This document shows, piece by piece, positions 1 through 64,000 of a stretch of 64,000 nt of DNA. Under the pieces are notes generated by a model, which saw only the letters and a program-made list of their open reading frames with translations, did no database searches and had not been told where the DNA came from. The first letter of the stretch is position 1. Each line of letters opens with the position of its first letter. Made by a program: the position numbers and the translations under genes. Source of the DNA: Pseudobacter ginsenosidimutans (lineage in GTDB: Bacteria; Bacteroidota; Bacteroidia; Chitinophagales; Chitinophagaceae); contig NZ_CP042431.1 in assembly GCF_007970185.1 (NCBI RefSeq), positions 868,001-932,000 of the forward strand, read 5' to 3'.

Positions 1-1028
1 TCATCAATACCGTGAAGAAGGCGCTTGAACATGATTACCCTGCCGACCGCTTCACAATCTTTGTAGCGGCAGACCAGCTGCAGCCGGAAACCATTGCAGA
101 ACTGCTTACTTACCGCATCTGTCTAAAGGAAGTGCAATTCGAGATGAGCAGCAAGGCCCGCTCCCTCAATGCGCTGCTGAACCATGTTCCGGAGAATGAA
201 TACGAGATCGCTATCATCATCGATGCAGACAACATTATGATGCCCGGCACCCTGGAAAAGGTGAATGCCGCTTTCCACAAGGGTTTCAGGGCAGTACAGT
301 GCCATCGCATTGCCAAAAACCGCAATACACCTGTAGCCGTGCTGGACGCCATGAGCGAAGAGATCAACAACCATATCTTCCGCCGCGGCCAACGGGCACT
401 CGGCTTCAGCAGCAATACCATCGGATCCGGCATGGCCTTCGAGTTCAGCAAGCTCAAAGCCATCTACAATAAACCAGGCATCCTGGGCAATCCCGCCTGC
501 GACCGTGAAGTGGATTTTGAAACGATGAAGGCAGATATCTGCATCGAATTCATCGATGATGCATATGTATTGGATGAGAAAGTGAGCAGCAAAGCGGTTT
601 TTGAAAGACAACGCACGCGCTGGCTGGAATCGCAGATCATTCACCTGCGACTTTTCTTTGACAAAAATCAAGGACATCTCCCCAAGACAAAGGATTACTG
701 GAATAAGCTTTTTGCCAACTTCGCACCTCCCCGACTGGTCTTCCTGATCAGTTACTGCTTCTTCTTTTTTCTCTTCCTGGTGGAGCTGATCAGTGGTACG
801 CAATTCCTATTTCCACCCTATATCTGGTGGGCCGGATTGACCGCTTTATATTTTTTGACATTTGTCATATCCATTCCCGGGAACTTTTATTCCTGGAAAA
901 CACTGCGGGCTTTACTGCATATTCCACTATTGATGTGGAGTATTGTACGTGCAATTTTCCGCATGAAAGTGAGCAGAAAAGAGTTCCTTCATACCCCCAA
1001 AGCATATACGCAGGAATCGAACCATTAG
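1..1028 (+). CDS. Family 2 glycosyltransferase, membrane-anchored (5' end outside window)
   Basis: The reading frame is open from the first base, so the true start lies upstream; the GTG at 12 is internal. The visible part has the acidic metal-binding motif DADN (visible residues 71-74) and, near residue 200, the QRTRW motif of processive-type GT2 enzymes, which transfer a sugar from a nucleotide-sugar at the cytoplasmic face of the inner membrane. Three or so hydrophobic segments follow (about residues 240-315), as in cellulose- or hyaluronan-synthase-like proteins. The N-terminal nucleotide-binding segment is missing because of the window edge. Sugar and product cannot be told from sequence; a role in envelope or exopolysaccharide synthesis is inference. 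Confidence 0.85.
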   Translation, partial: INTVKKALEHDYPADRFTIFVAADQLQPETIAELLTYRICLKEVQFEMSSKARSLNALLNHVPENEYEIAIIIDADNIMMPGTLEKVNAAFHKGFRAVQCHRIAKNRNTPVAVLDAMSEEINNHIFRRGQRALGFSSNTIGSGMAFEFSKLKAIYNKPGILGNPACDREVDFETMKADICIEFIDDAYVLDEKVSSKAVFERQRTRWLESQIIHLRLFFDKNQGHLPKTKDYWNKLFANFAPPRLVFLISYCFFFFLFLVELISGTQFLFPPYIWWAGLTALYFLTFVISIPGNFYSWKTLRALLHIPLLMWSIVRAIFRMKVSRKEFLHTPKAYTQESNH

Positions 1029-1335
1029 CCCTGCAACTCAGGCGCATCAAGTGTTTCGTCAATATTAATTTTTTCCACATTAGGCATAGTTTATACCCAC
1101 AGGTGTGAAATGGCCCTGGTTTTGCTGTTTCTTTGCAAGCTTACTACACCCACGCTCACCTCTGTACACTAGAAGAACTACGATTGATTTTTGTCAAATT
1201 CACCTGTCAAAAAACCGTGGCTCTGATGTATCGTATCATCGTATTATTTCGTTACTTGGTAAGGTTATTGTGTATGGATTGCCATGCAATTCCCTTTTCA
1301 AATCCATTATATCCTAATACCGAAAAATCACCTCT
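1029..1335. other. Intergenic region, no gene seen
   Basis: This 307-base AT-rich gap separates the glycosyltransferase stop from the first PKD esterase. Short open frames in it have no protein-like composition. It presumably carries the esterase promoter, but I found no clear TAnnTTTG box and no obvious terminator. Confidence 0.5.
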
Positions 1336-4300
1336 ATGAAGAACTCTACACTGATGCGTAGGAAGCTGCTGTTGTTCCTTTCTCTCTTCATGTTTTTCCT
1401 TTCTGGTATTTCACAACAAAAGCAAAATTGGATTACTGCTAAAAACGGTAAGGAGATTGGCTTTTACGAATATGTTCCCACGAACTATTCCGCCAATCCT
1501 TCACTGAAGTATCCCGTTATCATCTTCCTGCATGGGCATGGAGAACGGGGCAATGGCCGGTCTGATCTGAAAAATGTTTTGTTGAGCGGCACGCCTCCGC
1601 GGTTGATTGCCGATGGAAATCCGATGACATTCACCTGGAATGGCAAAACGGAATCCTTCATAGTGATCAGCCCTCAGTTGAATTCAGAGTTCGGCTGGTG
1701 GCAGAACTGGTATGTGGATGAACTGCTCGCGTATGTTCAGAAGACCTATCGTGTGGATGAGAACCGCATCTTCCTCACCGGCCTGAGTATGGGCGGTGGC
1801 GGTACCTGGGCCTATGCCGGCGCTTCACTGGAGAATGCAAAAAAGTTCGCAGCCATCGGTGTTTCCTGTGGCGCCTGCACCAATATCGATCGCTGTAACC
1901 TCGCCAATGCCAATCTTCCTGTATGGGCATTCCATGCAAAAGACGATAAAAGCCCCGCTCCATTCAGTTGTACTGCCGGCACCATCGATGCTATCAATGC
2001 CTGCAAACCCGCCGTGGCACCATATTTCACAGCATGGGAAACCGGCGACCACTGGATATGGGGCCGCGTATATGATCCCGGACACAACGAGCAGGATCCC
2101 AACTTATACGAATGGTTCCTGGGACAAAATAAAAGTCTCCCTGTCAACAAACGCCCGGTGATCAATGCACCGGATGTTACCACCACCTCTTCCATTGCAT
2201 CTGCCGTACTGGATGCTTCCAAATCAACAGACGCCGATGGAAAGATCGTCCGTTATTCATGGAGAAGAATATCCGGCCCGGGCGGAGGCACACTCAGTGC
2301 CGGCTTCTCGCTGGACGGGAAGATCACTGTCAACAGCCTGGTGGTTGAAGGCACCTATGTATATGAAGTGAAAGTGATCGATGATCGTGCCGACTGGACT
2401 GTAAAGAATATCACCGTGAATGTGGTGGCCGGCGCTCCCGGTACCAAGAAACCCATTGCAGATGCCGGTTCTGAGTTCACCGTTTTCTATCCCGCCACCA
2501 GCACACAACTCAATGGCAAAGGATCTTACGACCCAGATGGCACCATCACCAAATGGGCATGGAGCCAGGTGAGCGGCCCTACCACAGCGGGTTTCACCAA
2601 TGGCGCCACTTCCACGCCAACTGTAACCAACCTTGCATTGGGCACTTATGTTTTCAAACTCATCGTTACCGATAATAATAATCTTACTGCGGAAGCACAG
2701 GTAACTGTAAAAGTGAGCCCGTCGAATGTATTGCCCGTTGCCAAAGCAGGGGCAGACATTCGTATCACTTTACCCAACAGCACCGCCACACTCGATGCCA
2801 GGGACTCTTATGATCCGGATGGCGAGATCAAAGCCTATGAATGGAGTTACGTGAGCGGTCCGTCACAATATAATATTGCCAGTGCAACAGCCATGACCAC
2901 TACAGTGAGCGGACTTGTTGAAGGCACTTATGAATTCAAGCTGCGCGTTTGGGACAACTGGTACAATTCCACCAATGATACTGTGAAAGTGATCGTGAGC
3001 AAGGATCCCGCACCAGTGAACAATCCACCCGTGGCCAGCGCAGGTCCTGACCGCGAGATCACATTGCCCGTCAATTCCGCTTCACTCGATGGCAGCGCCA
3101 CCCGCGACCCTGATAATAATATTACAAAGTATGAATGGACAAAGGTCAATGGTCCGGCTTCGCACAATTTCGCAACGGGTTCTTCCATTTCAACCATTGT
3201 GAATGATCTTACGGAAGGCACCTACGAATTCAAACTCACTGTTACAGATGCCGGTGGACTTAGTTCTTCAGACAATGTGGTGGTACGCGTGAACCCCAGA
3301 CCCAATCAGGCTCCTGCAGCCAATGCCGGTCCTGACCGCGAGATCACTCTGCCAACACAAACAGCTTTGCTGGATGGTAGTTCCTCCAGCGATCCCGATA
3401 ATAATATTTCGTCTTACGAATGGGTAAAGATCAGCGGCCCAAACGCACACACTTTCGCCAATGCTGCAGCAGCTTCCACCAATGTGAATGATCTCACGGA
3501 AGGCACTTACGAGTTTCAACTCACCGTAAAAGATGCAGCAGGCCTCAGCTCCTCAGATATCGTGGTGGTAAAAGTGAATGCCAAACCAATATATGCGCCC
3601 GTTGCCAATGCAGGCCCAGACCAGGAGATCACATTGCCTGTATCTGCTGTCCGTCTCGATGGCAGTGGCTCTACAGATGCAGATAATAATATTAAAACTT
3701 ACAAATGGATCCAGGTAAGTGGTCCTGCTTCTCCAACCATTGTTAATGACGCAGCAGCCCAAACGGATGTAAAAGATCTCACTCAGGGCACCTACGAGTT
3801 CAGACTCACTGTTACGGATGCTGACGGACTGAGCTCTTCTGCTATCGTGACCGTGAAAGTGAATCCCAAACTAAATCAGTCTCCAGTGGCCAATGCCGGT
3901 GCCGACCGCAATATCACATTGCCTGCATCCGCCACCACACTGGATGGTAGCGCCTCTTCCGATCCAGATAATAATATTAAGACTTTTGCATGGTCATGGG
4001 TAAGCGGCCCTTCCACTTATCATATCGATAATCCTGCAAGCGCAAGCACTGACCTGAGCGGTCTCGTGGAAGGCAGTTATGTTTTCAAACTCACTGTTAC
4101 TGATGAAGACGGACTGAGCTCCAGCGATGAGGTAAGAGTGATCGTTAATCCCGTACTGACGCCCGATAATCAGGCGCCCACAGCAGATGCAGGCAGTGAT
4201 CAAAACATCACATTGCCCGCCGCCACCACACTGAATGGAAGTGGCAGTAAAGATGATGATGGCAGTATCGCCAGCTGGCTATGGGAATGGGTGAACGGAC

Positions 4301-6423
4301 CATCGACCTACAATATCGTGAATAAGAATGCGGCCAGCACTACCCTCAATGGGCTCGTTGCTGGCACATATACATTCAGACTAACGGTTACCGACAATGG
4401 AGGTCTTACAGCTTCGGATGTGGTAACGATTGTGGTGAACCCCGATCCCAATCAGGCTCCGGTGGCCAATGCTGGCAATGATATTTCCATCACTTTGCCC
4501 ACCAATTCAACAACACTCGACGGCAGCGCTTCTACCGATCCGGAAGGAAAAACGCTGACCTGGCTCTGGGAATGGGTTAATGGTCCTGCTACCTATACTA
4601 TCGCCAATAAGAACACGGTCAGCACTTCGCTTACCGGTCTTATTGTTGGTACTTATACATTCAAGCTCACTGTTACCGATATTGGCGGACTGAAATCTGT
4701 GGATGAAATAAAAGTAGTGGTGAATCCCGATCCCAACAAACCACCGGTTGCCAATGCCGGAACCGATGTTACCATTACCCTGCCTGTTCAAACGGCCAGC
4801 CTGGATGGAAGTTTGTCTTCCGATCCTGAAGGCAAAACGCTCACTTATCTCTGGTCTTACGTGAGTGGTCCCAACTCCTATTCGTTTACAAGTACCAATA
4901 CTGCAAAGACCACTTTGAATGGACTGGTGGAAGGAACCTATGAATTCAGACTGCTTGTGAAAGATCCCGGTGGATTGAGTTCAAGCGATATCGTGAAAGT
5001 GATCGTTAAACCTGTGCCTCCCAATCAACTGCCCATTGCCAATGCCGGCGCGGATTTCAGCGTTACCTTACCCAACCCTGCAATCCAGTTGAATGGCGGT
5101 TCATCAACCGATAACGATGGTACCATCACTGCCTGGAAGTGGAATCTCATCAAAGGGCCCAATGTGGCAACCATCACAAACAGCACCACCAAGCTGGCTA
5201 CAGTAACCGGTGTGATTGCAGGTACATATCAGTTTGAACTGGTGGTCACTGATAACAGGGCTGGTATCGATAAGGACACAGTGAACGTGATTGTGAACAA
5301 TCCGCCGAACCAGGCGCCAACTGCCAATGCCGGAACAGACATCACAATCACCCTGCCTGTTTCCACTACAACCCTCAATGGAAGCGGCTCAACCGATCCT
5401 GAGAACAAACCGCTCGCTTATCTCTGGACTTATGTGAGTGGTCCTACGCCATATTCTTTCGCTACGCCAGCTGCTGCAAAAACAGTGGTGAACGGATTGG
5501 CAGAAGGAACATACCAGTTCCAGCTGCAGGTGACCGATGAAGGCGGCCTCATTTCAAAAGACATTGTAAAAGTAACAGTGAAGCAGGCTGTGAATAAATT
5601 ACCGCTCGCCAATGCAGGTACAGACTTCACGGTAACGCTGCCTGCACCTTTGATACAACTCAATGGCAGCGCATCTTCCGACCAGGACGGCGAGATCACT
5701 ACCTGGAAATGGAGCCGCATCAGCGGGCCCGGAACCGTTACCATCAACAATGCACAAACCAAGGTGGCCAATGTTCTTGGTGCATTAGTTGGTGTGCATG
5801 CCTTTGAGCTGGTTGTTACAGACAACAGGGGAGGTATCGACAAAGACACCGTGAAGGTTACAGTGATCAATGCACCCAACAAAGCTCCTGTGGCAATGGC
5901 TGGCAAGGACACTACCATTGCAGTGCCTGCCAATACAGCGATACTCGATGGTACAGCTTCCTTTGATCCTGATGGCGTGATCACTTCGGCCAGATGGATC
6001 CAGATCGAAGGGCCGGGGGAAGCGATTCTTTCAACACCCGGCAGCGTTGCCACTACCGTTTCCGGCCTGACAACCGGCGTGTATCTGTTTGAGCTGGTGG
6101 TAACAGATAATAAGGGAGCAACAGGTAAAGACACTATCAAAGTGGCTGTGGTAAACAATTTCAAGTATACAGAAGAACTGGCGCTCTACCCTAACCCAAC
6201 CAGGGGGCAGATGAAGATCCGTTGTATCAGCGATACTGAAGGAGATGCCATCGCCTCCATTATAGACATGAACGGGCATGTGGTGAAGAGTTTCCTGATA
6301 CCGAGGTCCCAGTCTGTAGTGATCCAGGAAGTATCCGTTGTTTACCTGGCGCCGGGCGTATATTATTTACACCTGAATCTTGCCAATAAGAAGAAGATGG
6401 TTAGTAAATTTGTGAAGCAATAG
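1336..6423 (+). CDS. Secreted esterase with 14 PKD repeats and type IX sorting domain
   Basis: The 1695-residue protein opens with a signal peptide (residues 1-27), then an alpha/beta-hydrolase domain of the PHB-depolymerase/phospholipase-carboxylesterase type (about 28-265). The nucleophile elbow GLSMGG puts the catalytic serine at 151; the Asp in HAKDDKS and the His in GDHWIW complete a likely triad. I count fourteen PKD-like repeats of 90-100 residues (about 270-1600), each with a variant of VANAG.D..ITLP and a W..VSGP core. The last 80 residues start with YPNP and form a type A type IX sorting domain, so the protein is probably exported by the T9SS and attached at the surface. The substrate is unknown; polysaccharide esters or polyesters are plausible. 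The next gene downstream is a shorter paralogue. Confidence 0.9.
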   Translation: MKNSTLMRRKLLLFLSLFMFFLSGISQQKQNWITAKNGKEIGFYEYVPTNYSANPSLKYPVIIFLHGHGERGNGRSDLKNVLLSGTPPRLIADGNPMTFTWNGKTESFIVISPQLNSEFGWWQNWYVDELLAYVQKTYRVDENRIFLTGLSMGGGGTWAYAGASLENAKKFAAIGVSCGACTNIDRCNLANANLPVWAFHAKDDKSPAPFSCTAGTIDAINACKPAVAPYFTAWETGDHWIWGRVYDPGHNEQDPNLYEWFLGQNKSLPVNKRPVINAPDVTTTSSIASAVLDASKSTDADGKIVRYSWRRISGPGGGTLSAGFSLDGKITVNSLVVEGTYVYEVKVIDDRADWTVKNITVNVVAGAPGTKKPIADAGSEFTVFYPATSTQLNGKGSYDPDGTITKWAWSQVSGPTTAGFTNGATSTPTVTNLALGTYVFKLIVTDNNNLTAEAQVTVKVSPSNVLPVAKAGADIRITLPNSTATLDARDSYDPDGEIKAYEWSYVSGPSQYNIASATAMTTTVSGLVEGTYEFKLRVWDNWYNSTNDTVKVIVSKDPAPVNNPPVASAGPDREITLPVNSASLDGSATRDPDNNITKYEWTKVNGPASHNFATGSSISTIVNDLTEGTYEFKLTVTDAGGLSSSDNVVVRVNPRPNQAPAANAGPDREITLPTQTALLDGSSSSDPDNNISSYEWVKISGPNAHTFANAAAASTNVNDLTEGTYEFQLTVKDAAGLSSSDIVVVKVNAKPIYAPVANAGPDQEITLPVSAVRLDGSGSTDADNNIKTYKWIQVSGPASPTIVNDAAAQTDVKDLTQGTYEFRLTVTDADGLSSSAIVTVKVNPKLNQSPVANAGADRNITLPASATTLDGSASSDPDNNIKTFAWSWVSGPSTYHIDNPASASTDLSGLVEGSYVFKLTVTDEDGLSSSDEVRVIVNPVLTPDNQAPTADAGSDQNITLPAATTLNGSGSKDDDGSIASWLWEWVNGPSTYNIVNKNAASTTLNGLVAGTYTFRLTVTDNGGLTASDVVTIVVNPDPNQAPVANAGNDISITLPTNSTTLDGSASTDPEGKTLTWLWEWVNGPATYTIANKNTVSTSLTGLIVGTYTFKLTVTDIGGLKSVDEIKVVVNPDPNKPPVANAGTDVTITLPVQTASLDGSLSSDPEGKTLTYLWSYVSGPNSYSFTSTNTAKTTLNGLVEGTYEFRLLVKDPGGLSSSDIVKVIVKPVPPNQLPIANAGADFSVTLPNPAIQLNGGSSTDNDGTITAWKWNLIKGPNVATITNSTTKLATVTGVIAGTYQFELVVTDNRAGIDKDTVNVIVNNPPNQAPTANAGTDITITLPVSTTTLNGSGSTDPENKPLAYLWTYVSGPTPYSFATPAAAKTVVNGLAEGTYQFQLQVTDEGGLISKDIVKVTVKQAVNKLPLANAGTDFTVTLPAPLIQLNGSASSDQDGEITTWKWSRISGPGTVTINNAQTKVANVLGALVGVHAFELVVTDNRGGIDKDTVKVTVINAPNKAPVAMAGKDTTIAVPANTAILDGTASFDPDGVITSARWIQIEGPGEAILSTPGSVATTVSGLTTGVYLFELVVTDNKGATGKDTIKVAVVNNFKYTEELALYPNPTRGQMKIRCISDTEGDAIASIIDMNGHVVKSFLIPRSQSVVIQEVSVVYLAPGVYYLHLNLANKKKMVSKFVKQ

Positions 6424-6479
6424 ACGAAACAGTTTAAAAGCGCTCCGGAACAGCTATCTTGCAGGAGCATTGAAATAGA

Positions 6480-6580
6480 GATCACCCGCCGGGAGGCGAG
6501 CGATTGGTATCACTCGATAAATGTGAAGGATTTACTCAGCAGTGCCACCAGTCGCTCTCCTTTTTCGCGGGTGATTTTTT
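6480..6580 (+). terminator. Very long hairpin with T-tract downstream of the PKD esterase
   Basis: The outer stem ATCACCCGC (6481-6489) pairs with GCGGGTGAT (6567-6575), followed at once by six T. Inside it, 6495-6513 pairs with 6542-6560 with few mismatches, and TAAAT/ATTTA closes an apical loop. The fold uses nearly all of about 97 bases. The T-tract argues for a rho-independent terminator 57 bases past the stop codon, but the stem is far longer than usual, so it may be a structured RNA or a palindromic repeat that also terminates. Confidence 0.7.
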
Positions 6581-7154
6581 GATTTAAGACAAATAGTGAA
6601 GCGCGTCAAAAATCAACTACATTGTCTGCAAAGTTTTGTTTCTAATTTTTTACTGCGAACAATTGCACTACACGAATGCTTTCTTGCCTACCAATTATGC
6701 CTGATTTTTTGTTGTCTTCGCAAACCCTTGCCTGTACTGACTTTTACGATTCGAAAAAAAACTTTTTTTGCTAACACGTTCGCTTACTTGCATTCAGGGC
6801 GTTTACTTGTAATAACTGCATGCTGTTTTACTCAACCGTGGTAAAAATGTTGCTGAGCTTACACATCTTGGTATAGTAATTGCGCACTTTTGAGACTGAA
6901 AATCTTTCCCTATTTAAGCCCGGTTAGTCCGAACAGTAAAAGTCGTTTTAGCTCCCGCCTTGAAGTGCCTTGGGGATGATGTGACCTTTATAAGAAACCG
7001 GTTTTGCCCATACTCCTTATCTATTCGAATTTTTACAGGTCTGCAAAGCGATAGCATGAAATGCTTGAAAGCATTGCTGCTATTGACTATGATCATTGCA
7101 AAATGATCGTACCAGGAAACTATTTTTTTTTACGGGAAACACTTTTAATTTTCT
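6581..7154. other. Long AT-rich leader region of the second PKD esterase, no gene seen
   Basis: About 570 bases lack any credible coding frame. Notable features are T-rich runs near 6650-6790 and a perfect 7-bp inverted repeat GATCATT/AATGATC at 7091-7108, 46 bases before the downstream start codon, next to a 6-bp one (ATGCTT/AAGCAT) about 20 bases upstream. Together they suggest a structured leader or operator. I could not assign a riboswitch class or a clear promoter. Confidence 0.5.
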
Positions 7155-10052
7155 ATGAGAAACTTTTTACTCTGTCTGCTGGGCATCCTGATTACGATGT
7201 CCGCTGCAGCACAACACGAGCCCAAGGGTATCACAGCGAAGAATGGCGAGTACATTGGGTTCTACCAATTCTTACCTCCTGATTACAACAAGGACACCAA
7301 GACGCACCCACTGATCATCTTCCTCCATGGTGCGGGAGAAAAAGGTGATGGCACCACACAACTCAAGAATGCCTGCTGGAACGGGCTTCCACGCGAGATC
7401 GACGAAGGCAGCACCATGACCTTCACCTGGAATGGCAAAACCGAATCCTTCATTGTGCTCACGCCGCAGCTGAATTCAAAATACGGCTGGTGGCAGAACT
7501 GGTATGTAGATGATCTGATCGATTACGCTACCAAAAACCTTCGCATCGATCCAAACCGCATTATCCTTACAGGATTGAGCATGGGCGGCGGTGGCACCTG
7601 GCAATACGCAGGTACATCACTCGCCAACGCCAAAAAGCTCGCTGCCATCGGCATTTCCTGCGGCGCCTGTACCAATGCCACCTGGTCTAACATGACCAAT
7701 GCAAACCTCCCCATCTGGGCTTTCCACGCGGAAGATGACAAGAGCTCTGCTCCTGCTACCTGTACCAAGGGTGCTATCCAGTCGATCAACGCCCTCAATC
7801 CTGCCGTGAAGCCCTACTTCACACTCTGGCCAAACGGAGATCACTGGATCTGGACACGCGTGTACAATACCAAATATGAATACAACAATCCCAATATTTA
7901 CGAATGGTTCCTGGCGCAGAACAAGAGCCTGCCCGTGAACGTTCGTCCCGTTGCCAATGCAGGCGGCAATCAATCCATCACTACCGGCACTGCCCAGGTA
8001 ACCCTCAATGCAGGAGCTTCCACCGATAAGGATGGCAAGCTGCTCCGCTTCATCTGGAGTAAAGTATCAGGGCCATCCTTCGGCACTATCAGTACGCCAG
8101 TTTCTACCAATGGTGTTACTACTGTTACCAACCTCACACAGGCTGGTACTTATGTATATGAAGTGAAAGTGGTGGATGATCGTGCAGACTGGACCACCGC
8201 GCAGGTAACCATCACCGTTACAGACGGCCCTGCCGGCGGTAACCAAAATCCTGTTGCGCGTGCCGGAAACGATATCACCATCAAGGCTCCGGCCAACAGC
8301 ATTACACTCAACGGCTCCACTTCTTCCGATCCCGATGGCAGCATCACTGCTTACAACTGGACTAAAGTTAGTGGCCCCGCAGCCGGTACTATCGCAGCAC
8401 CCAACAGCGCATCCACTGCTGTGAGCGGTCTTACTGAAGGCATATATGTATTCAGACTGAAAGTGACCGATAATAAAGGAGCTACCGCTACAGATGATAT
8501 TACTGTAACAGTGAGCAAGGCAGACGACAAGCCAACAGCCTGGATCGTTGATGCCGGTGCAGACAGGACCATCACGCTGCCCGCCAACAGTGCAACGCTG
8601 GACGGATCCAACTCCAGTGATCCTGCCGGACCATTGCAGCAGTTTGAATGGGTGAAGATCAGCGGACCTGCACAATTCACGATCGCCAACAGCAAAGTGC
8701 AATCCACCACTGTGAGCAATCTTGCTGCAGGAACATACGGATTCAAATTCACTGCCTGGAGCAATTCATGGCAACCGAAATCAGATACAGTCTATATTAC
8801 TGTGAAAGACGCACCGGTAACATCTCCTGATAAACCCGTGGTTGCAAACGCTGGTGCCGACGTCACTATTACCCTGCCAACCAACAGCACCACGCTGAAC
8901 GGATCTGCCTCCGTGAATCCAACGGGCAACGTGATCAAGCAGTACCAATGGAGAAAGCTTACAGGTCCTACGCAGTACACCATTGCCAATCCAAAGGCTG
9001 CTGTTACTGCCGTGAACAACCTGGCGGCAGGTAGCTATACCTTTGAACTGATGGTGTGGAACCACAACTGGGAACCACGTGCAGACACGGTGAAGGTTAC
9101 GGTGAACCAGGGTAGCGGTGGCAATCCGGGCACTGGTGATGTAGTGAAAGCCAATGCAGGCGCAGATATTACCATTGCAACACCAGCCAGCACGGCTACG
9201 TTGAATGGCTCTGCCTCTTCAGATCCGGCCGGTGTGATCAAGGAATACAAATGGAGAAAGATCAGCGGACCTGCTTCTTCCACCATCGTTAACCCTGCTG
9301 CTCCTGTTACATCGGTAACCGGACTTACTGCCGGCGTTTATGCATTCGAGTTAATGGTATGGGGCCATAACTGGGTGCCACGTGCAGATACAGTACAGGT
9401 GATCGTAAGATCTTCCACCGGTAATACAGGTGATGCAAAAGCAGGCCTGGCCAATGCCGGTCCGGATATCGCTATCACACTGCCGGCCAACAGCGCATCA
9501 CTGAACGGATCTGCCTCCAAAGACCCGCTGGGTCAGATCAGGGAATACAAATGGAGAAAGATCAGTGGACCTTCACAATTCTCCATCGGCAATCCTGCTG
9601 CTGTGATCACGCCCATCTCCAATCTGGTGGAAGGCATCTACAGCTTCGAGCTGATGGTATGGGGCAAGGACTGGGTTCCCCGCGCAGATACAGTACTGGT
9701 GATCGTTTCATCTGTTGCAAAAACTGCTGTGCAATCTGTGAACACAGAAACACAATTGATGGCAGTTGCTGCTGAAGTGAAAGAAACCGGCGCCACCGCT
9801 GATAAACTGAAAGTATATCCGAATCCTGCTGTGAGCATGATCAATGTGGAAACTACCAGCAAAGAGAGCGGCAACGCGCAGCTGAAGATCTACAATTCCA
9901 GCGGCAGTCTGATCCGCAGGATCAGCTTCCAGCAACAACAATCTGTTCAGGTACAACAGGTACCAGTAAGCGACCTGAAGCCAGGCGTGTACAATGTGGA
10001 AATCCTGATCAATAATAAAACCACTTTGGTGAGCAGATTTATAAAACAATAA
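7155..10052 (+). CDS. Secreted esterase with 6 PKD repeats and type IX sorting domain (paralogue of upstream gene)
   Basis: The 965-residue protein has a signal peptide (1-20), a PHB-depolymerase-like alpha/beta-hydrolase domain with the elbow GLSMGG (serine 142), HAEDDKS as the acid region and GDHWIW as the histidine region. Six PKD-like repeats follow (about 265-860), then a C-terminal type IX sorting domain starting VYPNPA. The catalytic domain closely resembles the preceding gene, often word for word, so the pair arose by tandem duplication and the linkers then diverged in PKD number. Several later repeats carry an unusual motif (W..NW.PRADTV) not seen in the first protein. Likely exported by the T9SS; the ester substrate is unknown. 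Confidence 0.9.
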   Translation: MRNFLLCLLGILITMSAAAQHEPKGITAKNGEYIGFYQFLPPDYNKDTKTHPLIIFLHGAGEKGDGTTQLKNACWNGLPREIDEGSTMTFTWNGKTESFIVLTPQLNSKYGWWQNWYVDDLIDYATKNLRIDPNRIILTGLSMGGGGTWQYAGTSLANAKKLAAIGISCGACTNATWSNMTNANLPIWAFHAEDDKSSAPATCTKGAIQSINALNPAVKPYFTLWPNGDHWIWTRVYNTKYEYNNPNIYEWFLAQNKSLPVNVRPVANAGGNQSITTGTAQVTLNAGASTDKDGKLLRFIWSKVSGPSFGTISTPVSTNGVTTVTNLTQAGTYVYEVKVVDDRADWTTAQVTITVTDGPAGGNQNPVARAGNDITIKAPANSITLNGSTSSDPDGSITAYNWTKVSGPAAGTIAAPNSASTAVSGLTEGIYVFRLKVTDNKGATATDDITVTVSKADDKPTAWIVDAGADRTITLPANSATLDGSNSSDPAGPLQQFEWVKISGPAQFTIANSKVQSTTVSNLAAGTYGFKFTAWSNSWQPKSDTVYITVKDAPVTSPDKPVVANAGADVTITLPTNSTTLNGSASVNPTGNVIKQYQWRKLTGPTQYTIANPKAAVTAVNNLAAGSYTFELMVWNHNWEPRADTVKVTVNQGSGGNPGTGDVVKANAGADITIATPASTATLNGSASSDPAGVIKEYKWRKISGPASSTIVNPAAPVTSVTGLTAGVYAFELMVWGHNWVPRADTVQVIVRSSTGNTGDAKAGLANAGPDIAITLPANSASLNGSASKDPLGQIREYKWRKISGPSQFSIGNPAAVITPISNLVEGIYSFELMVWGKDWVPRADTVLVIVSSVAKTAVQSVNTETQLMAVAAEVKETGATADKLKVYPNPAVSMINVETTSKESGNAQLKIYNSSGSLIRRISFQQQQSVQVQQVPVSDLKPGVYNVEILINNKTTLVSRFIKQ

Positions 10053-10084
10053 GTATCTTTCCGCATATCCTGTAAAAGATCACG

Positions 10085-10116
10085 AGGGTGCACCCGATAA
10101 GGCTGCACCCTTTCTT
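10085..10116 (+). terminator. Rho-independent terminator of the second PKD esterase
   Basis: A perfect 8-bp stem, AGGGTGCA/TGCACCCT, with an 11-base loop is followed by TTCTTT, 32 bases after the stop codon. Confidence 0.8.
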
Positions 10117-10142
10117 TATGCCCGCTGTTTTCTGTAAATGAT

Positions 10143-10166
10143 AAAGCCCGCTACCGGCGGGCCTTT
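10143..10166 (-). terminator. Small hairpin terminator, probably for the GNAT-like gene
   Basis: GCCCGC/GCGGGC with a 5-base loop (10146-10162) lies just past the end of the minus-strand gene at 10186. On the minus strand the stem is followed by TTTAT. Confidence 0.6.
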
Positions 10167-10185
10167 CAGAGGAATATCGAATCAG

Positions 10186-11349
10186 CTATGATAAGATGGG
10201 ATGCGGCTTGAACTCCCTCGTCTGATCAAACAGATAACGGTAAGTGGTAAGCGTTCTGCTGGGCCAGGTCTCTCCCATTCTTTTGGCAACGTTGATCATC
10301 TTGGGATTGAAGTCGCCAATCCATTGCATTTCGTAATGTTCATACTCATATTGTTTCAGCAGGATACCTGCTTCGATGATCATGTAGGCATCCAGTCCCA
10401 GGCCCTGGTATTCCGGGATCACGCCGAAAACCAGTCCCACCATTTTCCTGCTCGGCTTGTTCTTCATCAGCCATAGCAATTTGAGTTTGTGCCACCAGTT
10501 GAATTGTCCATTCAGGAATTTGAACCATTGGTTGAGATCGGGCAGGTTGATGAAGATCGAAACCGGTTGATCATTATGATAAACGAACCAGGCGATCTTT
10601 TCATCCAATACCGGTTTCATGGTTTCGAAGAGACGCAGCACTTGTTGCGGCGTCAATTCTTTTTGCCCTTCATGACCGGCCCATGCCTTGTTATAGACGA
10701 TGGAAAAATCGGCTGCATATTTTTCCAGCTGGCTCTTGTTGATGGTGACCATCTTGTAGCTGGGATCATTGGCAATTGCTGCATGCCGGTTCCAGAGCTT
10801 CTTGTGAAAGGGGCCATGGATCGACATTCCGAAGCAGAGCTGATTATAAAAAGGTCGAAAGCCGTAATTCTCGAAGAGCTCCCTGTAATAAGGCTGATTA
10901 TAGTTCATGCAGTAGAGCGGCTCGTTGAAGCCTTTCACAACCAGGCCCCACCAGCGATCGCGCTCGCCGAAATTGATAGGTCCGTCCATCGCTTCCATTC
11001 CGCGCTGCAGCAGCCAGTGACGGCTCACATCGAAAAGCATATCTGCTGCCTGCTGGTTGTTGATGCAATCGAAAAAGCCTATACCGCCAACAGGACCTTC
11101 ATCTTCTTTATTATGATACTTCCTGTTTACAAATGCAGCGATACGTCCGATCAGTTTGCCTTCATCGTTCTGAAGCACCCATCTGGCCACTTCGCCAAAG
11201 CCAAACGCTTTGTTCCGCTTCGGATCAAACACTTCCTCCACATCCTTGTCCAGGGGACGTATATAACTGGGATCATTTTTATTGATCTCTACGTTCACCT
11301 GGATAAATGCGGATGCCGTTGCAGAATCTTTAACTTCTATGAGTTGCAT
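10186..11349 (-). CDS. GNAT-fold-like conserved protein of Bacteroidota
   Basis: This 387-residue soluble protein belongs to a family common in Bacteroidota and usually annotated only as GNAT-type N-acetyltransferase or hypothetical. Visible hallmarks are the start MQLIEV, the block EVFDPKRNKAF, the block GPINFGERDRWWGL (about 120-135) and, near the C-terminus, GVIPEYQGLGLDAYM, which looks like a GNAT acetyl-CoA motif A (the Q-x-x-G-x-G/A type). No signal peptide or membrane segment is seen. It is monocistronic, divergent from atpD. The acceptor substrate is unknown; acetyltransferase activity is inferred from fold-type motifs only. Confidence 0.7.
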   Translation of the reverse strand: MQLIEVKDSATASAFIQVNVEINKNDPSYIRPLDKDVEEVFDPKRNKAFGFGEVARWVLQNDEGKLIGRIAAFVNRKYHNKEDEGPVGGIGFFDCINNQQAADMLFDVSRHWLLQRGMEAMDGPINFGERDRWWGLVVKGFNEPLYCMNYNQPYYRELFENYGFRPFYNQLCFGMSIHGPFHKKLWNRHAAIANDPSYKMVTINKSQLEKYAADFSIVYNKAWAGHEGQKELTPQQVLRLFETMKPVLDEKIAWFVYHNDQPVSIFINLPDLNQWFKFLNGQFNWWHKLKLLWLMKNKPSRKMVGLVFGVIPEYQGLGLDAYMIIEAGILLKQYEYEHYEMQWIGDFNPKMINVAKRMGETWPSRTLTTYRYLFDQTREFKPHPILS

Positions 11350-11601
11350 CGAACTTTATTATACGATAGTTACCAATTTACAAGGGTACAAAAAAATTGA
11401 TAAGCGCAAACTACTTTTCTGATCATTAACCAACCGAACCTTTTGTGAATCCGGCACATATGGGTGAAAACGGGTGTCGGGCAGCCTTTTTATGCAGCCA
11501 GTACACATTATACAATATGTTCATACTATGATAATTAGGTATTTCCTTCCGAATCCCACATTATTTCCCGTTTCTTATTTCATAATTCTCTTCACAGCCC
11601 T

Positions 11602-11609
11602 TACCTTTG
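11602..11609 (+). promoter_or_regulatory. Bacteroidota-type -7 box for atpD
   Basis: TACCTTTG fits TAnnTTTG exactly and would place the transcript start about 28 bases before the atpD ATG. A T-rich stretch with TTTC lies roughly where the -33 box should be. The surrounding 294-base gap between the divergent genes holds no coding frame of its own. Confidence 0.6.
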
Positions 11610-11634
11610 CGGCCAAATTAAAACGCTCTCTTAA

Positions 11635-13143
<1,509 letters not shown>

Positions 13144-13167
13144 TTTGTCACAACATTTTAATCAATT

Positions 13168-13428
13168 ATGAACTTAGAGATATTAACACCGGAACGCAAA
13201 CTCTTCAGCGGAGATGTTTATGGCGTGCAACTGCCCGGCATCAGCGGATTGTTTGAAGTGCTCGATAAACACGCTCCCCTCGTTTCTGCTCTCAAGGCAG
13301 GAAAGATGAAGGTGCTGAAAGACAAATCCAATCACGTTGTCTTTTATGATATCCAGGGCGGTTTTGTGGAAGTACTCAACAACAAAGTGACTGTTCTGGT
13401 GGAAGGCGCTGAAGAATCAGCCAAATAA
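13168..13428 (+). CDS. atpC: F1 ATP synthase subunit epsilon (short form)
   Basis: The 86-residue protein matches the N-terminal beta-sandwich domain of the epsilon subunit, which couples rotation of the central stalk to catalysis. It begins MNLEILTPERKLFSGDV and contains GLFEVLDKHAPLVSALKAG. The C-terminal helical hairpin that inhibits ATP hydrolysis in longer homologues is missing, as in many Bacteroidota, so regulation through that hairpin is not expected. It is second in the atpDC operon and is followed by a strong terminator. Confidence 0.97.
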   Translation: MNLEILTPERKLFSGDVYGVQLPGISGLFEVLDKHAPLVSALKAGKMKVLKDKSNHVVFYDIQGGFVEVLNNKVTVLVEGAEESAK

Positions 13429-13467
13429 GCAAGATACCGGTTCATCCCGGTTCAGACAGATATTGGG

Positions 13468-13492
13468 AAACCCTCGCTAAGCGGGGGTTTTT
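13468..13492 (+). terminator. Rho-independent terminator of atpDC
   Basis: A 10-bp stem, AAACCCTCGC with GCGGGGGTTT (one G-T pair), closes a 3-base loop and runs into five T. Confidence 0.9.
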
Positions 13493-13697
13493 CTTTGCAG
13501 AAAGATGGTCAGAAAATCAGCAGAATTAAAGACAATTTGGCCTGATCACGGCACTGGCAAAGTAATTGCCCAACTTAGGTTTGCCGATAAAATCGCGTAT
13601 TTTTACCGTTTCGGCGCAGGAGCAACTGGCAGAGCCGCAATTCCTTGCGCCGGTCGGCCATTTTTACAGCATAAAGGCATTTTAAAACAGGAAAGCT

Positions 13698-14234
13698 ATG
13701 ACAGAAAAAGATCCGATTTTGGACGATAACGGCCAGGATGCCAGCATTCCCGACTTCAACACAGAAGACACCAATGAAGGCACTTCAGAAGTTGAAAAAC
13801 TGCAGCAGGAAGTAGGTGAATTGAAAGACAAGTACATCCGCCAGGCAGCCGAATTCGACAATTTCAGAAGAAGGACCTCCAGGGAAAAACTTGAACTGAT
13901 CCAAACAGCCGGCAAAGATGTGATCGTGTCGCTCCTTGATGTACTTGATGACTGCGACCGGGCTGAGAAAACACTGGAGACGCAGGAAGACAATCCCGCT
14001 ATCCGTGAAGGCGTACAACTGGTATTTGCCAAATTACGCAGTACACTTGCTGCAAAGGGCCTTAAACCTATGCAGACCATCGGAACCGAATTTAACCCCG
14101 AATTCCACGAAGCCATAACTGAAATCCCCGCCCCCACTCCTGAACTCGCAGGAAAAGTGGTGGACGAAGTGACCAGGGGCTATTACCTGAATGATAAGAT
14201 CATCCGGTTTGCAAAAGTGGTTGTAGGAAAATAA
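13698..14234 (+). CDS. grpE: Nucleotide exchange factor GrpE
   Basis: The 178-residue cytosolic co-chaperone releases ADP from DnaK. An acidic, variable N-terminus leads into a long coiled coil (about 30-85, including [22 protein letters not shown]), then the beta-wing domain with the family signature region [12 protein letters not shown] and [18 protein letters not shown] at the end. dnaJ follows after 17 bases, forming an operon. No CIRCE operator was found in the roughly 200 bases upstream, so control by HrcA is not supported by the sequence. dnaK is not in the window. Confidence 0.98.
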
Positions 14235-14251
14235 TACCCCATTGGTTTTCT

Positions 14252-15406
14252 ATGAAAAGAGACTATTACGAAATACTGGGCGTATCCAAAGGGGCCTCCC
14301 AGGATGAGATCAAGAAGGCCTACCGGAAAGTGGCCATGCAATTTCACCCTGACCGGAACCCCGGCGATAAAGCCGCTGAGGAAAAGTTCAAGGAAGCCGC
14401 TGAAGCCTACGAAGTCCTGAGCGATCAGGATAAGCGTTCCCAGTACGACCGCTTTGGTCATGCCGGCGTGAACGGCAATGGACGCGGATTCGGTGGCGGC
14501 CAGAACATGGACGATATCTTCAGTCAGTTCGGCGATATTTTCGGCGACGATATTTTCGGGAATTTCTTCGGCGGCGGTGGCGGCGGAAGAAGAGGCGGCC
14601 AGCGTCAGCGCGGCGTTCGAGGCAGCAATCTCCGCATCAAGCTCAAGCTCACTTACGAAGAGATCGCCAAAGGTGTGAACAAGCAGATCAAAGTAAAGAA
14701 ATACGTTGTCTGCAGCACCTGTAGCGGTTCCGGAGCCAAAGACAAGAACAGTACCCAAACCTGCGGCACCTGCGGCGGAAGCGGCCAGGTTCGCAAGGTT
14801 ACCAATACCTTCCTCGGACAGATGCAGACCGTGACCACCTGCCCTACCTGTAACGGTGAAGGACATGTGATCACCGCCAAATGCGGAAGCTGTAAAGGTG
14901 AAGGAAGGGTGTACGGCGAAGAAACAGTCAGCATCGATATCCCTGCAGGCGTTATGGAAGGCATGCAGCTCAGCGTTGGTGGCAAAGGCAATGCCGGCGA
15001 ACGCGGCGGCCCTCCCGGCGATCTGATCATCCTCATCGAAGAGGAACAACACAAGGAACTGCACCGCGATGGTCTCAATGTAGCTTACGAGCTTCATATC
15101 TCCTTCCCGGACGCCGCATTCGGCACCAACGTGGAAGTGCCCACCATCGATGGACGCGCCAAGATCAAGATCCCTGCCGGCACTCAGAGCGGCAAGATCT
15201 TCCGCCTCAAAGGCAAAGGATTCCCCGCTGTGAACAGCTACGAAAAAGGCGACCAGCTCATCTATGTGAATGTGTGGACACCACAACACCTCACATCAGA
15301 AGAAAAAGCAATGCTGGAGAAGTTGAGTCAATCACCCAATTTCCAGCCACAGCCGGATAAGACCGATAAGAATTTCTTTGATAAAGTAAGAGAGATGTTC
15401 TCCTGA
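14252..15406 (+). CDS. dnaJ: Chaperone protein DnaJ
   Basis: The 384-residue Hsp40 stimulates the ATPase of DnaK and binds unfolded chains. In order: the J domain (1-70) with the essential HPD tripeptide in FHPDRNPG, a Gly/Phe-rich linker (about 75-115), the zinc-binding domain with four repeats [24 protein letters not shown] and CGSCKGEG (about 155-225), and the two C-terminal substrate-binding domains. All eight zinc cysteines are present, so this is a full type I DnaJ. It is co-transcribed with grpE. Confidence 0.99.
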
Positions 15407-15433
15407 TAAGAGTACAATATCGAAATATGGAGA

Positions 15434-15466
15434 AGCGGTTATACATACAGTATAGCCGCTTTTTTT
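15434..15466 (+). terminator. Rho-independent terminator of grpE-dnaJ
   Basis: AGCGGTTATA pairs with TATAGCCGCT (one G-T pair) around a 7-base loop, followed by seven T. The T-tract overlaps the stop codon of the convergent minus-strand VWA gene. Confidence 0.9.
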
Positions 15467-17225
15467 ATTCCTTATTTTTCCGCTTCCTCATCTTCCCATA
15501 GATCTTCTTCGCTTTCTGCACCATCGAAATAAATTCCTCCTGCATATAATCTCCCTTGCGGTGCGCTTCATCCGCCATGATGATCACATCGTTCCAGCCA
15601 AACTGATGAGAAAATTTCGATTGTTTCAGCAAAGAAGCAAACATCACTACCGAGGTAGCGAACTGATAACATTTGGGCAGTTCAGTGAACCCGGAATAGT
15701 TGGCCTCTACCTGGTATTCGGTTATTCGTCGCAGTGATTCATTGGGCTTCCTGAAATTGATACTGAGGTTTGCCACCGGTTCATCCGTTGGATAGGCATC
15801 AGACCCCGCGGGCCTTACCGGTTCGATCTCGAACAATACCAGTAGCGAATGGCCCGGCCCTACTTCTCCCCCTTCCACTTCATTGAGGGAGTCCGCCAAT
15901 GCCTTTGCCTTGTTATCGAAACCGATCAGCCTGTATTCGCGTACCACCGATGAATTGAAACGGATATTGAGATAGGCATCATCGGCCACCGTGAACAATG
16001 TTTGTGTAAGCTCATGCACCAATACCTTCTCTGCTTCATGTTCGTTATCGAGGTAAGCGAAATTGCCATTGCCTTTCTTGGCCAGCACTTCCAGCTTGGA
16101 GTCTTTATAATTGCCCATGCCCACACCCAGACAGGTCAGATAGATACCGGATTCCTGGTGCTGGGTGATCAGTTTCTCCAACTCATCCTCACTGCTTTGC
16201 CCTACGTTGAAATCCCCGTCAGTAGCCAGTATCACGCGGTTGTTACCTCCTTTGATGAACTGGCTTTTCGCCAGTCTGTACGCAGTTCTGATTCCGGATT
16301 CGCCGGGTGTTGAACCTCCGGGATACAGTTCCTCTATCGATTTCCTGATCTTCGCCTTGTCTGCGCCACTGGTGGGCGTCAGCCACACACCTACCGTACT
16401 TCCATAAACGACAATCGACACTGTATCTGTATTGCGTAGATTATCTACCAGCAATTTGAAGGAAGACTTCAACAATGGCAAACGATTGGGCATATCCATC
16501 GAGCCGGATACATCCACCAGGAAAACGAGATTGGAAGGAGGGATCTCCGAGCTGTCTATTTTTCGCGAAGCGATATTCAGATACAACAATTGATGCTGCG
16601 CATTCCACGGACAATCGGAGATGTATGACCGAAAACCGAAGATACTGTCCCTGGCCAGCGGCGATGCATCGAAATTGAAATAATTCAGCAGTTCCTCCGT
16701 TCGCACAGCATCGGGAGGAACCGTGGTCTGCATATTGAGAAAGCGACGGATATTGCTGTAGGCAGCGCGGTCAGCGTGAATAGCAAAACCCGTTTCCGGA
16801 TATTTTCTTGCCTGCACAAATTCATTCTCCACCAGGGTACTGTAGGTTTCCCCGCTGAACAGGTGTTTCTTTCTTTCTTCAGGTTGCATATTCCGCGTCA
16901 GGCTCACCAGCTTGTTGCGCTGCAGGTGTGCTGCGGAATACAGCATTTTGAGGGAAATGATATGATAACGGCCTGCTTCAACTTTGATGGCCAGATCCTG
17001 GTAACCATCCAGTGAAATGAACAATGAATCCGTTTCTTTGGAACTGACGATACCGAAGGCGCCTTTCACACCGGAGTAATAGAGCAGGTTGCTGGATTGC
17101 AATTTCAATTTCGCATTGGACAAAACATTGCCTTTCTCGTCTCTGATCTCACCGCGCAGGTAGTATTGTGCGGAAGCAGTGGCAAACATCAGGGTAAACA
17201 GCAGTATTGCACAAGCAATTCTCAA
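15465..17225 (-). CDS. VWA-domain protein of the YfbK type with N-terminal carboxypeptidase-regulatory-like domain
   Basis: The 586-residue exported protein has a signal peptide ending in ATASAQ, then a carboxypeptidase-regulatory-like beta domain (about 20-90), a conserved YfbK-type N-terminal block that includes EELLNYFNFD, a von Willebrand A domain with the MIDAS motif DVSGSM (near 235), and a C-terminal YfbK-type domain that ends KYQFA...FGWNDVI-like and a basic tail. The only in-frame start before the signal peptide is TTG. VWA domains bind metal and mediate protein contacts; no partner can be read from the context, and the gene is probably monocistronic. Function in the periplasm or at the outer membrane is inferred. 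Confidence 0.85.
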   Translation of the reverse strand: MRIACAILLFTLMFATASAQYYLRGEIRDEKGNVLSNAKLKLQSSNLLYYSGVKGAFGIVSSKETDSLFISLDGYQDLAIKVEAGRYHIISLKMLYSAAHLQRNKLVSLTRNMQPEERKKHLFSGETYSTLVENEFVQARKYPETGFAIHADRAAYSNIRRFLNMQTTVPPDAVRTEELLNYFNFDASPLARDSIFGFRSYISDCPWNAQHQLLYLNIASRKIDSSEIPPSNLVFLVDVSGSMDMPNRLPLLKSSFKLLVDNLRNTDTVSIVVYGSTVGVWLTPTSGADKAKIRKSIEELYPGGSTPGESGIRTAYRLAKSQFIKGGNNRVILATDGDFNVGQSSEDELEKLITQHQESGIYLTCLGVGMGNYKDSKLEVLAKKGNGNFAYLDNEHEAEKVLVHELTQTLFTVADDAYLNIRFNSSVVREYRLIGFDNKAKALADSLNEVEGGEVGPGHSLLVLFEIEPVRPAGSDAYPTDEPVANLSINFRKPNESLRRITEYQVEANYSGFTELPKCYQFATSVVMFASLLKQSKFSHQFGWNDVIIMADEAHRKGDYMQEEFISMVQKAKKIYGKMRKRKNKE

Positions 17226-17291
17226 CAGGTAATTTTGGGTTGAAAAATACCATATACTTTGGTTTCCTGCAAGTGTACGGAAGGCGGAATC

Positions 17292-17828
17292 TTATTCTGC
17301 GAGCTTGTAAATCTCCGGGATATTTCTTCCCAGTCCATCATAATCAAGGCCGTAGCCCACTACAAACTTGTTGGGAATAGCAAATCCGATGTAATCGATG
17401 GGGATTGGAAAAACAGTGGCCTCAGGCTTGTGAAGCAAAGCTACGATCTTTAAGGAAGATGGCTGCTGGTGATGTAACTGGGGAAGGAATTCGCTCAGGG
17501 TTTTGCCGGTATCCACAATATCTTCGATCACCACCACATCCCTTTCGAATATATCTGTATCGAGACCAATTGCGGTGAGCACCTGGCCTGTAGAACGTGT
17601 ACCCTTATACGAAGCCAGCTTGATGAAGCAAACTTCCACATCAACCGAAAGCTCCTTGAACAGGTCTGCGGCAAAAATGAATGAGCCATTGAGGATCGCA
17701 ATGAATACCGGTCGTTTGCCTGCATAATCCCTGTTCAGGTCTGCCGCAATTTCACGGATACGATTTTTGATCACATCAGCAGTCAGGTATGGTTCAAATG
17801 ACTTATCATGTACACGGATGATGCTCAT
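17292..17828 (-). CDS. hpt: Hypoxanthine phosphoribosyltransferase
   Basis: The 178-residue enzyme salvages hypoxanthine (and usually guanine) to IMP/GMP with PRPP. The PRPP-binding motif VVVIEDIVDTGKT sits at 98-110, and the ILNGSF segment (45-50) and ASYKGTRSTG loop match the type I phosphoribosyltransferase fold. It is third and last in a minus-strand operon after the O-methyltransferase and the LysM glucosaminidase, 8 bases behind the latter. Confidence 0.97.
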   Translation of the reverse strand: MSIIRVHDKSFEPYLTADVIKNRIREIAADLNRDYAGKRPVFIAILNGSFIFAADLFKELSVDVEVCFIKLASYKGTRSTGQVLTAIGLDTDIFERDVVVIEDIVDTGKTLSEFLPQLHHQQPSSLKIVALLHKPEATVFPIPIDYIGFAIPNKFVVGYGLDYDGLGRNIPEIYKLAE

Positions 17829-17836
17829 AGAATCAG

Positions 17837-19051
17837 TTATTGATAAATGACAAGCGATTGGCCGATCTTCAGATCAACACCCTGGAGTCTGTTCCACTCC
17901 TGGATCTTTTCAACGGTTACATTGTATTTCTTAGCTATGCTGTACAGTGTTTCTTTGGTTTGCACCACATGTGTGAACATATTGGTCATGGCGGGCCTGC
18001 TGTCTACCGTAGTTCTCACCACTGCAGCAAGCGCTGGTTCTGTTGCCAGCCTTGGCCTTGCAGGAGCAGAGGAGCGCAGGTAGATACGTTCGCCGATGCC
18101 GGGCACATCATCTTGTTTCAGGTGATTGTATTTGAGCATGGCCTCGAAGCGGATGCCTTCTGTTTGACAAATATCGTAGAGGGTTTCACCTTCCTGCACC
18201 ACATGCACTTCGCCAACTCCGGTCTTTCTTTTGCGTTGCAGATAAAGCAGCTGATCTTCAGTGATCACATCTTCCTTTTCCATATCGTTGAAGTCGAGCA
18301 GGCGGCGGAGGGAGATATCATATTGTCTGGCAACGGCCAGTAAGGAAGTACCGCTCTTTGCATAGATAACGCGGGTATCGTTGATCTTGAATTCTCCTTC
18401 AGGATAGAAAAGTTCAACGGGAGCAAGTGCTATGGCTGGCCTGGTTTCCACCATAACGGCAGGCACCATTTCCACAGCCACAGGTTCACCGATCTCAGGC
18501 TTGTTGCTGGCCAGGATCACATCAGGTCTTTTCAATCTGCCCAATGCGATCAGCGAATAGTCCTGCAGGTTATAGTCTTCGATCAGTTTGATGAGGAGTT
18601 GTGAATATTTGATATTGGTGGCATAGCCGGCTTGTTTGAGTCCGTATGCCCAGCCTTTGTAATCTGTGGGATCGAGTTGGAAAAGGAAAGCGTAGCGGGA
18701 GCTGTTCTTGAGAAAATTGGAATGATCCAGGTAGGAATCATTGGCGCTGGAATAGGATCGGAAGCATTCCCCACGGGCATCATCATCATGATATACTTTC
18801 TTACCCTGCCAGGTGTTCTTACACTTGATGCCGAAATGGTTGTTGGACTTCATCACCAGCACACTTTTCCCGGCCATGGTCTCATGAATGCCCTGCGCCA
18901 GTTTGATGGAAGCGGGTACACCGGTCCTCACCATTTCCTGGATGGCCATCTCCTTGTAGGTGTCGATATAATTCAGGATGTCAGCGCTCTTCTGAGCCTT
19001 TACACAAAGTGTTGCCAGTAACGGCAATACAATCAATAAGCGTTTCAGCAT
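17837..19051 (-). CDS. Glucosaminidase with C-terminal LysM repeats
   Basis: The 404-residue exported protein has a short signal peptide (to about 20), a glucosaminidase domain of the FlgJ/AcmA type (about 25-160, with IKLAQGIHETMAGKSVL carrying the likely catalytic Glu and NNHFGIKCK), a linker, and three LysM modules that bind peptidoglycan (near 225-270, 280-325 and 357-404). It should cleave N-acetylglucosaminyl bonds in the cell wall in the periplasm. It lies 6 bases after the O-methyltransferase and 8 before hpt, an arrangement that implies co-transcription rather than shared function. Confidence 0.93.
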   Translation of the reverse strand: MLKRLLIVLPLLATLCVKAQKSADILNYIDTYKEMAIQEMVRTGVPASIKLAQGIHETMAGKSVLVMKSNNHFGIKCKNTWQGKKVYHDDDARGECFRSYSSANDSYLDHSNFLKNSSRYAFLFQLDPTDYKGWAYGLKQAGYATNIKYSQLLIKLIEDYNLQDYSLIALGRLKRPDVILASNKPEIGEPVAVEMVPAVMVETRPAIALAPVELFYPEGEFKINDTRVIYAKSGTSLLAVARQYDISLRRLLDFNDMEKEDVITEDQLLYLQRKRKTGVGEVHVVQEGETLYDICQTEGIRFEAMLKYNHLKQDDVPGIGERIYLRSSAPARPRLATEPALAAVVRTTVDSRPAMTNMFTHVVQTKETLYSIAKKYNVTVEKIQEWNRLQGVDLKIGQSLVIYQ

Positions 19052-19057
19052 TCCTTT

Positions 19058-19696
19058 TTATTTTTTACGGATCATGAGTAAACCATCTCTAATGGTGAGC
19101 AATACCTGCTCCACTCTTTCATCCTGCAGAACCATCTCGTTGAAGCTCTGCATGGCTTTGCCATTCTTTGTTGTTACCGGCTCTTCCAGAACCTGTCCAT
19201 GGAAAAGGACATTATCGGCCAGTATCACGCCACCAGGTCTTACAGAAGGCAAAACCAGGTTGAAATATTCCATGTAGGAAACCTTATCTGCATCGATGAA
19301 CACAAGGTCCCAGGTTTCCTGCAGGGTGGGTATGATCTGTAACGCATTCCCAACGTGCAAAATTATCTTTTCACGGTCAATTGACCTATTGAAATTTGCC
19401 TGGGATACAGCTCCATCGGCCTCTCTGAGCTCAATTGTGTGCAATAAGCCGTCTTTTAACAAGCCTTTTGCAAGGCAGAGGGCGCTGTAACCGGTAAAAG
19501 TGCCGATCTCCAGGATGCGGCGCGGTTGCAACATTTGGCTTATCATGCTCAGGAATTGCCCCTGCACATGACCACTCAACATATGCGGTTGTGCATGCGA
19601 AGCATAAGTTTCCGCATTGATGCCACGCAACAGTTCATCTTCAGGAGAAGTATATTTTGCTGCGTATTCTTCTACAATGGCTGGTATCAGTTCCAC
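19058..19696 (-). CDS. O-methyltransferase family 3 (catechol/CoA-O-methyltransferase-like)
   Basis: I chose the GTG at 19696, giving 212 residues beginning MELIPAIVEEYAAKY; the frame stays open further upstream, but that sequence is basic, is not family-like and overlaps the divergent gene. The SAM-binding loop is LEIGTFTGYSALCLA and the metal/substrate segment is DLVFIDADKVSYMEYF, typical of class I SAM-dependent O-methyltransferases acting on catechol-like or CoA-linked aromatics. It heads the operon with the LysM glucosaminidase and hpt. The start is supported by a promoter box 15 bases upstream. The physiological substrate is unknown. Confidence 0.85.
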   Translation of the reverse strand: MELIPAIVEEYAAKYTSPEDELLRGINAETYASHAQPHMLSGHVQGQFLSMISQMLQPRRILEIGTFTGYSALCLAKGLLKDGLLHTIELREADGAVSQANFNRSIDREKIILHVGNALQIIPTLQETWDLVFIDADKVSYMEYFNLVLPSVRPGGVILADNVLFHGQVLEEPVTTKNGKAMQSFNEMVLQDERVEQVLLTIRDGLLMIRKK

Positions 19697-19708
19697 AGTT
19701 GCTGTTTC

Positions 19709-19727
19709 TACAAAGATAATCTTTGTA
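19709..19727. promoter_or_regulatory. Perfect 9-1-9 palindrome between the O-methyltransferase and cation-efflux genes
   Basis: TACAAAGAT, one A, then ATCTTTGTA is a perfect 19-bp palindrome over the divergent promoter region. Its form (long arms around one central base) resembles operators of Fur-family metalloregulators, and the flanking efflux gene makes metal control plausible. It may instead be two back-to-back -7 boxes. Confidence 0.5.
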
Positions 19728-19739
19728 CTTTTACGCAAA
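19711..19739 (-). promoter_or_regulatory. Promoter of the O-methyltransferase operon
   Basis: On the minus strand TTTG (19739-19736), 17 bases, then TATCTTTG (19718-19711) fits the Bacteroidota -33/-7 pattern. The -7 box ends 14 bases before the GTG start codon. It overlaps the palindrome at 19709-19727. Confidence 0.6.
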
Positions 19740-19748
19740 TCGCTTGCT

Positions 19749-20741
19749 TTGGATACCGGCCTCGAAAATCTCCGCACCCAACGGTGGGTTGTAACCGTTG
19801 CTGTGATATTATTCCTGTTGAAAATCGTTGCGTACTTCCTTACGCACTCTGTTGCCATTCTCACGGATGCACTCGAGAGTACCGTGAATGTGATAGCAGG
19901 CTTTATCGGGCTTTATAGTTTGTATGTAGCTGCCAAACCAAGGGATGAGGACCATCCTTACGGTCATGGTAAAGCGGAGTTTTTGTCTGCCGCCGTGGAA
20001 GGCACACTGATCCTGATCGCTGGACTGATCATCATTTACGAATCAGTTGTGAGTTTCATTCATCCCCGCGAACTGGCAAAACTCGACAGTGGAATCATAC
20101 TCGTTGCCATCACCGCCCTCATCAATTTTGTAGTGGGCAGCATCAGTATCAAAAAAGGAAAAAGGAACAATTCACTCGCGCTTGTTGCCAGTGGCAAACA
20201 TTTGCAATCAGATACCTGGTCAACACTTGCCATCATTATCGGACTGATCCTGATCAGGTTCACGGGATTGGTCTGGCTGGATAGCGTAATGGCAATTCTG
20301 ATGGCATTGTTCATTATGTTTACCGGTTATGGTATTCTTCGCAAATCACTTGCAGGAATAATGGACGAAGCCGATAAGGAATTACTGCAAAAAATGGTGG
20401 AAGTACTCAATGCCAACCGCCGCACCAATTGGATAGACCTGCACAATCTTCGAGTGATCAAGTACGGTGGACAGCTACATATCGATTGCCATCTTACTGT
20501 TCCCTGGTATTTCAATGTAAATGAAGCGCACCAGGAAGTGGATGAGCTTACAAACCTGATCCGGCGCGAGTTTGGGGATAGTATCGAGATGGCCGTGCAT
20601 GTTGATGGATGCATGGATTTCAGTTGCAGTATCTGTCAGCGATTTGAATGCACGGTGAGGCAACACGAGTTTGTTGCAAGAGTGCAATGGGATCTGAAGA
20701 ATTTGCTGAGCGACAGGAAGCATTCGCTGGAAGTCCTTTAG
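19749..20741 (+). CDS. Cation diffusion facilitator family transporter
   Basis: This inner-membrane metal/proton antiporter exports divalent cations (Zn, Fe, Co or similar). Six membrane segments cover about residues 14-200, with the family signatures SVAILTDALES after helix 1-2, HPYGHGKAEFLSA in the loop, and HLQSD (H-x3-D) of helix 5 for the metal site. A cytosolic C-terminal domain has many His/Cys residues, including DCHLTVPWY and CSICQRFEC. The start is uncertain: TTG at 19749 gives 330 residues with a normal short N-terminus and keeps the palindrome upstream; ATG at 19677 would overlap the divergent gene by 20 bases. The metal is unknown. Confidence 0.88.
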   Translation: MDTGLENLRTQRWVVTVAVILFLLKIVAYFLTHSVAILTDALESTVNVIAGFIGLYSLYVAAKPRDEDHPYGHGKAEFLSAAVEGTLILIAGLIIIYESVVSFIHPRELAKLDSGIILVAITALINFVVGSISIKKGKRNNSLALVASGKHLQSDTWSTLAIIIGLILIRFTGLVWLDSVMAILMALFIMFTGYGILRKSLAGIMDEADKELLQKMVEVLNANRRTNWIDLHNLRVIKYGGQLHIDCHLTVPWYFNVNEAHQEVDELTNLIRREFGDSIEMAVHVDGCMDFSCSICQRFECTVRQHEFVARVQWDLKNLLSDRKHSLEVL

Positions 20742-20826
20742 TTTCAACATAATCTGCCAATTTACATATGCCTGGTCATATGGGAATATCCAGGAAAGTC
20801 ATAGAAATAGGCTTTCGGTTTCGAAA

Positions 20827-20881
20827 TTGTTCGGTATTTTTACTTGTTCGTATTTTACGAACAATTCAATTTATCGAACAT
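20827..20881 (+). promoter_or_regulatory. Four-half-site operator of the abiE operon
   Basis: TTGTTCG occurs at 20827 and 20844 and its complement CGAACAA/CGAACAT at 20858 and 20875. The inner pair extends to a perfect 9-3-9 palindrome (20844-20864). The outer pair is symmetric about the same base (20854), and both steps are exactly 17 bases. The last half-site overlaps the abiEi start codon at 20880. Negative autoregulation by AbiEi binding to inverted repeats is known for this family, so this is very probably its operator. Confidence 0.8.
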
Positions 20882-21893
20882 GAAATCAGAAATCATACCA
20901 GGTGTTTTACAGGAATTTACAAGTCGGGTAAGAATTGGAACAACCTGGAAAAAGGGGTCTGCAAACATAAAAAGCATAAAGCTGGACGGTCATATCCGCT
21001 TCCAGGCTGGAGGATATACTATAGAAATCCCTGCTGTAGTGAAAACTATTGTGACAGCAGCAAACCTCCCCATGTTGCAGACGCTGAAACAAAAAAGTGG
21101 AAAACTGATCGTGATCGCCGTAAATATTGCCCCCACTGTACAACAGCAATTAAGGGAGCTCGGGATTTTCTTTATGGATAGTGCAGGTAATGCTTTTATA
21201 CAACAGGAAAGTTTTTTTGTACATATAGAAGGCAGAAGAGCAGAACAAAAAGAGGTGGCTGATGCACGCGCATTTAGCAAAGGGGGCATCAAAGTAATAT
21301 TCCAGCTCTTACAGGAAGAGGGGCTGATCAATGGCACCATACGGAACATAGCCAATAAGGCATCTGTCAGTCTGGATACTGTCCACAAAACATTGAATGC
21401 ACTACGGTCGATGGAGTATATACTGGCGCTAAATAAAACCGAATGGACCTGGAATAACAAACAGGAACTACTCGCTCAATGGATGACAGAATATGATCGT
21501 CGACTAAAGCCCGGACTATTCATTAATCGTTTTGATTTTATGAGTGATGCTGACTACGACCGGTGGAAGCAAATTAAATTGACAAAAGCTCATACCTGCT
21601 GGGGAGCAGAGCCAGCGGCAGAGTTGCTAACAGGTAATTTGAAACCGGGAGAATGGACATTATACACAACCGAAACGGTAATGGAATTGGTAAGAAACTA
21701 TCGTATCGTACCTAAAAAAGCAGGAGCAATTGTAGTTTACAAGCAATTCTGGCCGACACAGGAAAAAGATCCAATATTTGCTCCACCATTGCTGGTCTAT
21801 ACCGATCTTGTTAATACAGGCAAACGCCGAAATATAGAAACTGCGCAACGAATTTTCAATGAATACCTCCAGGATAAATTTCAAACAACTTAG
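20880..21893 (+). CDS. abiEi: AbiEi-family antitoxin/transcriptional regulator (type IV toxin-antitoxin)
   Basis: The ATG at 20880 gives 337 residues; an in-frame upstream start would sit inside the operator. A winged-helix segment (about 137-185, with TIRNIANKASVSLDTVHKTL) precedes the C-terminal AbiEi domain with WGAEPAAELLTG and LLVYTDLVNTGKRRNIETA, typical of the Bacteroidota branch. AbiEi represses its own operon and counters the nucleotidyltransferase toxin AbiEii, usually giving phage abortive infection. The frame is intact, while the toxin gene downstream, which begins inside the last 35 bases of this gene, is broken. The island is more AT-rich than its neighbours, which suggests horizontal transfer. 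Confidence 0.88.
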   Translation: MKSEIIPGVLQEFTSRVRIGTTWKKGSANIKSIKLDGHIRFQAGGYTIEIPAVVKTIVTAANLPMLQTLKQKSGKLIVIAVNIAPTVQQQLRELGIFFMDSAGNAFIQQESFFVHIEGRRAEQKEVADARAFSKGGIKVIFQLLQEEGLINGTIRNIANKASVSLDTVHKTLNALRSMEYILALNKTEWTWNNKQELLAQWMTEYDRRLKPGLFINRFDFMSDADYDRWKQIKLTKAHTCWGAEPAAELLTGNLKPGEWTLYTTETVMELVRNYRIVPKKAGAIVVYKQFWPTQEKDPIFAPPLLVYTDLVNTGKRRNIETAQRIFNEYLQDKFQTT

Positions 21894-22488
21894 GCAGGAA
21901 AACCTAAAGAGCACATTTGCTGTTTGAAAAAGCCTTTTCAAAACTGGACATTGGGTTCTACCTGATCGGTGCATTGGCAAGAGATACCTGGTTTGTGGAC
22001 AAAGGCATTCGGGCACTGGGAACAAAAGATATAGACCTTGCTGTACTGGTAAGCGATCAATTAAAATATGAAGCTCTTAAGAAGTATCTGGTACAAGAGG
22101 AAAATTTTTCTTTGACAGCAAATGAATATACGCTGCGTGATCCGCAGGGGTATGCAGTGATGATATAGTCGATGTTGCAATAATCATCAATCACTACTTT
22201 GAACTGGAAGAAAACTTGATCTATGATCAGCATGTGGATCTTTTCACAAAAGATATTTATGATCTAAAAATACTTTCTGCCAGAGCTCTGGGAAGAGAGA
22301 TGCAGCTGATTCTACAAAAAAGTGAGTTGTTGCGTTTGCGCGTGATTGGAATTTTGAAAGAAAGGAACGAGGAGATACAAAGAAAATTTTTCGGAATACT
22401 GATAGATGAGGGCATTCCAGGTTTGCCAGACTATTATAGTGCAATCATACAGGCAATTTTGACCGGCACAGAAGAATACAGACAATAG
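21859..22488 (+). pseudogene. abiEii: Broken AbiEii-type nucleotidyltransferase toxin
   Basis: Three pieces of one protein lie in two frames. ATG 21859, inside the end of abiEi, encodes MNTSRINFKQLRQENLKSTF before a stop at 21925. The frame one base over then continues as LFEKAFSKLDIGFYLIGALARD through TKDIDLAVLVSD (a nucleotidyltransferase core, with the DIDLAV acidic motif) to a stop at 22166. The first frame resumes as DVAIIINHYFELEENLIYDQHVDLF and runs to 22488. Compared with the family as I know it, the block after the NEYTLRDPQGYAV segment, normally continuing with a third acidic residue and a linker, is missing (roughly 50-80 residues). One frameshift plus one deletion mean no active toxin. 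Confidence 0.8.
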
Positions 22489-22592
22489 AAAGTTGAAATG
22501 GTTCACTGAAAACATTGGCGATTGAACTTAGTTTCTTTCTGAGCCTACCTCGTAATCTCCCCTGTATTTTTCCTATGTGGATAAACTTCCCT

Positions 22593-22609
22593 TTGGCACG
22601 GTACATGCT
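22593..22609 (+). promoter_or_regulatory. Sigma-54 (-24/-12) promoter
   Basis: TTGGCACG-GTAC-ATGCT matches the sigma-54 consensus YTGGCACG-N4-TTGCW at 12 of 13 fixed positions, with GG and GC exactly 10 bases apart (22595-22596 and 22607-22608). Transcription would start near 22620, about 17 bases before the small gene at 22637. No enhancer site or activator gene was recognised nearby. Confidence 0.6.
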
Positions 22610-22612
22610 TTT

Positions 22613-22638
22613 ATAAGAACACTTAAATCCGTTCTTAT
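22613..22638 (+). promoter_or_regulatory. Inverted repeat over the start codon of the small gene
   Basis: ATAAGAAC (22613-22620) and GTTCTTAT (22631-22638) are perfect complements around 10 bases. The right arm includes the A and T of the ATG at 22637. It could be an operator at the transcript start; as RNA, a start near 22620 would exclude the left arm. Confidence 0.45.
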
Positions 22639-22714
22639 GAAGAAAACAATTCTGGTGAGTCTGTTGATGACCCTGACCATTTACCTGCTGATTTACATTT
22701 TAGCAGAGTACTGA
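22637..22714 (+). CDS. 25-residue single-pass membrane peptide
   Basis: ATG to TGA encodes MKKTILVSLLMTLTIYLLIY followed by ILAEY: a lysine-rich start and one hydrophobic helix of about 18 residues, with an acidic end. This is the composition of a small inner-membrane protein, not of a random frame. It is preceded by a sigma-54-type promoter at the right distance and stands alone between the abiE remnant and convergent trmD. No family was recognised. It could be a toxin-like or regulatory small membrane protein; the call rests on composition and promoter. Confidence 0.5.
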   Translation: MKKTILVSLLMTLTIYLLIYILAEY

Positions 22715-22753
22715 TCAACGAGAAGTGCATTTAAAAAAAATCACATCGATAAC

Positions 22754-23434
22754 TTACTGATCACTGTGCAGGTCAGGCCTTCTGTCTTTAGTTCGTTGAA
22801 CGGCCTGTTCATAACGCCAGTCGGCGATCTTCAGGGGGTCGCCGCTCATGAGGATGTCTGGAACCTTCCAGCCACGGAAATCCGATGGCCGGGTATAAAC
22901 GGGGGGGGCCAGTAAGTTATCCTGGAAAGAATCCATCAGCGCAGAAGTTTCATCATTGAGTACACCGGGCAGTAATCTTCCTACTGCATCCACAATTACG
23001 GCTGCTGCCAGTTCACCTCCACTCAGCACATAATCGCCGATAGAGATCTCCTTCGTTACAAAATGTTGGCGGATCCGTTCATCGATACCCTTGTAATGTC
23101 CGCAGATGATAATGAGATTGCCTTTCAGTGAGAGTTGATTGGCGGTGGATTGATCAAAGCGCGGGCCATCGGGCGTTACATAGATGATCTCATCATAGGT
23201 CCTGTCTTTTTGCAGGGTCTCGATGGCATTGGCGAGTGGTTCGGGCATCATCACCATTCCTGCTCCTCCCCCATACTGGTAATCGTCTACCTGTCCGTAT
23301 TCATTCACCGCCCATTGACGGAGGTGATGAACATGAACTTCCAGCAATCCCTTATCCCGGGCTCTTTTCATGATGGAATGGGAAAGCGGGCTCTCCAGTA
23401 ATTCGGGTACAACAGAAATAATATCGATACGCAT
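22754..23434 (-). CDS. trmD: tRNA (guanine37-N1)-methyltransferase
   Basis: The 226-residue SPOUT-fold enzyme methylates G37 next to the anticodon to prevent +1 frameshifting. The trefoil-knot SAM site shows as [16 protein letters not shown] and [16 protein letters not shown], and the N-terminus [16 protein letters not shown] is typical. It is the last gene of a minus-strand series (dipeptidase, hslR, trmD). The rimM/rpsP/rplS neighbours of the proteobacterial trmD operon are absent here. Confidence 0.98.
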
Positions 23435-23460
23435 GGCGCAAAGATAAGGCAGATGCGGAA

Positions 23461-23865
23461 TTATTCTTCTTCCGCTCCATCATCGTCCATGAATCCTTCG
23501 ATATCCCTTCTTTGTTTTTTGGTGGGCCTTCCCTGTTTGCTGAGTCGTTTGCCGGTATGGAAGCTGGCGGCCTGGAATTGCAGGCGTTCCAGTTCTTCGG
23601 GCGGAGTGAGGTCTTCGTAGAATTTGATCGCCTCCGTGTGTGCCACACGGTTATGCAGCAGCCCGGTGACCTTTACGGTCCATCTCCGGGCTGCTGTTTT
23701 AACTTCATAGATCTCTCCGATGTTCACGGACTTGGAAGGCTTTACATTGTTCTCATTCCATTTCACTTTCCCTCCGTCGCAGGCTTCTGTAGCCAGCGTG
23801 CGCGTTTTGAACAAACGGATCGACCATAAATATTTATCGATACGTAATTTCTCTTTTTCAGCCAT
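23461..23865 (-). CDS. hslR: S4-domain RNA-binding protein (Hsp15 family)
   Basis: The 134-residue cytosolic protein has an N-terminal S4 domain (about 7-65: [19 protein letters not shown] and the GEIYEVKT strand) and a basic C-terminal tail. Hsp15-type proteins bind 50S subunits that carry stalled nascent chains and help recycle them. It lies 26 bases ahead of trmD and 16 behind the dipeptidase, probably in one transcript. Confidence 0.9.
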
Positions 23866-23881
23866 GTTCCAAAGTTACGGC

Positions 23882-25246
23882 TTATTGCTGCGCGTAGAAC
23901 TGGTGGAAATAAGGGATCGTTTCGATACCCTTATAGAAATTGGCCAGATCGAATTTCTCATTGGGAGAATGCAGGTTATCGCTGTCCAGACCAAAGCCCA
24001 TGAACACGATCTTCACACCCAGTTCCCTTTCCAATATTGTGCAGATGGGAATACTTCCGCCACCGCGAACAGGAATTGGTTTCTTTCCGAATGTGGTTTC
24101 ATAAGCCTGGCTGGCCGCCTGGTAGCCTTTTGATCCGATCGGGGTCATATAAGGCTCGCCGCCATGCAGATTCTCTGCTTTCACCGTAACGCCTTCCGGA
24201 GCGATCTTTTTGAAATGCTCCAGCATCATCGCTGTGATCTTCTCTGAGCTCTGATTGGGAACGAGACGGGCAGAAATTTTTGCATATGCTTTTGATGGCA
24301 ATACAGTTTTTGCTCCTTCCTGGATATAACCACCCCAGATACCATTCAGCTCAAGCGTTGGACGGATACCGGTGCGCTCATTGGTAGAGAAACCTTTTTC
24401 ACCCCAGAGTGATTGAACACCGAGATCGGCCTTGTATTCATTTTCGTTGTAAGGTGCTTGTCCGAGCATCTTCCTTTCGTCGTCAGACACATTGATCACA
24501 TCATCATAAAATCCGGGGATGGTGATATGATTGTTCTCATCATGGCAACTGGCGATCATCCTGGCCAGCATGGTGATGGGATTGGCAACAGCACCACCGT
24601 ATACACCGGAGTGCAGGTCGCGGCTGGGGCCAGTCACTTCCACCTGGATATACGCGAGACCGCGCATACCGATATCCATGGAAGGTGTATCCAGGGAGAT
24701 CATGGCGCTATCACTGATCAGGATCACATCGCATTTCAGCAGGTCCTTATGATCGGCAACAAATTTTTCGAGATTGGGAGATCCCACTTCTTCTTCTCCT
24801 TCGATGAGGAACTTGATATTGGTGGGTTGAGAATTGGTCTTGTTCATGATCTCCAGCGCCTTCACGTGCATGTACACCTGACCTTTATCGTCGGCGGAGC
24901 CGCGCGCATAGAGTTTTCCGTCTTTTACAACCGGCTCGAAAGGCCCGCTGGTCCAGAGGTTCAGCGGATCGGGAGGTTGTACGTCATAATGACCATACAC
25001 CAGCACAGTGGGTTTGGAAGGATCGATGATCTTCTCACCGTACACAACCGGATGACCGGCTGTTTCCATCACTTCCGCCTTACCGGCGCCTGCTTCCAGG
25101 AGACGTTGTTTCACGGCTTCCGCGCATTTGCGCATGTCTTCTTTATTGGCACTGTTGGCGCTGATACTGGGGATGCGCAACAGATCTTTGAGCTCATCGA
25201 GGAAACGATCCTTGTTCTTTTCCTGGTAATCTTTCCATACTTGCAT
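23882..25246 (-). CDS. M20-family dipeptidase
   Basis: The 454-residue cytosolic metallopeptidase resembles carnosinase-like (CNDP) members of family M20. Metal ligands appear in VYGHYDVQPPD (His and the following Asp), RGSADDKG (bridging Asp), EGEEEVGS (general base and ligand Glu) and ISDSAM (Asp), with the dimerisation domain in the middle and the last His in FGLDSDNLHSPNEKF. It would split dipeptides, probably in peptide use or turnover. No signal peptide. It heads the dipeptidase-hslR-trmD run. Confidence 0.93.
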   Translation of the reverse strand: MQVWKDYQEKNKDRFLDELKDLLRIPSISANSANKEDMRKCAEAVKQRLLEAGAGKAEVMETAGHPVVYGEKIIDPSKPTVLVYGHYDVQPPDPLNLWTSGPFEPVVKDGKLYARGSADDKGQVYMHVKALEIMNKTNSQPTNIKFLIEGEEEVGSPNLEKFVADHKDLLKCDVILISDSAMISLDTPSMDIGMRGLAYIQVEVTGPSRDLHSGVYGGAVANPITMLARMIASCHDENNHITIPGFYDDVINVSDDERKMLGQAPYNENEYKADLGVQSLWGEKGFSTNERTGIRPTLELNGIWGGYIQEGAKTVLPSKAYAKISARLVPNQSSEKITAMMLEHFKKIAPEGVTVKAENLHGGEPYMTPIGSKGYQAASQAYETTFGKKPIPVRGGGSIPICTILERELGVKIVFMGFGLDSDNLHSPNEKFDLANFYKGIETIPYFHQFYAQQ

Positions 25247-25305
25247 AATGGCAATTTTTTAAGTTTTAGCAGCCGTTCCGGGTGGCGAAGATAAAATCTT
25301 TTCAA

Positions 25306-27762
25306 TTACAATTTGATCTCCACTGTTGCCGGCTTGCCATCGAAAACGATGGTGGTTGCAGAAAACTGTCCTTCCGCCAGCATCACAGGCTTTGCCGTCA
25401 CTACTTTTGCGGGCTTACCATTCACCATCACCTCTTTGATAACAGCACCGGGTACCAGGATGGTGAAACTGCGCATTTGTTTGCGTTTGTAAGCCGCGGG
25501 GTTATTGGTTTTCAGTTCGATACTGATCATGCTACCACGGGTTGATCCGGTGAAAGTGATCAACTCATATTCTGCGCGCTCCAGTGTGCGGGGCTCCACG
25601 CCATCATCATCGTACCAGGTATAGGAAGATGATGTGGCTGAAGGATAATAGATCAGGCTGAGATTTTTGGAATCATAAGCTTCGGTGCTGCGGATCACGG
25701 AGTCTGTCTGCCATACAGGAATAAAGCTGCCGGCCTTTGCATAGAGGGGCAGATAATGGATCCCCGCATTTTGATCGAGCCATTGTTTTCCTTCCAACAA
25801 TTGATTGTCTGAGAATCGATACCATTGTCCTTCGGGCAGGTATACTTTCCTGGATGTGGCAGCCTCCGTCATCACGGGCGCTACCATCAAATTATCGCCC
25901 CAGAAATATTGATCAGTGGCATTGAATGCTTCTGGATCATTGAAATTGTAATAGTATAATGGGCGCATCAATGGTTTTCCTTTGGCTGCCTGCTCATATG
26001 CGAGCGAGTAATTGTAAGGCAACAGTTCATAACGGAGACGGATATACTGTCTGGCAAGGAATTGTACGGCCCCATCCCAGAATACCGGTTCAGATGGGAT
26101 GCTCTTTACAGTTTTATCATAATCTTCAAGCGCTGTTCCATGCGGACGGAATACAGGCGTGAATGCTGCGAACTGCAACCACCTGACGTAAAGCTCTGCA
26201 TCAGCTTTTTCTGCCATGGCAAATCCGCCTGCATCGGAATGTACATAGGGAAGGCCACTAAGGCTCATGCCCATCATCACGGGCCATTGCGCTTTGAGGC
26301 CACTCCAGCTGCGGGCTACATCCCCTGTCCAGGGGAACACGCTGTAGCGCTGGCTGCCGGCAAATCCTGCGCGGTTGAGATGAAAGAGCCGTTGATCAGG
26401 ATAATCATCGCGGTATTTTTCATACAACATGGCGCTCCACTGATGGCCATAGAGATTATGGATCTCATCAGCACTCACCGGCCTGTTGACGCCCTGGTCC
26501 TTCAGGTTATGCATGATGGTATTGGGATGCTTCTCCGGTTCGCCCAGATCACTCCACCAACCACTAACGCCATTGGCTACCTGCTTTTTATACAGCTTCC
26601 ACATGAAGTCGCGTGCAGGTTTTCTGAAAATATCTATCAGTCCGCCCTCACCGAAATAGAGATCCTGGTAAGTGAATGGCTTTCCACTTGCATCCGTTGC
26701 CAGGAAAGGCGTGGCTTCGGCATAATTGCGGGTGCCTTTGAGGAAGAAAGGTTCTGTGATCAGAACGCTCTTTATGTTTTGCTGACGGAATTGCGTGAGC
26801 ATGTTTTTGGGATTCGGCCATTTGTTGGTGTTCACCCAGTCGAAATTACCGAGCGTGCCCTTGATATCATCACCGAACCAGAAGAGATCGAAAATGAGAC
26901 CATCGATGGGGAATTTGGCAGCCTGCATTTTTGCTACCACATCTTTCACCTGTACTTCACTGCGGTATCCGAATCGCGATACAAAATTGCCCAGGGCCCA
27001 GCGGGGAGGCAGTGGTTGTCTTCCGGTGAGAGAAGTATAATTGAACATGATCTCATCCAGGTTCCTGCCGAATACCACGTAGAAGTTGAGCTCGCCACTC
27101 ATGAAACCTGCTTCCAGTGTGGATTTCTCCGTGAGGCCAATATCGAAATAACCTTTGGAGGGATTATCGAAGAAGAGCGCATAGCCATTGGAGGAGATCA
27201 GGATGGGCACAGAAAAATTGAGGTTATCCGCCCCCAATCCATAACCATAAGACGGGCTGTTGTACAGGTTGATCTTGTAGCCGCGACGGTCCATGGGAAT
27301 GGCGCGCCCGCCACCGCCCAGCCATTTTTCACCATCACTGAGCATGAAACGGAAGCCGCGGTTATTGTCCTGCACAAAATAGGAGGCGTTCTTCACTTTT
27401 ACCTCCCTGCCCTGCCGGAAATAGAGCTTGTCCCGCTGAATTACCACGCTGAGCCCGTTTTCGAACTCGATGGTTTGGGAATTGGCGACAGTTATTTTTG
27501 TTTGCGTGGGTTGCGGGCTACCGATCACTGCATTGCTCATCAGCTCATTGCGGTTGTAATCCGAAGGCCGGTAAGTGCTTTTGATCACCAGGTTGCCATA
27601 CGGTGTAAACACCCATTGTCCGTCTTTTCCTTTAAAAACCACTTCGGTAGCCTTGCCATTGAAAGGATCTTTTCCTACATTGTTCACGATCACCTGCTGC
27701 GCTGAGGCTGCCACCATCAGCATCCAGAATCCAATCAATAACAGTATTTTTCGGTTAGTCAT
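25306..27762 (-). CDS. Glycoside hydrolase family 31 (alpha-glucosidase/alpha-xylosidase type), exported
   Basis: The 818-residue protein starts with a signal peptide (to about residue 21) and an N-terminal beta-sandwich domain, followed by the (beta/alpha)8 catalytic domain (about 245-640) and C-terminal beta domains. LIFDLFWFGDD and GWWSDLGEPE are family 31 motifs, the latter holding the nucleophile Asp; WTGDVARSW marks the acid/base region and VHSDAGGF another active-site strand. It hydrolyses alpha-linked glucosides or xylosides. There is no type IX sorting domain (it ends VEIKL), so it is probably periplasmic. No SusCD pair is adjacent; the exact substrate is not readable. Confidence 0.92.
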   Translation of the reverse strand: MTNRKILLLIGFWMLMVAASAQQVIVNNVGKDPFNGKATEVVFKGKDGQWVFTPYGNLVIKSTYRPSDYNRNELMSNAVIGSPQPTQTKITVANSQTIEFENGLSVVIQRDKLYFRQGREVKVKNASYFVQDNNRGFRFMLSDGEKWLGGGGRAIPMDRRGYKINLYNSPSYGYGLGADNLNFSVPILISSNGYALFFDNPSKGYFDIGLTEKSTLEAGFMSGELNFYVVFGRNLDEIMFNYTSLTGRQPLPPRWALGNFVSRFGYRSEVQVKDVVAKMQAAKFPIDGLIFDLFWFGDDIKGTLGNFDWVNTNKWPNPKNMLTQFRQQNIKSVLITEPFFLKGTRNYAEATPFLATDASGKPFTYQDLYFGEGGLIDIFRKPARDFMWKLYKKQVANGVSGWWSDLGEPEKHPNTIMHNLKDQGVNRPVSADEIHNLYGHQWSAMLYEKYRDDYPDQRLFHLNRAGFAGSQRYSVFPWTGDVARSWSGLKAQWPVMMGMSLSGLPYVHSDAGGFAMAEKADAELYVRWLQFAAFTPVFRPHGTALEDYDKTVKSIPSEPVFWDGAVQFLARQYIRLRYELLPYNYSLAYEQAAKGKPLMRPLYYYNFNDPEAFNATDQYFWGDNLMVAPVMTEAATSRKVYLPEGQWYRFSDNQLLEGKQWLDQNAGIHYLPLYAKAGSFIPVWQTDSVIRSTEAYDSKNLSLIYYPSATSSSYTWYDDDGVEPRTLERAEYELITFTGSTRGSMISIELKTNNPAAYKRKQMRSFTILVPGAVIKEVMVNGKPAKVVTAKPVMLAEGQFSATTIVFDGKPATVEIKL

Positions 27763-27889
27763 CTTCGTTATGAATTTGGCTTTGGGAATTAGTATTGCAA
27801 CTTACTGATTCGGGATCAGATTATTAAATATTGAACGGGGAAGGGCATCCCCCCGAATGATTTTTAACTATATTAGCAAGATCATAGTT

Positions 27890-29572
27890 ATGGCCAGCCA
27901 AACGATACAGGCAAATTTAGTAGACATCACAGGGGAAAGGATCTATCCTGCAGAGGTTTTCATCTCGGAAGGGAAGATCGCATTCATCCGTGAGATCAGC
28001 CCTGATCAGCTGGCTGCTTCCTGGCCCGGCGAAACGCCTCCCTTCTTACTTCCCGGCTTCATAGACAGTCATGTACATATTGAAAGTTCCATGCTGGTGC
28101 CCTCTGAATTTGCGCGGATCGCTGTATTGCATGGCACTGTGGCCACCGTTAGCGATCCCCATGAGATTGCCAATGTCTGTGGTATGAAGGGCGTTGAATA
28201 CATGATCGAAAATGGCAATACGGTGCCTTTCAAATTCTATTTCGGAGCACCGAGCTGCGTGCCGGCCACCAGGTTTGAAACGGCAGGAGCCAGTCTGGAT
28301 GCAAAAGAAGTAGAAGCATTACTACAAAAAGATGCGGTAAAATACCTGAGCGAGATGATGAACTTTCCGGGAGTATTGCACAAGGATCCCGAAGTGATGG
28401 AAAAGATCGAAGCAGCTCACCGTTTGGGTAAACCTGTTGACGGACATGCTCCCGGATTGCGCGGAGAAGCGCTGCAACAATACATCGGCGCCGGCATCAG
28501 TACAGACCATGAATGTTTCACCCGCGAAGAAGCCGAAGAGAAATTGTCGCTCGGCATGAAAGTCCTCATCCGCGAAGGAAGCGCTGCCAGGAATTTTGAA
28601 GCACTGATCGATCTCATGCACGATCATGCAGATAATATGATGTTCTGCAGTGACGACAAACATCCCGACAGTCTCGTGGAAGGCCATATAGATCAGCTTT
28701 GTGCACGCGCAGTGGCAAAGGGAATCGATGTATTCAAAGTACTGAAAGCTGCCTGCATTAATCCTGCATTGCATTATGGATTGAATACAGGTTTGCTGCG
28801 CGAAGGAGACCCGGCGGATTGCATTCTGGTGAAAGATCTGCAACAGTTCAAAGTGATCAGTACTTATATAGATGGACGACTGGTAGCAGATAAAGGCGTA
28901 TCGCTGATAGCAAGACAACCGGTTCAACCTATCAATCACTTCCATGCAGAACCGAAAAGGATCTCATATTTCCAGATCCCTTACAATGGAGAAACTACCA
29001 TTCCGGTGATCGAAGCGCTTGATGGACAACTGATCACCAACCGGCTGGATATGGCGCCAACCGTCAAAGACGGCATGATGGTTTCTGACCAGGACCGTGA
29101 CCTCTTGAAAATAGTAGTGGTAAACAGGTATGATCATGGGAAGCCGGCCGCCCGGGCTTTCATTAAAAATTTCGGATTGAAGAACGGCGCAATCGGATCT
29201 TCGGTGGCGCACGACAGTCATAATATCGTTGCCGTGGGAACAGATGATGAAGCCATCTGCATGGCCGTGAATGCAGTGATCGCCACACAGGGTGGCATCA
29301 GTTGTATCGTCCGTTTCAAAGACAGCAGTTTTCATCACAATACCCTTGAAACACACCTTCTTCCGCTCGGAATTGCAGGCCTGATGAGCGCTGATGATGG
29401 CTTCAATGTAGCCACCAAATACACCGCAATGGACCATCTTGCCAAGAGTCTGGGCACTCCATTATCCGCTCCTTACATGACCTTAAGTTTTATGGCATTA
29501 CTGGTGATCCCGCACTTGAAACTAAGTGATCTGGGTATTTTTGATGGCGACCAGTTTGCATTAATACAGTAA
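27890..29572 (+). CDS. ade: Adenine deaminase
   Basis: The 560-residue amidohydrolase converts adenine to hypoxanthine and ammonia, feeding purine salvage (hpt is also in the window). I prefer ATG 27890 ([15 protein letters not shown]) to the in-frame ATG 27857, which adds 11 untypical residues. Metal ligands are the HVHIES motif (near 65-70) after LPGFIDS, and the later [14 protein letters not shown] and FCSDDKHPD motifs. The C-terminal adenine-deaminase domain has [15 protein letters not shown]. It is monocistronic and ends at a hairpin terminator. Confidence 0.96.
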
Positions 29573-29576
29573 AGGA

Positions 29577-29622
29577 AATCACTTATTTATACAAATAACT
29601 TTCATTATAAGTGATTCTTTTT
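29577..29622 (+). terminator. AT-rich hairpin terminator of ade
   Basis: AATCACTTAT (29577-29586) pairs perfectly with ATAAGTGATT (29607-29616) around a 20-base loop, followed by a C and five T. It begins five bases after the stop codon. Confidence 0.75.
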
Positions 29623-29754
29623 GCTATCTTTAGATACCCATTCGGGTTAACTAGTATCTCACTGTCCTCTGGAAGATTAGATGAACTACCGTAATCCCTG
29701 ATCAGGAACCTATGTTTTTGTGAACCCCCAACCTAAACATTTATAGATCGTAGT

Positions 29755-30387
29755 ATGCCTTTACACAATCAGCCAGCCGAACAGTGGATGTCCAGAACCA
29801 CTATGCCTGAATCTCCCATTGTGACCGTCGCGAAAGTATTGAACCCAATCAGCGCGGATGCACAGGCGTATGTGAATCAGAAAAGCTTTGCCCACCGGTT
29901 ACGTAAGAACGAAATGCTGTTCACACCCGGTGAAGTCTGCTCACACCTTTACTTTGTTCGAAAAGGAATTCTCCGTGGTTATGTGAAAGATGGTATCAAG
30001 GATATCACCACCTGGATCACCGGTGAAGGCGAATTCGTTTCGGCCATCGCCAGTTTTCAACTTCAACAGATCACAGCAGAGAATGTGCAGGCTATCGAAG
30101 ATTGCGAGCTCACCGGACTTCACTATGATGATCTGCAATATCTCTACGAGAATTTTCCGGAGGCCAATATCGTTGGCAGGAAGATCTATGAGAAATATTA
30201 TCGCGATGCAGAGGAGCGCGCCTTCATTGCGAGGCTCACAGAAGCCACTTCCAAATACAAACATTTCATTGCCACCAAGAGCCAGCTGCTGAATCGTGTT
30301 CCCCTTAAGTTCATCGCCTCCTACCTGGGCATGACGCTGGAAACACTGAGCCGCATCCGCAGCAAACTCTCCCAAAGCAAGCAATAA
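29755..30387 (+). CDS. Crp/Fnr-family transcriptional regulator
   Basis: The 210-residue cytosolic regulator has an N-terminal cyclic-nucleotide-binding-like barrel (about 40-130, with LRKNEMLFTPGEVCSHLYFV and KGILRGYV) and a C-terminal helix-turn-helix (about 180-207) where VPLKFIASYLGMTLETLSRI matches the Crp recognition-helix region. The canonical cAMP phosphate-binding cassette is not conserved, as is usual in this Bacteroidota subgroup, so the ligand, if any, is unknown. It stands alone with a 182-base upstream gap. Confidence 0.88.
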   Translation: MPLHNQPAEQWMSRTTMPESPIVTVAKVLNPISADAQAYVNQKSFAHRLRKNEMLFTPGEVCSHLYFVRKGILRGYVKDGIKDITTWITGEGEFVSAIASFQLQQITAENVQAIEDCELTGLHYDDLQYLYENFPEANIVGRKIYEKYYRDAEERAFIARLTEATSKYKHFIATKSQLLNRVPLKFIASYLGMTLETLSRIRSKLSQSKQ

Positions 30388-30450
30388 AGAAATTTCACCG
30401 ACCATTTTCCGGCATTCACCGGAACTCAAACGCCAATAGCAGGCCAAGGC

Positions 30451-30481
30451 TTGCTGGTACGCATCCCTGACTGTAGATTTG
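30451..30481 (+). promoter_or_regulatory. Promoter of the LiaF-like/LytS operon
   Basis: TTG (30451-30453), 20 bases, then TAGATTTG (30474-30481) fits the Bacteroidota -33/-7 pattern. It ends 15 bases before ATG 30497 and argues against an upstream TTG start at 30479. Confidence 0.6.
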
Positions 30482-30496
30482 TTGAAAATTAAGCAA

Positions 30497-31267
30497 ATGG
30501 ACAGCATTCAGCAGGATTCAGCCAGAAGTCAGGATCAGCAGCAACCACCAAAAAACAAAAAGAATTTGTGGGCAGGGCTGATCCTGTTGGCAGTGGGCGC
30601 CATCCTGCTACTCAATACCCTAGGTGTTGATTTCCCCTCCTGGATCATCTCCTGGCCGATGGGCCTTATCGTGATCGGCCTTGCCATTGGCGTATCCAAT
30701 AAATTCAGAGACTTCTCCTGGCTGGTAGTTTCAGGAGTTGGTACATTCTTCCTCATCAGCAGATTATTCCCCGATATACAGGTTTATCGTTTCATACTTC
30801 CCGTAGCATTCATTGCCGTTGGACTGATTGTTCTGTATGGCGCAAAAGGAAGCTGGTTCTCCAGAAAAAGAAGGGATGAAGACAAACAATACGGCCTCGT
30901 TACAGACGATTCCGGCCCCCTCACGGAAGATCAGCGCCTGGAACTGATAGCAGTTTTCGGAGGCATCAAGAAAACTGTTTACAACAAGAATTTTCGTGGT
31001 GGCGAGATCGTTACCATCTTCGGCGGCGGCGAAGTGAACCTGCTGAATGCCGACTTCAACGGCACCATCATCCTCGAAGTTGTTCACCTGTTCGGCGGCG
31101 TAAAATTGCAGGTACCCGCCCACTGGGAAGTGAGCACTTCAGAAGCCGTGGCCGTATTTGGCGGCATAGACGACAAACGAAATTTTTCCGTTCCAACAGA
31201 CCCGGCCAAAAAGCTGATCATCCGCGGCACCATCATTTTTGGTGGGCTCGACATAAGAAGCTATTAA
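30497..31267 (+). CDS. LiaF-like transmembrane protein
   Basis: The 256-residue protein has a polar N-terminus, then three or four hydrophobic segments (about 22-110, with LWAGLILLAVGAILLLNTLG and a GLIVIGLAIG repeat), as in LiaF/DUF5668 N-domains, and a C-terminal right-handed beta-type domain (about 145-256) with repeated VFGGI/IFGGG/LFGGV motifs like the LiaF C-terminal domain. LiaF proteins in Firmicutes restrain an envelope-stress kinase. Here it leads an operon with a LytS-type kinase and LytTR regulator, 30-odd bases before a DUF4288 gene, so a similar sensory or inhibitory role is a fair inference. Confidence 0.85.
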   Translation: MDSIQQDSARSQDQQQPPKNKKNLWAGLILLAVGAILLLNTLGVDFPSWIISWPMGLIVIGLAIGVSNKFRDFSWLVVSGVGTFFLISRLFPDIQVYRFILPVAFIAVGLIVLYGAKGSWFSRKRRDEDKQYGLVTDDSGPLTEDQRLELIAVFGGIKKTVYNKNFRGGEIVTIFGGGEVNLLNADFNGTIILEVVHLFGGVKLQVPAHWEVSTSEAVAVFGGIDDKRNFSVPTDPAKKLIIRGTIIFGGLDIRSY

Positions 31268-31296
31268 ACAAATTTATCTTCCTTTAAATCCATTTT

Positions 31297-31659
31297 ATGA
31301 ACTGGTACCTCGCAAAGATCGTTTACAGGATACACTGCGGAACTGACGGAGATCAACACGCGCAGTTTGATGAACAACTCAGGTTGATTGCAGCAGATAA
31401 CGAAACCAGCGCATTTGAAAAGGCTACTGCCATCGGAACACAGGAAGAAGAGATCTTCCTCAACCAGAACGAAAAACTGGTAAGATGGGAATTCATCAAC
31501 ATAAGCGAACTCTACCAGCTATCAGCCCTCATAGACGGAGCCGAACTCTACTCACGAATCCAGGAAACAGACGATGCAGAACTTTTCACTGAACAGGTGC
31601 ATCGCAAAGCTGCACATATACAGAACAATATCACACATAAGATCCTGCAACTATTCTAA
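31297..31659 (+). CDS. DUF4288-family protein
   Basis: The 120-residue soluble protein begins MNWYLAKIVYRIHCGTDGD and contains LVRWEFINISELYQLSALIDGAELYS, which match the DUF4288 family. No signal peptide, membrane segment or catalytic motif is seen. The biochemical role is unknown. Its position between the LiaF-like gene (29-base gap) and the LytS kinase (9-base gap) suggests co-expression. Confidence 0.8.
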   Translation: MNWYLAKIVYRIHCGTDGDQHAQFDEQLRLIAADNETSAFEKATAIGTQEEEIFLNQNEKLVRWEFINISELYQLSALIDGAELYSRIQETDDAELFTEQVHRKAAHIQNNITHKILQLF

Positions 31660-31668
31660 ATCTGAATA

Positions 31669-32706
31669 ATGGCCGCATCAATTCTGGCATCAAGGCGGAA
31701 CAAGCTGATAGTTCTGGGCAACTGGTTGCTCTGGACCACGCTGCACGCCTATGTGCTGAATGAATGGGGCCTCAGCTGGGACGTCAGTTCCATCGATGCA
31801 GCCATCAACAATTCCGTACTGCTGGTATGCTGCTTCCTCCTCATCGCCAACCTCCATTATTACCGGCCGAGAAAAGGACTGCTGCCTTACCTCCTGCTCA
31901 TCTGCAGCGCATTGAGCGCCCTCACCATGTGCGGCGCTTATTATATTCTCAAATCCGCCATGGGCGATGATCCGCATTACATGGAGATACTGGAGCATTC
32001 CAAAGGAGTCCGCTTCAGCATTGCCCTGTTGATGACAGGAGGCGTGGCCCTGGTATCCGAACTCTGGTACACACTGGAAGAACAAAAGGACCAGGAAAAG
32101 AGAAGGGCCGATGCCGAAAAGATCGCCCGCGATGCCGAGCTCTACCAGTTGAGACAACAACTGCAACCACATTTCCTGTTCAACAGCCTCAATTCCATCA
32201 GCGCCCTTGTGAGCTTCAAGCCCGCCGAAGCCAGGAAGATGATCCAGCAATTATCGGATTTCCTTCGCGGTACACTCAGAAAAGAAGAACAACAATGGAT
32301 CAGTCTCGCAGATGAACTGAAACACCTGCAACTGTATCTCGAAATAGAAAAAGTAAGGTTCGGCCATCGCCTGCAGACAATGATCACGCAGGAAGAAGGT
32401 ACCCGCGAACTTCAGATCCCGCACATGCTTTTACAGCCTGTTGTGGAGAATGCCATCAAATTCGGATTATACGACACCACCGGTGATGTGGAGATCAGGA
32501 TCGAAGCCGGCATTCAAAACAATATGCTCACGCTCACAGTGCAAAATCCTTTCGATCCGGCAACGGCGTCGCCACAGTCGGGAACCGGCTTCGGGCTTCA
32601 TTCTGCCCGCAGAAGGCTTTATCTGCTATTCGGCCGGCAGGACCTGCTGAGCACCACATCGGCCGATAATGTTTTCACCACTACCATCAAAATTCCACAG
32701 CTATGA
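31669..32706 (+). CDS. LytS/YehU-type sensor histidine kinase
   Basis: The 345-residue inner-membrane kinase has four hydrophobic helices (about 10-130), a short coiled coil (EEQKDQEKRRADAEKIARDAE), the His_kinase motif LRQQLQPHFLFNSLNSIS with the phospho-accepting His (near 165), and an ATPase domain with the N-box PVVENAIKFGL and GTGFGLHS. No periplasmic sensor domain is present, so the signal is probably sensed in the membrane or supplied by the LiaF-like partner. Its end overlaps the regulator gene by 4 bases, so the two are translationally coupled. Confidence 0.95.
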   Translation: MAASILASRRNKLIVLGNWLLWTTLHAYVLNEWGLSWDVSSIDAAINNSVLLVCCFLLIANLHYYRPRKGLLPYLLLICSALSALTMCGAYYILKSAMGDDPHYMEILEHSKGVRFSIALLMTGGVALVSELWYTLEEQKDQEKRRADAEKIARDAELYQLRQQLQPHFLFNSLNSISALVSFKPAEARKMIQQLSDFLRGTLRKEEQQWISLADELKHLQLYLEIEKVRFGHRLQTMITQEEGTRELQIPHMLLQPVVENAIKFGLYDTTGDVEIRIEAGIQNNMLTLTVQNPFDPATASPQSGTGFGLHSARRRLYLLFGRQDLLSTTSADNVFTTTIKIPQL

Positions 32707-33467
32707 TCAAAGCAATACTGATAGACGATGAGCCCCTGGCGAGAATGATCGTGAACGAATACCTTCAGGCATTCCCGGAGATCACAGTGGTGCAGGAATG
32801 CAATGATGGTTTCGAAGGCGTGAAAGCCATTCAGCAACACCAGCCTGAACTGGTATTCCTGGATGTGCAGATGCCCAAGATCAATGGCTTCGAAATGCTG
32901 GAACTGATAGACAATCCGCCTGCCATCATCTTTACCACCGCCTTCGATGAATATGCCCTCAAAGCTTTTGAGAATAACGCTGTGGACTACCTGCTGAAAC
33001 CTTTCAGCCAGGAAAGATTCGATAAAGCCCTCCGCAAATGGCTGGAGCAGCAAAACCAGCAACAACCCGCCAATTCAAAAGAACAAACCGAAGCGCTTTT
33101 GCAGGAAGCCGCAATCGGTGCGCCACAAAACCAGCGCATCGTGGTGAAAACCGGCAGCAAGATCCGCATCATCCCCATCCATGAAGTACTGTACCTCGAA
33201 GCTGATGATGATTACGTAAAAGTGCATACGGCGGATGGCGTGTTCCTGAAGAACAAAACCATGACGCATTTTGAGCAGACACTGGATCCCCGCCAGTTCG
33301 TAAGGACACATCGTTCCTATATCGTTAATGTACAGATTATCACCAGACTGGATGCCTACGAGAAAGAAAGTTACCTGGCTGTTCTCAATACCGGCAGCGC
33401 CAATCCCGTGACCGTTCCCGTAAGTAAGACCGGTTACGCCAAACTCAAAACAGTATTGGGAATCTGA
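32703..33467 (+). CDS. LytTR-family response regulator
   Basis: The 254-residue protein pairs with the kinase just upstream. The receiver domain (1-120) has the acidic pair in LIDDEP (near 8), the phospho-accepting Asp in LVFLDVQMPKINGF (near 58) and the switch Lys in YLLKPFS (near 105). The LytTR DNA-binding domain (about 145-254) has LYLEADDDYVKVHTADG and FVRTHRSYIVN. It binds DNA as a dimer at paired direct repeats. Targets are not evident; envelope-related genes are a guess from the operon. Confidence 0.95.
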   Translation: MIKAILIDDEPLARMIVNEYLQAFPEITVVQECNDGFEGVKAIQQHQPELVFLDVQMPKINGFEMLELIDNPPAIIFTTAFDEYALKAFENNAVDYLLKPFSQERFDKALRKWLEQQNQQQPANSKEQTEALLQEAAIGAPQNQRIVVKTGSKIRIIPIHEVLYLEADDDYVKVHTADGVFLKNKTMTHFEQTLDPRQFVRTHRSYIVNVQIITRLDAYEKESYLAVLNTGSANPVTVPVSKTGYAKLKTVLGI

Positions 33468-33766
33468 AAAAAATTTTATTCACCAAAAATGCCCCACTAT
33501 TTCTCCTTTCGGTTTTTTCGATTATTTTCATCCCTATCATTTCCGCCGATCTGCTGACCCAACCAAAAATTCACCGTCCCTTTCATTAAATCCAATTTCT
33601 ATTGTGCAGCCGTTGGTTCAGACCTTGACCTAACAGTGATGGACACCTGATTTTTTTGTGTTGATAAACTTGACAAACCTTAGCATATTCCTTATCCGAA
33701 TTTTCAATGCGGCTGGTTATATCCTGCCGGGCAATGATTTACAGCATCCTAAAACTATCATTCCTA
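33468..33766. other. Intergenic region before the ECF sigma gene, nothing clear seen
   Basis: About 300 AT-rich bases follow the LytTR gene. No strong terminator hairpin or exact TAnnTTTG box was found. The first 60 bases of the open frame that starts at 33707 are counted here, because the sigma factor more likely starts at 33767. Confidence 0.4.
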
Positions 33767-34366
33767 ATGAAATCGGATATGGCGTTAATTGCTGCGCTGC
33801 ACAGAAGGCAGCCTGAAGCGATAAGAGAACTGTTCAACCAGTTGTACAAACCCCTCATCTATTTTGCCGGAAAACTGGTGGACAACAAACATGAAGCAGA
33901 AGATATAGTTGGCACTTCTTTTTTCAAGCTCACAGGCCGTATAGAGCAGTTCCCTACCATTCGAGATGTGAAAGCTTTTCTCTACATCACCACACGCAAT
34001 GAATGCCTCGATTATCTCAGAAGGATCGCCCGCAATGAGAGAACGCAGGACCAACTGCAATACCTGATGGACTATAATGATGCGCAGGCCGGTGACGAAA
34101 TGCTGCGCGCCAGGATCCTCCAGGAAGTGTATAATGAAATTGAACAACTTCCTCCGCAATGCCGTAGGATTTTCAAACTGATCTATAGCAAAGGAATGAC
34201 CACCAAACAAATTGCAGATGAGCTGGAGCTCTCACCTCAAACAATTCTGAACCAGAAAGCAAAAGCATTGAACCTGTTGAGAGGCATACTCGTTAAAAAG
34301 AATCTGATGCCGCACTCCACCTTTTTCCAATTGTTTTTGCTAATTTCGATTGAGTTTTTCCTTTGA
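33767..34366 (+). CDS. RNA polymerase sigma factor, ECF subfamily
   Basis: From ATG 33767 the protein is 199 residues: region 2 (about 10-80, with PEAIRELFNQLYKPLIYFA and DVKAFLYITTRNECLDYL) and region 4 (about 130-185, with LPPQCRRIFKLIYSKGMTTKQIA), as in the Bacteroidota FecI-like sigma factors controlled by FecR. ATG 33707 would add an unlikely N-terminus. A FecR gene follows after 135 bases, but no TonB/SusC receptor gene comes next, so the usual signalling cascade has no local target. Confidence 0.9.
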   Translation: MKSDMALIAALHRRQPEAIRELFNQLYKPLIYFAGKLVDNKHEAEDIVGTSFFKLTGRIEQFPTIRDVKAFLYITTRNECLDYLRRIARNERTQDQLQYLMDYNDAQAGDEMLRARILQEVYNEIEQLPPQCRRIFKLIYSKGMTTKQIADELELSPQTILNQKAKALNLLRGILVKKNLMPHSTFFQLFLLISIEFFL

Positions 34367-34501
34367 CATCTGAACTTTCCCAACCCGCGCCAGGCACAGC
34401 TTTTATGCAATCATTCCAGGGCTGATCCACGCATGTTGCCAATACAAAGTCATTTCCGGGCGCAGGCGCCTGACCGCCGTTTTTCCACAGAATAAATACC
34501 A

Positions 34502-35734
34502 ATGACAAACGATCGAATTGAAGAACTGTTAACTAAATTCCTTGAAGGTGATATTTCCGCTGATGAAAAGGCGGAACTGGAACAATGGCTTGCCTCAGAC
34601 GAACGTCATAATATCTTTCAGTTTGTACATAAGGAAGAATGGGTGAAGAAAGGTATTGCAGAGCTGGATAAAATTGACGTTGATTCCGGCTACGAAAAAT
34701 TCATTAGTAAATATCAGTCGCAGGACCCGGATGCAGATGCAATTGAAATGCCTCCACCGGCCCGGAAACGCTGGCCAATGATCGCTGCCGCCGCAGCAGC
34801 CGTGTTTATTGTTTCACTCGGCAGCTGGTACTATTTCTTCAGAAGCACACCATCTCTGCAGGCAAAGGATGATCCTGCCGACCGTTATCTGAATGATATT
34901 GCCCCCGGTGGCAATGTAGCTACCCTTCAACTCGCAGATGGCCGCACCATCAGGCTTGACCAGTCTGCCAATGGACTGCTTGCCGATGAAGGCGAAGCCA
35001 CCGTACAAAAGACTGCGGAAGACAAACTGGAATACAGTACTTCCAAAGCCGCCAATAAAGGCGCCGATCTTTTCAATACCATCAGCACTCCTTCAGGCGG
35101 CCAGTACCGTGTTGTATTGCCTGATGGGTCGAAGGTCTGGCTGAATGCAGCATCCTCCATCCGTTTTCCACTATCCTTCACCGGTAGTGAACGGAGAGTG
35201 ATCATTTCGGGAGAAGCTTTCTTTGATGTGGTGCAGGTGAAAAAAGGACAAACCAAAATTCCGTTCATCGTGAATATCCAGCAATCTGCGGGTACTACCG
35301 GTGAGGTGCAGGTGCTGGGTACCCGCTTCAATGTAAATGCCTATAATGATGAAGCTACTGTAAGGACCACTTTATTACATGGCAGGGTGCGCATCATTCC
35401 TGCTTCACAACCCGGACAGGCAAGATTGATACAGCCCGGCCAGCAGGCGGATTACAACAACAAAGGAGATGTAGCCATCATCACACCGGACACCAGCAGT
35501 ACCGTGGCCTGGCGGGAAGGGAAATTCATTTTCCAGAACGAGCCCATCCAGGGCATCATGCGGCAATTATCCAGGTGGTACGATGTGAAGGTCGTTTTCA
35601 AAGACAATATCGATGCCCGTTTTGTGGCCACCTTCCCGCGCAATATCCAGATGTCTGAAATGCTGAAGATCCTGGAAAAAACGAATATCGTCCGATTTGC
35701 CATCGAGGGCAAAACGGTTACAGTGATGCGCTGA
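34502..35734 (+). CDS. FecR-family anti-sigma factor
   Basis: The 410-residue inner-membrane regulator has a cytoplasmic N-terminal domain (1-80, with LLTKFLEGDISADEKAELEQ) that binds the ECF sigma factor, one transmembrane helix (about 90-112, MIAAAAAAVFIVSLGSWYY), and a periplasmic FecR domain (about 195-300, with ISTPSGGQYRVVLPDGSKVW and GEAFFDV) followed by DUF4974 (about 335-410). It pairs with the sigma gene upstream. In polysaccharide utilisation loci such proteins sense a TonB-dependent transporter; here none is adjacent. The convergent AraC gene ends 7 bases away. Confidence 0.93.
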   Translation: MTNDRIEELLTKFLEGDISADEKAELEQWLASDERHNIFQFVHKEEWVKKGIAELDKIDVDSGYEKFISKYQSQDPDADAIEMPPPARKRWPMIAAAAAAVFIVSLGSWYYFFRSTPSLQAKDDPADRYLNDIAPGGNVATLQLADGRTIRLDQSANGLLADEGEATVQKTAEDKLEYSTSKAANKGADLFNTISTPSGGQYRVVLPDGSKVWLNAASSIRFPLSFTGSERRVIISGEAFFDVVQVKKGQTKIPFIVNIQQSAGTTGEVQVLGTRFNVNAYNDEATVRTTLLHGRVRIIPASQPGQARLIQPGQQADYNNKGDVAIITPDTSSTVAWREGKFIFQNEPIQGIMRQLSRWYDVKVVFKDNIDARFVATFPRNIQMSEMLKILEKTNIVRFAIEGKTVTVMR

Positions 35735-35741
35735 TCCGGTT

Positions 35742-36722
35742 TTATTTTCCCCTGAAATAACGTGGCGGAAATCCAAAATACTTTTTGAACACTACCGAGA
35801 AATTCGCCATGTTCTTGTAGCCGGTGAGCCGGGCGATCTGCTCAACGGGAATATGCGTTTCATGCAACAGCGCGCCTGCACGTTCCATCCGCGCTTCCAG
35901 CAGGTATTCGAAAATACCTGCACCATAGATCTTGAGGAATCCGCGCTTCAGCTTGTGGGCGGTAAGCCCGCGGCGTTTGGCGAGTTGCTCCACTGAATAG
36001 GATCTGTCCAGCTGCTTCAGCAGGAATGCTTTCATCTCGTAAATGGTTTCCACTTCCGCTTCACTGAGTTTAACGGCGGCAGGCGCTTTGTAGTTGATTG
36101 TTCTGTGCAAAGCCATCAGCAACAATTCATTCACTTTTGCATCCAGGTACAACTGGCGGAGCGGCCCTGTGTACGTATTGTTGAGGATGTCTTTAATGAT
36201 GGCCATCATTGCAGGCGTGGCCACCAGCGGAGCGCTGCCTGCCAGTGCCGGACCATTGCTGCATGCACGGTCCAGCAAGGCAGCGGCCAGCGGGAAGTGA
36301 GCAGCCATGGGCTTCAGGAATGCCGGAGTGATGCAGAGCTCGAAACTGGAATAGAGACGGTCCTTATCGAACCTCAATCTCGTTTGCCCCTTTGCGTTAT
36401 AGTACATGGCAAATGAGCTTTCATGCATCCACCAGTCCGGAAGTCCTTTGGCCTGATAGTGAAAACTGTTCCGGATCATGAAGGGAATCCTGATCACGGG
36501 ATGATCATCAGTGATGGTAAGTGTGTCCTGAAGTGGTAACTGGAAAGTATTGTACCAGATGGAGTAATTGCTGCCGCTCAGTTCCTGGAGCAGGTATTGC
36601 CCGTTTGGGCCTGAAGCAACAAGGCATTTTGCATCGGGTAATTTGTACTCCCACAGCATGGTGGGCATACATGGGGACAGGGTCACCTGTCCGGTGATTT
36701 CGGATAGTAGGCTTAATGGCAT
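35742..36722 (-). CDS. AraC-family transcriptional regulator
   Basis: The 326-residue protein has an unassigned N-terminal sensing domain (about 1-215) and an AraC double helix-turn-helix at the C-terminus (about 230-326): SYSVEQLAKRRGLTAHKLKR for the first and IPVEQIARLTGYKNMANFSV with FGFPPRYFRG for the second. Domain order resembles PchR-like regulators, some of which respond to siderophores, but I cannot name the ligand. It is monocistronic, with a strong palindrome 19-50 bases upstream of its start. Confidence 0.9.
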   Translation of the reverse strand: MPLSLLSEITGQVTLSPCMPTMLWEYKLPDAKCLVASGPNGQYLLQELSGSNYSIWYNTFQLPLQDTLTITDDHPVIRIPFMIRNSFHYQAKGLPDWWMHESSFAMYYNAKGQTRLRFDKDRLYSSFELCITPAFLKPMAAHFPLAAALLDRACSNGPALAGSAPLVATPAMMAIIKDILNNTYTGPLRQLYLDAKVNELLLMALHRTINYKAPAAVKLSEAEVETIYEMKAFLLKQLDRSYSVEQLAKRRGLTAHKLKRGFLKIYGAGIFEYLLEARMERAGALLHETHIPVEQIARLTGYKNMANFSVVFKKYFGFPPRYFRGK

Positions 36723-36740
36723 GGTAATAATATCTGATTA

Positions 36741-36772
36741 GTAACAAGATCCTCTGCGCAGAGGCAGGTTAC
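36741..36772. promoter_or_regulatory. Nested palindrome upstream of the AraC-type gene
   Basis: CCTCTGCGCAGAGG (36751-36764) is a perfect 14-bp palindrome, flanked by GTAAC (36741) and GTTAC (36768) as a second inverted pair. It may be an autoregulatory operator or a leader hairpin. Confidence 0.45.
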
Positions 36773-37076
36773 CAAATTTCGAACATTGCTTTGAGAACGC
36801 GTTATTTTATTGGGAGTTTTTTCCCATTACTGGCCGCAATCTGTAAGGGTTTTTGTGTATTTACGCTTAGATGCTTTGGGTTATTTTGTAATTTAAACTA
36901 CCTTCAAATTAGATTCTTTACCGCTGATTTGTCAACTTTCAACAGCCAATTAACGTGGAAGAAGACGCGTTAAAAGGCAGATCTACTCCCTCTGAAAGTA
37001 ATTTGCACCCATTGTAATCCTTAAACGCTAGAATTGGATCAGGCTCTGGTTGGGCATACCTTAAAAACCTATAGCA
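36773..37076. other. Intergenic region between AraC-type and GNAT genes
   Basis: About 300 AT-rich bases hold no credible gene. CGCGTTA with a run of T or A after it occurs twice (near 36799 and 36965). The region must contain the divergent promoters of both neighbours, but I could not place boxes with confidence. Confidence 0.4.
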
Positions 37077-37754
37077 ATGTCAACCAGCTTTAATTTCCCG
37101 TTTGCCACAGCGGCTACAACAGGTTATTTCGAAGCGCATCCTATGAGCAGCAGTCCCCTTGAAATTGGACGGACCATGCTGTGTAAACCTGTTTCCTATG
37201 CTGCTATTCAACAGCACCCGGTGTGCACCAAGTTCTTTCCATTGAATCAGTTCACCGTGAAAGTAAGGCTGTTATGCCTCGGAACTGATCTGCCGGTGAT
37301 CTATAACTGGCTCCCATGGCGCTTTACAAGGTTCATGAAAAAAGATGCGCATATCCGCCATCTCAATGAAACCTACAATTGCATCGCCGATTCCAGCTCC
37401 GTACAATCCTTTTTCGTTCAGGTAAATGAAACTGCTGCTGCCCAGGTGGATATTCATCACGCTATCCAGGATGATATCAGCGCTTACTATGAGGCAAAAC
37501 CCGGCGATTACCGCCTGCAGATGCTCATGGACCCTGAAAGAGAAAACAATCATGAATGGACATTGGGTATCCTTCAGACCTTCCAGGATTTCTTCTTCTC
37601 ATTTACAGAAGTTGAAAGACTGTTGATCTCACTGGAAGAGGACAGCAACCTGAATTGTACACTGGAAAAAGCAGGATTTACCCTGGAGGCGCAAGTTATT
37701 ACGCCCGACAAAAAAGTGAAATTGTATCGTTGCGGCAGAAAGCTTGTTGCCTAA
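37077..37754 (+). CDS. GNAT acetyltransferase of the siderophore (Acetyltransf_8) type
   Basis: The 225-residue soluble protein has a C-terminal domain (about 60-225) shaped like acetyltransferases of hydroxamate siderophore synthesis: a loop LPVIYNWLPW, QSFFVQVNETAAAQVDIHHA, the strand GDYRLQMLMDP where the acetyl-CoA site lies, and LNCTLEKAGFTLEAQV, a typical GNAT end. The N-terminal 60 residues are unusual and may bind the partner or substrate. No siderophore synthetase, hydroxylase or receptor genes are next to it, so the substrate is open. It stands alone, with a good terminator after it. Confidence 0.65.
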   Translation: MSTSFNFPFATAATTGYFEAHPMSSSPLEIGRTMLCKPVSYAAIQQHPVCTKFFPLNQFTVKVRLLCLGTDLPVIYNWLPWRFTRFMKKDAHIRHLNETYNCIADSSSVQSFFVQVNETAAAQVDIHHAIQDDISAYYEAKPGDYRLQMLMDPERENNHEWTLGILQTFQDFFFSFTEVERLLISLEEDSNLNCTLEKAGFTLEAQVITPDKKVKLYRCGRKLVA

Positions 37755-37772
37755 GATCAATCTTATTTCAAC

Positions 37773-37808
37773 AATACCGGCAGTGAATTATCGCAGCCGG
37801 TATTTTTT
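37773..37808. terminator. Bidirectional hairpin terminator
   Basis: AATACCGGC (37773-37781) and GCCGGTATT (37796-37804) form a perfect 9-bp stem followed by T on the plus side. It serves the GNAT gene and overlaps the 3' end of the convergent M28 peptidase gene. Confidence 0.8.
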
Positions 37809-39479
37809 ATTTCGAATCTCTTTCTTCGCTTGTTCAATAGCGTTATCTAACAAAGATGACGCTCCTTCAACCGGAATATCTTTCATCGTTTCCATCACAT
37901 TCACATAATATTGTTGCCATACTTCCAGGATATGCGCTTCATCAGCTACAGCATTTCCTTTTTTGATATTTTCTTCCCCTAATGCCAGCTCCGTGTTCAA
38001 ACGACTGACAGCACTGGATTTCAGGTCATTCACCAAAGCAATGGCGGTATTATTTTCTGCTGTGGTGAGCAACCATGAAGTGACCAGCGCACTCACGCCA
38101 ACATGTTTCATGGTTTCACCGGAAACTTTGTCGAACCGGTCTGCATCGGTATGATAGAACACATCCGTGAAATGCCACATCAGCAATCCCGGGATCTTCG
38201 CATTCAGGAAGGGCGTATGATCACTGCCACCTTCAAATGGATTGGTGTTCACAACCCAGTTATTATCCGCCGCTTCATTCAGGCAGCGCGTCAGCAACAG
38301 GTCATTGAAATAATGGGGAATGATAGCAGATTCTGGCAAAGGGCTTCCGCCCCATTCGGAATGTTTATCATTTCCTCTCGTCCAGACCGCAGACGGATCG
38401 GGCATTTTTTCAATCAGGAAGCTTCCGCCTGTTTTCTCCGTATCCTCGCCCACCATATCGAGACTACATCCCCATTTGATGCCCCGGGCCCTGTCTGAAT
38501 CCTCCAGAATATACCTGCGGGTGGAAATAATTTCATCGCCCCATAAAAAAGTGATACTGCGCTTTGGGTCCAGCTCACGGGACTGAACAACCGCAGCAGT
38601 TACTCTCGCCATTTCCGCGAGTGTGCCCACGCCCGTTGCATTGTCGTTGGCGCCGGGCTCCTGCACATGCGCACTGAACACGAACCGATCACCGGGCTTC
38701 TCTGAACCACGCACATCTGCAACAATAGTGAGCTCTTCCGAATCGTAGATCTTTGTTTCCACCATCACCTTCAACCTCACAGGGCCCTTTGCCAGCGCAG
38801 CTTTCAGGTGTTCGCGCGCGGCGTATGACAAACGAATGCCCCAACCCTGGCCGCCCTTATTGTAAGAGATGGAGCCAAACTGAATTGAGTGAGTATATTT
38901 CTCCGGTTGCGTGTAAGCTGGCATAGCATAACCGAGCGCACCCAGGGCGCCGGCCTTTATTGCTTTCGCATAAACACCTGACACATCTGTATTGCTCATA
39001 ACGATCTTTCCTTTCAGGTCCTGTTTCCAGTCTTCTTCATTTTCTATCAGCACCAGGTCTGCAGTTACGCCACCTTCAGGTGTGGAAGCCGAATTGATGG
39101 AGATCATATTGCGGTTGGTCTTGAAACTCAGTACAGGGCTGGATTCTCCTTCAATTGACACTTCTGCATCCACCGGCTCCCATGCGGGCCGGTTCATGGC
39201 GCGACGTTCAATACGATAGGTAAGTCTCGCTCCTGCAGGCGCAGCAGTTTCATTTACATACCCTGCTTCCTTCAATTGCTTTTCCACCAGGTGGATGCTT
39301 TCATTGAAACCTGTATTACCTGCCAGCCTCCAACGGCTTTCCACAAACGCAACAGTATTGAGGGCATTGGTTTCCAGAAAATTTTTCCTTGCCAGTGAAG
39401 CATATTGCTTTTCTTTCAAAGATGGCTGAGCAATGGCTGATACAGTCAGTAACAGTAAAGGCAATAACAGTGATCGCAT
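37788..39479 (-). CDS. Exported M28-family aminopeptidase
   Basis: The 563-residue protein has a signal peptide (to about 17), a protease-associated-like insert (about 130-240) and the M28 zinc-peptidase domain (about 250-470): FSAHVQEPGANDNATG for the first His and bridging Asp, WGDEI for the general-base/ligand pair, LDMVGEDTEKTGG for the next Asp, and GGSDHTPFLNAKIPG for the last His. The first ligand motif reads H-x-Q, not the usual H-x-D, which may alter metal binding. It probably releases N-terminal residues from peptides in the periplasm. Monocistronic; no sorting domain. Confidence 0.88.
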   Translation of the reverse strand: MRSLLLPLLLLTVSAIAQPSLKEKQYASLARKNFLETNALNTVAFVESRWRLAGNTGFNESIHLVEKQLKEAGYVNETAAPAGARLTYRIERRAMNRPAWEPVDAEVSIEGESSPVLSFKTNRNMISINSASTPEGGVTADLVLIENEEDWKQDLKGKIVMSNTDVSGVYAKAIKAGALGALGYAMPAYTQPEKYTHSIQFGSISYNKGGQGWGIRLSYAAREHLKAALAKGPVRLKVMVETKIYDSEELTIVADVRGSEKPGDRFVFSAHVQEPGANDNATGVGTLAEMARVTAAVVQSRELDPKRSITFLWGDEIISTRRYILEDSDRARGIKWGCSLDMVGEDTEKTGGSFLIEKMPDPSAVWTRGNDKHSEWGGSPLPESAIIPHYFNDLLLTRCLNEAADNNWVVNTNPFEGGSDHTPFLNAKIPGLLMWHFTDVFYHTDADRFDKVSGETMKHVGVSALVTSWLLTTAENNTAIALVNDLKSSAVSRLNTELALGEENIKKGNAVADEAHILEVWQQYYVNVMETMKDIPVEGASSLLDNAIEQAKKEIRNKKYRLR

Positions 39480-39569
39480 ACTTGATTTTTTTCAGGATAA
39501 TGCTATAATACAAAATATCCGCAAAGCTGTGGATCGCGATGCGGATATTTATTATTGTTCATGAACAGT

Positions 39570-40667
39570 TTAGTTCCAGGGCTGTCCCATCCACACTGCA
39601 CCACCGATACTGTCGCGATCGGCTCCGGTAACTGTGGACATCACGTTGATCTCTTCGCGCCAGCGCAATACGCCGATCAGTCCCATGATCAGTGCTTCCT
39701 TGAAATCCACCAGCACTTTATCAGGAACTACCACTTCCACATCTATCTCCTGCAACAGTGCAGTAAGACGTTCGATCAAAAACGTATTATGCGCACCACC
39801 ACCGGTAACGAGTATGCGCTTCTTGCCGGCTTGTCCGTCAAGAAGAGCTACCAGGCTGGCTTTGAGTTGCTCTGCCATATGCTCCACGAAAGTACGCAGC
39901 CCATCCTGGATGCTATATCCGGATTTGGCGGCCATGGGGAAGATCACATCGGTACCGAAATCATTGGCCAGCGATTTCGGATAAGGCATCTTGTAATATT
40001 CCAATGCATTGAGATGATTCAGCAGTTCCGGTTGCAGTTTTCCGGAACGGGCGAAATCGCCATTATAGTCGATCTCCTTGCCCAGTTTTTGCGCCATCAT
40101 ATTCATCACGCGGTTGGCGGGACAAACATCGTAAGCGATATATTCATCCGGTTTACGGTAGCTCAGGTTCATGATGCCACCGATATTGAGGAAGAGATCA
40201 TAATCATTCAGCAGGAGCTTTTCACCAATAGGCACGATGGGAGCGCCATGCCCGTGAAGGGCCATATCGATAGCACGCAGATCACTCACCACATTGATGC
40301 CCGTTGCTGCGGCGATGGAAGCACCATCACCCAATTGTGCCGTCATCTTTTTGGAAGGCACATGGAATGTAGTATGACCATGGGATGCTATCAGCTGTAC
40401 TTTGAAATCAAGCCCATGCTTATTGATGAATTTATTCACTTCCGCGGCTGTATAATGACCGTACTCCACATCCAGCAACTGGTAGTCAAGCGCTTTCAGG
40501 TTAATGGCATTCCGGAGTTTTTCCACCCATTCTTTTTCGTAAGGGTAAGTTTCACCCTGAATGATCTCATATTGCCATTTCCCTCCATTCTCCTGGAATT
40601 CGACAAAAACAATATCAAGCCCGTCCAATGCGCTGCCACTCATGAGGCCGAGTACTCTGTAAACCAT
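39570..40667 (-). CDS. anmK: Anhydro-N-acetylmuramic acid kinase
   Basis: The 365-residue cytosolic enzyme opens and phosphorylates anhydroMurNAc released from recycled peptidoglycan, giving MurNAc-6-phosphate. Family signatures are MSGSALDGLDIVFVEF at the N-terminus, ASHGHTTFHVP, NIGGIMNLSY and LVTGGGAHNTFL near the C-terminus, matching the ASKHA sugar-kinase fold. It is monocistronic, divergent from upp with overlapping promoters. The rest of the recycling pathway is not in the window. Confidence 0.97.
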   Translation of the reverse strand: MVYRVLGLMSGSALDGLDIVFVEFQENGGKWQYEIIQGETYPYEKEWVEKLRNAINLKALDYQLLDVEYGHYTAAEVNKFINKHGLDFKVQLIASHGHTTFHVPSKKMTAQLGDGASIAAATGINVVSDLRAIDMALHGHGAPIVPIGEKLLLNDYDLFLNIGGIMNLSYRKPDEYIAYDVCPANRVMNMMAQKLGKEIDYNGDFARSGKLQPELLNHLNALEYYKMPYPKSLANDFGTDVIFPMAAKSGYSIQDGLRTFVEHMAEQLKASLVALLDGQAGKKRILVTGGGAHNTFLIERLTALLQEIDVEVVVPDKVLVDFKEALIMGLIGVLRWREEINVMSTVTGADRDSIGGAVWMGQPWN

Positions 40668-40708
40668 ATTTTTAGTATTTTAGAAGAAATTGGGTTGATC
40701 TAATGAAT

Positions 40709-40716
40709 TAGATTTG
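40709..40716 (+). promoter_or_regulatory. -7 box of the upp promoter
   Basis: TAGATTTG fits TAnnTTTG, with TTG at 40690-40692 sixteen bases upstream. It ends 17 bases before the upp ATG. Confidence 0.55.
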
Positions 40717-40721
40717 CTCAT

Positions 40722-40729
40722 CAAAAATA
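40722..40729 (-). promoter_or_regulatory. -7 box of the anmK promoter
   Basis: On the minus strand TATTTTTG fits TAnnTTTG. It lies 55 bases before the anmK start and only five bases from the opposing upp box, so the two promoters overlap. Confidence 0.5.
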
Positions 40730-40733
40730 ACGC

Positions 40734-41384
40734 ATGGTAATCAATCTAAGCGAACAGGATTCATTGCTCAGTACCTGGGTAAGTGAATTGCGGGACGTGC
40801 AGGTGCAGCAAGACAGGATGCGATTCCGCCGGAACCTCGAACGGGTGGGCGAAGTAGCTGCCTGGCGCATCAGCCAGCACCTTCCTTATGTGGAGCGGGA
40901 GATCCAGACCTCAATGGGCGTTTCCAACTGCCGCGTACTGGAGGAACAGCCAGTGCTGGCCACCGTGTTACGCGCAGGATTACCATTGCACCAGGGCCTG
41001 CTCAATTATTTCGACAAAGCCGATAACGCATTCATCTCTGCCTATCGCAAACATAATCGCGATGGTTCTTTCGAGATCAGTCTCGAATACGTGAGTTGCC
41101 CCGAACTGGAAAATCGCGTGATCATTATTGCAGATGCCATGCTGGCCACAGGTTCCTCCCTGGTAAAAACCATTCAATATCTTCGCGACGAAGGCCACCC
41201 CCGCGAGATCCATATCGTATCAGCTATTGCCTGTACCGTTGGTATCGAATATGTAAAAAGAAGTGAGCCACATGTAAAGATCTGGTGCGGCGCCATCGAT
41301 GAAGAACTTACAGCAAAAGGCTATATTGTGCCCGGACTCGGTGATGCAGGCGACCTGGCATTCGGTACGAAAGTTCAGATGTAA
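40734..41384 (+). CDS. upp: Uracil phosphoribosyltransferase
   Basis: The 216-residue enzyme makes UMP from uracil and PRPP. The PRPP-binding motif IIIADAMLATGSSL (about 130-143) and the C-terminal uracil-binding segment GYIVPGLGDAGDLAFGT are intact, as is LRAGLPLHQGLL for the active-site loop. Monocistronic, divergent from anmK. Confidence 0.98.
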   Translation: MVINLSEQDSLLSTWVSELRDVQVQQDRMRFRRNLERVGEVAAWRISQHLPYVEREIQTSMGVSNCRVLEEQPVLATVLRAGLPLHQGLLNYFDKADNAFISAYRKHNRDGSFEISLEYVSCPELENRVIIIADAMLATGSSLVKTIQYLRDEGHPREIHIVSAIACTVGIEYVKRSEPHVKIWCGAIDEELTAKGYIVPGLGDAGDLAFGTKVQM

Positions 41385-41472
41385 AGAAATTATTATAAGA
41401 CCCGATAACGATCAAATTTAACCCCGTCATTCTTCTTTTTTTCGTACATTAGGTAGAGTGATTAACTAACAC

Positions 41473-42504
41473 ATGCGGATGAGGAAACTTTACACAGTCA
41501 TGCTTGCAGTGCTACTGATGGAAACAGCCGCAGCACAGGATCCGAATTTTTCCCAATTTTTCGTTTCTCCCCTTACATTGAACCCTGCACTGACAGGTAA
41601 ATTCAATGGCGATTTTCGTATTGCAGGCAACTACCGTGACCAATGGCCCGCTATCAGCAAGGCTTTCATCACTTCCACCGTTTCGCTCGACCTACCGATC
41701 TTGCGTAACCGCATTTCAGAACTGGACACCTGGGGTGTTGGCGTAGTAGCGATGACAGATAAAACAGCCAACGGTATTCTCAGCACCAATATGATCTCTC
41801 TCACCACCGCTTACCACAAAGGGATCGATGCTGACGGGCTTCACCAGATCGGCTTTGGATTCCAGGGTTCTTATTTCACCAAGCGGCTCGACGGCACCAA
41901 ACTGAATTTCGAAACGGAACTGGATGATCATGGCGGCTGGACCATCCCCAGTGGTGAGGCTGTTGATAACCGTGAGTTTAATATCAGTTACTTCGACCTC
42001 TCTGCCGGCGCCCTCTATAACGGCTCCACAGACGGATACAATAACTTCTATGTAGGTGTGGCAGGTTATCACCTCAACAGGCCACGCGAATCCTTCAGCA
42101 CAGATAAGATCGAATACACGCTCAATCCAAGGATCACCGCTCATGCTGGCGGCAGTTTCAGACTGGCGGATAACACACGTTACCTCTACCTGAGCGCACT
42201 CTTCAGCCGCCAGGCACAGGCCAACAATATCGTTGCAGGCGGCGCAGTGGGATTCCAGATGAATGATGACGAAGAAAATCCAACCACCTTCTATGCCGGC
42301 GCCTGGACGCGCTTCAACAATGTTAATGATGCCGTGATCCCCTACCTCGGACTGGAATTCGGAGGATTCAGACTCGGCGCTTCTTATGACGTAAATATCT
42401 CATCATTGAAAACAGCTTCTCAAAGCCGCGGTGGTATCGAGATCTCACTGATCTTTGTGAAGAGACCTCCGGGATATAAAGGCATTCCCTGCCCGAGATT
42501 TTAA
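41473..42504 (+). CDS. PorP/SprF-family type IX secretion membrane protein
   Basis: The 343-residue outer-membrane protein has a signal peptide ending TAAAQ and the family start DPNFSQFFVSPLTLNPALTG, followed by a beta-barrel pattern and a C-terminal aromatic end. PorP/SprF proteins help export or anchor large T9SS substrates such as adhesins, and are usually coded next to their cargo. No cargo gene is beside it, so its partner is elsewhere or it serves several. Confidence 0.92.
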   Translation: MRMRKLYTVMLAVLLMETAAAQDPNFSQFFVSPLTLNPALTGKFNGDFRIAGNYRDQWPAISKAFITSTVSLDLPILRNRISELDTWGVGVVAMTDKTANGILSTNMISLTTAYHKGIDADGLHQIGFGFQGSYFTKRLDGTKLNFETELDDHGGWTIPSGEAVDNREFNISYFDLSAGALYNGSTDGYNNFYVGVAGYHLNRPRESFSTDKIEYTLNPRITAHAGGSFRLADNTRYLYLSALFSRQAQANNIVAGGAVGFQMNDDEENPTTFYAGAWTRFNNVNDAVIPYLGLEFGGFRLGASYDVNISSLKTASQSRGGIEISLIFVKRPPGYKGIPCPRF

Positions 42505-42538
42505 TGAACCTGTACTAACGTTATCGATCATATGAAGA

Positions 42539-43159
42539 TCAGTCCCTGATCTTTCCACTCACGTATTTATTTCCTTTTACATAAAAACGATACAGCCATT
42601 CCGCATGTTCACCTGCGTAATCCACGCCAATCCTGGGTGATATCCCGATATCGGCTTTCTTCAATTTGAATCCATCCTCCCCGATATACACCTCATCGCC
42701 CTGCAGGCTGGAGCCGGTATGCGTGGTGTACAGTCCCAGCGCCCGGCCTACATTACCCGGCCCTTTGGTGAGAAAATGCGGATCTGCACGCTGACCTTTT
42801 TTCACTCCAAAGCGTTTATACATGATCTCCTCTCCTTCCAGCGGTTCCAGCGCCCTGATCAGGATGGCATGCGGCACATCTTTCTGATTGGTGACTACAT
42901 TGAACATCTGGTGAATGCCATAACAGAGGTATACATACGCAGTTCCCGGCAGTCCATACATCACTTCTGTTCTTTTGGTACGCCTGCCATTCCACGCATG
43001 CGAGGCCCTGTCTATTGTTCCGGCATATGCTTCTGTTTCCACAATACGGCCTGCAGTGAGTTCTCCATCGAATTTTGTGACGAGCACTTTTCCCAGCAAT
43101 TCCTTTGCAATCTGCACCACATCCGGCCGGTCGTAGAATGCCGCGTTCAATTTTTTCAT
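42539..43159 (-). CDS. DNA-3-methyladenine glycosylase (AAG/MPG family)
   Basis: The 206-residue cytosolic repair enzyme excises alkylated purines. The AAG signatures RIVETEAYAGTIDRASHAW (with the catalytic Glu), RTEVMYGLPGTAYVYLCYG and NVVTN are intact, and the length is normal. Monocistronic, convergent with the PorP/SprF gene. Confidence 0.96.
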   Translation of the reverse strand: MKKLNAAFYDRPDVVQIAKELLGKVLVTKFDGELTAGRIVETEAYAGTIDRASHAWNGRRTKRTEVMYGLPGTAYVYLCYGIHQMFNVVTNQKDVPHAILIRALEPLEGEEIMYKRFGVKKGQRADPHFLTKGPGNVGRALGLYTTHTGSSLQGDEVYIGEDGFKLKKADIGISPRIGVDYAGEHAEWLYRFYVKGNKYVSGKIRD

Positions 43160-43236
43160 CCTGGTAGCATGGATTGATTCAATATTTTAGTAGGTTTGAA
43201 GGATTATCCTGAACCTGCGAATCAAAAATAACCAAC

Positions 43237-44004
43237 TTGCTCAAAGAAATCGTAATTGCCATACAGTCCTATTTCAGGGCACACAAGTTTATCAGCCAGA
43301 ACCGGCTGTGGAAATGGATCCTGATTCCCGGATTCATTTACCTGATCCTTTTTGTGGTTGGTTTTTACTTTTTCTGGATCTCCTCGGATAATGCTGTCAC
43401 ATGGCTCAGCCACCGCATCGGCATAGACCGCTGGCTGCACAAGCAAAGCAGTGGCATCCTCAGCTTCTTCTTTCTGATGGGTGAGATCATGATCAGATTA
43501 TTGCTGTTATCTTTCTACTTTTCTCTTTTCAAATACATCTTCCTCATACTGGGCTCTCCCGTATTCGCCTACCTCAGCGAAAAAACAGATGCCATCCTCA
43601 ACGGAAAAGATTTTCCTTTCAGCTGGCCACAAGTGTTGAAAGACATGGGGCGCGGTATCAAGCTCGCACTCCGTAATATGCTCTGGCAAACAGTTTACAT
43701 GGTCTGCCTGCTCATCCTCAGCTTCATTCCTGTAGTCGGCTGGATAGTGCCTGTATTCGCACTCTTCGTGGAATGCTATTATTACGGCTTCTCCATGCTT
43801 GATTACAGTTGCGAAAGACATAAGCTCTCCGCTTCGCAAAGCATTGAGTTCATCGGTAAGCACAAGGGACTCGCCATCGGCAATGGTATCGTTTTCTATC
43901 TCATGCACCTCGTATTGATTGTGGGATGGGTGTTTGCACCTGCCTATGCCGTAGTTGCCGCCACCATCAGCCTTTATCACCAGGACAAGGAACCCGGCGT
44001 CTGA
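43237..44004 (+). CDS. EI24/CysZ-like membrane protein
   Basis: The 255-residue inner-membrane protein has four or five hydrophobic segments (about 28-50, 75-105, 145-175, 205-240), with SPVFAYLSEKTDAILNGKDF typical of the EI24 family, which includes the sulfate transporter CysZ. The only start in reach is TTG 43237, giving LLKEIVIAIQSYF at the N-terminus. Transport of sulfate is possible but the distance to CysZ is too great for a firm call. The methyltransferase downstream begins 28 bases later, so the two are probably co-transcribed. Confidence 0.85.
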   Translation: MLKEIVIAIQSYFRAHKFISQNRLWKWILIPGFIYLILFVVGFYFFWISSDNAVTWLSHRIGIDRWLHKQSSGILSFFFLMGEIMIRLLLLSFYFSLFKYIFLILGSPVFAYLSEKTDAILNGKDFPFSWPQVLKDMGRGIKLALRNMLWQTVYMVCLLILSFIPVVGWIVPVFALFVECYYYGFSMLDYSCERHKLSASQSIEFIGKHKGLAIGNGIVFYLMHLVLIVGWVFAPAYAVVAATISLYHQDKEPGV

Positions 44005-44032
44005 CGCCCACATTTTTCCTATCTTGCCGCTC

Positions 44033-44734
44033 ATGACTTCGAGCAAGATCTATCTGATCCCATCTTTCCTGCATGAATCCGCCACTCAGACCATCCCGGC
44101 CTATGTTACGGATGCAGTTCGCCAATGCCAGTGTTTTTTTGTGGAGAACGAAAGAAGCGCACGCCGCTTCCTGAAACAACTCTGGAAAGAAATGGCGATC
44201 GACGATTACCAGTGGTTCACGATCCACAAAGCCGAAGAAGCAGTTCAACAAGAGTTCAAAAAGGTACTTGCACAAAATAAGAATATCGGGATCATCAGTG
44301 AGGCCGGTTGTCCGGGTATCGCTGACCCGGGGCAATTACTCATTGGAGTGGCCCAGGTAGCCGGCGCTACAGTTGTACCACTCGTAGGCCCCAGCTCCAT
44401 CCTGCTTGCACTAATGGCCAGCGGAATGAATGGACAACAATTCCGCTTCAACGGTTATCTCCCCATCGATACAGCCCAGCGCACCAAAGCGCTGAAAGAC
44501 CTGGAATCATCATCCATCCGTCAAAACTGCACAGAGGTTTTCATCGAAACACCCTATCGCAACAATCAACTGGTAGAGACTATTCTCAAAACACTTCACC
44601 CCAACACACGGCTATGCATAGCTGCTGATCTCACTGCACCTACAGAGTTCGTTCGCACAAAAACAATTTCAGAGTGGAAGAAACAGGTGCCTGATTTGCA
44701 TAAACGCCCCGTGATCTTTTGCTTCCAGGGATAA
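44033..44734 (+). CDS. SAM-dependent methyltransferase of the tetrapyrrole-methylase/RsmI fold
   Basis: The ATG at 44033 gives 233 residues (MTSSKIYLIPSFLHE). IGIISEAGCPGIADPGQLL and LVGPSSILLALMASGMNGQ are RsmI-like motifs of the fold that methylates the 2'-O of C1402 in 16S rRNA; EVFIETPYRNNQLV is another. It is shorter than RsmI and lacks its basic C-terminal domain, so it is the second, Bacteroidota-specific paralogue, substrate unknown. A palindromic repeat element starts about 15 bases after its stop. Confidence 0.88.
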   Translation: MTSSKIYLIPSFLHESATQTIPAYVTDAVRQCQCFFVENERSARRFLKQLWKEMAIDDYQWFTIHKAEEAVQQEFKKVLAQNKNIGIISEAGCPGIADPGQLLIGVAQVAGATVVPLVGPSSILLALMASGMNGQQFRFNGYLPIDTAQRTKALKDLESSSIRQNCTEVFIETPYRNNQLVETILKTLHPNTRLCIAADLTAPTEFVRTKTISEWKKQVPDLHKRPVIFCFQG

Positions 44735-44746
44735 CGGTTCTGGTAG

Positions 44747-44894
44747 CCCTGGGGGATAGGTGAACGCGGGCTGGAAAACAAACCAGTGCGGGAGGAATTA
44801 TTTTGAACTGTGGTTGGTTGGATGGGGCGGTTGAATTACTATAGAGCTTCTTCGCTTATGTTTTCAAGGCCCTGTTCACCTATCCCTCCACGGC
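44747..44894 (+). repeat. Palindromic repeat element, copy A
   Basis: This approximately 145-bp element has terminal arms GGGATAGGTGAAC (44753-44765) and GTTCACCTATCCC (44874-44886), perfectly complementary, continued inward by GGGC..GAAAAC (44768-44779) and GTTTTC..GGCCC (44860-44872). The 80 bases between the arms include AAACCAGTGCGGGAGGA and a 50-base core (44810-44859) identical to copy B. It starts about 15 bases past the stop codon of the methyltransferase gene and reads in the same sense. No coding frame. Confidence 0.85.
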
Positions 44895-44897
44895 ATG

Positions 44898-45127
44898 GTC
44901 ACCTTGATGGGGTAACAGTTTTTTGCATTCCCTATTGATGTAGCAATGAACTCACGGAAATGGAGCAGCGCTATTTTTTGATGAATCGTTTGTAATGTGA
45001 TGTAGAAGAGATGTTATAAAGGACGAATGTCTCTTTTCAGAATTCCTGAAAGTATTATTGACTGAAAAAATTCAAACACAGGGAAGTTTAGCAATATGCA
45101 TAAACTGTTACATTTTATCGGAGTGAC
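44898..45127. repeat. Inner inverted repeat between copies A and B
   Basis: GTCAC..GAT..GTAACAGTTTTTTGCAT (44898-44928) is matched in reverse at 45096-45127, with a perfect 10-base GTAACAGTTT/AAACTGTTAC block. It makes the whole 44747-45356 region a nested palindrome. The 167-base centre (44929-45095) has no gene. Confidence 0.7.
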
Positions 45128-45208
45128 GCACTCTTTCCCCCTCCTCCTCCACCAACAGTGTGTATGAAGTCCGGGCGAACCAAACTGTTGCACCCTGAAA
45201 GTGCCATG

Positions 45209-45356
45209 GGCTCAGGGTTATGAATAAACCCGGCCTATGAAAGATAAGCGAAGAAGCTCTATAGTAATTCAACCGCCCCATCCAACCAACCACTGCTCAT
45301 AAAAAATCCTCCCGTGCTGGTTTATTTCATCAGCCGGTTTATCATAACCCTGAGCC
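45209..45356 (-). repeat. Palindromic repeat element, copy B (inverted relative to A)
   Basis: Terminal arms GGCTCAGGGTTATGA (45209-45223) and TCATAACCCTGAGCC (45342-45356) pair over 15 bp without mismatch and share no sequence with the arms of copy A. Inward they continue as TAAACCCGGCC..ATGAAA and TTTCAT..GCCGGTTTA. The core 45244-45293 is the exact complement of A's core (50 of 50). The element ends 8 bases from the stop codon of the minus-strand gene at 45365 and, in that gene's sense, has the same orientation as copy A has to its gene. About 80 bases between 45127 and 45209 are unassigned. Confidence 0.85.
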
Positions 45357-45364
45357 AGAAAAAA

Positions 45365-45763
45365 CTATTGAGGACTGATCACATTCTCCAGGTTCGTCGG
45401 GTTTCGCACTTCATACACACTGTCCACAATATACTTCTGCCATCCCCGCCAGGGAAGCGCCCCGAGATAGGATTTGAAATGCACCTGTACGTTCATGCCT
45501 GCATTCTCGAGCAGTACTTTCGCCACTGATTCGCTCACTACACTGAACTCGAATTCATTGCTTTGAACATTTGTGCGGAAACCGCTTTGGATAAGTTTTC
45601 CTTCATAGGTTTTCCATACATATCCCTTCTTTCCGAAAGTGTTGAGTATACCGCCTTTGGTGCCGGTCTCAAACACCCAGAAATAACGCACATAAACAAA
45701 GATGCCTAAACCGATAAAGAGAATCCAAAAGATAATTGTCTTGACTTTGAACCTTCCTGCCAT
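45365..45763 (-). CDS. Small membrane-anchored protein of unknown function
   Basis: The 132-residue protein has a short basic N-terminus and one transmembrane helix (about 10-30, IIFWILFIGLGIFVYVRYFW), then a soluble domain with GKKGYVWKTYEGKLIQSG and HFKSYLGALPWRGWQKYIV. I recall Bacteroidota homologues carrying the name 6-phosphogluconate dehydrogenase, which does not fit: there is no Rossmann fold. The soluble part would face the periplasm by the positive-inside rule. Function unknown. Monocistronic; repeat copy B lies directly behind its stop. Confidence 0.75.
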   Translation of the reverse strand: MAGRFKVKTIIFWILFIGLGIFVYVRYFWVFETGTKGGILNTFGKKGYVWKTYEGKLIQSGFRTNVQSNEFEFSVVSESVAKVLLENAGMNVQVHFKSYLGALPWRGWQKYIVDSVYEVRNPTNLENVISPQ

Positions 45764-45841
45764 AAGGACTGTTATTTAGCCTAAAGTTAAACAATTCCTT
45801 TACCTTCATACATCTATATACCCATCAACTAATCGGTCTCT

Positions 45842-46963
45842 ATGCGCATTGGAATAGTTTGTTATCCCACGTTCGGCGGAAGCGGCGTGCTGGCCACTGA
45901 ATTGGGCAAGGCACTGGCTGATAAAGGTCACCAGGTTCATTTCATCACTTACCAGCAACCTGTTAGATTAAGCGAATTCAACGCCAATATATTTTACCAC
46001 GAAGTACGAGTACCTACCTATCCACTTTTCGATTATCCCCCTTACGAAACCGCATTGAGCAGCACGATGGTAGACGTGATCGTGAACAATAATATCGATC
46101 TCCTGCACGTGCATTATGCCATTCCTCATGCCTCTGCAGCTTATATGGCCAAGATGATCCTGGGAAAGCAGGGCAAACGTATTCCGGTAATCACAACACT
46201 GCACGGCACCGATATTACACTGGTAGGCAGGGATAAGACCTTTGAGCCCGTAGTGACTTTCTCCATCAATGAAAGCGATGCCATCACGGCTGTGTCTAAC
46301 AACCTTCGGGATGAAACCTACAAGCATTTCCGCATCGATAAGAATATTGAAGTGATACAGAACTTCGTGGATGTGAAAAGGTTCAACAAGAAACCCATCG
46401 ATGCCTTCCGCAAAGTGATTGCTCCGAATGGAGAAAAGATATTACTTCATGCCTCCAACTTCCGTAAGCTGAAACGCGTGGAAGACGTAGTACATATTTT
46501 CGCGAAGGTGCTGAAGAAAGTACCATCAAAATTATTGCTGGTGGGCGATGGTCCTGAAAGACCTGTTGCTGAATCTCTTTGCCGTGAGCTCGGCATCTGC
46601 GATGATACCCGCTTTGTAGGAAAACAGGAACAGATCGAAGAGATCCTTGCAGTATCCGATCTTTTTCTGCTCACCTCGGATTACGAGAGCTTCGGCCTGG
46701 CAGCACTGGAAGCCATGGCAGCAGGTGTTCCCGTGATCTCTACCAATGCAGGCGGTCTGCCGGAGATCAATGTAGATGGCAAGACGGGCTTCCTCAGCAA
46801 TGTGGGAGATATAGAGAACATGAGCATGCATGCCATTGAATTGTTATCGAACCCTGAAATGCTGAAACAATTCAAGGCTAACGCTTTCGCACATGCGCAA
46901 CACTTTGATATCGACAGGGTGGTGCCAATGTATGAAGAACTATACAGCAGGTTCCTGAACTGA
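45842..46963 (+). CDS. bshA: N-acetyl-alpha-D-glucosaminyl L-malate synthase (bacillithiol synthesis)
   Basis: The 373-residue GT-B glycosyltransferase (family GT4) joins GlcNAc from UDP-GlcNAc to L-malate, the first step to bacillithiol, the low-molecular-weight thiol of many Bacteroidota and Firmicutes. The N-terminus [20 protein letters not shown] is diagnostic, with [11 protein letters not shown] in the middle and the donor-site segment [20 protein letters not shown]. bshB and bshC are not in the window. Monocistronic with a strong terminator. Confidence 0.95.
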
Positions 46964-46981
46964 TCTAAAATAATGGAAAAG

Positions 46982-47022
46982 AAAAATCCCGTTGCGGCTG
47001 AACCTGCAACGGGATTTTTTTT
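46982..47022. terminator. Strong bidirectional terminator between bshA and the EnvC-like gene
   Basis: AAAAATCCCGTTGC (46982-46995) and GCAACGGGATTTTT (47006-47019) form a perfect 14-bp stem with a 10-base loop, flanked by A and T tracts, so it can serve both convergent genes. Confidence 0.9.
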
Positions 47023-47041
47023 ATGAATGAGTTGTGGAAGA

Positions 47042-48430
47042 TTATCTTCTTCTGAGCCAGGCTTCAGGATTCTGGTTTATCCTTTCAAGTGTAATGATGA
47101 ATTCCACTTCACCATTGCCGTCATCGTTGCTTCCCGCTCTTCCGATGGTTTGTCCCATGCTGATCTTCTGGCCTTTACTCACGGTGGTGGATGCAAGGTT
47201 GCTATATACAGAGAAATATTTACCGTGCTGGATCATTACCGCCCAGTTGCCTTCGATATCGAATACGGTTGTTACTTCACCTTCATAGATCGCTTTAACA
47301 GCAGCACCAGTATTGGTTTCGAGGGTAATGCCTGGATTATTGCCGCGGATCTTGGTGTCTTCGATCGTATAAGTACCGAAATGCAGTTTCACTGTTCCTT
47401 TGTCAACGGGCCAGGGGAGTTTGCCTTTTTGCTTCTCGAAGCCTCCAGATAATGCCAGTCCTTCAGGAGTGGCTTCAAATACACTTCCTGTACTGGCAGG
47501 TTGTTTCTTCGGCTCCGGCGCTGGAGTGGTTTTGGTTACCGGAGGCTCGGTGGCCGGTTGCTCCTGTTTGGTAGCAGGCTGTTCCTGTTTGGCAGCAGCT
47601 GCGAGGCGGGCCTTTTCTCTTTCGCGCTCACGCTCCAGTTCTTTTTGTCTTTCCACCCGGGCCTTCTCTTCACGGGCTGCTTTCTCACGGGCTGCAGCGG
47701 CAGCGGCCTTGATCTCTTTATCGATCGCAGCACGGATGGCCACCCGCAGTTTCTGGTCTGCCCTGTTCTTCATCTCGATCTCTTTGGAGATCTCGCGCTC
47801 GCGGGCCTTTATCTTTCCAAGGAACTCGTCTTTTTCTTTTCTCTCCACCACCAATACACGCTTTTCTTTTTCGGCATCTTTCAATACCTCATCTTTTTGT
47901 CTGCGGCTTGCTTTCAAACCTTCATTCTTCTCGTTAAGCAGGGCCTGCGTGTTCAGGATGGTGCTGGCCTGTTGTTCACGATATTGGCGATAAGACTTCA
48001 GGTACTCGATGCGGCGGAGGGCATCGCTAAAACTATTGGCAGAAAAAATGAAATTCAGGAATTCGTAATTGCTGCGGTTCTTATAAGCGTATACCACACT
48101 TTTCTTGTATTGCTCCTTGAGCGTGTCCAGCTCTTTGTTGAGCCTGCCGATCTCACCGTAGTTCTGAGAGATGGTGCTTTGAATGGAATTGATCTGTTCA
48201 TTGATATTTCCGATGGCCTGTTCACGAAGCTTTAATTTCTTCTGAACCAGCGCCAGTTGACCCAGGCTAGCCTTTTTATTCTTTTTGGTATCGTTGAGCG
48301 TATTGCGCAGGTCATCGATCTCCCTTTGGATTTCAGCCTGCTTTTTCTTCAGGTCCTCGCTACTGTTTTGAGCGATGGCTCCGAAGGCACACAGGAATAC
48401 CAATGTAAAGGCAACCAGGATTCTTTGCAT
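47042..48430 (-). CDS. EnvC-like coiled-coil protein with degenerate LytM (M23) domain
   Basis: The 462-residue exported protein has a signal peptide (to about 20), two long coiled coils (about 22-125 and 160-290, the second very rich in Lys, Glu and Ala), a Pro/Thr-rich linker and a C-terminal LytM domain (about 340-462). The zinc ligands of active M23 peptidases are replaced: the HxxxD position reads NPGITLETN, and HLHFE reads GEVEFIITL. It should therefore not cut peptidoglycan but act as a regulator of an amidase, as EnvC does in divisome-linked cell-wall splitting. It is last in the ispF-dut-DUF4292 operon. Confidence 0.88.
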
Positions 48431-48472
48431 ATCGATCGGATTTATTGATTAATGAGATAAGGTGGTAACGAA

Positions 48473-49291
48473 TTATTGACGCTTATAATTACGTGGAATA
48501 TTAAAAGGAAAGGTTAAATCTACATTAAAGTCCACCTGCTTGAACTGCATCACGATGTCCACCTTGGTTTTCTCCGATACGGTAATGCCCCTGTAAGTAG
48601 GGAACAGGAGAGCATTCTTGTTCACATAATCCCCGTACACGATGTTGCAGGTGCGGGCCCGCAGCACATCCACATCGTCCAGCTTACTGTGGAGCAGGCG
48701 GTAGTCGTCGGTGGATACAGTGAGGAGATGTTTGAAGATATCGGTTGCGCTGAGCAGGGAGATCGTTTTCTCATTCTTTCTGTAAGATACAATATTACTG
48801 TCCAGGAATACTGGATTGCCGATCAGCAGGGCCTGGAGCTCCTGGAAAGTGAACGGAACCTTTGCTAATTCCTGGAGATAGGATACGGAGCGAAGCTGTA
48901 TCACTTTATCCAGTTTGTTTAGCACTTTCACGCTGTCCGGTGTTACCATGATGCGGAAGGCTTCGATACCAAGCAGGGCTGTAATGCTGACCCAGATGGC
49001 ACTGTCCTTCTTTATGCGGAGTACAGCAGTGAAGTCTCTTTTCTTACCCTCGTCTCCTGAAAAATCCACTTTCAGTTTTGCGGAGAAAGTGTTGAAGTCT
49101 ATCCGGTTTCTTTCGATGGCCTGGTAGATCTCGTGGATGAAGCGCATGGAGTCTGCCTTTGCATCCACAACAGGCACTACAGCGGCCGTATCTTTTTTAC
49201 TAATAGCAGTCTGGATCCTTTTGGTGGAACGACAGCTGCTGATAGAGCCGGCGAGTGCTACGGAAACCAATAACCAGAGAAAATATTTCAT
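48473..49291 (-). CDS. DUF4292 lipoprotein
   Basis: The 272-residue protein begins with a lipoprotein signal (lipobox GSISSC, cysteine at about 20), so it is anchored in the periplasm. The rest matches DUF4292, a Bacteroidota family with a LolA/LolB-like beta fold pattern (for example FSAKLKVDFSGDEGKKRDF and SAIWVSITALLGIEAFRIM). A role in lipoprotein or lipid handling is only inference from that resemblance. It lies 42 bases ahead of the EnvC-like gene, 15 behind dut. Confidence 0.85.
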   Translation of the reverse strand: MKYFLWLLVSVALAGSISSCRSTKRIQTAISKKDTAAVVPVVDAKADSMRFIHEIYQAIERNRIDFNTFSAKLKVDFSGDEGKKRDFTAVLRIKKDSAIWVSITALLGIEAFRIMVTPDSVKVLNKLDKVIQLRSVSYLQELAKVPFTFQELQALLIGNPVFLDSNIVSYRKNEKTISLLSATDIFKHLLTVSTDDYRLLHSKLDDVDVLRARTCNIVYGDYVNKNALLFPTYRGITVSEKTKVDIVMQFKQVDFNVDLTFPFNIPRNYKRQ

Positions 49292-49306
49292 CAGATCCGA
49301 GATTAA

Positions 49307-49750
49307 TTATGATTTGCCGGTATGTCCGAAACCTCCGTCTGCACGTTGGGTAGCGGAAATGCTTTCAACGGAATCCCATTGCACTTTCGTATAGGAAGCC
49401 ACTACCATTTGCGCAATACGGTCCGCATGTTGAATGGTTTGCGGCTCTTTGGAAAGATTGATGAGGATCACTTTGATCTCCCCCCTGTAATCAGAGTCGA
49501 TGGTTCCGGGCGTATTGAGGCAGGTCAATCCCTGTTTGATAGCCAGTCCGCTTCTTGGACGCACCTGTGCTTCATACCCTTCCGGCAGTTCGATGAACAA
49601 TCCAGTAGGTATCAAAGTGCGTTCCATGGGTTGCAGCGTAACGGGAGCTTCCAGGTTGGCGCGCAGATCGAGGCCCGCTGCGCCGGGCGTACCGTATTCC
49701 GGCAATTGATTGGAAGATTGATTAATGATCTTTACGTTGATAATTGACAT
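49307..49750 (-). CDS. dut: dUTP diphosphatase
   Basis: The 147-residue trimeric enzyme hydrolyses dUTP to dUMP and PPi, keeping uracil out of DNA. The five motifs are in order: AAGLDLRA, PRSGLAIKQG, GTIDSDYRGEI, RIAQMVV and the C-terminal GGFGHTG arm. I start at ATG 49750 rather than the in-frame TTG 49756. It is second in the operon after ispF, 11 bases away. Confidence 0.98.
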   Translation of the reverse strand: MSIINVKIINQSSNQLPEYGTPGAAGLDLRANLEAPVTLQPMERTLIPTGLFIELPEGYEAQVRPRSGLAIKQGLTCLNTPGTIDSDYRGEIKVILINLSKEPQTIQHADRIAQMVVASYTKVQWDSVESISATQRADGGFGHTGKS

Positions 49751-49761
49751 GCGCAAATATA

Positions 49762-50238
49762 CTATGCTTTGGTCAACAACACGTTTGCATAGGCCACCAA
49801 TCCTTCTTCACGACCAACAAATCCCATCGTTTCTGTTGTGGTGGCTTTTACGGAAACATCATCCACACTTACTTTCAGAATACCTGCTATCACATCCCGC
49901 ATCTGGGGTGAATATGGTTTGATCTTCGGAGCTTCCAGACAGATGGACGCATCCACATTTACTATTTTGTAGCCGCGCTCCATAATGAGCTCAAAGCAAC
50001 GGGCCAGGAGGATCTTGCTATCGATATCCTTATAAGCGGGATCATTGTTGGGGAAATGCATGCCGATATCTCCCAGCGCCAGTGCGCCAAGCATCGCATC
50101 GCAGATCGCATGCAGCAATACATCCGCATCACTGTGCCCAAGGGCTCCTTTATGATGGGGAATCTTCACCCCACCGATCCACAAATCCCTTCCCTCTGTC
50201 AACTGGTGAAAATCTATTCCGAATCCGATCCTGTACAT
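49762..50238 (-). CDS. ispF: 2-C-methyl-D-erythritol 2,4-cyclodiphosphate synthase
   Basis: The 158-residue enzyme of the MEP isoprenoid pathway forms the cyclic diphosphate from CDP-ME-2-phosphate. Metal-site residues show as GIDFHQL (Asp and His) and [20 protein letters not shown], and [14 protein letters not shown] is the conserved C-terminal substrate loop. Leads the operon ispF-dut-DUF4292-EnvC-like. Confidence 0.98.
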
Positions 50239-50255
50239 ATCATTTTGTTTGGGTC

Positions 50256-50291
50256 AAAAAAAGAAGCGTCCTGAACAAGTCAGGACGCTTC
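50256..50291 (-). terminator. Terminator of porV
   Basis: GAAGCGTCCTGA (50263-50274) and TCAGGACGCTTC (50280-50291) form a perfect 12-bp stem with a 5-base loop. Read on the minus strand it runs into seven T, separating porV from the ispF operon. Confidence 0.92.
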
Positions 50292-50313
50292 AAATATATT
50301 TGATTTTTTGCTC

Positions 50314-51486
50314 TTACTCTTTGTCGAGATCAAACACAAGTCCGAAGCGGAGTGTGTTGGAGAGCGGGTTTCTGTTCACGCCACTTCCTGAAGGGACCAG
50401 GTAAGAGAAGTTCAGTCCGAATACATTGTATTTGAGACCGAGACCGAGTGTGAAATATTTTCGGTTACCCTTATCCTTGTTTTCGTAGAAATAGCCTGCA
50501 CGTACGAAGAACTGTTCGTTGTAGCCGTATTCAGCGCCTACAGAGAACTGGAACTCTTTCAACTCTTCGCTGAAACCATCGGGTGCATCACCGAATGAGC
50601 TGAACCAGCTGCCCACCACGCTCTTGTCGCGGTACTTGGCAAGGATCGCAGAGTCCTGCTGAAAATCTCCTGTAGAGATCGGCGGTGTTGGCACCAGCAG
50701 TTTATTGATATCCAGACCGAAAGTGATCTTATTGGTTTCATCGATAGCAGCAGTGTAAGAAGTTCCGATACCGAGGTTGGCAGGGATATAATCTTTCTGT
50801 TTTGCGTCGTTGGTATAACCGATCTTGGTACCGAGGTTGGAGAGTGCAGCGCCAAAGTTCCAGCCCTGGCCATTTTCATTCACGCCAGTATAGAAGAAGC
50901 TCAGATCGCCTGCAACAGCATGACCTGTTTTATAAGTTGTACCATCCACTTCCTGACCGGCAGCCAGGTTGGAGTTGATATAACGAAGTGCGATACCTAA
51001 ACCGATCTTGTCAGACAGTTTACGGCTGTAACCGAAGTCTACGCCGAATTCGCGGGGGCGTCCTTCGCCGAGATCTGTTCCACTGAAGTTGGTGAACTGG
51101 ATATTACCCAGGCTGAAGTAGCGAACGGATGCAGACAGTGCCTGCAGTTCATCCAGCTTCACATAGCCTGTAGCGGTAAGCAGGTACACATCGTTCAAAC
51201 CAAGGTCTTTCAACCAGGGTGTGTACGTGAGACTGATACCGATATCGTTTTTGGTGAATGGCGTTTTGGCAAGGTTCCAGAATGCGGAGCTCGCGTCTGG
51301 TGTGGTAGCTAAACCTAAATCGCCCATACCGCCGGCTCTCGCGTCAGGAGAGATCCGTAAAAATGGAACCGAGGATGTAACCGGATTTGGTGGTCTGTAT
51401 TCTGTGTCCTGCCCCTGTGCCTGTATAGCTCCAACTCCTGTAATAAGAGATAATAAAGCAGCCAGTTTGAAAGTCTTTCGTTTCAT
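50314..51486 (-). CDS. porV: Type IX secretion outer-membrane protein PorV (LptO)
   Basis: The 390-residue beta-barrel protein starts at ATG 51486 (MKRKTFKLAALLSLITG); an upstream in-frame start adds 17 unlikely residues. After the signal peptide comes the PorV signature TSSVPFLRISPDARAGGMGDLG, then FadL-like barrel strands to the C-terminal aromatic-rich end. PorV shuttles T9SS cargo from the translocon to the PorU sortase. porU lies directly upstream on the same strand (237-base gap). Confidence 0.95.
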   Translation of the reverse strand: MKRKTFKLAALLSLITGVGAIQAQGQDTEYRPPNPVTSSVPFLRISPDARAGGMGDLGLATTPDASSAFWNLAKTPFTKNDIGISLTYTPWLKDLGLNDVYLLTATGYVKLDELQALSASVRYFSLGNIQFTNFSGTDLGEGRPREFGVDFGYSRKLSDKIGLGIALRYINSNLAAGQEVDGTTYKTGHAVAGDLSFFYTGVNENGQGWNFGAALSNLGTKIGYTNDAKQKDYIPANLGIGTSYTAAIDETNKITFGLDINKLLVPTPPISTGDFQQDSAILAKYRDKSVVGSWFSSFGDAPDGFSEELKEFQFSVGAEYGYNEQFFVRAGYFYENKDKGNRKYFTLGLGLKYNVFGLNFSYLVPSGSGVNRNPLSNTLRFGLVFDLDKE

Positions 51487-51723
51487 AACGTAATAATCTG
51501 TTTTAAAGGTCTGTTTGTTTAATACTGCCTTCAACAATGCTGTTCGCAGTTTCTTATTTTCAGGATCGGGATCTGTATAGCTTTGGTTAGAAGCTATTGC
51601 TGATGCAGTAAAGCGATAAACTAATGTCGGAGTAGAAGTTTTCTCAAATAAGGGAATGCTTTAGAATCTTATAAAAACGGGGCGAAAATACATGATTTTC
51701 AGAAAACGAAAAATCAATACATA

Positions 51724-54700
51724 TTACAATATATACAATTTTTCTAATTTTTGAGCCATTTTTCCATCCTGGGTTTTCACCTGCAGGCGGTAGATATACA
51801 CCCCTCTTCCGATCTTACTGCCGTATTCATCTCGTCCGTCCCAATTAACTTCACTCGAACGGTTTCCGGTAGAAAATATTGTACGTTTTAGTGTTTTTAC
51901 CAGCTTGCCTGATACGGTATATACCTGAACAGTAACCGCTAATTCCTCACCGGGTCTGTTGTGGTTGAACCAGAAACCGGTATTTGTAGTGAACGGATTC
52001 GGGTAGTTCAAAACATGTTCCAGCCTGAGTTCTGCGTCGTTGACCACCCTGAACTCGAGGATCGTTTCACTTGAATTGTTCACGGCATCCCATGCCTTGA
52101 TCACAAGTGAGTGCGGGCCCGGCGTCATTTCGGGTAACTGGAATCTTACTATCCCTCTTTTGTAATTGTCCGTTTCACTTTCATAGAACTGATTGAGCAC
52201 GAAAGTCTTTTTTTGATCATTATCAAGAACTGCCACCAGGTCGTGCCCGATACCTGTTCCCATGATATTGATTCCGGAAGAGTCTGCCAGCTTCACCAGC
52301 AGGATGGGTCTGGCATTGCTGATGCTGCCATTCACGAACTTCTCGTCGTTGAGCCAGGCCCTCAGATGCGGGCCTTCTTTATCACCTGTACCCGTACCCG
52401 AACCTCCCACGATGAATTCCCTGAATGCGCCGTTGGCATCTGTTTGACCATTCTCAGCATAAAAACTCATCTTTCCATGCCCGAACTGATAGTTGATATC
52501 CCTGGGTACTACAAAGCTGAAACTGAACTGGCCATTGGTCACCCTTGCCTTGCCTTTAAAGAGCATATTCTGCTGCGTCAGGAAGGCCACAGGCTGGCTG
52601 CCGGGGGCATTGCCCAGGGTTTGTTTGGGTTGGGGCTTATCAAAGATGATCGGATATACAGTGCCGTTATAATCTGAAAGAAGTGTACCGGCAGCGTCGG
52701 TCACCTGCCCGCTGATAGTATATTCAGAGAGTGCTTTGAGCGTATCCGGCGTGGCTCCCGGCGGATTACCGTTCACCTGCGTCACCTTTATTTTTTGTTG
52801 AGGGAATGCCAGGCGCAGGGCAGGATCACCCAGCAGCGTGAATTTCCTGTTATTGATAACATCCGAATTATTGGTATAGGTCAGGTTCTTTGCCTGCTTA
52901 ACGGCATCGCCCAGTCGAAGATAATTTCCGTCTGGCTGTTGTTGCAATGCAGTAGACAGATAGTTTTGATTCATGATGCGGTTGCTGAAACTCTGCACCA
53001 GTCGCGTGGTGGTCATCAAAGCGATGGCCCCTGTTTTTTCGCGCAGCAGCAGATCCTCTCCCAGTGAGCTGATCAGCGGATTATCGAATGGGCCGAAATC
53101 ACAGGTTCCGGTGATGAAGAGAGGTAATTTATCGGCATTGTTGAAGCTGTTCACAATGTCCTGGTCCAGCACTGCCTCTTCCGCCAGCCTCCTGTTGCTT
53201 CCATGACCAGTGTAGTTCCAGATCAGGTTGCCGCTGAACATCTTTGCGCTGATGGCCTGGTTCACGGCGGGATAGCGGGCGCCTGCGGCGTCGCTCTCCT
53301 GCGGATAAGCATCGAGATAGATCTTGTCTGTATTGAAAACCGGATTGGTGTTCTGCACTGCCTGCGTGATCACTTCAGCATCCTGCAGATGTAGGTTGCC
53401 ATCTTCATCATCGGCCACAAAACTGAGTTCATTACGCCAGGGGCCCAGCGCTTTCGGTGAGGTATATGCGATCAGTTTGTTGATATATCGGGCTGCTTCC
53501 TGTTCATTGGAAGCGGGAATTCGCCCGATGCCGATATCGAGCAGGTGAACACCGGGCTGTGCAATATCATCGCCATCATCGAGGAAGCCGAAGAAATCAT
53601 CGGAAGTATAGGTACCGAGCGGCTCCAGCGACACGCCGCTTTCCCAGGCAGGAACCAGGTTGGTATTGTTGGTGATGCGGTTCTTATAATCGAAGGAAGC
53701 AGCTCCCAGTAACAGCAAATATGCCGGCCTGGCTGATGGGTTACCATTGGAACGGTCGTAGAACATCTTCACGAAATCACGAAGGGCTACAGGATCGGGA
53801 ATGCCGGAAGAGAACTCTGCATACACCTGTGCAGGCGTGAAGATGCGGCTGCTGATCCCGTCGCGCTGCTGGTGGAAATCCGCTATCCGCTGTGCCTGCG
53901 CTGTCATTCCAGGATCGGTGACGATGAGCATGTTCACAGGATCTGCTCCGTGCAGGTCCTGGTTACCCACCCTGCCTGCAGCAATTGGCGTGAGCAGGCC
54001 GCTGGATTTGAATGCGGCATATTCCCTTAACTGGCTGCAGGGATTCACGAAACGGACAGCAGCTCCACTAACGGAGCTGTTCATGCGAATTGGCTGAGCG
54101 GGATCGGTAACGTCCCAGACCTGTGTGGATGCATCGGCCTGGTCCACGAAAAACTCCCCGGTATTGCCCGCTCCCACACTTGTCCAGTCCCTGAACAATA
54201 ACTGCCCCCTGCCCTGAAGGCTGAGAGATGCTGTGCCGAGGATCTCGAACCAGTCGAGCCACCCCTGTGCATTGGCGCTGCCGGGAGAGTAAGTGACTCC
54301 TATGTTTAGTCCGCTGCCTGGCGGAAAAAAATTTGTATTTGCCTCAACGGTCTGCGCAAAAAGATCGTATGGTCCTGTAGGCACTGCCGGCATATTCATG
54401 TTGAGGATCGCATTGCCATTGAGGGTGAAACCGAAATTGCTGCCATTTCCGAATGACCGTGAAATGCATTTGGCGCGGAAGAGGGTGCTGACAGGTGTGA
54501 GGCCGGGTAGATCAACAGAGAAAGTGTGGCGAAGTGATTTCCCTGGTATTTCGGAGAAATCATAACCGAACCAGTCTTTTCCGCTGCTGAGGATATTCAC
54601 GGAATCGAGCTCATAGAAATATCTTTCTGAAAAATTTCGGATGGTGGTATTGGGCGCCCCGGTGGCGGGTTGCACGGAGATCCTTTTACCCGCGCCTCCC

Positions 54701-55149
54701 ACGGTGAGGAAATAAAAAGATTGCTCGCTGTAAAGGTTCTTTACATGTCTGAAAGAGCGGTTGGTGGCATCCGGGATCCAGTGGTGCGGGCCATTGGCGA
54801 AGAAGAGCAGGTAATCATTGTTATCCAGTACGCCATCGCCTCCATCTTCGGCCCAGAGGGCGTTTTCCACCAGGTCGTCCGGACGGGGGGCGCCGGGGTC
54901 CTCAGGGAGCATTCCTCCTCCATAGCCATAAAGGCGGATGGAACCGGATGGCATACCCTGCGGATTCAGGCCCAGTGTTTGCAGGAAGGGAATGTCCAGC
55001 CGGTATACTCCCGGGCCCGGAATGGCAATTTTAAACCAGTTGCCTGAGGCGAGCACGGAATGTGGGGCATAGGTCCGCTGAGCCAGTGACCGGGGAGTCT
55101 GGATAAGCAGCAGTAAAAGGCTGAGCAGGAATGTGAAGCAACGGCACAT
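51724..55149 (-). CDS. porU: Type IX secretion system sortase PorU
   Basis: The 1141-residue protein removes the C-terminal sorting domain from T9SS cargo and links it to the cell surface. I start at ATG 55149, which gives a clean signal peptide (LLSLLLLLIQTPRSLAQ); upstream frames lack one. The C25 peptidase domain (about 400-760) has the catalytic His in NYTGHGSNRRLAEE and the catalytic Cys in FITGTCDFGPFD. A C-terminal sorting-type domain starts YPNPF near 1060 and ends KLEKLYIL. It is followed by porV and divergent from gldJ. Confidence 0.96.
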   Translation of the reverse strand: MCRCFTFLLSLLLLLIQTPRSLAQRTYAPHSVLASGNWFKIAIPGPGVYRLDIPFLQTLGLNPQGMPSGSIRLYGYGGGMLPEDPGAPRPDDLVENALWAEDGGDGVLDNNDYLLFFANGPHHWIPDATNRSFRHVKNLYSEQSFYFLTVGGAGKRISVQPATGAPNTTIRNFSERYFYELDSVNILSSGKDWFGYDFSEIPGKSLRHTFSVDLPGLTPVSTLFRAKCISRSFGNGSNFGFTLNGNAILNMNMPAVPTGPYDLFAQTVEANTNFFPPGSGLNIGVTYSPGSANAQGWLDWFEILGTASLSLQGRGQLLFRDWTSVGAGNTGEFFVDQADASTQVWDVTDPAQPIRMNSSVSGAAVRFVNPCSQLREYAAFKSSGLLTPIAAGRVGNQDLHGADPVNMLIVTDPGMTAQAQRIADFHQQRDGISSRIFTPAQVYAEFSSGIPDPVALRDFVKMFYDRSNGNPSARPAYLLLLGAASFDYKNRITNNTNLVPAWESGVSLEPLGTYTSDDFFGFLDDGDDIAQPGVHLLDIGIGRIPASNEQEAARYINKLIAYTSPKALGPWRNELSFVADDEDGNLHLQDAEVITQAVQNTNPVFNTDKIYLDAYPQESDAAGARYPAVNQAISAKMFSGNLIWNYTGHGSNRRLAEEAVLDQDIVNSFNNADKLPLFITGTCDFGPFDNPLISSLGEDLLLREKTGAIALMTTTRLVQSFSNRIMNQNYLSTALQQQPDGNYLRLGDAVKQAKNLTYTNNSDVINNRKFTLLGDPALRLAFPQQKIKVTQVNGNPPGATPDTLKALSEYTISGQVTDAAGTLLSDYNGTVYPIIFDKPQPKQTLGNAPGSQPVAFLTQQNMLFKGKARVTNGQFSFSFVVPRDINYQFGHGKMSFYAENGQTDANGAFREFIVGGSGTGTGDKEGPHLRAWLNDEKFVNGSISNARPILLVKLADSSGINIMGTGIGHDLVAVLDNDQKKTFVLNQFYESETDNYKRGIVRFQLPEMTPGPHSLVIKAWDAVNNSSETILEFRVVNDAELRLEHVLNYPNPFTTNTGFWFNHNRPGEELAVTVQVYTVSGKLVKTLKRTIFSTGNRSSEVNWDGRDEYGSKIGRGVYIYRLQVKTQDGKMAQKLEKLYIL

Positions 55150-55154
55150 CTGAT

Positions 55155-55162
55155 CAAAAATA
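55155..55162 (-). promoter_or_regulatory. -7 box just upstream of porU
   Basis: On the minus strand TATTTTTG fits TAnnTTTG, with a TTG 21-odd bases before it. It ends five bases from the porU ATG, so the transcript would be nearly leaderless. Confidence 0.4.
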
Positions 55163-55341
55163 GATCGAAAGTGCCTATATTCGCAATCGCAGGTTACTGT
55201 TCCCTGAAAAATTGTTACCCTGTTAATAAAAACCTGCCTGAACGGTAAAAAAGTTTGCATTTTTTATACAGAAAGTGTACAATTTTTGCGTTGCATCTGC
55301 GTTTAACTTAATTGAACCAAAAGGCATAAAAGCTATCTAAA

Positions 55342-56892
55342 ATGAACTTGAAAAACCTATTCATCCTGGCAACCTGCGCCGCTGCTGTAGCCAGCTGTAA
55401 GAACGACGCCAAGAAATCGGGCAAATCCGATGTGACCGGCTGGGCATACAACAGCAAGGAACAAGGTGGATACCAGGTATCCCGCGAGAAAGAACAACAT
55501 ACCGGCCCGGGTCTCGTGTTTGTTCAGGGTGGTACCTTCATGATGGGTGCTACTGAGGAAGATGTGATGAGCGACTGGAACAACGTTCCCGCCCGTAAGA
55601 CGGTTAACTCCTTCTATATCGACCGCACCGAAGTAGCCAATATTCACTACCGCGAATATCTGTACTGGATCAACAACGTGTTTGATGCGGACGAATACAG
55701 GGCTGTTCGTGATGGCGCTCTGCCAGACACACTCGTTTGGCGCAGTGAGCTGGCCTACAATGAGCCTTTGGTTGAATACTATTTCCGCCACCCCGCATAT
55801 AATTACTATCCGGTGGTAGGCGTAACCTGGAAACAGGCATACGATTTCTGTCTCTGGCGCTCAGACCGTGTGAACGAGCTGGCCCTGGTTCAGAAAGGAT
55901 TCATCAACAAAACCACACTGAAAAATATTCAGGGGCAGGGAAGCGAAAGCTTCAACTCCAAGTCATACCTCATGGGTCTGACCACTCCTACCCCCGGCAA
56001 CTCCGTTCGTTCCAAGAAGAACCCTCTGAAGAACCCCAACGGAACTCCAAGAACTACTGTAACCTTCGAAGATGGCATCATGCTTCCCAACTATCGCCTT
56101 CCTACAGAAGCTGAATGGGAATATGCAGCCCTCGGTCTTGTAGGTCAGAACCCAAGCCCCAGCCGCAAAGAAGGAAAACGCGGTGAGGAGCTGATTACCA
56201 ACAAACAGGTATTCTCCTGGAGCCAGAACGTAAATGGCCTCCGCGACACTCGCCGCGGTGCATGGCAGGGTACTTTCCTCGCCAACTTCAAAAGAGGAAA
56301 TGGTGATAACATGGGTGTGGCCGGTGGTCTGAACGACCGTGCTGTTTACACCGCACCGGTAACATCTTTCTACCCCAATGCTTTCGGTCTTTACAATATG
56401 TCTGGTAACGTGAACGAATGGGTGGCCGACGTTTATCGCCCGATGAACTCTGTGGATAACGATGACGTTTCTCCTTATCGTGGTAACTACTATCAGAACG
56501 ATTTCAAGAATAAAGACGGTGAATTTGAAAAAGATTCCCTCGGTCGTGTAAAACGTGTTTATGCAACTGATGCAGAAAGCATAACCCGCCGCAATTACCA
56601 GAAAGCAAACGTGATCAACTACCTCGATGGTGACTCACTGCTCCTGGGCGTTAAATACGGTTATGGTCTTACCACCCTGATCTCGGACAAATCACGTGTG
56701 ATCAAGGGCGGTAGCTGGAACGACCGCGCTTACTGGCTCTCTCCCGGCACACGCCGCTATATGGAAGAAGATCAGGCCAGCAGCACTGTCGGATTCCGTT
56801 GCGCAATGGATCGCGTAGGCAGCCCTGAAGGTAACGGCCGCAAAACAGGTATCGATTACCCAACCAGAAGGCAGAATACAAGAAAAAGATAA
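55342..56892 (+). CDS. gldJ: Gliding motility/type IX secretion lipoprotein GldJ
   Basis: The 516-residue outer-membrane lipoprotein has a lipobox (AAVASC, cysteine at about 19) and a formylglycine-generating-enzyme-like (SUMF1) fold: GLVFVQGGTFMMGA, YRLPTEAEWEYAALG, NMSGNVNEWVADVYRP and VIKGGSWNDRAYWLSPGTR. The cysteine pair of true FGEs is not seen, so it is structural, not catalytic. In Flavobacteria GldJ stabilises GldK and the T9SS ring. It is divergent from porU and precedes murF. Confidence 0.93.
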   Translation: MNLKNLFILATCAAAVASCKNDAKKSGKSDVTGWAYNSKEQGGYQVSREKEQHTGPGLVFVQGGTFMMGATEEDVMSDWNNVPARKTVNSFYIDRTEVANIHYREYLYWINNVFDADEYRAVRDGALPDTLVWRSELAYNEPLVEYYFRHPAYNYYPVVGVTWKQAYDFCLWRSDRVNELALVQKGFINKTTLKNIQGQGSESFNSKSYLMGLTTPTPGNSVRSKKNPLKNPNGTPRTTVTFEDGIMLPNYRLPTEAEWEYAALGLVGQNPSPSRKEGKRGEELITNKQVFSWSQNVNGLRDTRRGAWQGTFLANFKRGNGDNMGVAGGLNDRAVYTAPVTSFYPNAFGLYNMSGNVNEWVADVYRPMNSVDNDDVSPYRGNYYQNDFKNKDGEFEKDSLGRVKRVYATDAESITRRNYQKANVINYLDGDSLLLGVKYGYGLTTLISDKSRVIKGGSWNDRAYWLSPGTRRYMEEDQASSTVGFRCAMDRVGSPEGNGRKTGIDYPTRRQNTRKR

Positions 56893-56913
56893 GTTCATTT
56901 AAGATAATAGAAG

Positions 56914-56938
56914 AGCCGTCTGAAAAGACGGCTTTTTT
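56914..56938 (+). terminator. Terminator of gldJ
   Basis: AGCCGTCT, GAAA loop, AGACGGCT, then six T: a textbook hairpin 22 bases past the stop. Confidence 0.95.
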
Positions 56939-56944
56939 ATTTCC

Positions 56945-56952
56945 TACATTTG
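56945..56952 (+). promoter_or_regulatory. -7 box of murF
   Basis: TACATTTG fits TAnnTTTG and ends 18 bases before ATG 56971. It also rules against the in-frame TTG at 56950 as a start. Confidence 0.5.
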
Positions 56953-56970
56953 CTACCATCGTATTTTCTT

Positions 56971-58245
56971 ATGATCACCATTCCCGAATTATACAAAATA
57001 TATCAGCAATACCCTTCCGTGCAAACAGATACCCGCGCGCTCAAAAAAGGCGACCTGTATTTTGCATTGAAGGGCCCCAATTTCAATGGCAACGATTTTG
57101 CCCGGGCCGCACTGGAAGCAGGTGCAGCATTTGCTATCGTAGACGAACCTCCTGCCACTCCCGATGAACGCATACTCATAGTAGAGGATGTACTCTCCAC
57201 TTTGCAGCACCTGGCCAAACACCACCGGGAACAATTCGATATTCCATTCATCGCCATCACCGGCAGTAACGGTAAGACCACCACGAAGGAACTGGTAAGC
57301 ACTGTTCTGGCAGCTAAATACAAAACCTATACTACCCAGGGCAATCTCAATAATCATATCGGCGTACCCCTCACTCTCCTGCGCATCAAGGCCGATGCGG
57401 AAATGGCAGTAATAGAAATGGGAGCCAACCATCAGAAAGAGATCGAAAGCTACTGCTTTTATACCCTGCCCACACACGGCATCATCACCAATGCCGGAAA
57501 AGCGCACCTGGAAGGATTTGGTGGTATCGAAGGAGTAAGAAAAGGAAAAGGAGAATTGTTCGATTATCTGCGTGCGCATAACGGCACAGCCTTCGTGATG
57601 TGGGATTATGATTACCTGCAGACCATGAGCAAAGGCATTCCCTCCATCATCAGATACGGCACCAGCAATGCTGATTGTACCGGAGAAGTGGCGCAAAGCG
57701 AGCCCTTTCTCTCTGTGAATATTACCAGCGGCCAGCCATTCACCATCCAATCTAAACTGGTGGGCGCTTACAACCTGCCGAATATCCTGGTGGCTGTAGC
57801 TATTGGACAATATTTCGGCGTCTCCAATGAAGCCATTCAATCAGCCATCGGAAATTACACGCCCAGCAACAGCCGTTCACAACTGAAGACCATCGGCACC
57901 AACAGTTTCATCCTGGATGCATACAATGCCAATCCCAGCAGCATGCGCGCAGCCATCGAAAACTTTGCCTCATTGAAGGGGAATGATAAAGTACTGATGC
58001 TCGGCGGAATGATGGAGCTCGGTCCCGAAAGCCTGCAGGAACACCAGCAGATCATCGAGCTCATCAAAAAATACAATTGGAAAGCTGTGGTACTGGTAGG
58101 TGGCGATTTCAGGAAACTGGCGCATCCCTTCATCAGCCTTGAAAATTCGACGGCCGCAAAAGAATGGCTTACCCAACAAAATTTCGAACATACCAATTTA
58201 CTGATCAAAGGATCCAGAAGCATGCAGATGGAGAAAGTATTATAG
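56971..58245 (+). CDS. murF: UDP-N-acetylmuramoyl-tripeptide-D-alanyl-D-alanine ligase
   Basis: The 424-residue cytosolic Mur ligase adds D-Ala-D-Ala to complete the peptidoglycan precursor pentapeptide. The ATP loop is ITGSNGKTTTKEL (near 100), followed by EMGANHQKEIESY, ITNAGKAHLEGFG and LDAYNANPSSMRAAIENF of the C-terminal domain. The N-terminal domain has the DTRALKKGDLYFAL signature. The other mur genes are not nearby; murF beside gldJ is an arrangement I believe is seen in other Bacteroidota. Confidence 0.97.
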   Translation: MITIPELYKIYQQYPSVQTDTRALKKGDLYFALKGPNFNGNDFARAALEAGAAFAIVDEPPATPDERILIVEDVLSTLQHLAKHHREQFDIPFIAITGSNGKTTTKELVSTVLAAKYKTYTTQGNLNNHIGVPLTLLRIKADAEMAVIEMGANHQKEIESYCFYTLPTHGIITNAGKAHLEGFGGIEGVRKGKGELFDYLRAHNGTAFVMWDYDYLQTMSKGIPSIIRYGTSNADCTGEVAQSEPFLSVNITSGQPFTIQSKLVGAYNLPNILVAVAIGQYFGVSNEAIQSAIGNYTPSNSRSQLKTIGTNSFILDAYNANPSSMRAAIENFASLKGNDKVLMLGGMMELGPESLQEHQQIIELIKKYNWKAVVLVGGDFRKLAHPFISLENSTAAKEWLTQQNFEHTNLLIKGSRSMQMEKVL

Positions 58246-58248
58246 TGA

Positions 58249-59052
58249 TCAGGCAGTTGCTGTTTTGAAGAATCTATCAAGGCATCTTACGGCTTCCATG
58301 GCATTAAGCATTTGTTGCTTTTTCTCTTCCTCCCATTGTTGACGGATTTGTTGCACCGCTGTCTTCTCTTCAGCCGGCGCTTCTTCTATTCTTTTTGTAT
58401 CGAAAAAACTCAGCGCGATATGCGCATCATTCAGCTCTCCCAGTTGCGTTGTGAGACCTTCCAGTTTTGCATCATTCTTCCATTCCGAAAATGGATAATT
58501 GAAATGAAGGTCCGATTCCAGAATCTTCTTCACATACACCAGGTCTTTCAGTGCTTTCCGGATTGCATGCAATTCATCTTCGTGTTCCAGCGCCAGCAGC
58601 AGGATATTAATTGTTGCCACTTTCCTCTCAATAAAATGCCGTACCATCTCTTCCGTCAGTTCAGCAGGCAATCCTTCTTCAATCTCCTTCACAGCTTTCC
58701 TGACGGCAATATCCTCAATATGCAGCACCAGCAGTTCCTTTGCCGTGAACAACTCATGATGCAGCCCCTTAATAAACTGTGGAATTATTCCTGAATGATC
58801 TTTCAATTTTTTAATCACCAACTGCAGGTCTCTAACAGTGCCGCATGACCGATACAACAGTTTCAATTCATCCGGTATCTGCAATGAACGTTCCTCCTCC
58901 TGCATCAATCTCACAAAAGCACGCAACTTCTTATATGCCACACGAAGATCATGGATCAATTCCATATCGAAGCCACCCGGAATTTTCCGGCTGTTATCGG
59001 CTATGATCTTTCCATAACTTCTCACCACTTTCGCGAGTTTCTGCTTCTTCAT
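58249..59052 (-). CDS. CHAD-domain protein
   Basis: ATG 59052 gives 267 residues (MKKQKLAKVVRSYGKII), all helical in character. The CHAD motif DLRVAYKKLRAFVRLMQ (the H-D-x-R-V-x-x-K-K-x-R pattern, His included just before) sits near 40-55, with a second conserved-basic helix near 180. CHAD domains bind inorganic polyphosphate and are often fused or next to CYTH/triphosphate tunnel enzymes, none of which is present here. Its end lies 3 bases from the murF stop (convergent). Confidence 0.88.
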   Translation of the reverse strand: MKKQKLAKVVRSYGKIIADNSRKIPGGFDMELIHDLRVAYKKLRAFVRLMQEEERSLQIPDELKLLYRSCGTVRDLQLVIKKLKDHSGIIPQFIKGLHHELFTAKELLVLHIEDIAVRKAVKEIEEGLPAELTEEMVRHFIERKVATINILLLALEHEDELHAIRKALKDLVYVKKILESDLHFNYPFSEWKNDAKLEGLTTQLGELNDAHIALSFFDTKRIEEAPAEEKTAVQQIRQQWEEEKKQQMLNAMEAVRCLDRFFKTATA

Positions 59053-59091
59053 GGTGTTGCATTTAAACTGACGCACCCTCAGCCCATTCCA

Positions 59092-59234
59092 GCAAAGGGG
59101 TAAAATAATTCAGGCATTGAAAACATAAGCGCCATAGCCCGGCTCAGCACCAAAGCTTCATCAAACCATACACTGCTTTTCAAAAATTCTCCCGCGGTGG
59201 TTTGTTTTCCAGCCGGAATTATTTACCCCTTTGC
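59092..59234 (-). repeat. Palindromic repeat element, copy C
   Basis: Terminal arms GCAAAGGGGTAAA (59092-59104) and TTTACCCCTTTGC (59222-59234) pair perfectly and extend through TAATTC with one bulged A; they share no sequence with the arms of copies A or B. Read on the minus strand the interior has GGCTGGAAAACAAACCA, GCGGGAG and CGCTTATGTTTTCAA, which are the boxes of copies A and B, while the middle has diverged. It ends 6 bases from the stop of the minus-strand trans-sulfuration gene and reads in that gene's sense. Confidence 0.8.
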
Positions 59235-59240
59235 GCCCCC

Positions 59241-60407
59241 TTAATTTTCGAGCGCCTGCAATATATCCGCCAGAATATCATCCACCTTCTCCAGGCCAAC
59301 AGAGATTCGGATAAGCCCCGGCGTTATATTCACAGCGGCACGCTCCGCATCTGTAAGTTTTGCATGGGTAGTGCTGGCAGGATGCGATGCAATGCTTCTT
59401 GTATCTCCAAGGTTAGCCGTCAGCGTCAGCATTTTGAGATTGTTCAGGAAATTTCGGCCTGCTTCCAGTCCGCCTTTCAGTTCGAAACAAACGATGCCTC
59501 CGCCATTGTACATCTGCTTTTTAGCGATGTTGTGCTGCGGATGGCTGGGTAACCAGGGGTATTTCAGTGAAGCAATAGCAGGATGATGCTCTAATTTTTG
59601 TGCCAGGGTCAATGCATTGGAAGCGTGGCGCTCCATACGCACGTCCAGGGTTTCCAGGCTCTTGCTGAGTACCCATGCATTGAAGGGCGATAATGAGGGC
59701 CCTGTGCTTCTGCAGAACAGGTAAATATCTTTGATGAGGTCTGCACGGCCTACGATCACACCACCAAGTACACGGCCCTGTCCATCCATCCACTTGGTAG
59801 CCGAATGCACAACCAGGTCCGCGCCGAATTCAATAGGGCGCTGTCCGATCGGTGTTGCGAAGCAGTTATCTACATTGAAAAGAAGATTGTATTTTTTTGC
59901 GAGGGCAGACGCCTTCTCCATATCCACCAGATCAAGACCAGGATTGGTGGGCGTTTCCACGAAGATCATTTTGGTATTCGGACGAACCAGTGATTCCCAG
60001 GTTTCCGGTTTACCCGCATCAAAATAGGTATACTCGATCCCGAATTTGGGAAGATATTTGGTGATCACCGTATGTGTACTTCCGAAAATGGCATTGCATA
60101 CCAGGAGATGATCTCCCTGTTTCATCAGCGCCATGAAGCTGGCAAAGATGGCGCTCATGCCGGACGCAGTGGCGTAGCCAGCTTCGGCGCCTTCAAGGGC
60201 GCAAACCTTATCGGTGAATTCTTTTACGTTGGGATTACTGAACCGGCTGTAAATATTGAAGTCGGTTTCATCGGCAAACGTGGCGCGCATTTCTTCCGCA
60301 TCATCATAGCAGAAGCTGCTGGTGAGGAACATAGGGGTGCTGTGTTCCATTTCGTTGGTACGCTCTGTCTGGATACGGATTGCCTTCGTTATGGGATGTT
60401 GGGACAT
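59241..60407 (-). CDS. PLP-dependent trans-sulfuration enzyme (O-acetylhomoserine sulfhydrylase/cystathionine gamma-synthase type)
   Basis: The 388-residue cytosolic enzyme of the Cys/Met metabolism PLP family has the PLP lysine in VVHSATKWMDGQG (near 208), the phosphate-binding YATASGMSAIFASF, and FVETPTNPGLDLVD. It probably makes homocysteine or cystathionine from the O-acetylhomoserine produced by MetX, whose gene is divergent next door. Specificity among MetZ, MetB and gamma-lyase cannot be told from motifs. OsmC lies 9 bases upstream, probably in one transcript. Confidence 0.92.
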   Translation of the reverse strand: MSQHPITKAIRIQTERTNEMEHSTPMFLTSSFCYDDAEEMRATFADETDFNIYSRFSNPNVKEFTDKVCALEGAEAGYATASGMSAIFASFMALMKQGDHLLVCNAIFGSTHTVITKYLPKFGIEYTYFDAGKPETWESLVRPNTKMIFVETPTNPGLDLVDMEKASALAKKYNLLFNVDNCFATPIGQRPIEFGADLVVHSATKWMDGQGRVLGGVIVGRADLIKDIYLFCRSTGPSLSPFNAWVLSKSLETLDVRMERHASNALTLAQKLEHHPAIASLKYPWLPSHPQHNIAKKQMYNGGGIVCFELKGGLEAGRNFLNNLKMLTLTANLGDTRSIASHPASTTHAKLTDAERAAVNITPGLIRISVGLEKVDDILADILQALEN

Positions 60408-60416
60408 ACGTTGATT

Positions 60417-60851
60417 TTATTGGATGTTTTGATCGTTCACACGAACAGACCATTTGAGTGAACCGCCGGCGCGGCGGAGGGTTTCAGCCACTGAACAATA
60501 TTTGTCCATGGAAAGTTCGGCAGCCTTGTAGGCTTTCTGCGGATCGATCTCTCCCTTCAGTTCAAAAACAATATGCACATTGGCCCAGAGGGAGGGTTCT
60601 TTACCTGCTTCACGCTCTCCTTCGATCTTCATTGAGAATCCTTCCACGTTCTGGCGCTGTTTCTTGAGAATGGAAACGATATCTATACCGCTGCAGCCTC
60701 CCAGGCCCATCAGCAGCAACTGCATCGGACGCGCCCCGAAATCGGATCCACCACCTTCCGTGCTGTTATCGATATGAACAGTATGACCATATGCGTCTTT
60801 AGCTTCAAAACCGTAATCGCCTTTTACCCTCTCCAATTCAATTTTTATCAT
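60417..60851 (-). CDS. OsmC/Ohr-family protein
   Basis: The 144-residue cytosolic protein has the OsmC fold pattern: GGGSDFGARPMQLLLMGLGGCSGIDIVSIL, holding one conserved cysteine near 58, and the second cysteine in MDKYCSVAETL near 121. The two-cysteine arrangement is that of thiol peroxidases that reduce organic hydroperoxides, or of related proteins acting on sulfur species. It heads the transcript with the trans-sulfuration enzyme. Confidence 0.93.
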   Translation of the reverse strand: MIKIELERVKGDYGFEAKDAYGHTVHIDNSTEGGGSDFGARPMQLLLMGLGGCSGIDIVSILKKQRQNVEGFSMKIEGEREAGKEPSLWANVHIVFELKGEIDPQKAYKAAELSMDKYCSVAETLRRAGGSLKWSVRVNDQNIQ

Positions 60852-60865
60852 GGTAAAGATTTTTG

Positions 60866-60873
60866 CAAATGTA
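60866..60873 (-). promoter_or_regulatory. -7 box of the OsmC operon
   Basis: On the minus strand TACATTTG fits TAnnTTTG, 15 bases before the OsmC start. The facing metX box (TTACTTTG, 60888-60895, one mismatch) lies 14 bases away, so the 67-base gap holds both promoters. Confidence 0.5.
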
Positions 60874-60918
60874 ATTCATGCAGGCATTTACTTTGCACCC
60901 TGAATCAGTATTGACCGA

Positions 60919-61929
60919 ATGCAGACTTTTCACTTTAACCAACCGTTTACATTGGAGTCCGGACAGGAACTGCCGGAGCTCACCATTACCTACCATACCT
61001 ATGGAACCCTGCATCCCCACAGCAAAGTGGTCTGGGTCTGCCATGCCCTCACGGCCAATTCCGATGTGGCCGACTGGTGGAAAGGCGTGATCGGCCAGGG
61101 TGAACTGATCAATCCCGACGAATACTTTATTGTTTGTGCTAATATCATCGGCTCCTGCTATGGCACCACGGGCCCGCTGAGCATCGATCCCCGCACCGGA
61201 AAGCCTTATTTCCACCAGTTCCCGCTCATTACCATCCGGGACATGGTAAAGGCGCATATCCTGCTCCGCCAGCACCTGGGCATCCAATCCATCTACCTCC
61301 TCATGGGCGGCAGCATGGGCGGCTACCAGGCCATGGAATGGGCCGTTGCCGAACCATTAGTGATCAACCAGCTTTTCCTGCTGGCCACCAGCCCCACCGA
61401 AAGCGCCTGGGGTATTGCCGTACACACCACACAGCGACTGGCCATTGAAACCGATGCTACCTGGAAAGAAGAACGTCCGGATGCAGGCGCAGCCGGCCTC
61501 AAAACCGCCCGCGCCGTAGGAATGCTCACTTACCGCAACTACGGCATCATGGTGAAACACCAGACAGATCCGGATCATTCCAAACTGGACAATTTCCGCG
61601 CATCGTCCTATATCCAGTACCAGGGCGATAAACTGGTAAAAAGATTCAATGCATTTTCCTACTGGAGCCTTACCAAATCAATGGACACTCATAATCTCGG
61701 CCGTGGCCGCGAAGGCGATGTACAGGCAGTGCTTCAAAATATTCAGCAACGCACGCTCATCATCGGCATCAGCAGTGATATCCTCTGCCCTGTGGAAGAG
61801 CAACGCTTCATGCAAAGACAATTGCCCAACGCTTCTTTGATAGAGATCGATTCCGCATATGGCCATGATGGTTTCATGGTGGAAGGAAAACTGATCTCCG
61901 AAGCATTGGGCAACTGGTTGAAAAAATAA
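60919..61929 (+). CDS. metX: Homoserine O-acetyltransferase
   Basis: The 336-residue alpha/beta-hydrolase-fold enzyme transfers acetyl from acetyl-CoA to homoserine in methionine synthesis. The nucleophile elbow GGSMGGYQAMEW holds the catalytic Ser (near 134); the Asp lies in GISSDILCPVEEQ and the His in SAYGHDGFMVE. Acetyl rather than succinyl use is assumed from the family and was not resolved from residues. No SAM riboswitch fits in the 67-base upstream gap. Divergent from the OsmC/trans-sulfuration operon. Confidence 0.95.
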   Translation: MQTFHFNQPFTLESGQELPELTITYHTYGTLHPHSKVVWVCHALTANSDVADWWKGVIGQGELINPDEYFIVCANIIGSCYGTTGPLSIDPRTGKPYFHQFPLITIRDMVKAHILLRQHLGIQSIYLLMGGSMGGYQAMEWAVAEPLVINQLFLLATSPTESAWGIAVHTTQRLAIETDATWKEERPDAGAAGLKTARAVGMLTYRNYGIMVKHQTDPDHSKLDNFRASSYIQYQGDKLVKRFNAFSYWSLTKSMDTHNLGRGREGDVQAVLQNIQQRTLIIGISSDILCPVEEQRFMQRQLPNASLIEIDSAYGHDGFMVEGKLISEALGNWLKK

Positions 61930-61937
61930 TATCGATC

Positions 61938-62687
61938 CTATTTCTTCCTCAGGTCCAGGTTGTGGAAATATGCAACCCGTGCAATATGATTGGTCCTGTA
62001 ACTATTTCCTGCCGGCAACTGAATGAACTGGTTCATATAACCGAAATGCAGTTGATCTGATTTCGTTGTATGAAAAGCAAAGCCTGCAAAGAAACGGTTC
62101 TGATCAAAATAATTATTCACGATCTGCTCTCCGAAATTGATATGGATCTCATCATTCAAGATCCAGGAGAAAGTGCCGGGCTCATAAGGTTTTGCGCCGA
62201 TAGGTCCCTGCAACAGGAAACTATATCTCGCCCTCCAGTTGAAATGATAACCATCGGCCAGCTTATCAGGGTTTTCCAATTTCCGGCGATACCGCTGCTC
62301 CAATCTCGCATATTGCATCACACGCAGGTTGCCGCCATATTTCGTGTGCCACTGGATCTGTTGCCAGGGACGATGTTCCGGAACATCGATCCGCTGATTT
62401 CCCCCTGTTGAAAAATGATGCACATAGCCATATCCCGCCGTGATCTTCGTATTGTCGTTCAGGTAATACGTTAGGCCCACACGTGCAATTGCGGTAGAGA
62501 AATTTGAAAAGAAATCTTCTTTCGTTCTGAGTTGTGCTTCGGCCCAGAAACCCCATTTATTGGAAAGCCGGGTCTGGTTCATGTAAGCCAGCCAGACCTG
62601 GTTTTCCGAAATCTTGTTTTTCGTTTGAGCATTCAGGCTAGTAGCCAGCGCCATGACCAGCAGGATGGTGATAGAAATTATTCGCAT
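61938..62687 (-). CDS. DUF2490 outer-membrane beta-barrel-like protein
   Basis: From ATG 62687 the protein is 249 residues, with a signal peptide ending in SLNAQ. DUF2490 features are NQVWLAYMNQTRLSNKWGFWAEAQLRTKED and HRPWQQIQWHTKYGGNLRVMQYARLEQRYRR, with alternating strands and a C-terminal barrel-like end. Its role is unknown. It lies 28 bases behind a TonB-dependent receptor gene on the same strand, so it may be co-transcribed and serve the same substrate. A 17-bp palindrome sits just upstream of its start. Confidence 0.85.
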   Translation of the reverse strand: MRIISITILLVMALATSLNAQTKNKISENQVWLAYMNQTRLSNKWGFWAEAQLRTKEDFFSNFSTAIARVGLTYYLNDNTKITAGYGYVHHFSTGGNQRIDVPEHRPWQQIQWHTKYGGNLRVMQYARLEQRYRRKLENPDKLADGYHFNWRARYSFLLQGPIGAKPYEPGTFSWILNDEIHINFGEQIVNNYFDQNRFFAGFAFHTTKSDQLHFGYMNQFIQLPAGNSYRTNHIARVAYFHNLDLRKK

Positions 62688-62688
62688 A

Positions 62689-62705
62689 CGGTTCAAATTG
62701 AACCG
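62689..62705. promoter_or_regulatory. Perfect 8-1-8 palindrome between the receptor and DUF2490 genes
   Basis: CGGTTCAA, A, TTGAACCG lies directly before the DUF2490 start codon and 10 bases past the receptor stop. It could be a repressor site or an RNA hairpin over the start. Confidence 0.45.
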
Positions 62706-62715
62706 CTAAAATAAC

Positions 62716-64000
62716 TCACTTCAGTATACCATCTACAGTTATCGCTGCATAATATAATGCTCCGATAGTTGGGCCTGCTGCATATTGTATATAACGATTG
62801 TTCAAAATATTGGCGCCACCGGCCTTGATAGTGGTTTTCAACTTCGGCAACTTGAAGCTCACCTGTGCATCGATGGTGCTGTAGGCAGACACACGCCCAT
62901 TCGCAAGTGGACTCTCCCAGAAGAAAGCATCCTGCCATTTCCACACCACATTGAAACCAATGTTCTTCACTACTTCACGATTACCGAAACTCAGATTGGT
63001 TACCCATTTCGGTGTATTGAAACCAGTGATGAAGACGTCAGTGGTTTTGTTGGAAACAATATCGTTGAAGTTCACATTACCACCGAGGGTGAATTTCTTA
63101 TAAGCGATCCAGGTTACACCCAATGATGAACCATAGTTGCGATACTTGTTCTTTGCATTGGTGTATACACGATAACGGGTTTGCTTACTCCTGTTATCAG
63201 CCACCATATCTGTCACGCCTGCATCGGTATTGATCTTTCCACTGGTAGGCACAGCCACTTCCACCTGACCGAGGAAGCCATCGTACTCATTGAGATAGGC
63301 ATCGATATCGAGGATCAGTTTATTACCCAGCAGCACACTCTTGTAACCAGCTTCAAATGAATTGATGCGCTCTGGTCTTGTAGGGCTCAGCGCAGTTACT
63401 TCCAGCAATGCACGGTTCTTCAGGGCGGCAGCCGGATCTACGGTTTTGGGAGGAAGCGAAGGATCGCGGTCTTTGTTGTAAGCAGCATTGAATGCATTCA
63501 CAGAAGTGAGTGTATAGGAGTTCTCCAGGTAACCCAAACCATCATTGATAAAGCTCAGTCCGCCTACCCTTCTCACATTCCCATTGTTTACGAAAGACAA
63601 TGCTTCAAACAATGCAGGGAAACGGAAGCCATTCTGGAAAGACGCGCGGAAATTATGTTTTTCGGAAAGTGTATACACCAGCGCTACACGTGGATTGAAT
63701 TTCGGATCGAATTCAGTATTGTGATCGAAGCGAAGCGATACGAAAGCTTTCAGTTTTTCATTGAAGAATGTTTTTGTGGCCTGCACAAACGCGCCATATT
63801 TTTTGTAGTACACATTCTTACCGAAATCATCAGATCCTGGCTTTACTGGCTGATTGCGTTCCGCAAGCGGCCGGGAGAAATCAACGAAATTGTTACCGTC
63901 CGGGATCACTTCATAAATGCGTGCATCCGCGCCTACCAGGAGATCAACAAATTTGATCTTGTTACTGAGGTCCCATTGTGCATCTGCGTGGTACACGCGG
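62716..64000 (-). CDS. TonB-dependent outer-membrane receptor (N-terminal part outside window)
   Basis: The frame is open to the window edge, so about the first half, with signal peptide, any carboxypeptidase-like domain and plug, lies beyond 64000. The visible 427 residues are TonB-receptor barrel strands (for example HNFRASFQNGFRFPALFEAL, FEAGYKSVLLGNKLILDIDA, and the C-terminal AGGANILNNRYIQYAAGP), with the usual end. It imports a large ligand with TonB energy. The ligand is unknown. No susD gene follows; DUF2490 does. Confidence 0.92.
   Translation of the reverse strand, partial: RVYHADAQWDLSNKIKFVDLLVGADARIYEVIPDGNNFVDFSRPLAERNQPVKPGSDDFGKNVYYKKYGAFVQATKTFFNEKLKAFVSLRFDHNTEFDPKFNPRVALVYTLSEKHNFRASFQNGFRFPALFEALSFVNNGNVRRVGGLSFINDGLGYLENSYTLTSVNAFNAAYNKDRDPSLPPKTVDPAAALKNRALLEVTALSPTRPERINSFEAGYKSVLLGNKLILDIDAYLNEYDGFLGQVEVAVPTSGKINTDAGVTDMVADNRSKQTRYRVYTNAKNKYRNYGSSLGVTWIAYKKFTLGGNVNFNDIVSNKTTDVFITGFNTPKWVTNLSFGNREVVKNIGFNVVWKWQDAFFWESPLANGRVSAYSTIDAQVSFKLPKLKTTIKAGGANILNNRYIQYAAGPTIGALYYAAITVDGILK

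Follow-up and report, generated by a model that had tools for sequence, protein, structure and literature searches.

The window analyzed here is a 64,000-base stretch (bases 868001-932000) of a single contig of 7,797,595 bases. It contains a solo hairpin element, copy C, on the minus strand at 59092-59234, measured from stem base to stem base. Upstream of C is a gene for a Cys/Met-metabolism PLP enzyme, and downstream, on the same strand, is a CHAD-domain gene. The 5' outer arm of C, GCAAAGGGGTAAA (59222-59234), pairs with its 3' outer arm, TTTACCCCTTTGC (59092-59104); beyond these perfect 13 bp, which the original prediction had placed correctly on the minus strand, pairing continues inward past a one-base bulge. 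Within the arms, again on the minus strand, lie the 5' core GGCTGGAAAACAAACCA (59198-59214), which forms the 5' side of an inner helix (P2), the word GCGGGAG (59189-59195), found in 61 of 111 copies in the genome, and the 3' core CGCTTATGTTTTCAA (59117-59131), which forms the 3' side of P2. A downstream tail at 59068-59091 (minus strand) ends in GGGTGCGTCAG, and other copies have related tails.

The window has two further copies, A and B. Together they make up a single facing unit at 44746-45356, an arrangement that the original prediction had missed, along with the solo status of C; the unit is also present at the orthologous junction in a congener (G004). The left end, copy A, is on the plus strand at 44746-44894 (model match 44754-44884), and its tail, ending in GGGGTAACAG, occupies 44895-44918 on the same strand. 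The right end, copy B, is on the minus strand at 45209-45356 (model match 45219-45348), with a minus-strand tail ending in GGGTGCAACAG at 45186-45208. The spacer between the tails (44919-45185) contains GACGCACTCTTTCCCC at 45125-45140; similar motifs, in either orientation, were also seen in a few other spacers (L006, L012, and others). The gene ahead of A belongs to the tetrapyrrole methylase family, and the gene ahead of B encodes 132 amino acids with no Pfam match. A 48-nt stretch of the loop is identical between A and B in the genome that holds the window (G000), and at these sites both differ from the A and B of G004.

The resemblance of A, B, and C is not due to chance. Against a model built from 28 copies, these three among them, A scores 121.7 bits, C 109.8 bits, and B 109.7 bits. 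The core words had been described as common to all three copies. This holds for A and C, since the 17-mer GGCTGGAAAACAAACCA and the 15-mer CGCTTATGTTTTCAA have exact matches in these two only (two each); B has the variants GGCTGATGAAATAAACCA and CGCTTATCTTTCAT, with which the inner helix is still paired, as read by eye. The outer arms of A, B, and C are mutually different, the base of each stem is no farther than about 12 nt from a stop codon, in the sense orientation, and no copy is followed by a T-tract, each in agreement with the original prediction. We likewise agree that a plain terminator is unlikely: the 3' arm looks like that of an intrinsic terminator, with a T-tract, at only 3 of 110 ends genome-wide, and we rejected this function for the element.

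A profile search of G000 with a model from 28 copies, in which 150 of 2,159 candidates were scored, returned 115 places at E values up to 0.1. Of these, 111 full copies score at least 60.9 bits and 4 partial copies score 26 to 32 bits. A repeated search of the 77 fetched loci gave the identical set plus one chance match. Joining matches less than 1.5 kb apart produced 38 pairs and 39 singles, and the ends face each other (plus then minus) in all 38 neighboring pairs, at distances of 119 to 891 bp. One pair contains a partial copy, and full copies amount to 37 pairs and 36 solos. An end is about 180 bp long, with a copy-specific outer stem of about 25 bp and, inside it, the shared helix P2. The loop is rich in G and T and spans about 54 nt, and the tail finishes with a GTGCAGCAG-like word. 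The word GTGCNNCA occurs in the tested stretch of 43 of 111 tails, compared to a mean of 0.72 and a largest value of 4 after shuffling. Similarity among copies begins about 10 nt outside the model, which is the base of the stem, and often stops at about 165 to 170.

At two loci, L125 and L151, the whole unit including its spacer is common to both, in opposite orientation, and the similarity stops at both stem bases. Spacers are otherwise nearly unrelated, the exceptions being the tail words and, in a few of them, the GACGCACTCTTTCCCC-like motif. An open reading frame (ORF) that, by eye, resembles an ordinary host gene lies within three of the 38 close pairs, and apparent chromosomal genes, as judged from their ORFs, lie within two larger pairs of facing ends, of 5.1 and 6.7 kb. 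At L098, L132, L138, L148, and L159, the foot of the 5' arm is tandemly duplicated just outside the element (e.g., CTCGCAACGGGATAT). These duplications are possibly the trace of slippage or of an insertion step.

The arms differ from copy to copy and still match within a copy. An RNAalifold consensus of 28 copies has 16 pairs, 10 of them with changes on both sides, and among all 111 copies covariation is strongest in two helices, P1 (the outer stem) and P2. In a variant form from a more distant congener (G001), described below, both sides have changed in 14 of 17 pairs. The median pairing score is 48 for a copy's own arms and 20 for randomly drawn arms; random draws, which could hit the copy itself, reached 48 in 2 of 111 cases. 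We saw no long-range covariation for a third helix in the loop among the 111 copies, where the signals are local. Arm pairing is better in pairs (0.859, n = 75) than in solos (0.792, n = 36; P = 0.045) and similar at ends that follow a gene in sense (0.846, n = 69) and ends that face a gene start (0.814, n = 34; P = 0.63).

The mismatches within these helices bear on whether DNA or RNA is folded, as near-strict Watson-Crick pairing is not expected of a typical RNA helix. At outer arm positions 1 to 13 we counted 1,283 Watson-Crick pairs, with isolated mismatches of 8 G.T, 19 A.C, and 43 other. P2 in G001 has 193 Watson-Crick pairs, no G.T, and 5 A.C, and changes between orthologues gave 3 G.T and 11 A.C (n = 42). 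Counted by model columns, G.T outnumbers A.C by 60 to 22, but two columns (8 and 20, R1 alignment) supply 44 of the G.T, against 4 A.C; columns 30 and 31 of the G001 alignment, adjoining P2, together have 17 G.T and no A.C. An overall excess of G.T (168, versus 64 A.C) was considered as a sign of RNA and set aside, since it mixes conserved columns with poorly aligned flanks; by region, the excess is absent from the outer arms and carried by few columns. The helices are thus mostly strictly Watson-Crick, and a few columns act like a sense strand that folds on itself. Separately, the sense strand of the loop fits a loose two-tier G-quadruplex pattern in 71 of 111 copies, versus 37.5 expected (300 mononucleotide shuffles; largest value, 49), which is suggestive only of a predicted quadruplex.

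The original prediction noted that A, B, and C all lie behind genes, in sense. Surveyed genome-wide, with genes defined by a simple longest-ORF rule (100 amino acids), this placement is a strong tendency with many exceptions: the neighboring gene reads toward the element at 76 of 110 ends (sense ends), and the element faces the start of a gene at the other 34. Among the 76 sense ends, 42 lie no more than 25 nt from the stop codon or overlap it. Five ends overlap the last codons, each by 18 nt, and at L084 the arm itself supplies the stop codon (read by eye). By gene context, 20 of the 37 pairs are convergent, 15 tandem, and 2 divergent.

Intrinsic terminators are common on the gene side of the element. 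One lies between gene and element at 20 of the 27 sense ends that are 25 to 120 nt from the stop, compared to 0 of 27 on the other strand; at sense ends nearer than 25 nt, the counts are 3 of 42 and 2 of 42, respectively. A run of five T's is found upstream of 57 of 111 elements (AAAAA, 14 of 111); by position, it precedes 23 of 27 sense ends at 25 to 120 nt, 16 of 42 closer ones, and 16 of 34 start-facing ones. Downstream of pairs, terminators are no more frequent than on the other strand (8 of 75 for both); downstream of solos, they number 7 of 36, versus 4 of 36 on the other strand. The warning here is that a few examples can make such hairpins look like terminators or 3'-untranslated region (3'-UTR) elements.

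The family is narrowly distributed. Across six genomes of the genus, we counted 114 copies in G000, 105 in G004, 109 in G002, and 22 in G001, and found no copies in G003 and G005. Among 294 genomes of the family, strict filters left matches in 5, representing 2 of 101 genera. The second genus contributes a genome (G179; completeness, 84%; contamination, 4%) with two to three weak copies (L263, L264, and L265), which could be real kin or stray contigs. An exact-pattern scan of GTDB matched only Pseudoflavitalea rhizosphaerae KACC 18655 and the metagenome-assembled genome BIN25. Plasmid and phage collections gave no match, nor did IMG/VR when scanned with one exact pattern, and Rfam had no match in the window at its gathering cutoff, save that a search with the C stretch gave one chance match (E = 9.2). 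We found no account of this repeat in the literature, subscription papers aside.

Comparison of orthologous loci identified both shared and element-free sites. The A/B unit is present in G004, whereas in G001 the two stops are 9 nt apart with no hairpin between them; G003 and G005 also have short element-free junctions, and G002 is not assembled there. None of the five congeners has the hairpin of C behind the corresponding gene. In G002, a stretch like the tail of C is kept behind this gene, suggesting that C was lost there. Gene order downstream of C is altered in G003. The orthologous place in G004 (L215, G004:C39) is occupied by another palindromic repeat, rich in GC and resembling ACTCGCC.GGAGGCGAGCGACTG, which also occurs inside the G004 unit orthologous to L098 (G000:984749-985168). 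Over about 390 kb of synteny between G000 and G004, four of five G000 loci are shared and G004 has no new copy, which implies little recent movement.

We measured conservation within orthologous elements, of which 43 were tried over all relatives, 39 kept, and 4 dropped for bad alignment; one G002 row (L168) was also set aside. Between G000 and G004, identity is 92 to 93% in the arms, 88 to 90% in the core, 86% in the tail, 83% in the spacer, and 78% in the loop, against baselines of 70% at four-fold sites and 77% at third codon positions; aligned non-ORF sequence gave 91%, a figure inflated by keeping the aligned parts alone. Between G000 and G002, identity is 84 to 88% in the core, 75 to 78% in the arms, 75% in the loop, and 73% in the spacer. 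In 26 G000/G004 elements there were 16 double changes that keep pairing, 27 changes that break a pair, and 15 that mend one. The arms therefore look constrained at short distance and, at longer distance, free to change while pairing holds.

The cores behave differently from the arms. The two ends of a unit are alike in loop and in inner core beyond their likeness to other units (P = 0.0004 each by permutation, n = 37), whereas their arms are not alike beyond chance (P = 0.83 and 0.98, n = 37). The copies of G001 represent another variant of the core, type II; those of G000, G002, and G004 are type I. A type II model from 25 G001 copies found 59 copies in that genome, forming 20 pairs and 19 solos, and all 20 pairs face. 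Two G001 units combine a type I end with a type II end. Two type II-like copies were also seen in G000, at 5573127-5573279 and 5820509-5820660.

Despite this change of core, 17 of 27 G001 copies occupy gaps that also hold an element in G000 (14 G000 loci), where the 27 are a non-random sample found with the type I model, the count is a raw one, and the 77 G000 loci represent about 4% of the chromosome. A further copy, L272, was excluded from the 17, as its two flanks map to one side of the G000 element at L087. In 16 type II rows, the core similarity of G001 copies was 0.63 to the same-site G000 copy (best end), 0.62 to other G000 copies, and 0.68 to other G001 copies. Sites that are shared, with cores nearest to those of copies in the same genome, indicate that the places are old and that the sequences have been replaced in concert. 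An alternative is independent reinsertion at the same places in G000 and G001.

In looking for a partner that could move the element, we found no autonomous partner or transposase. Y1_Tnp genes are present in all six congeners, including the two without elements. RAYT is not supported as the mover, as no element adjoins the examined Y1 genes (L170, L171, L177, and L178, out of L170 to L178) and REP tags are lacking. On the 5' side, GTAG occurs in 11 of 111 copies (15.6 in mononucleotide shuffles) and CGTC in 4 of 111 (8.3); on the 3' side, the corresponding counts are 8 of 111 (14.8) and 5 of 111 (19.5). No target site duplication was seen by eye at the L125/L151, A/B, and C junctions, and most copies are old. 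RAYT-like Y1 genes have open frames of about 200 amino acids in G003 (L177) and G001 (L178), and the G000 gene (L171, at 2023873) has two TAA codons. The open L177 and L178 frames include HIHENP, which we take to be the expected catalytic tyrosine motif. A smaller Y1_Tnp protein of 142 to 172 amino acids (L170 and counterparts) occurs in six congeners; in G000 its gene fits tightly between two genes that, by eye, appear to belong to an aromatic pathway. This protein is perhaps domesticated.

The reading we favor, at about even confidence, is that the family is a non-coding, two-ended palindromic unit of REPIN- or MITE-like build that is now mostly inherited in place. Units would once have moved as folded single strands, aided by a trans-acting factor that we infer, and would today be passed on mostly where they lie, with core variants spreading among existing copies by conversion or replacement. 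The crowding of ends behind stops and terminators may mean that least harm is done there or that insertion was favored there, and solo copies such as C may be leftovers of units or single ends. A mobile element was one suggestion of the original prediction, and it is supported by the short element-free junctions in relatives and by the whole unit that lies at two loci in opposite orientation. Between G000 and G004, the arms are more conserved than the spacer, which suggests constraint after insertion and counts against a mobile unit; this is not so between G000 and G002. Such constraint would suit a host boundary element, whose hairpins, as extruded DNA or as RNA 3' ends, selection would maintain as markers or insulators where transcription units end. 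We regard this as possible, if rather unlikely. It is consistent with the 76 of 110 ends in sense, 42 of them within 25 nt of a stop or overlapping it, with sites kept among G000, G002, and G004 and, for 17 of 27 examined copies, G001, with G000/G004 arm identity of 92 to 93% (versus 78% in the loop, 83% in the spacer, and 70% at four-fold sites), and with 16 compensatory double changes in 26 orthologous elements. However, 17 of 37 pairs do not lie between convergent genes, 34 of 110 ends point toward the start of a gene, and arms are no better at sense ends. The family is also absent from G003 and G005, the neighbors of A and B manage without the unit there and in G001, and the hairpin of C is missing behind the same gene in five congeners.

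Another idea, which we consider doubtful, is that these are facing DNA hairpins at fixed ends of transcription units, whose core is read by a clade-specific factor, with stems that drift and cores rewritten in concert. A change of factor would lead to rewriting of the core across dispersed sites, as in type I versus type II, and the outer stems would need complementarity alone, so that their sequence could drift freely. The 3'-UTR element proposed originally, or a source of small RNA, acting in the sense of the upstream gene, appears improbable. The sense bias (76 of 110) stands in its favor, as does the excess of G.T over A.C in a few helix columns, which folding of the sense strand predicts. 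Elsewhere the helices are nearly strictly Watson-Crick, with A.C more frequent than G.T in the outer arms, in P2 of G001, and in the orthologous changes. Moreover, at 20 of the 27 sense ends that are 25 to 120 nt from the stop, an intrinsic terminator precedes the element, sense ends show no advantage in arm pairing over start-facing ones, and Rfam has no match. It is very improbable that the element inserts into preexisting terminator hairpins, with arms that are the old terminator stems, as had also been proposed. Arms that differ in each copy, the many copies behind genes, and the terminators near many of them would fit, but the terminators lie upstream of the element and not around it, and just 3 of 110 3' arms have a proper T-tract. 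The arms covary, have a GGATATGAA-like family consensus, and in some cases recur elsewhere (L098 B and L109 A), the element-free G001 junction is 9 nt with no hairpin, and no element-free site that we read carried a terminator with those arms.

Dispersed bacterial repeats usually retain their sequence and lose their places. Here, 17 of 27 examined copies keep their place between two congeners while the core has changed family-wide. If confirmed, this concert would suggest that the elements are actively copied or that a reader acts on them in trans. If the core is in fact read by a clade-specific factor, the family would be a co-evolving recognition system linked to boundaries of the chromosome or of transcription units, not a decaying repeat. 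With many copies per genome, the family would also serve as a natural experiment on which kind of hairpin, DNA or RNA, is being kept.

Several known systems are similar in part. ERIC, BOX, and NEMIS repeats are intergenic, 100 to 200 bp long, and able to fold; compared by description and not by sequence, they resemble the present elements in size, folding, and place, but their arms are shared and not copy-specific. The attC site of integrons is an imperfect hairpin read by IntI, with conserved R'' and R' boxes. Likened by description, its conservation is the reverse of that seen here, where arms vary and the core is conserved. A Bacteroidetes subclass of TnpA-Y1 (2.6) is described with "atypical secondary structures" that flank the gene and have copies elsewhere in the genome (PMC6006769). 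By that description it is comparable to the present family, from the same phylum, but here neither the RAYT-like genes in G001 and G003 nor the degraded G000 gene has an adjoining element. Bacterial MITEs, as reviewed in PMC10969869, are likewise non-coding and intergenic, with inverted ends, strong predicted stem-loops, and tens to hundreds of copies. Here, too, inverted ends bound a non-coding unit, similar in core and not in arms, but most of the present units exceed 500 bp, both ends of a unit are hairpins themselves, and we found no direct repeats or parent insertion sequence. REPINs are inverted REP doublets moved by RAYT (PMC3116915, PMC3733652); doublets are reported to be better kept than singlets (PMC3116915), and REP elements to crowd at 3' ends and supply stop codons (PMC3733652). 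Both families consist of inverted doublets outside genes that do not code for protein, show compensatory changes, and enclose a spacer of lower conservation, located near the 3' ends of flanking genes and sometimes providing the stop codon. REP sequences are 20 to 40 bp, whereas the ends described here are about 180 bp with a copy-specific stem of 25 bp, have no GTAG/CGTC tag and no element beside the examined Y1 genes, and persist at many sites while the core is replaced. Thus, the build and placing of the family are REPIN- and MITE-like, judged by tag, size, and flanking gene it is not a REPIN, and it is unusual in combining fixed sites with arms that vary freely but match themselves and cores that change in concert.
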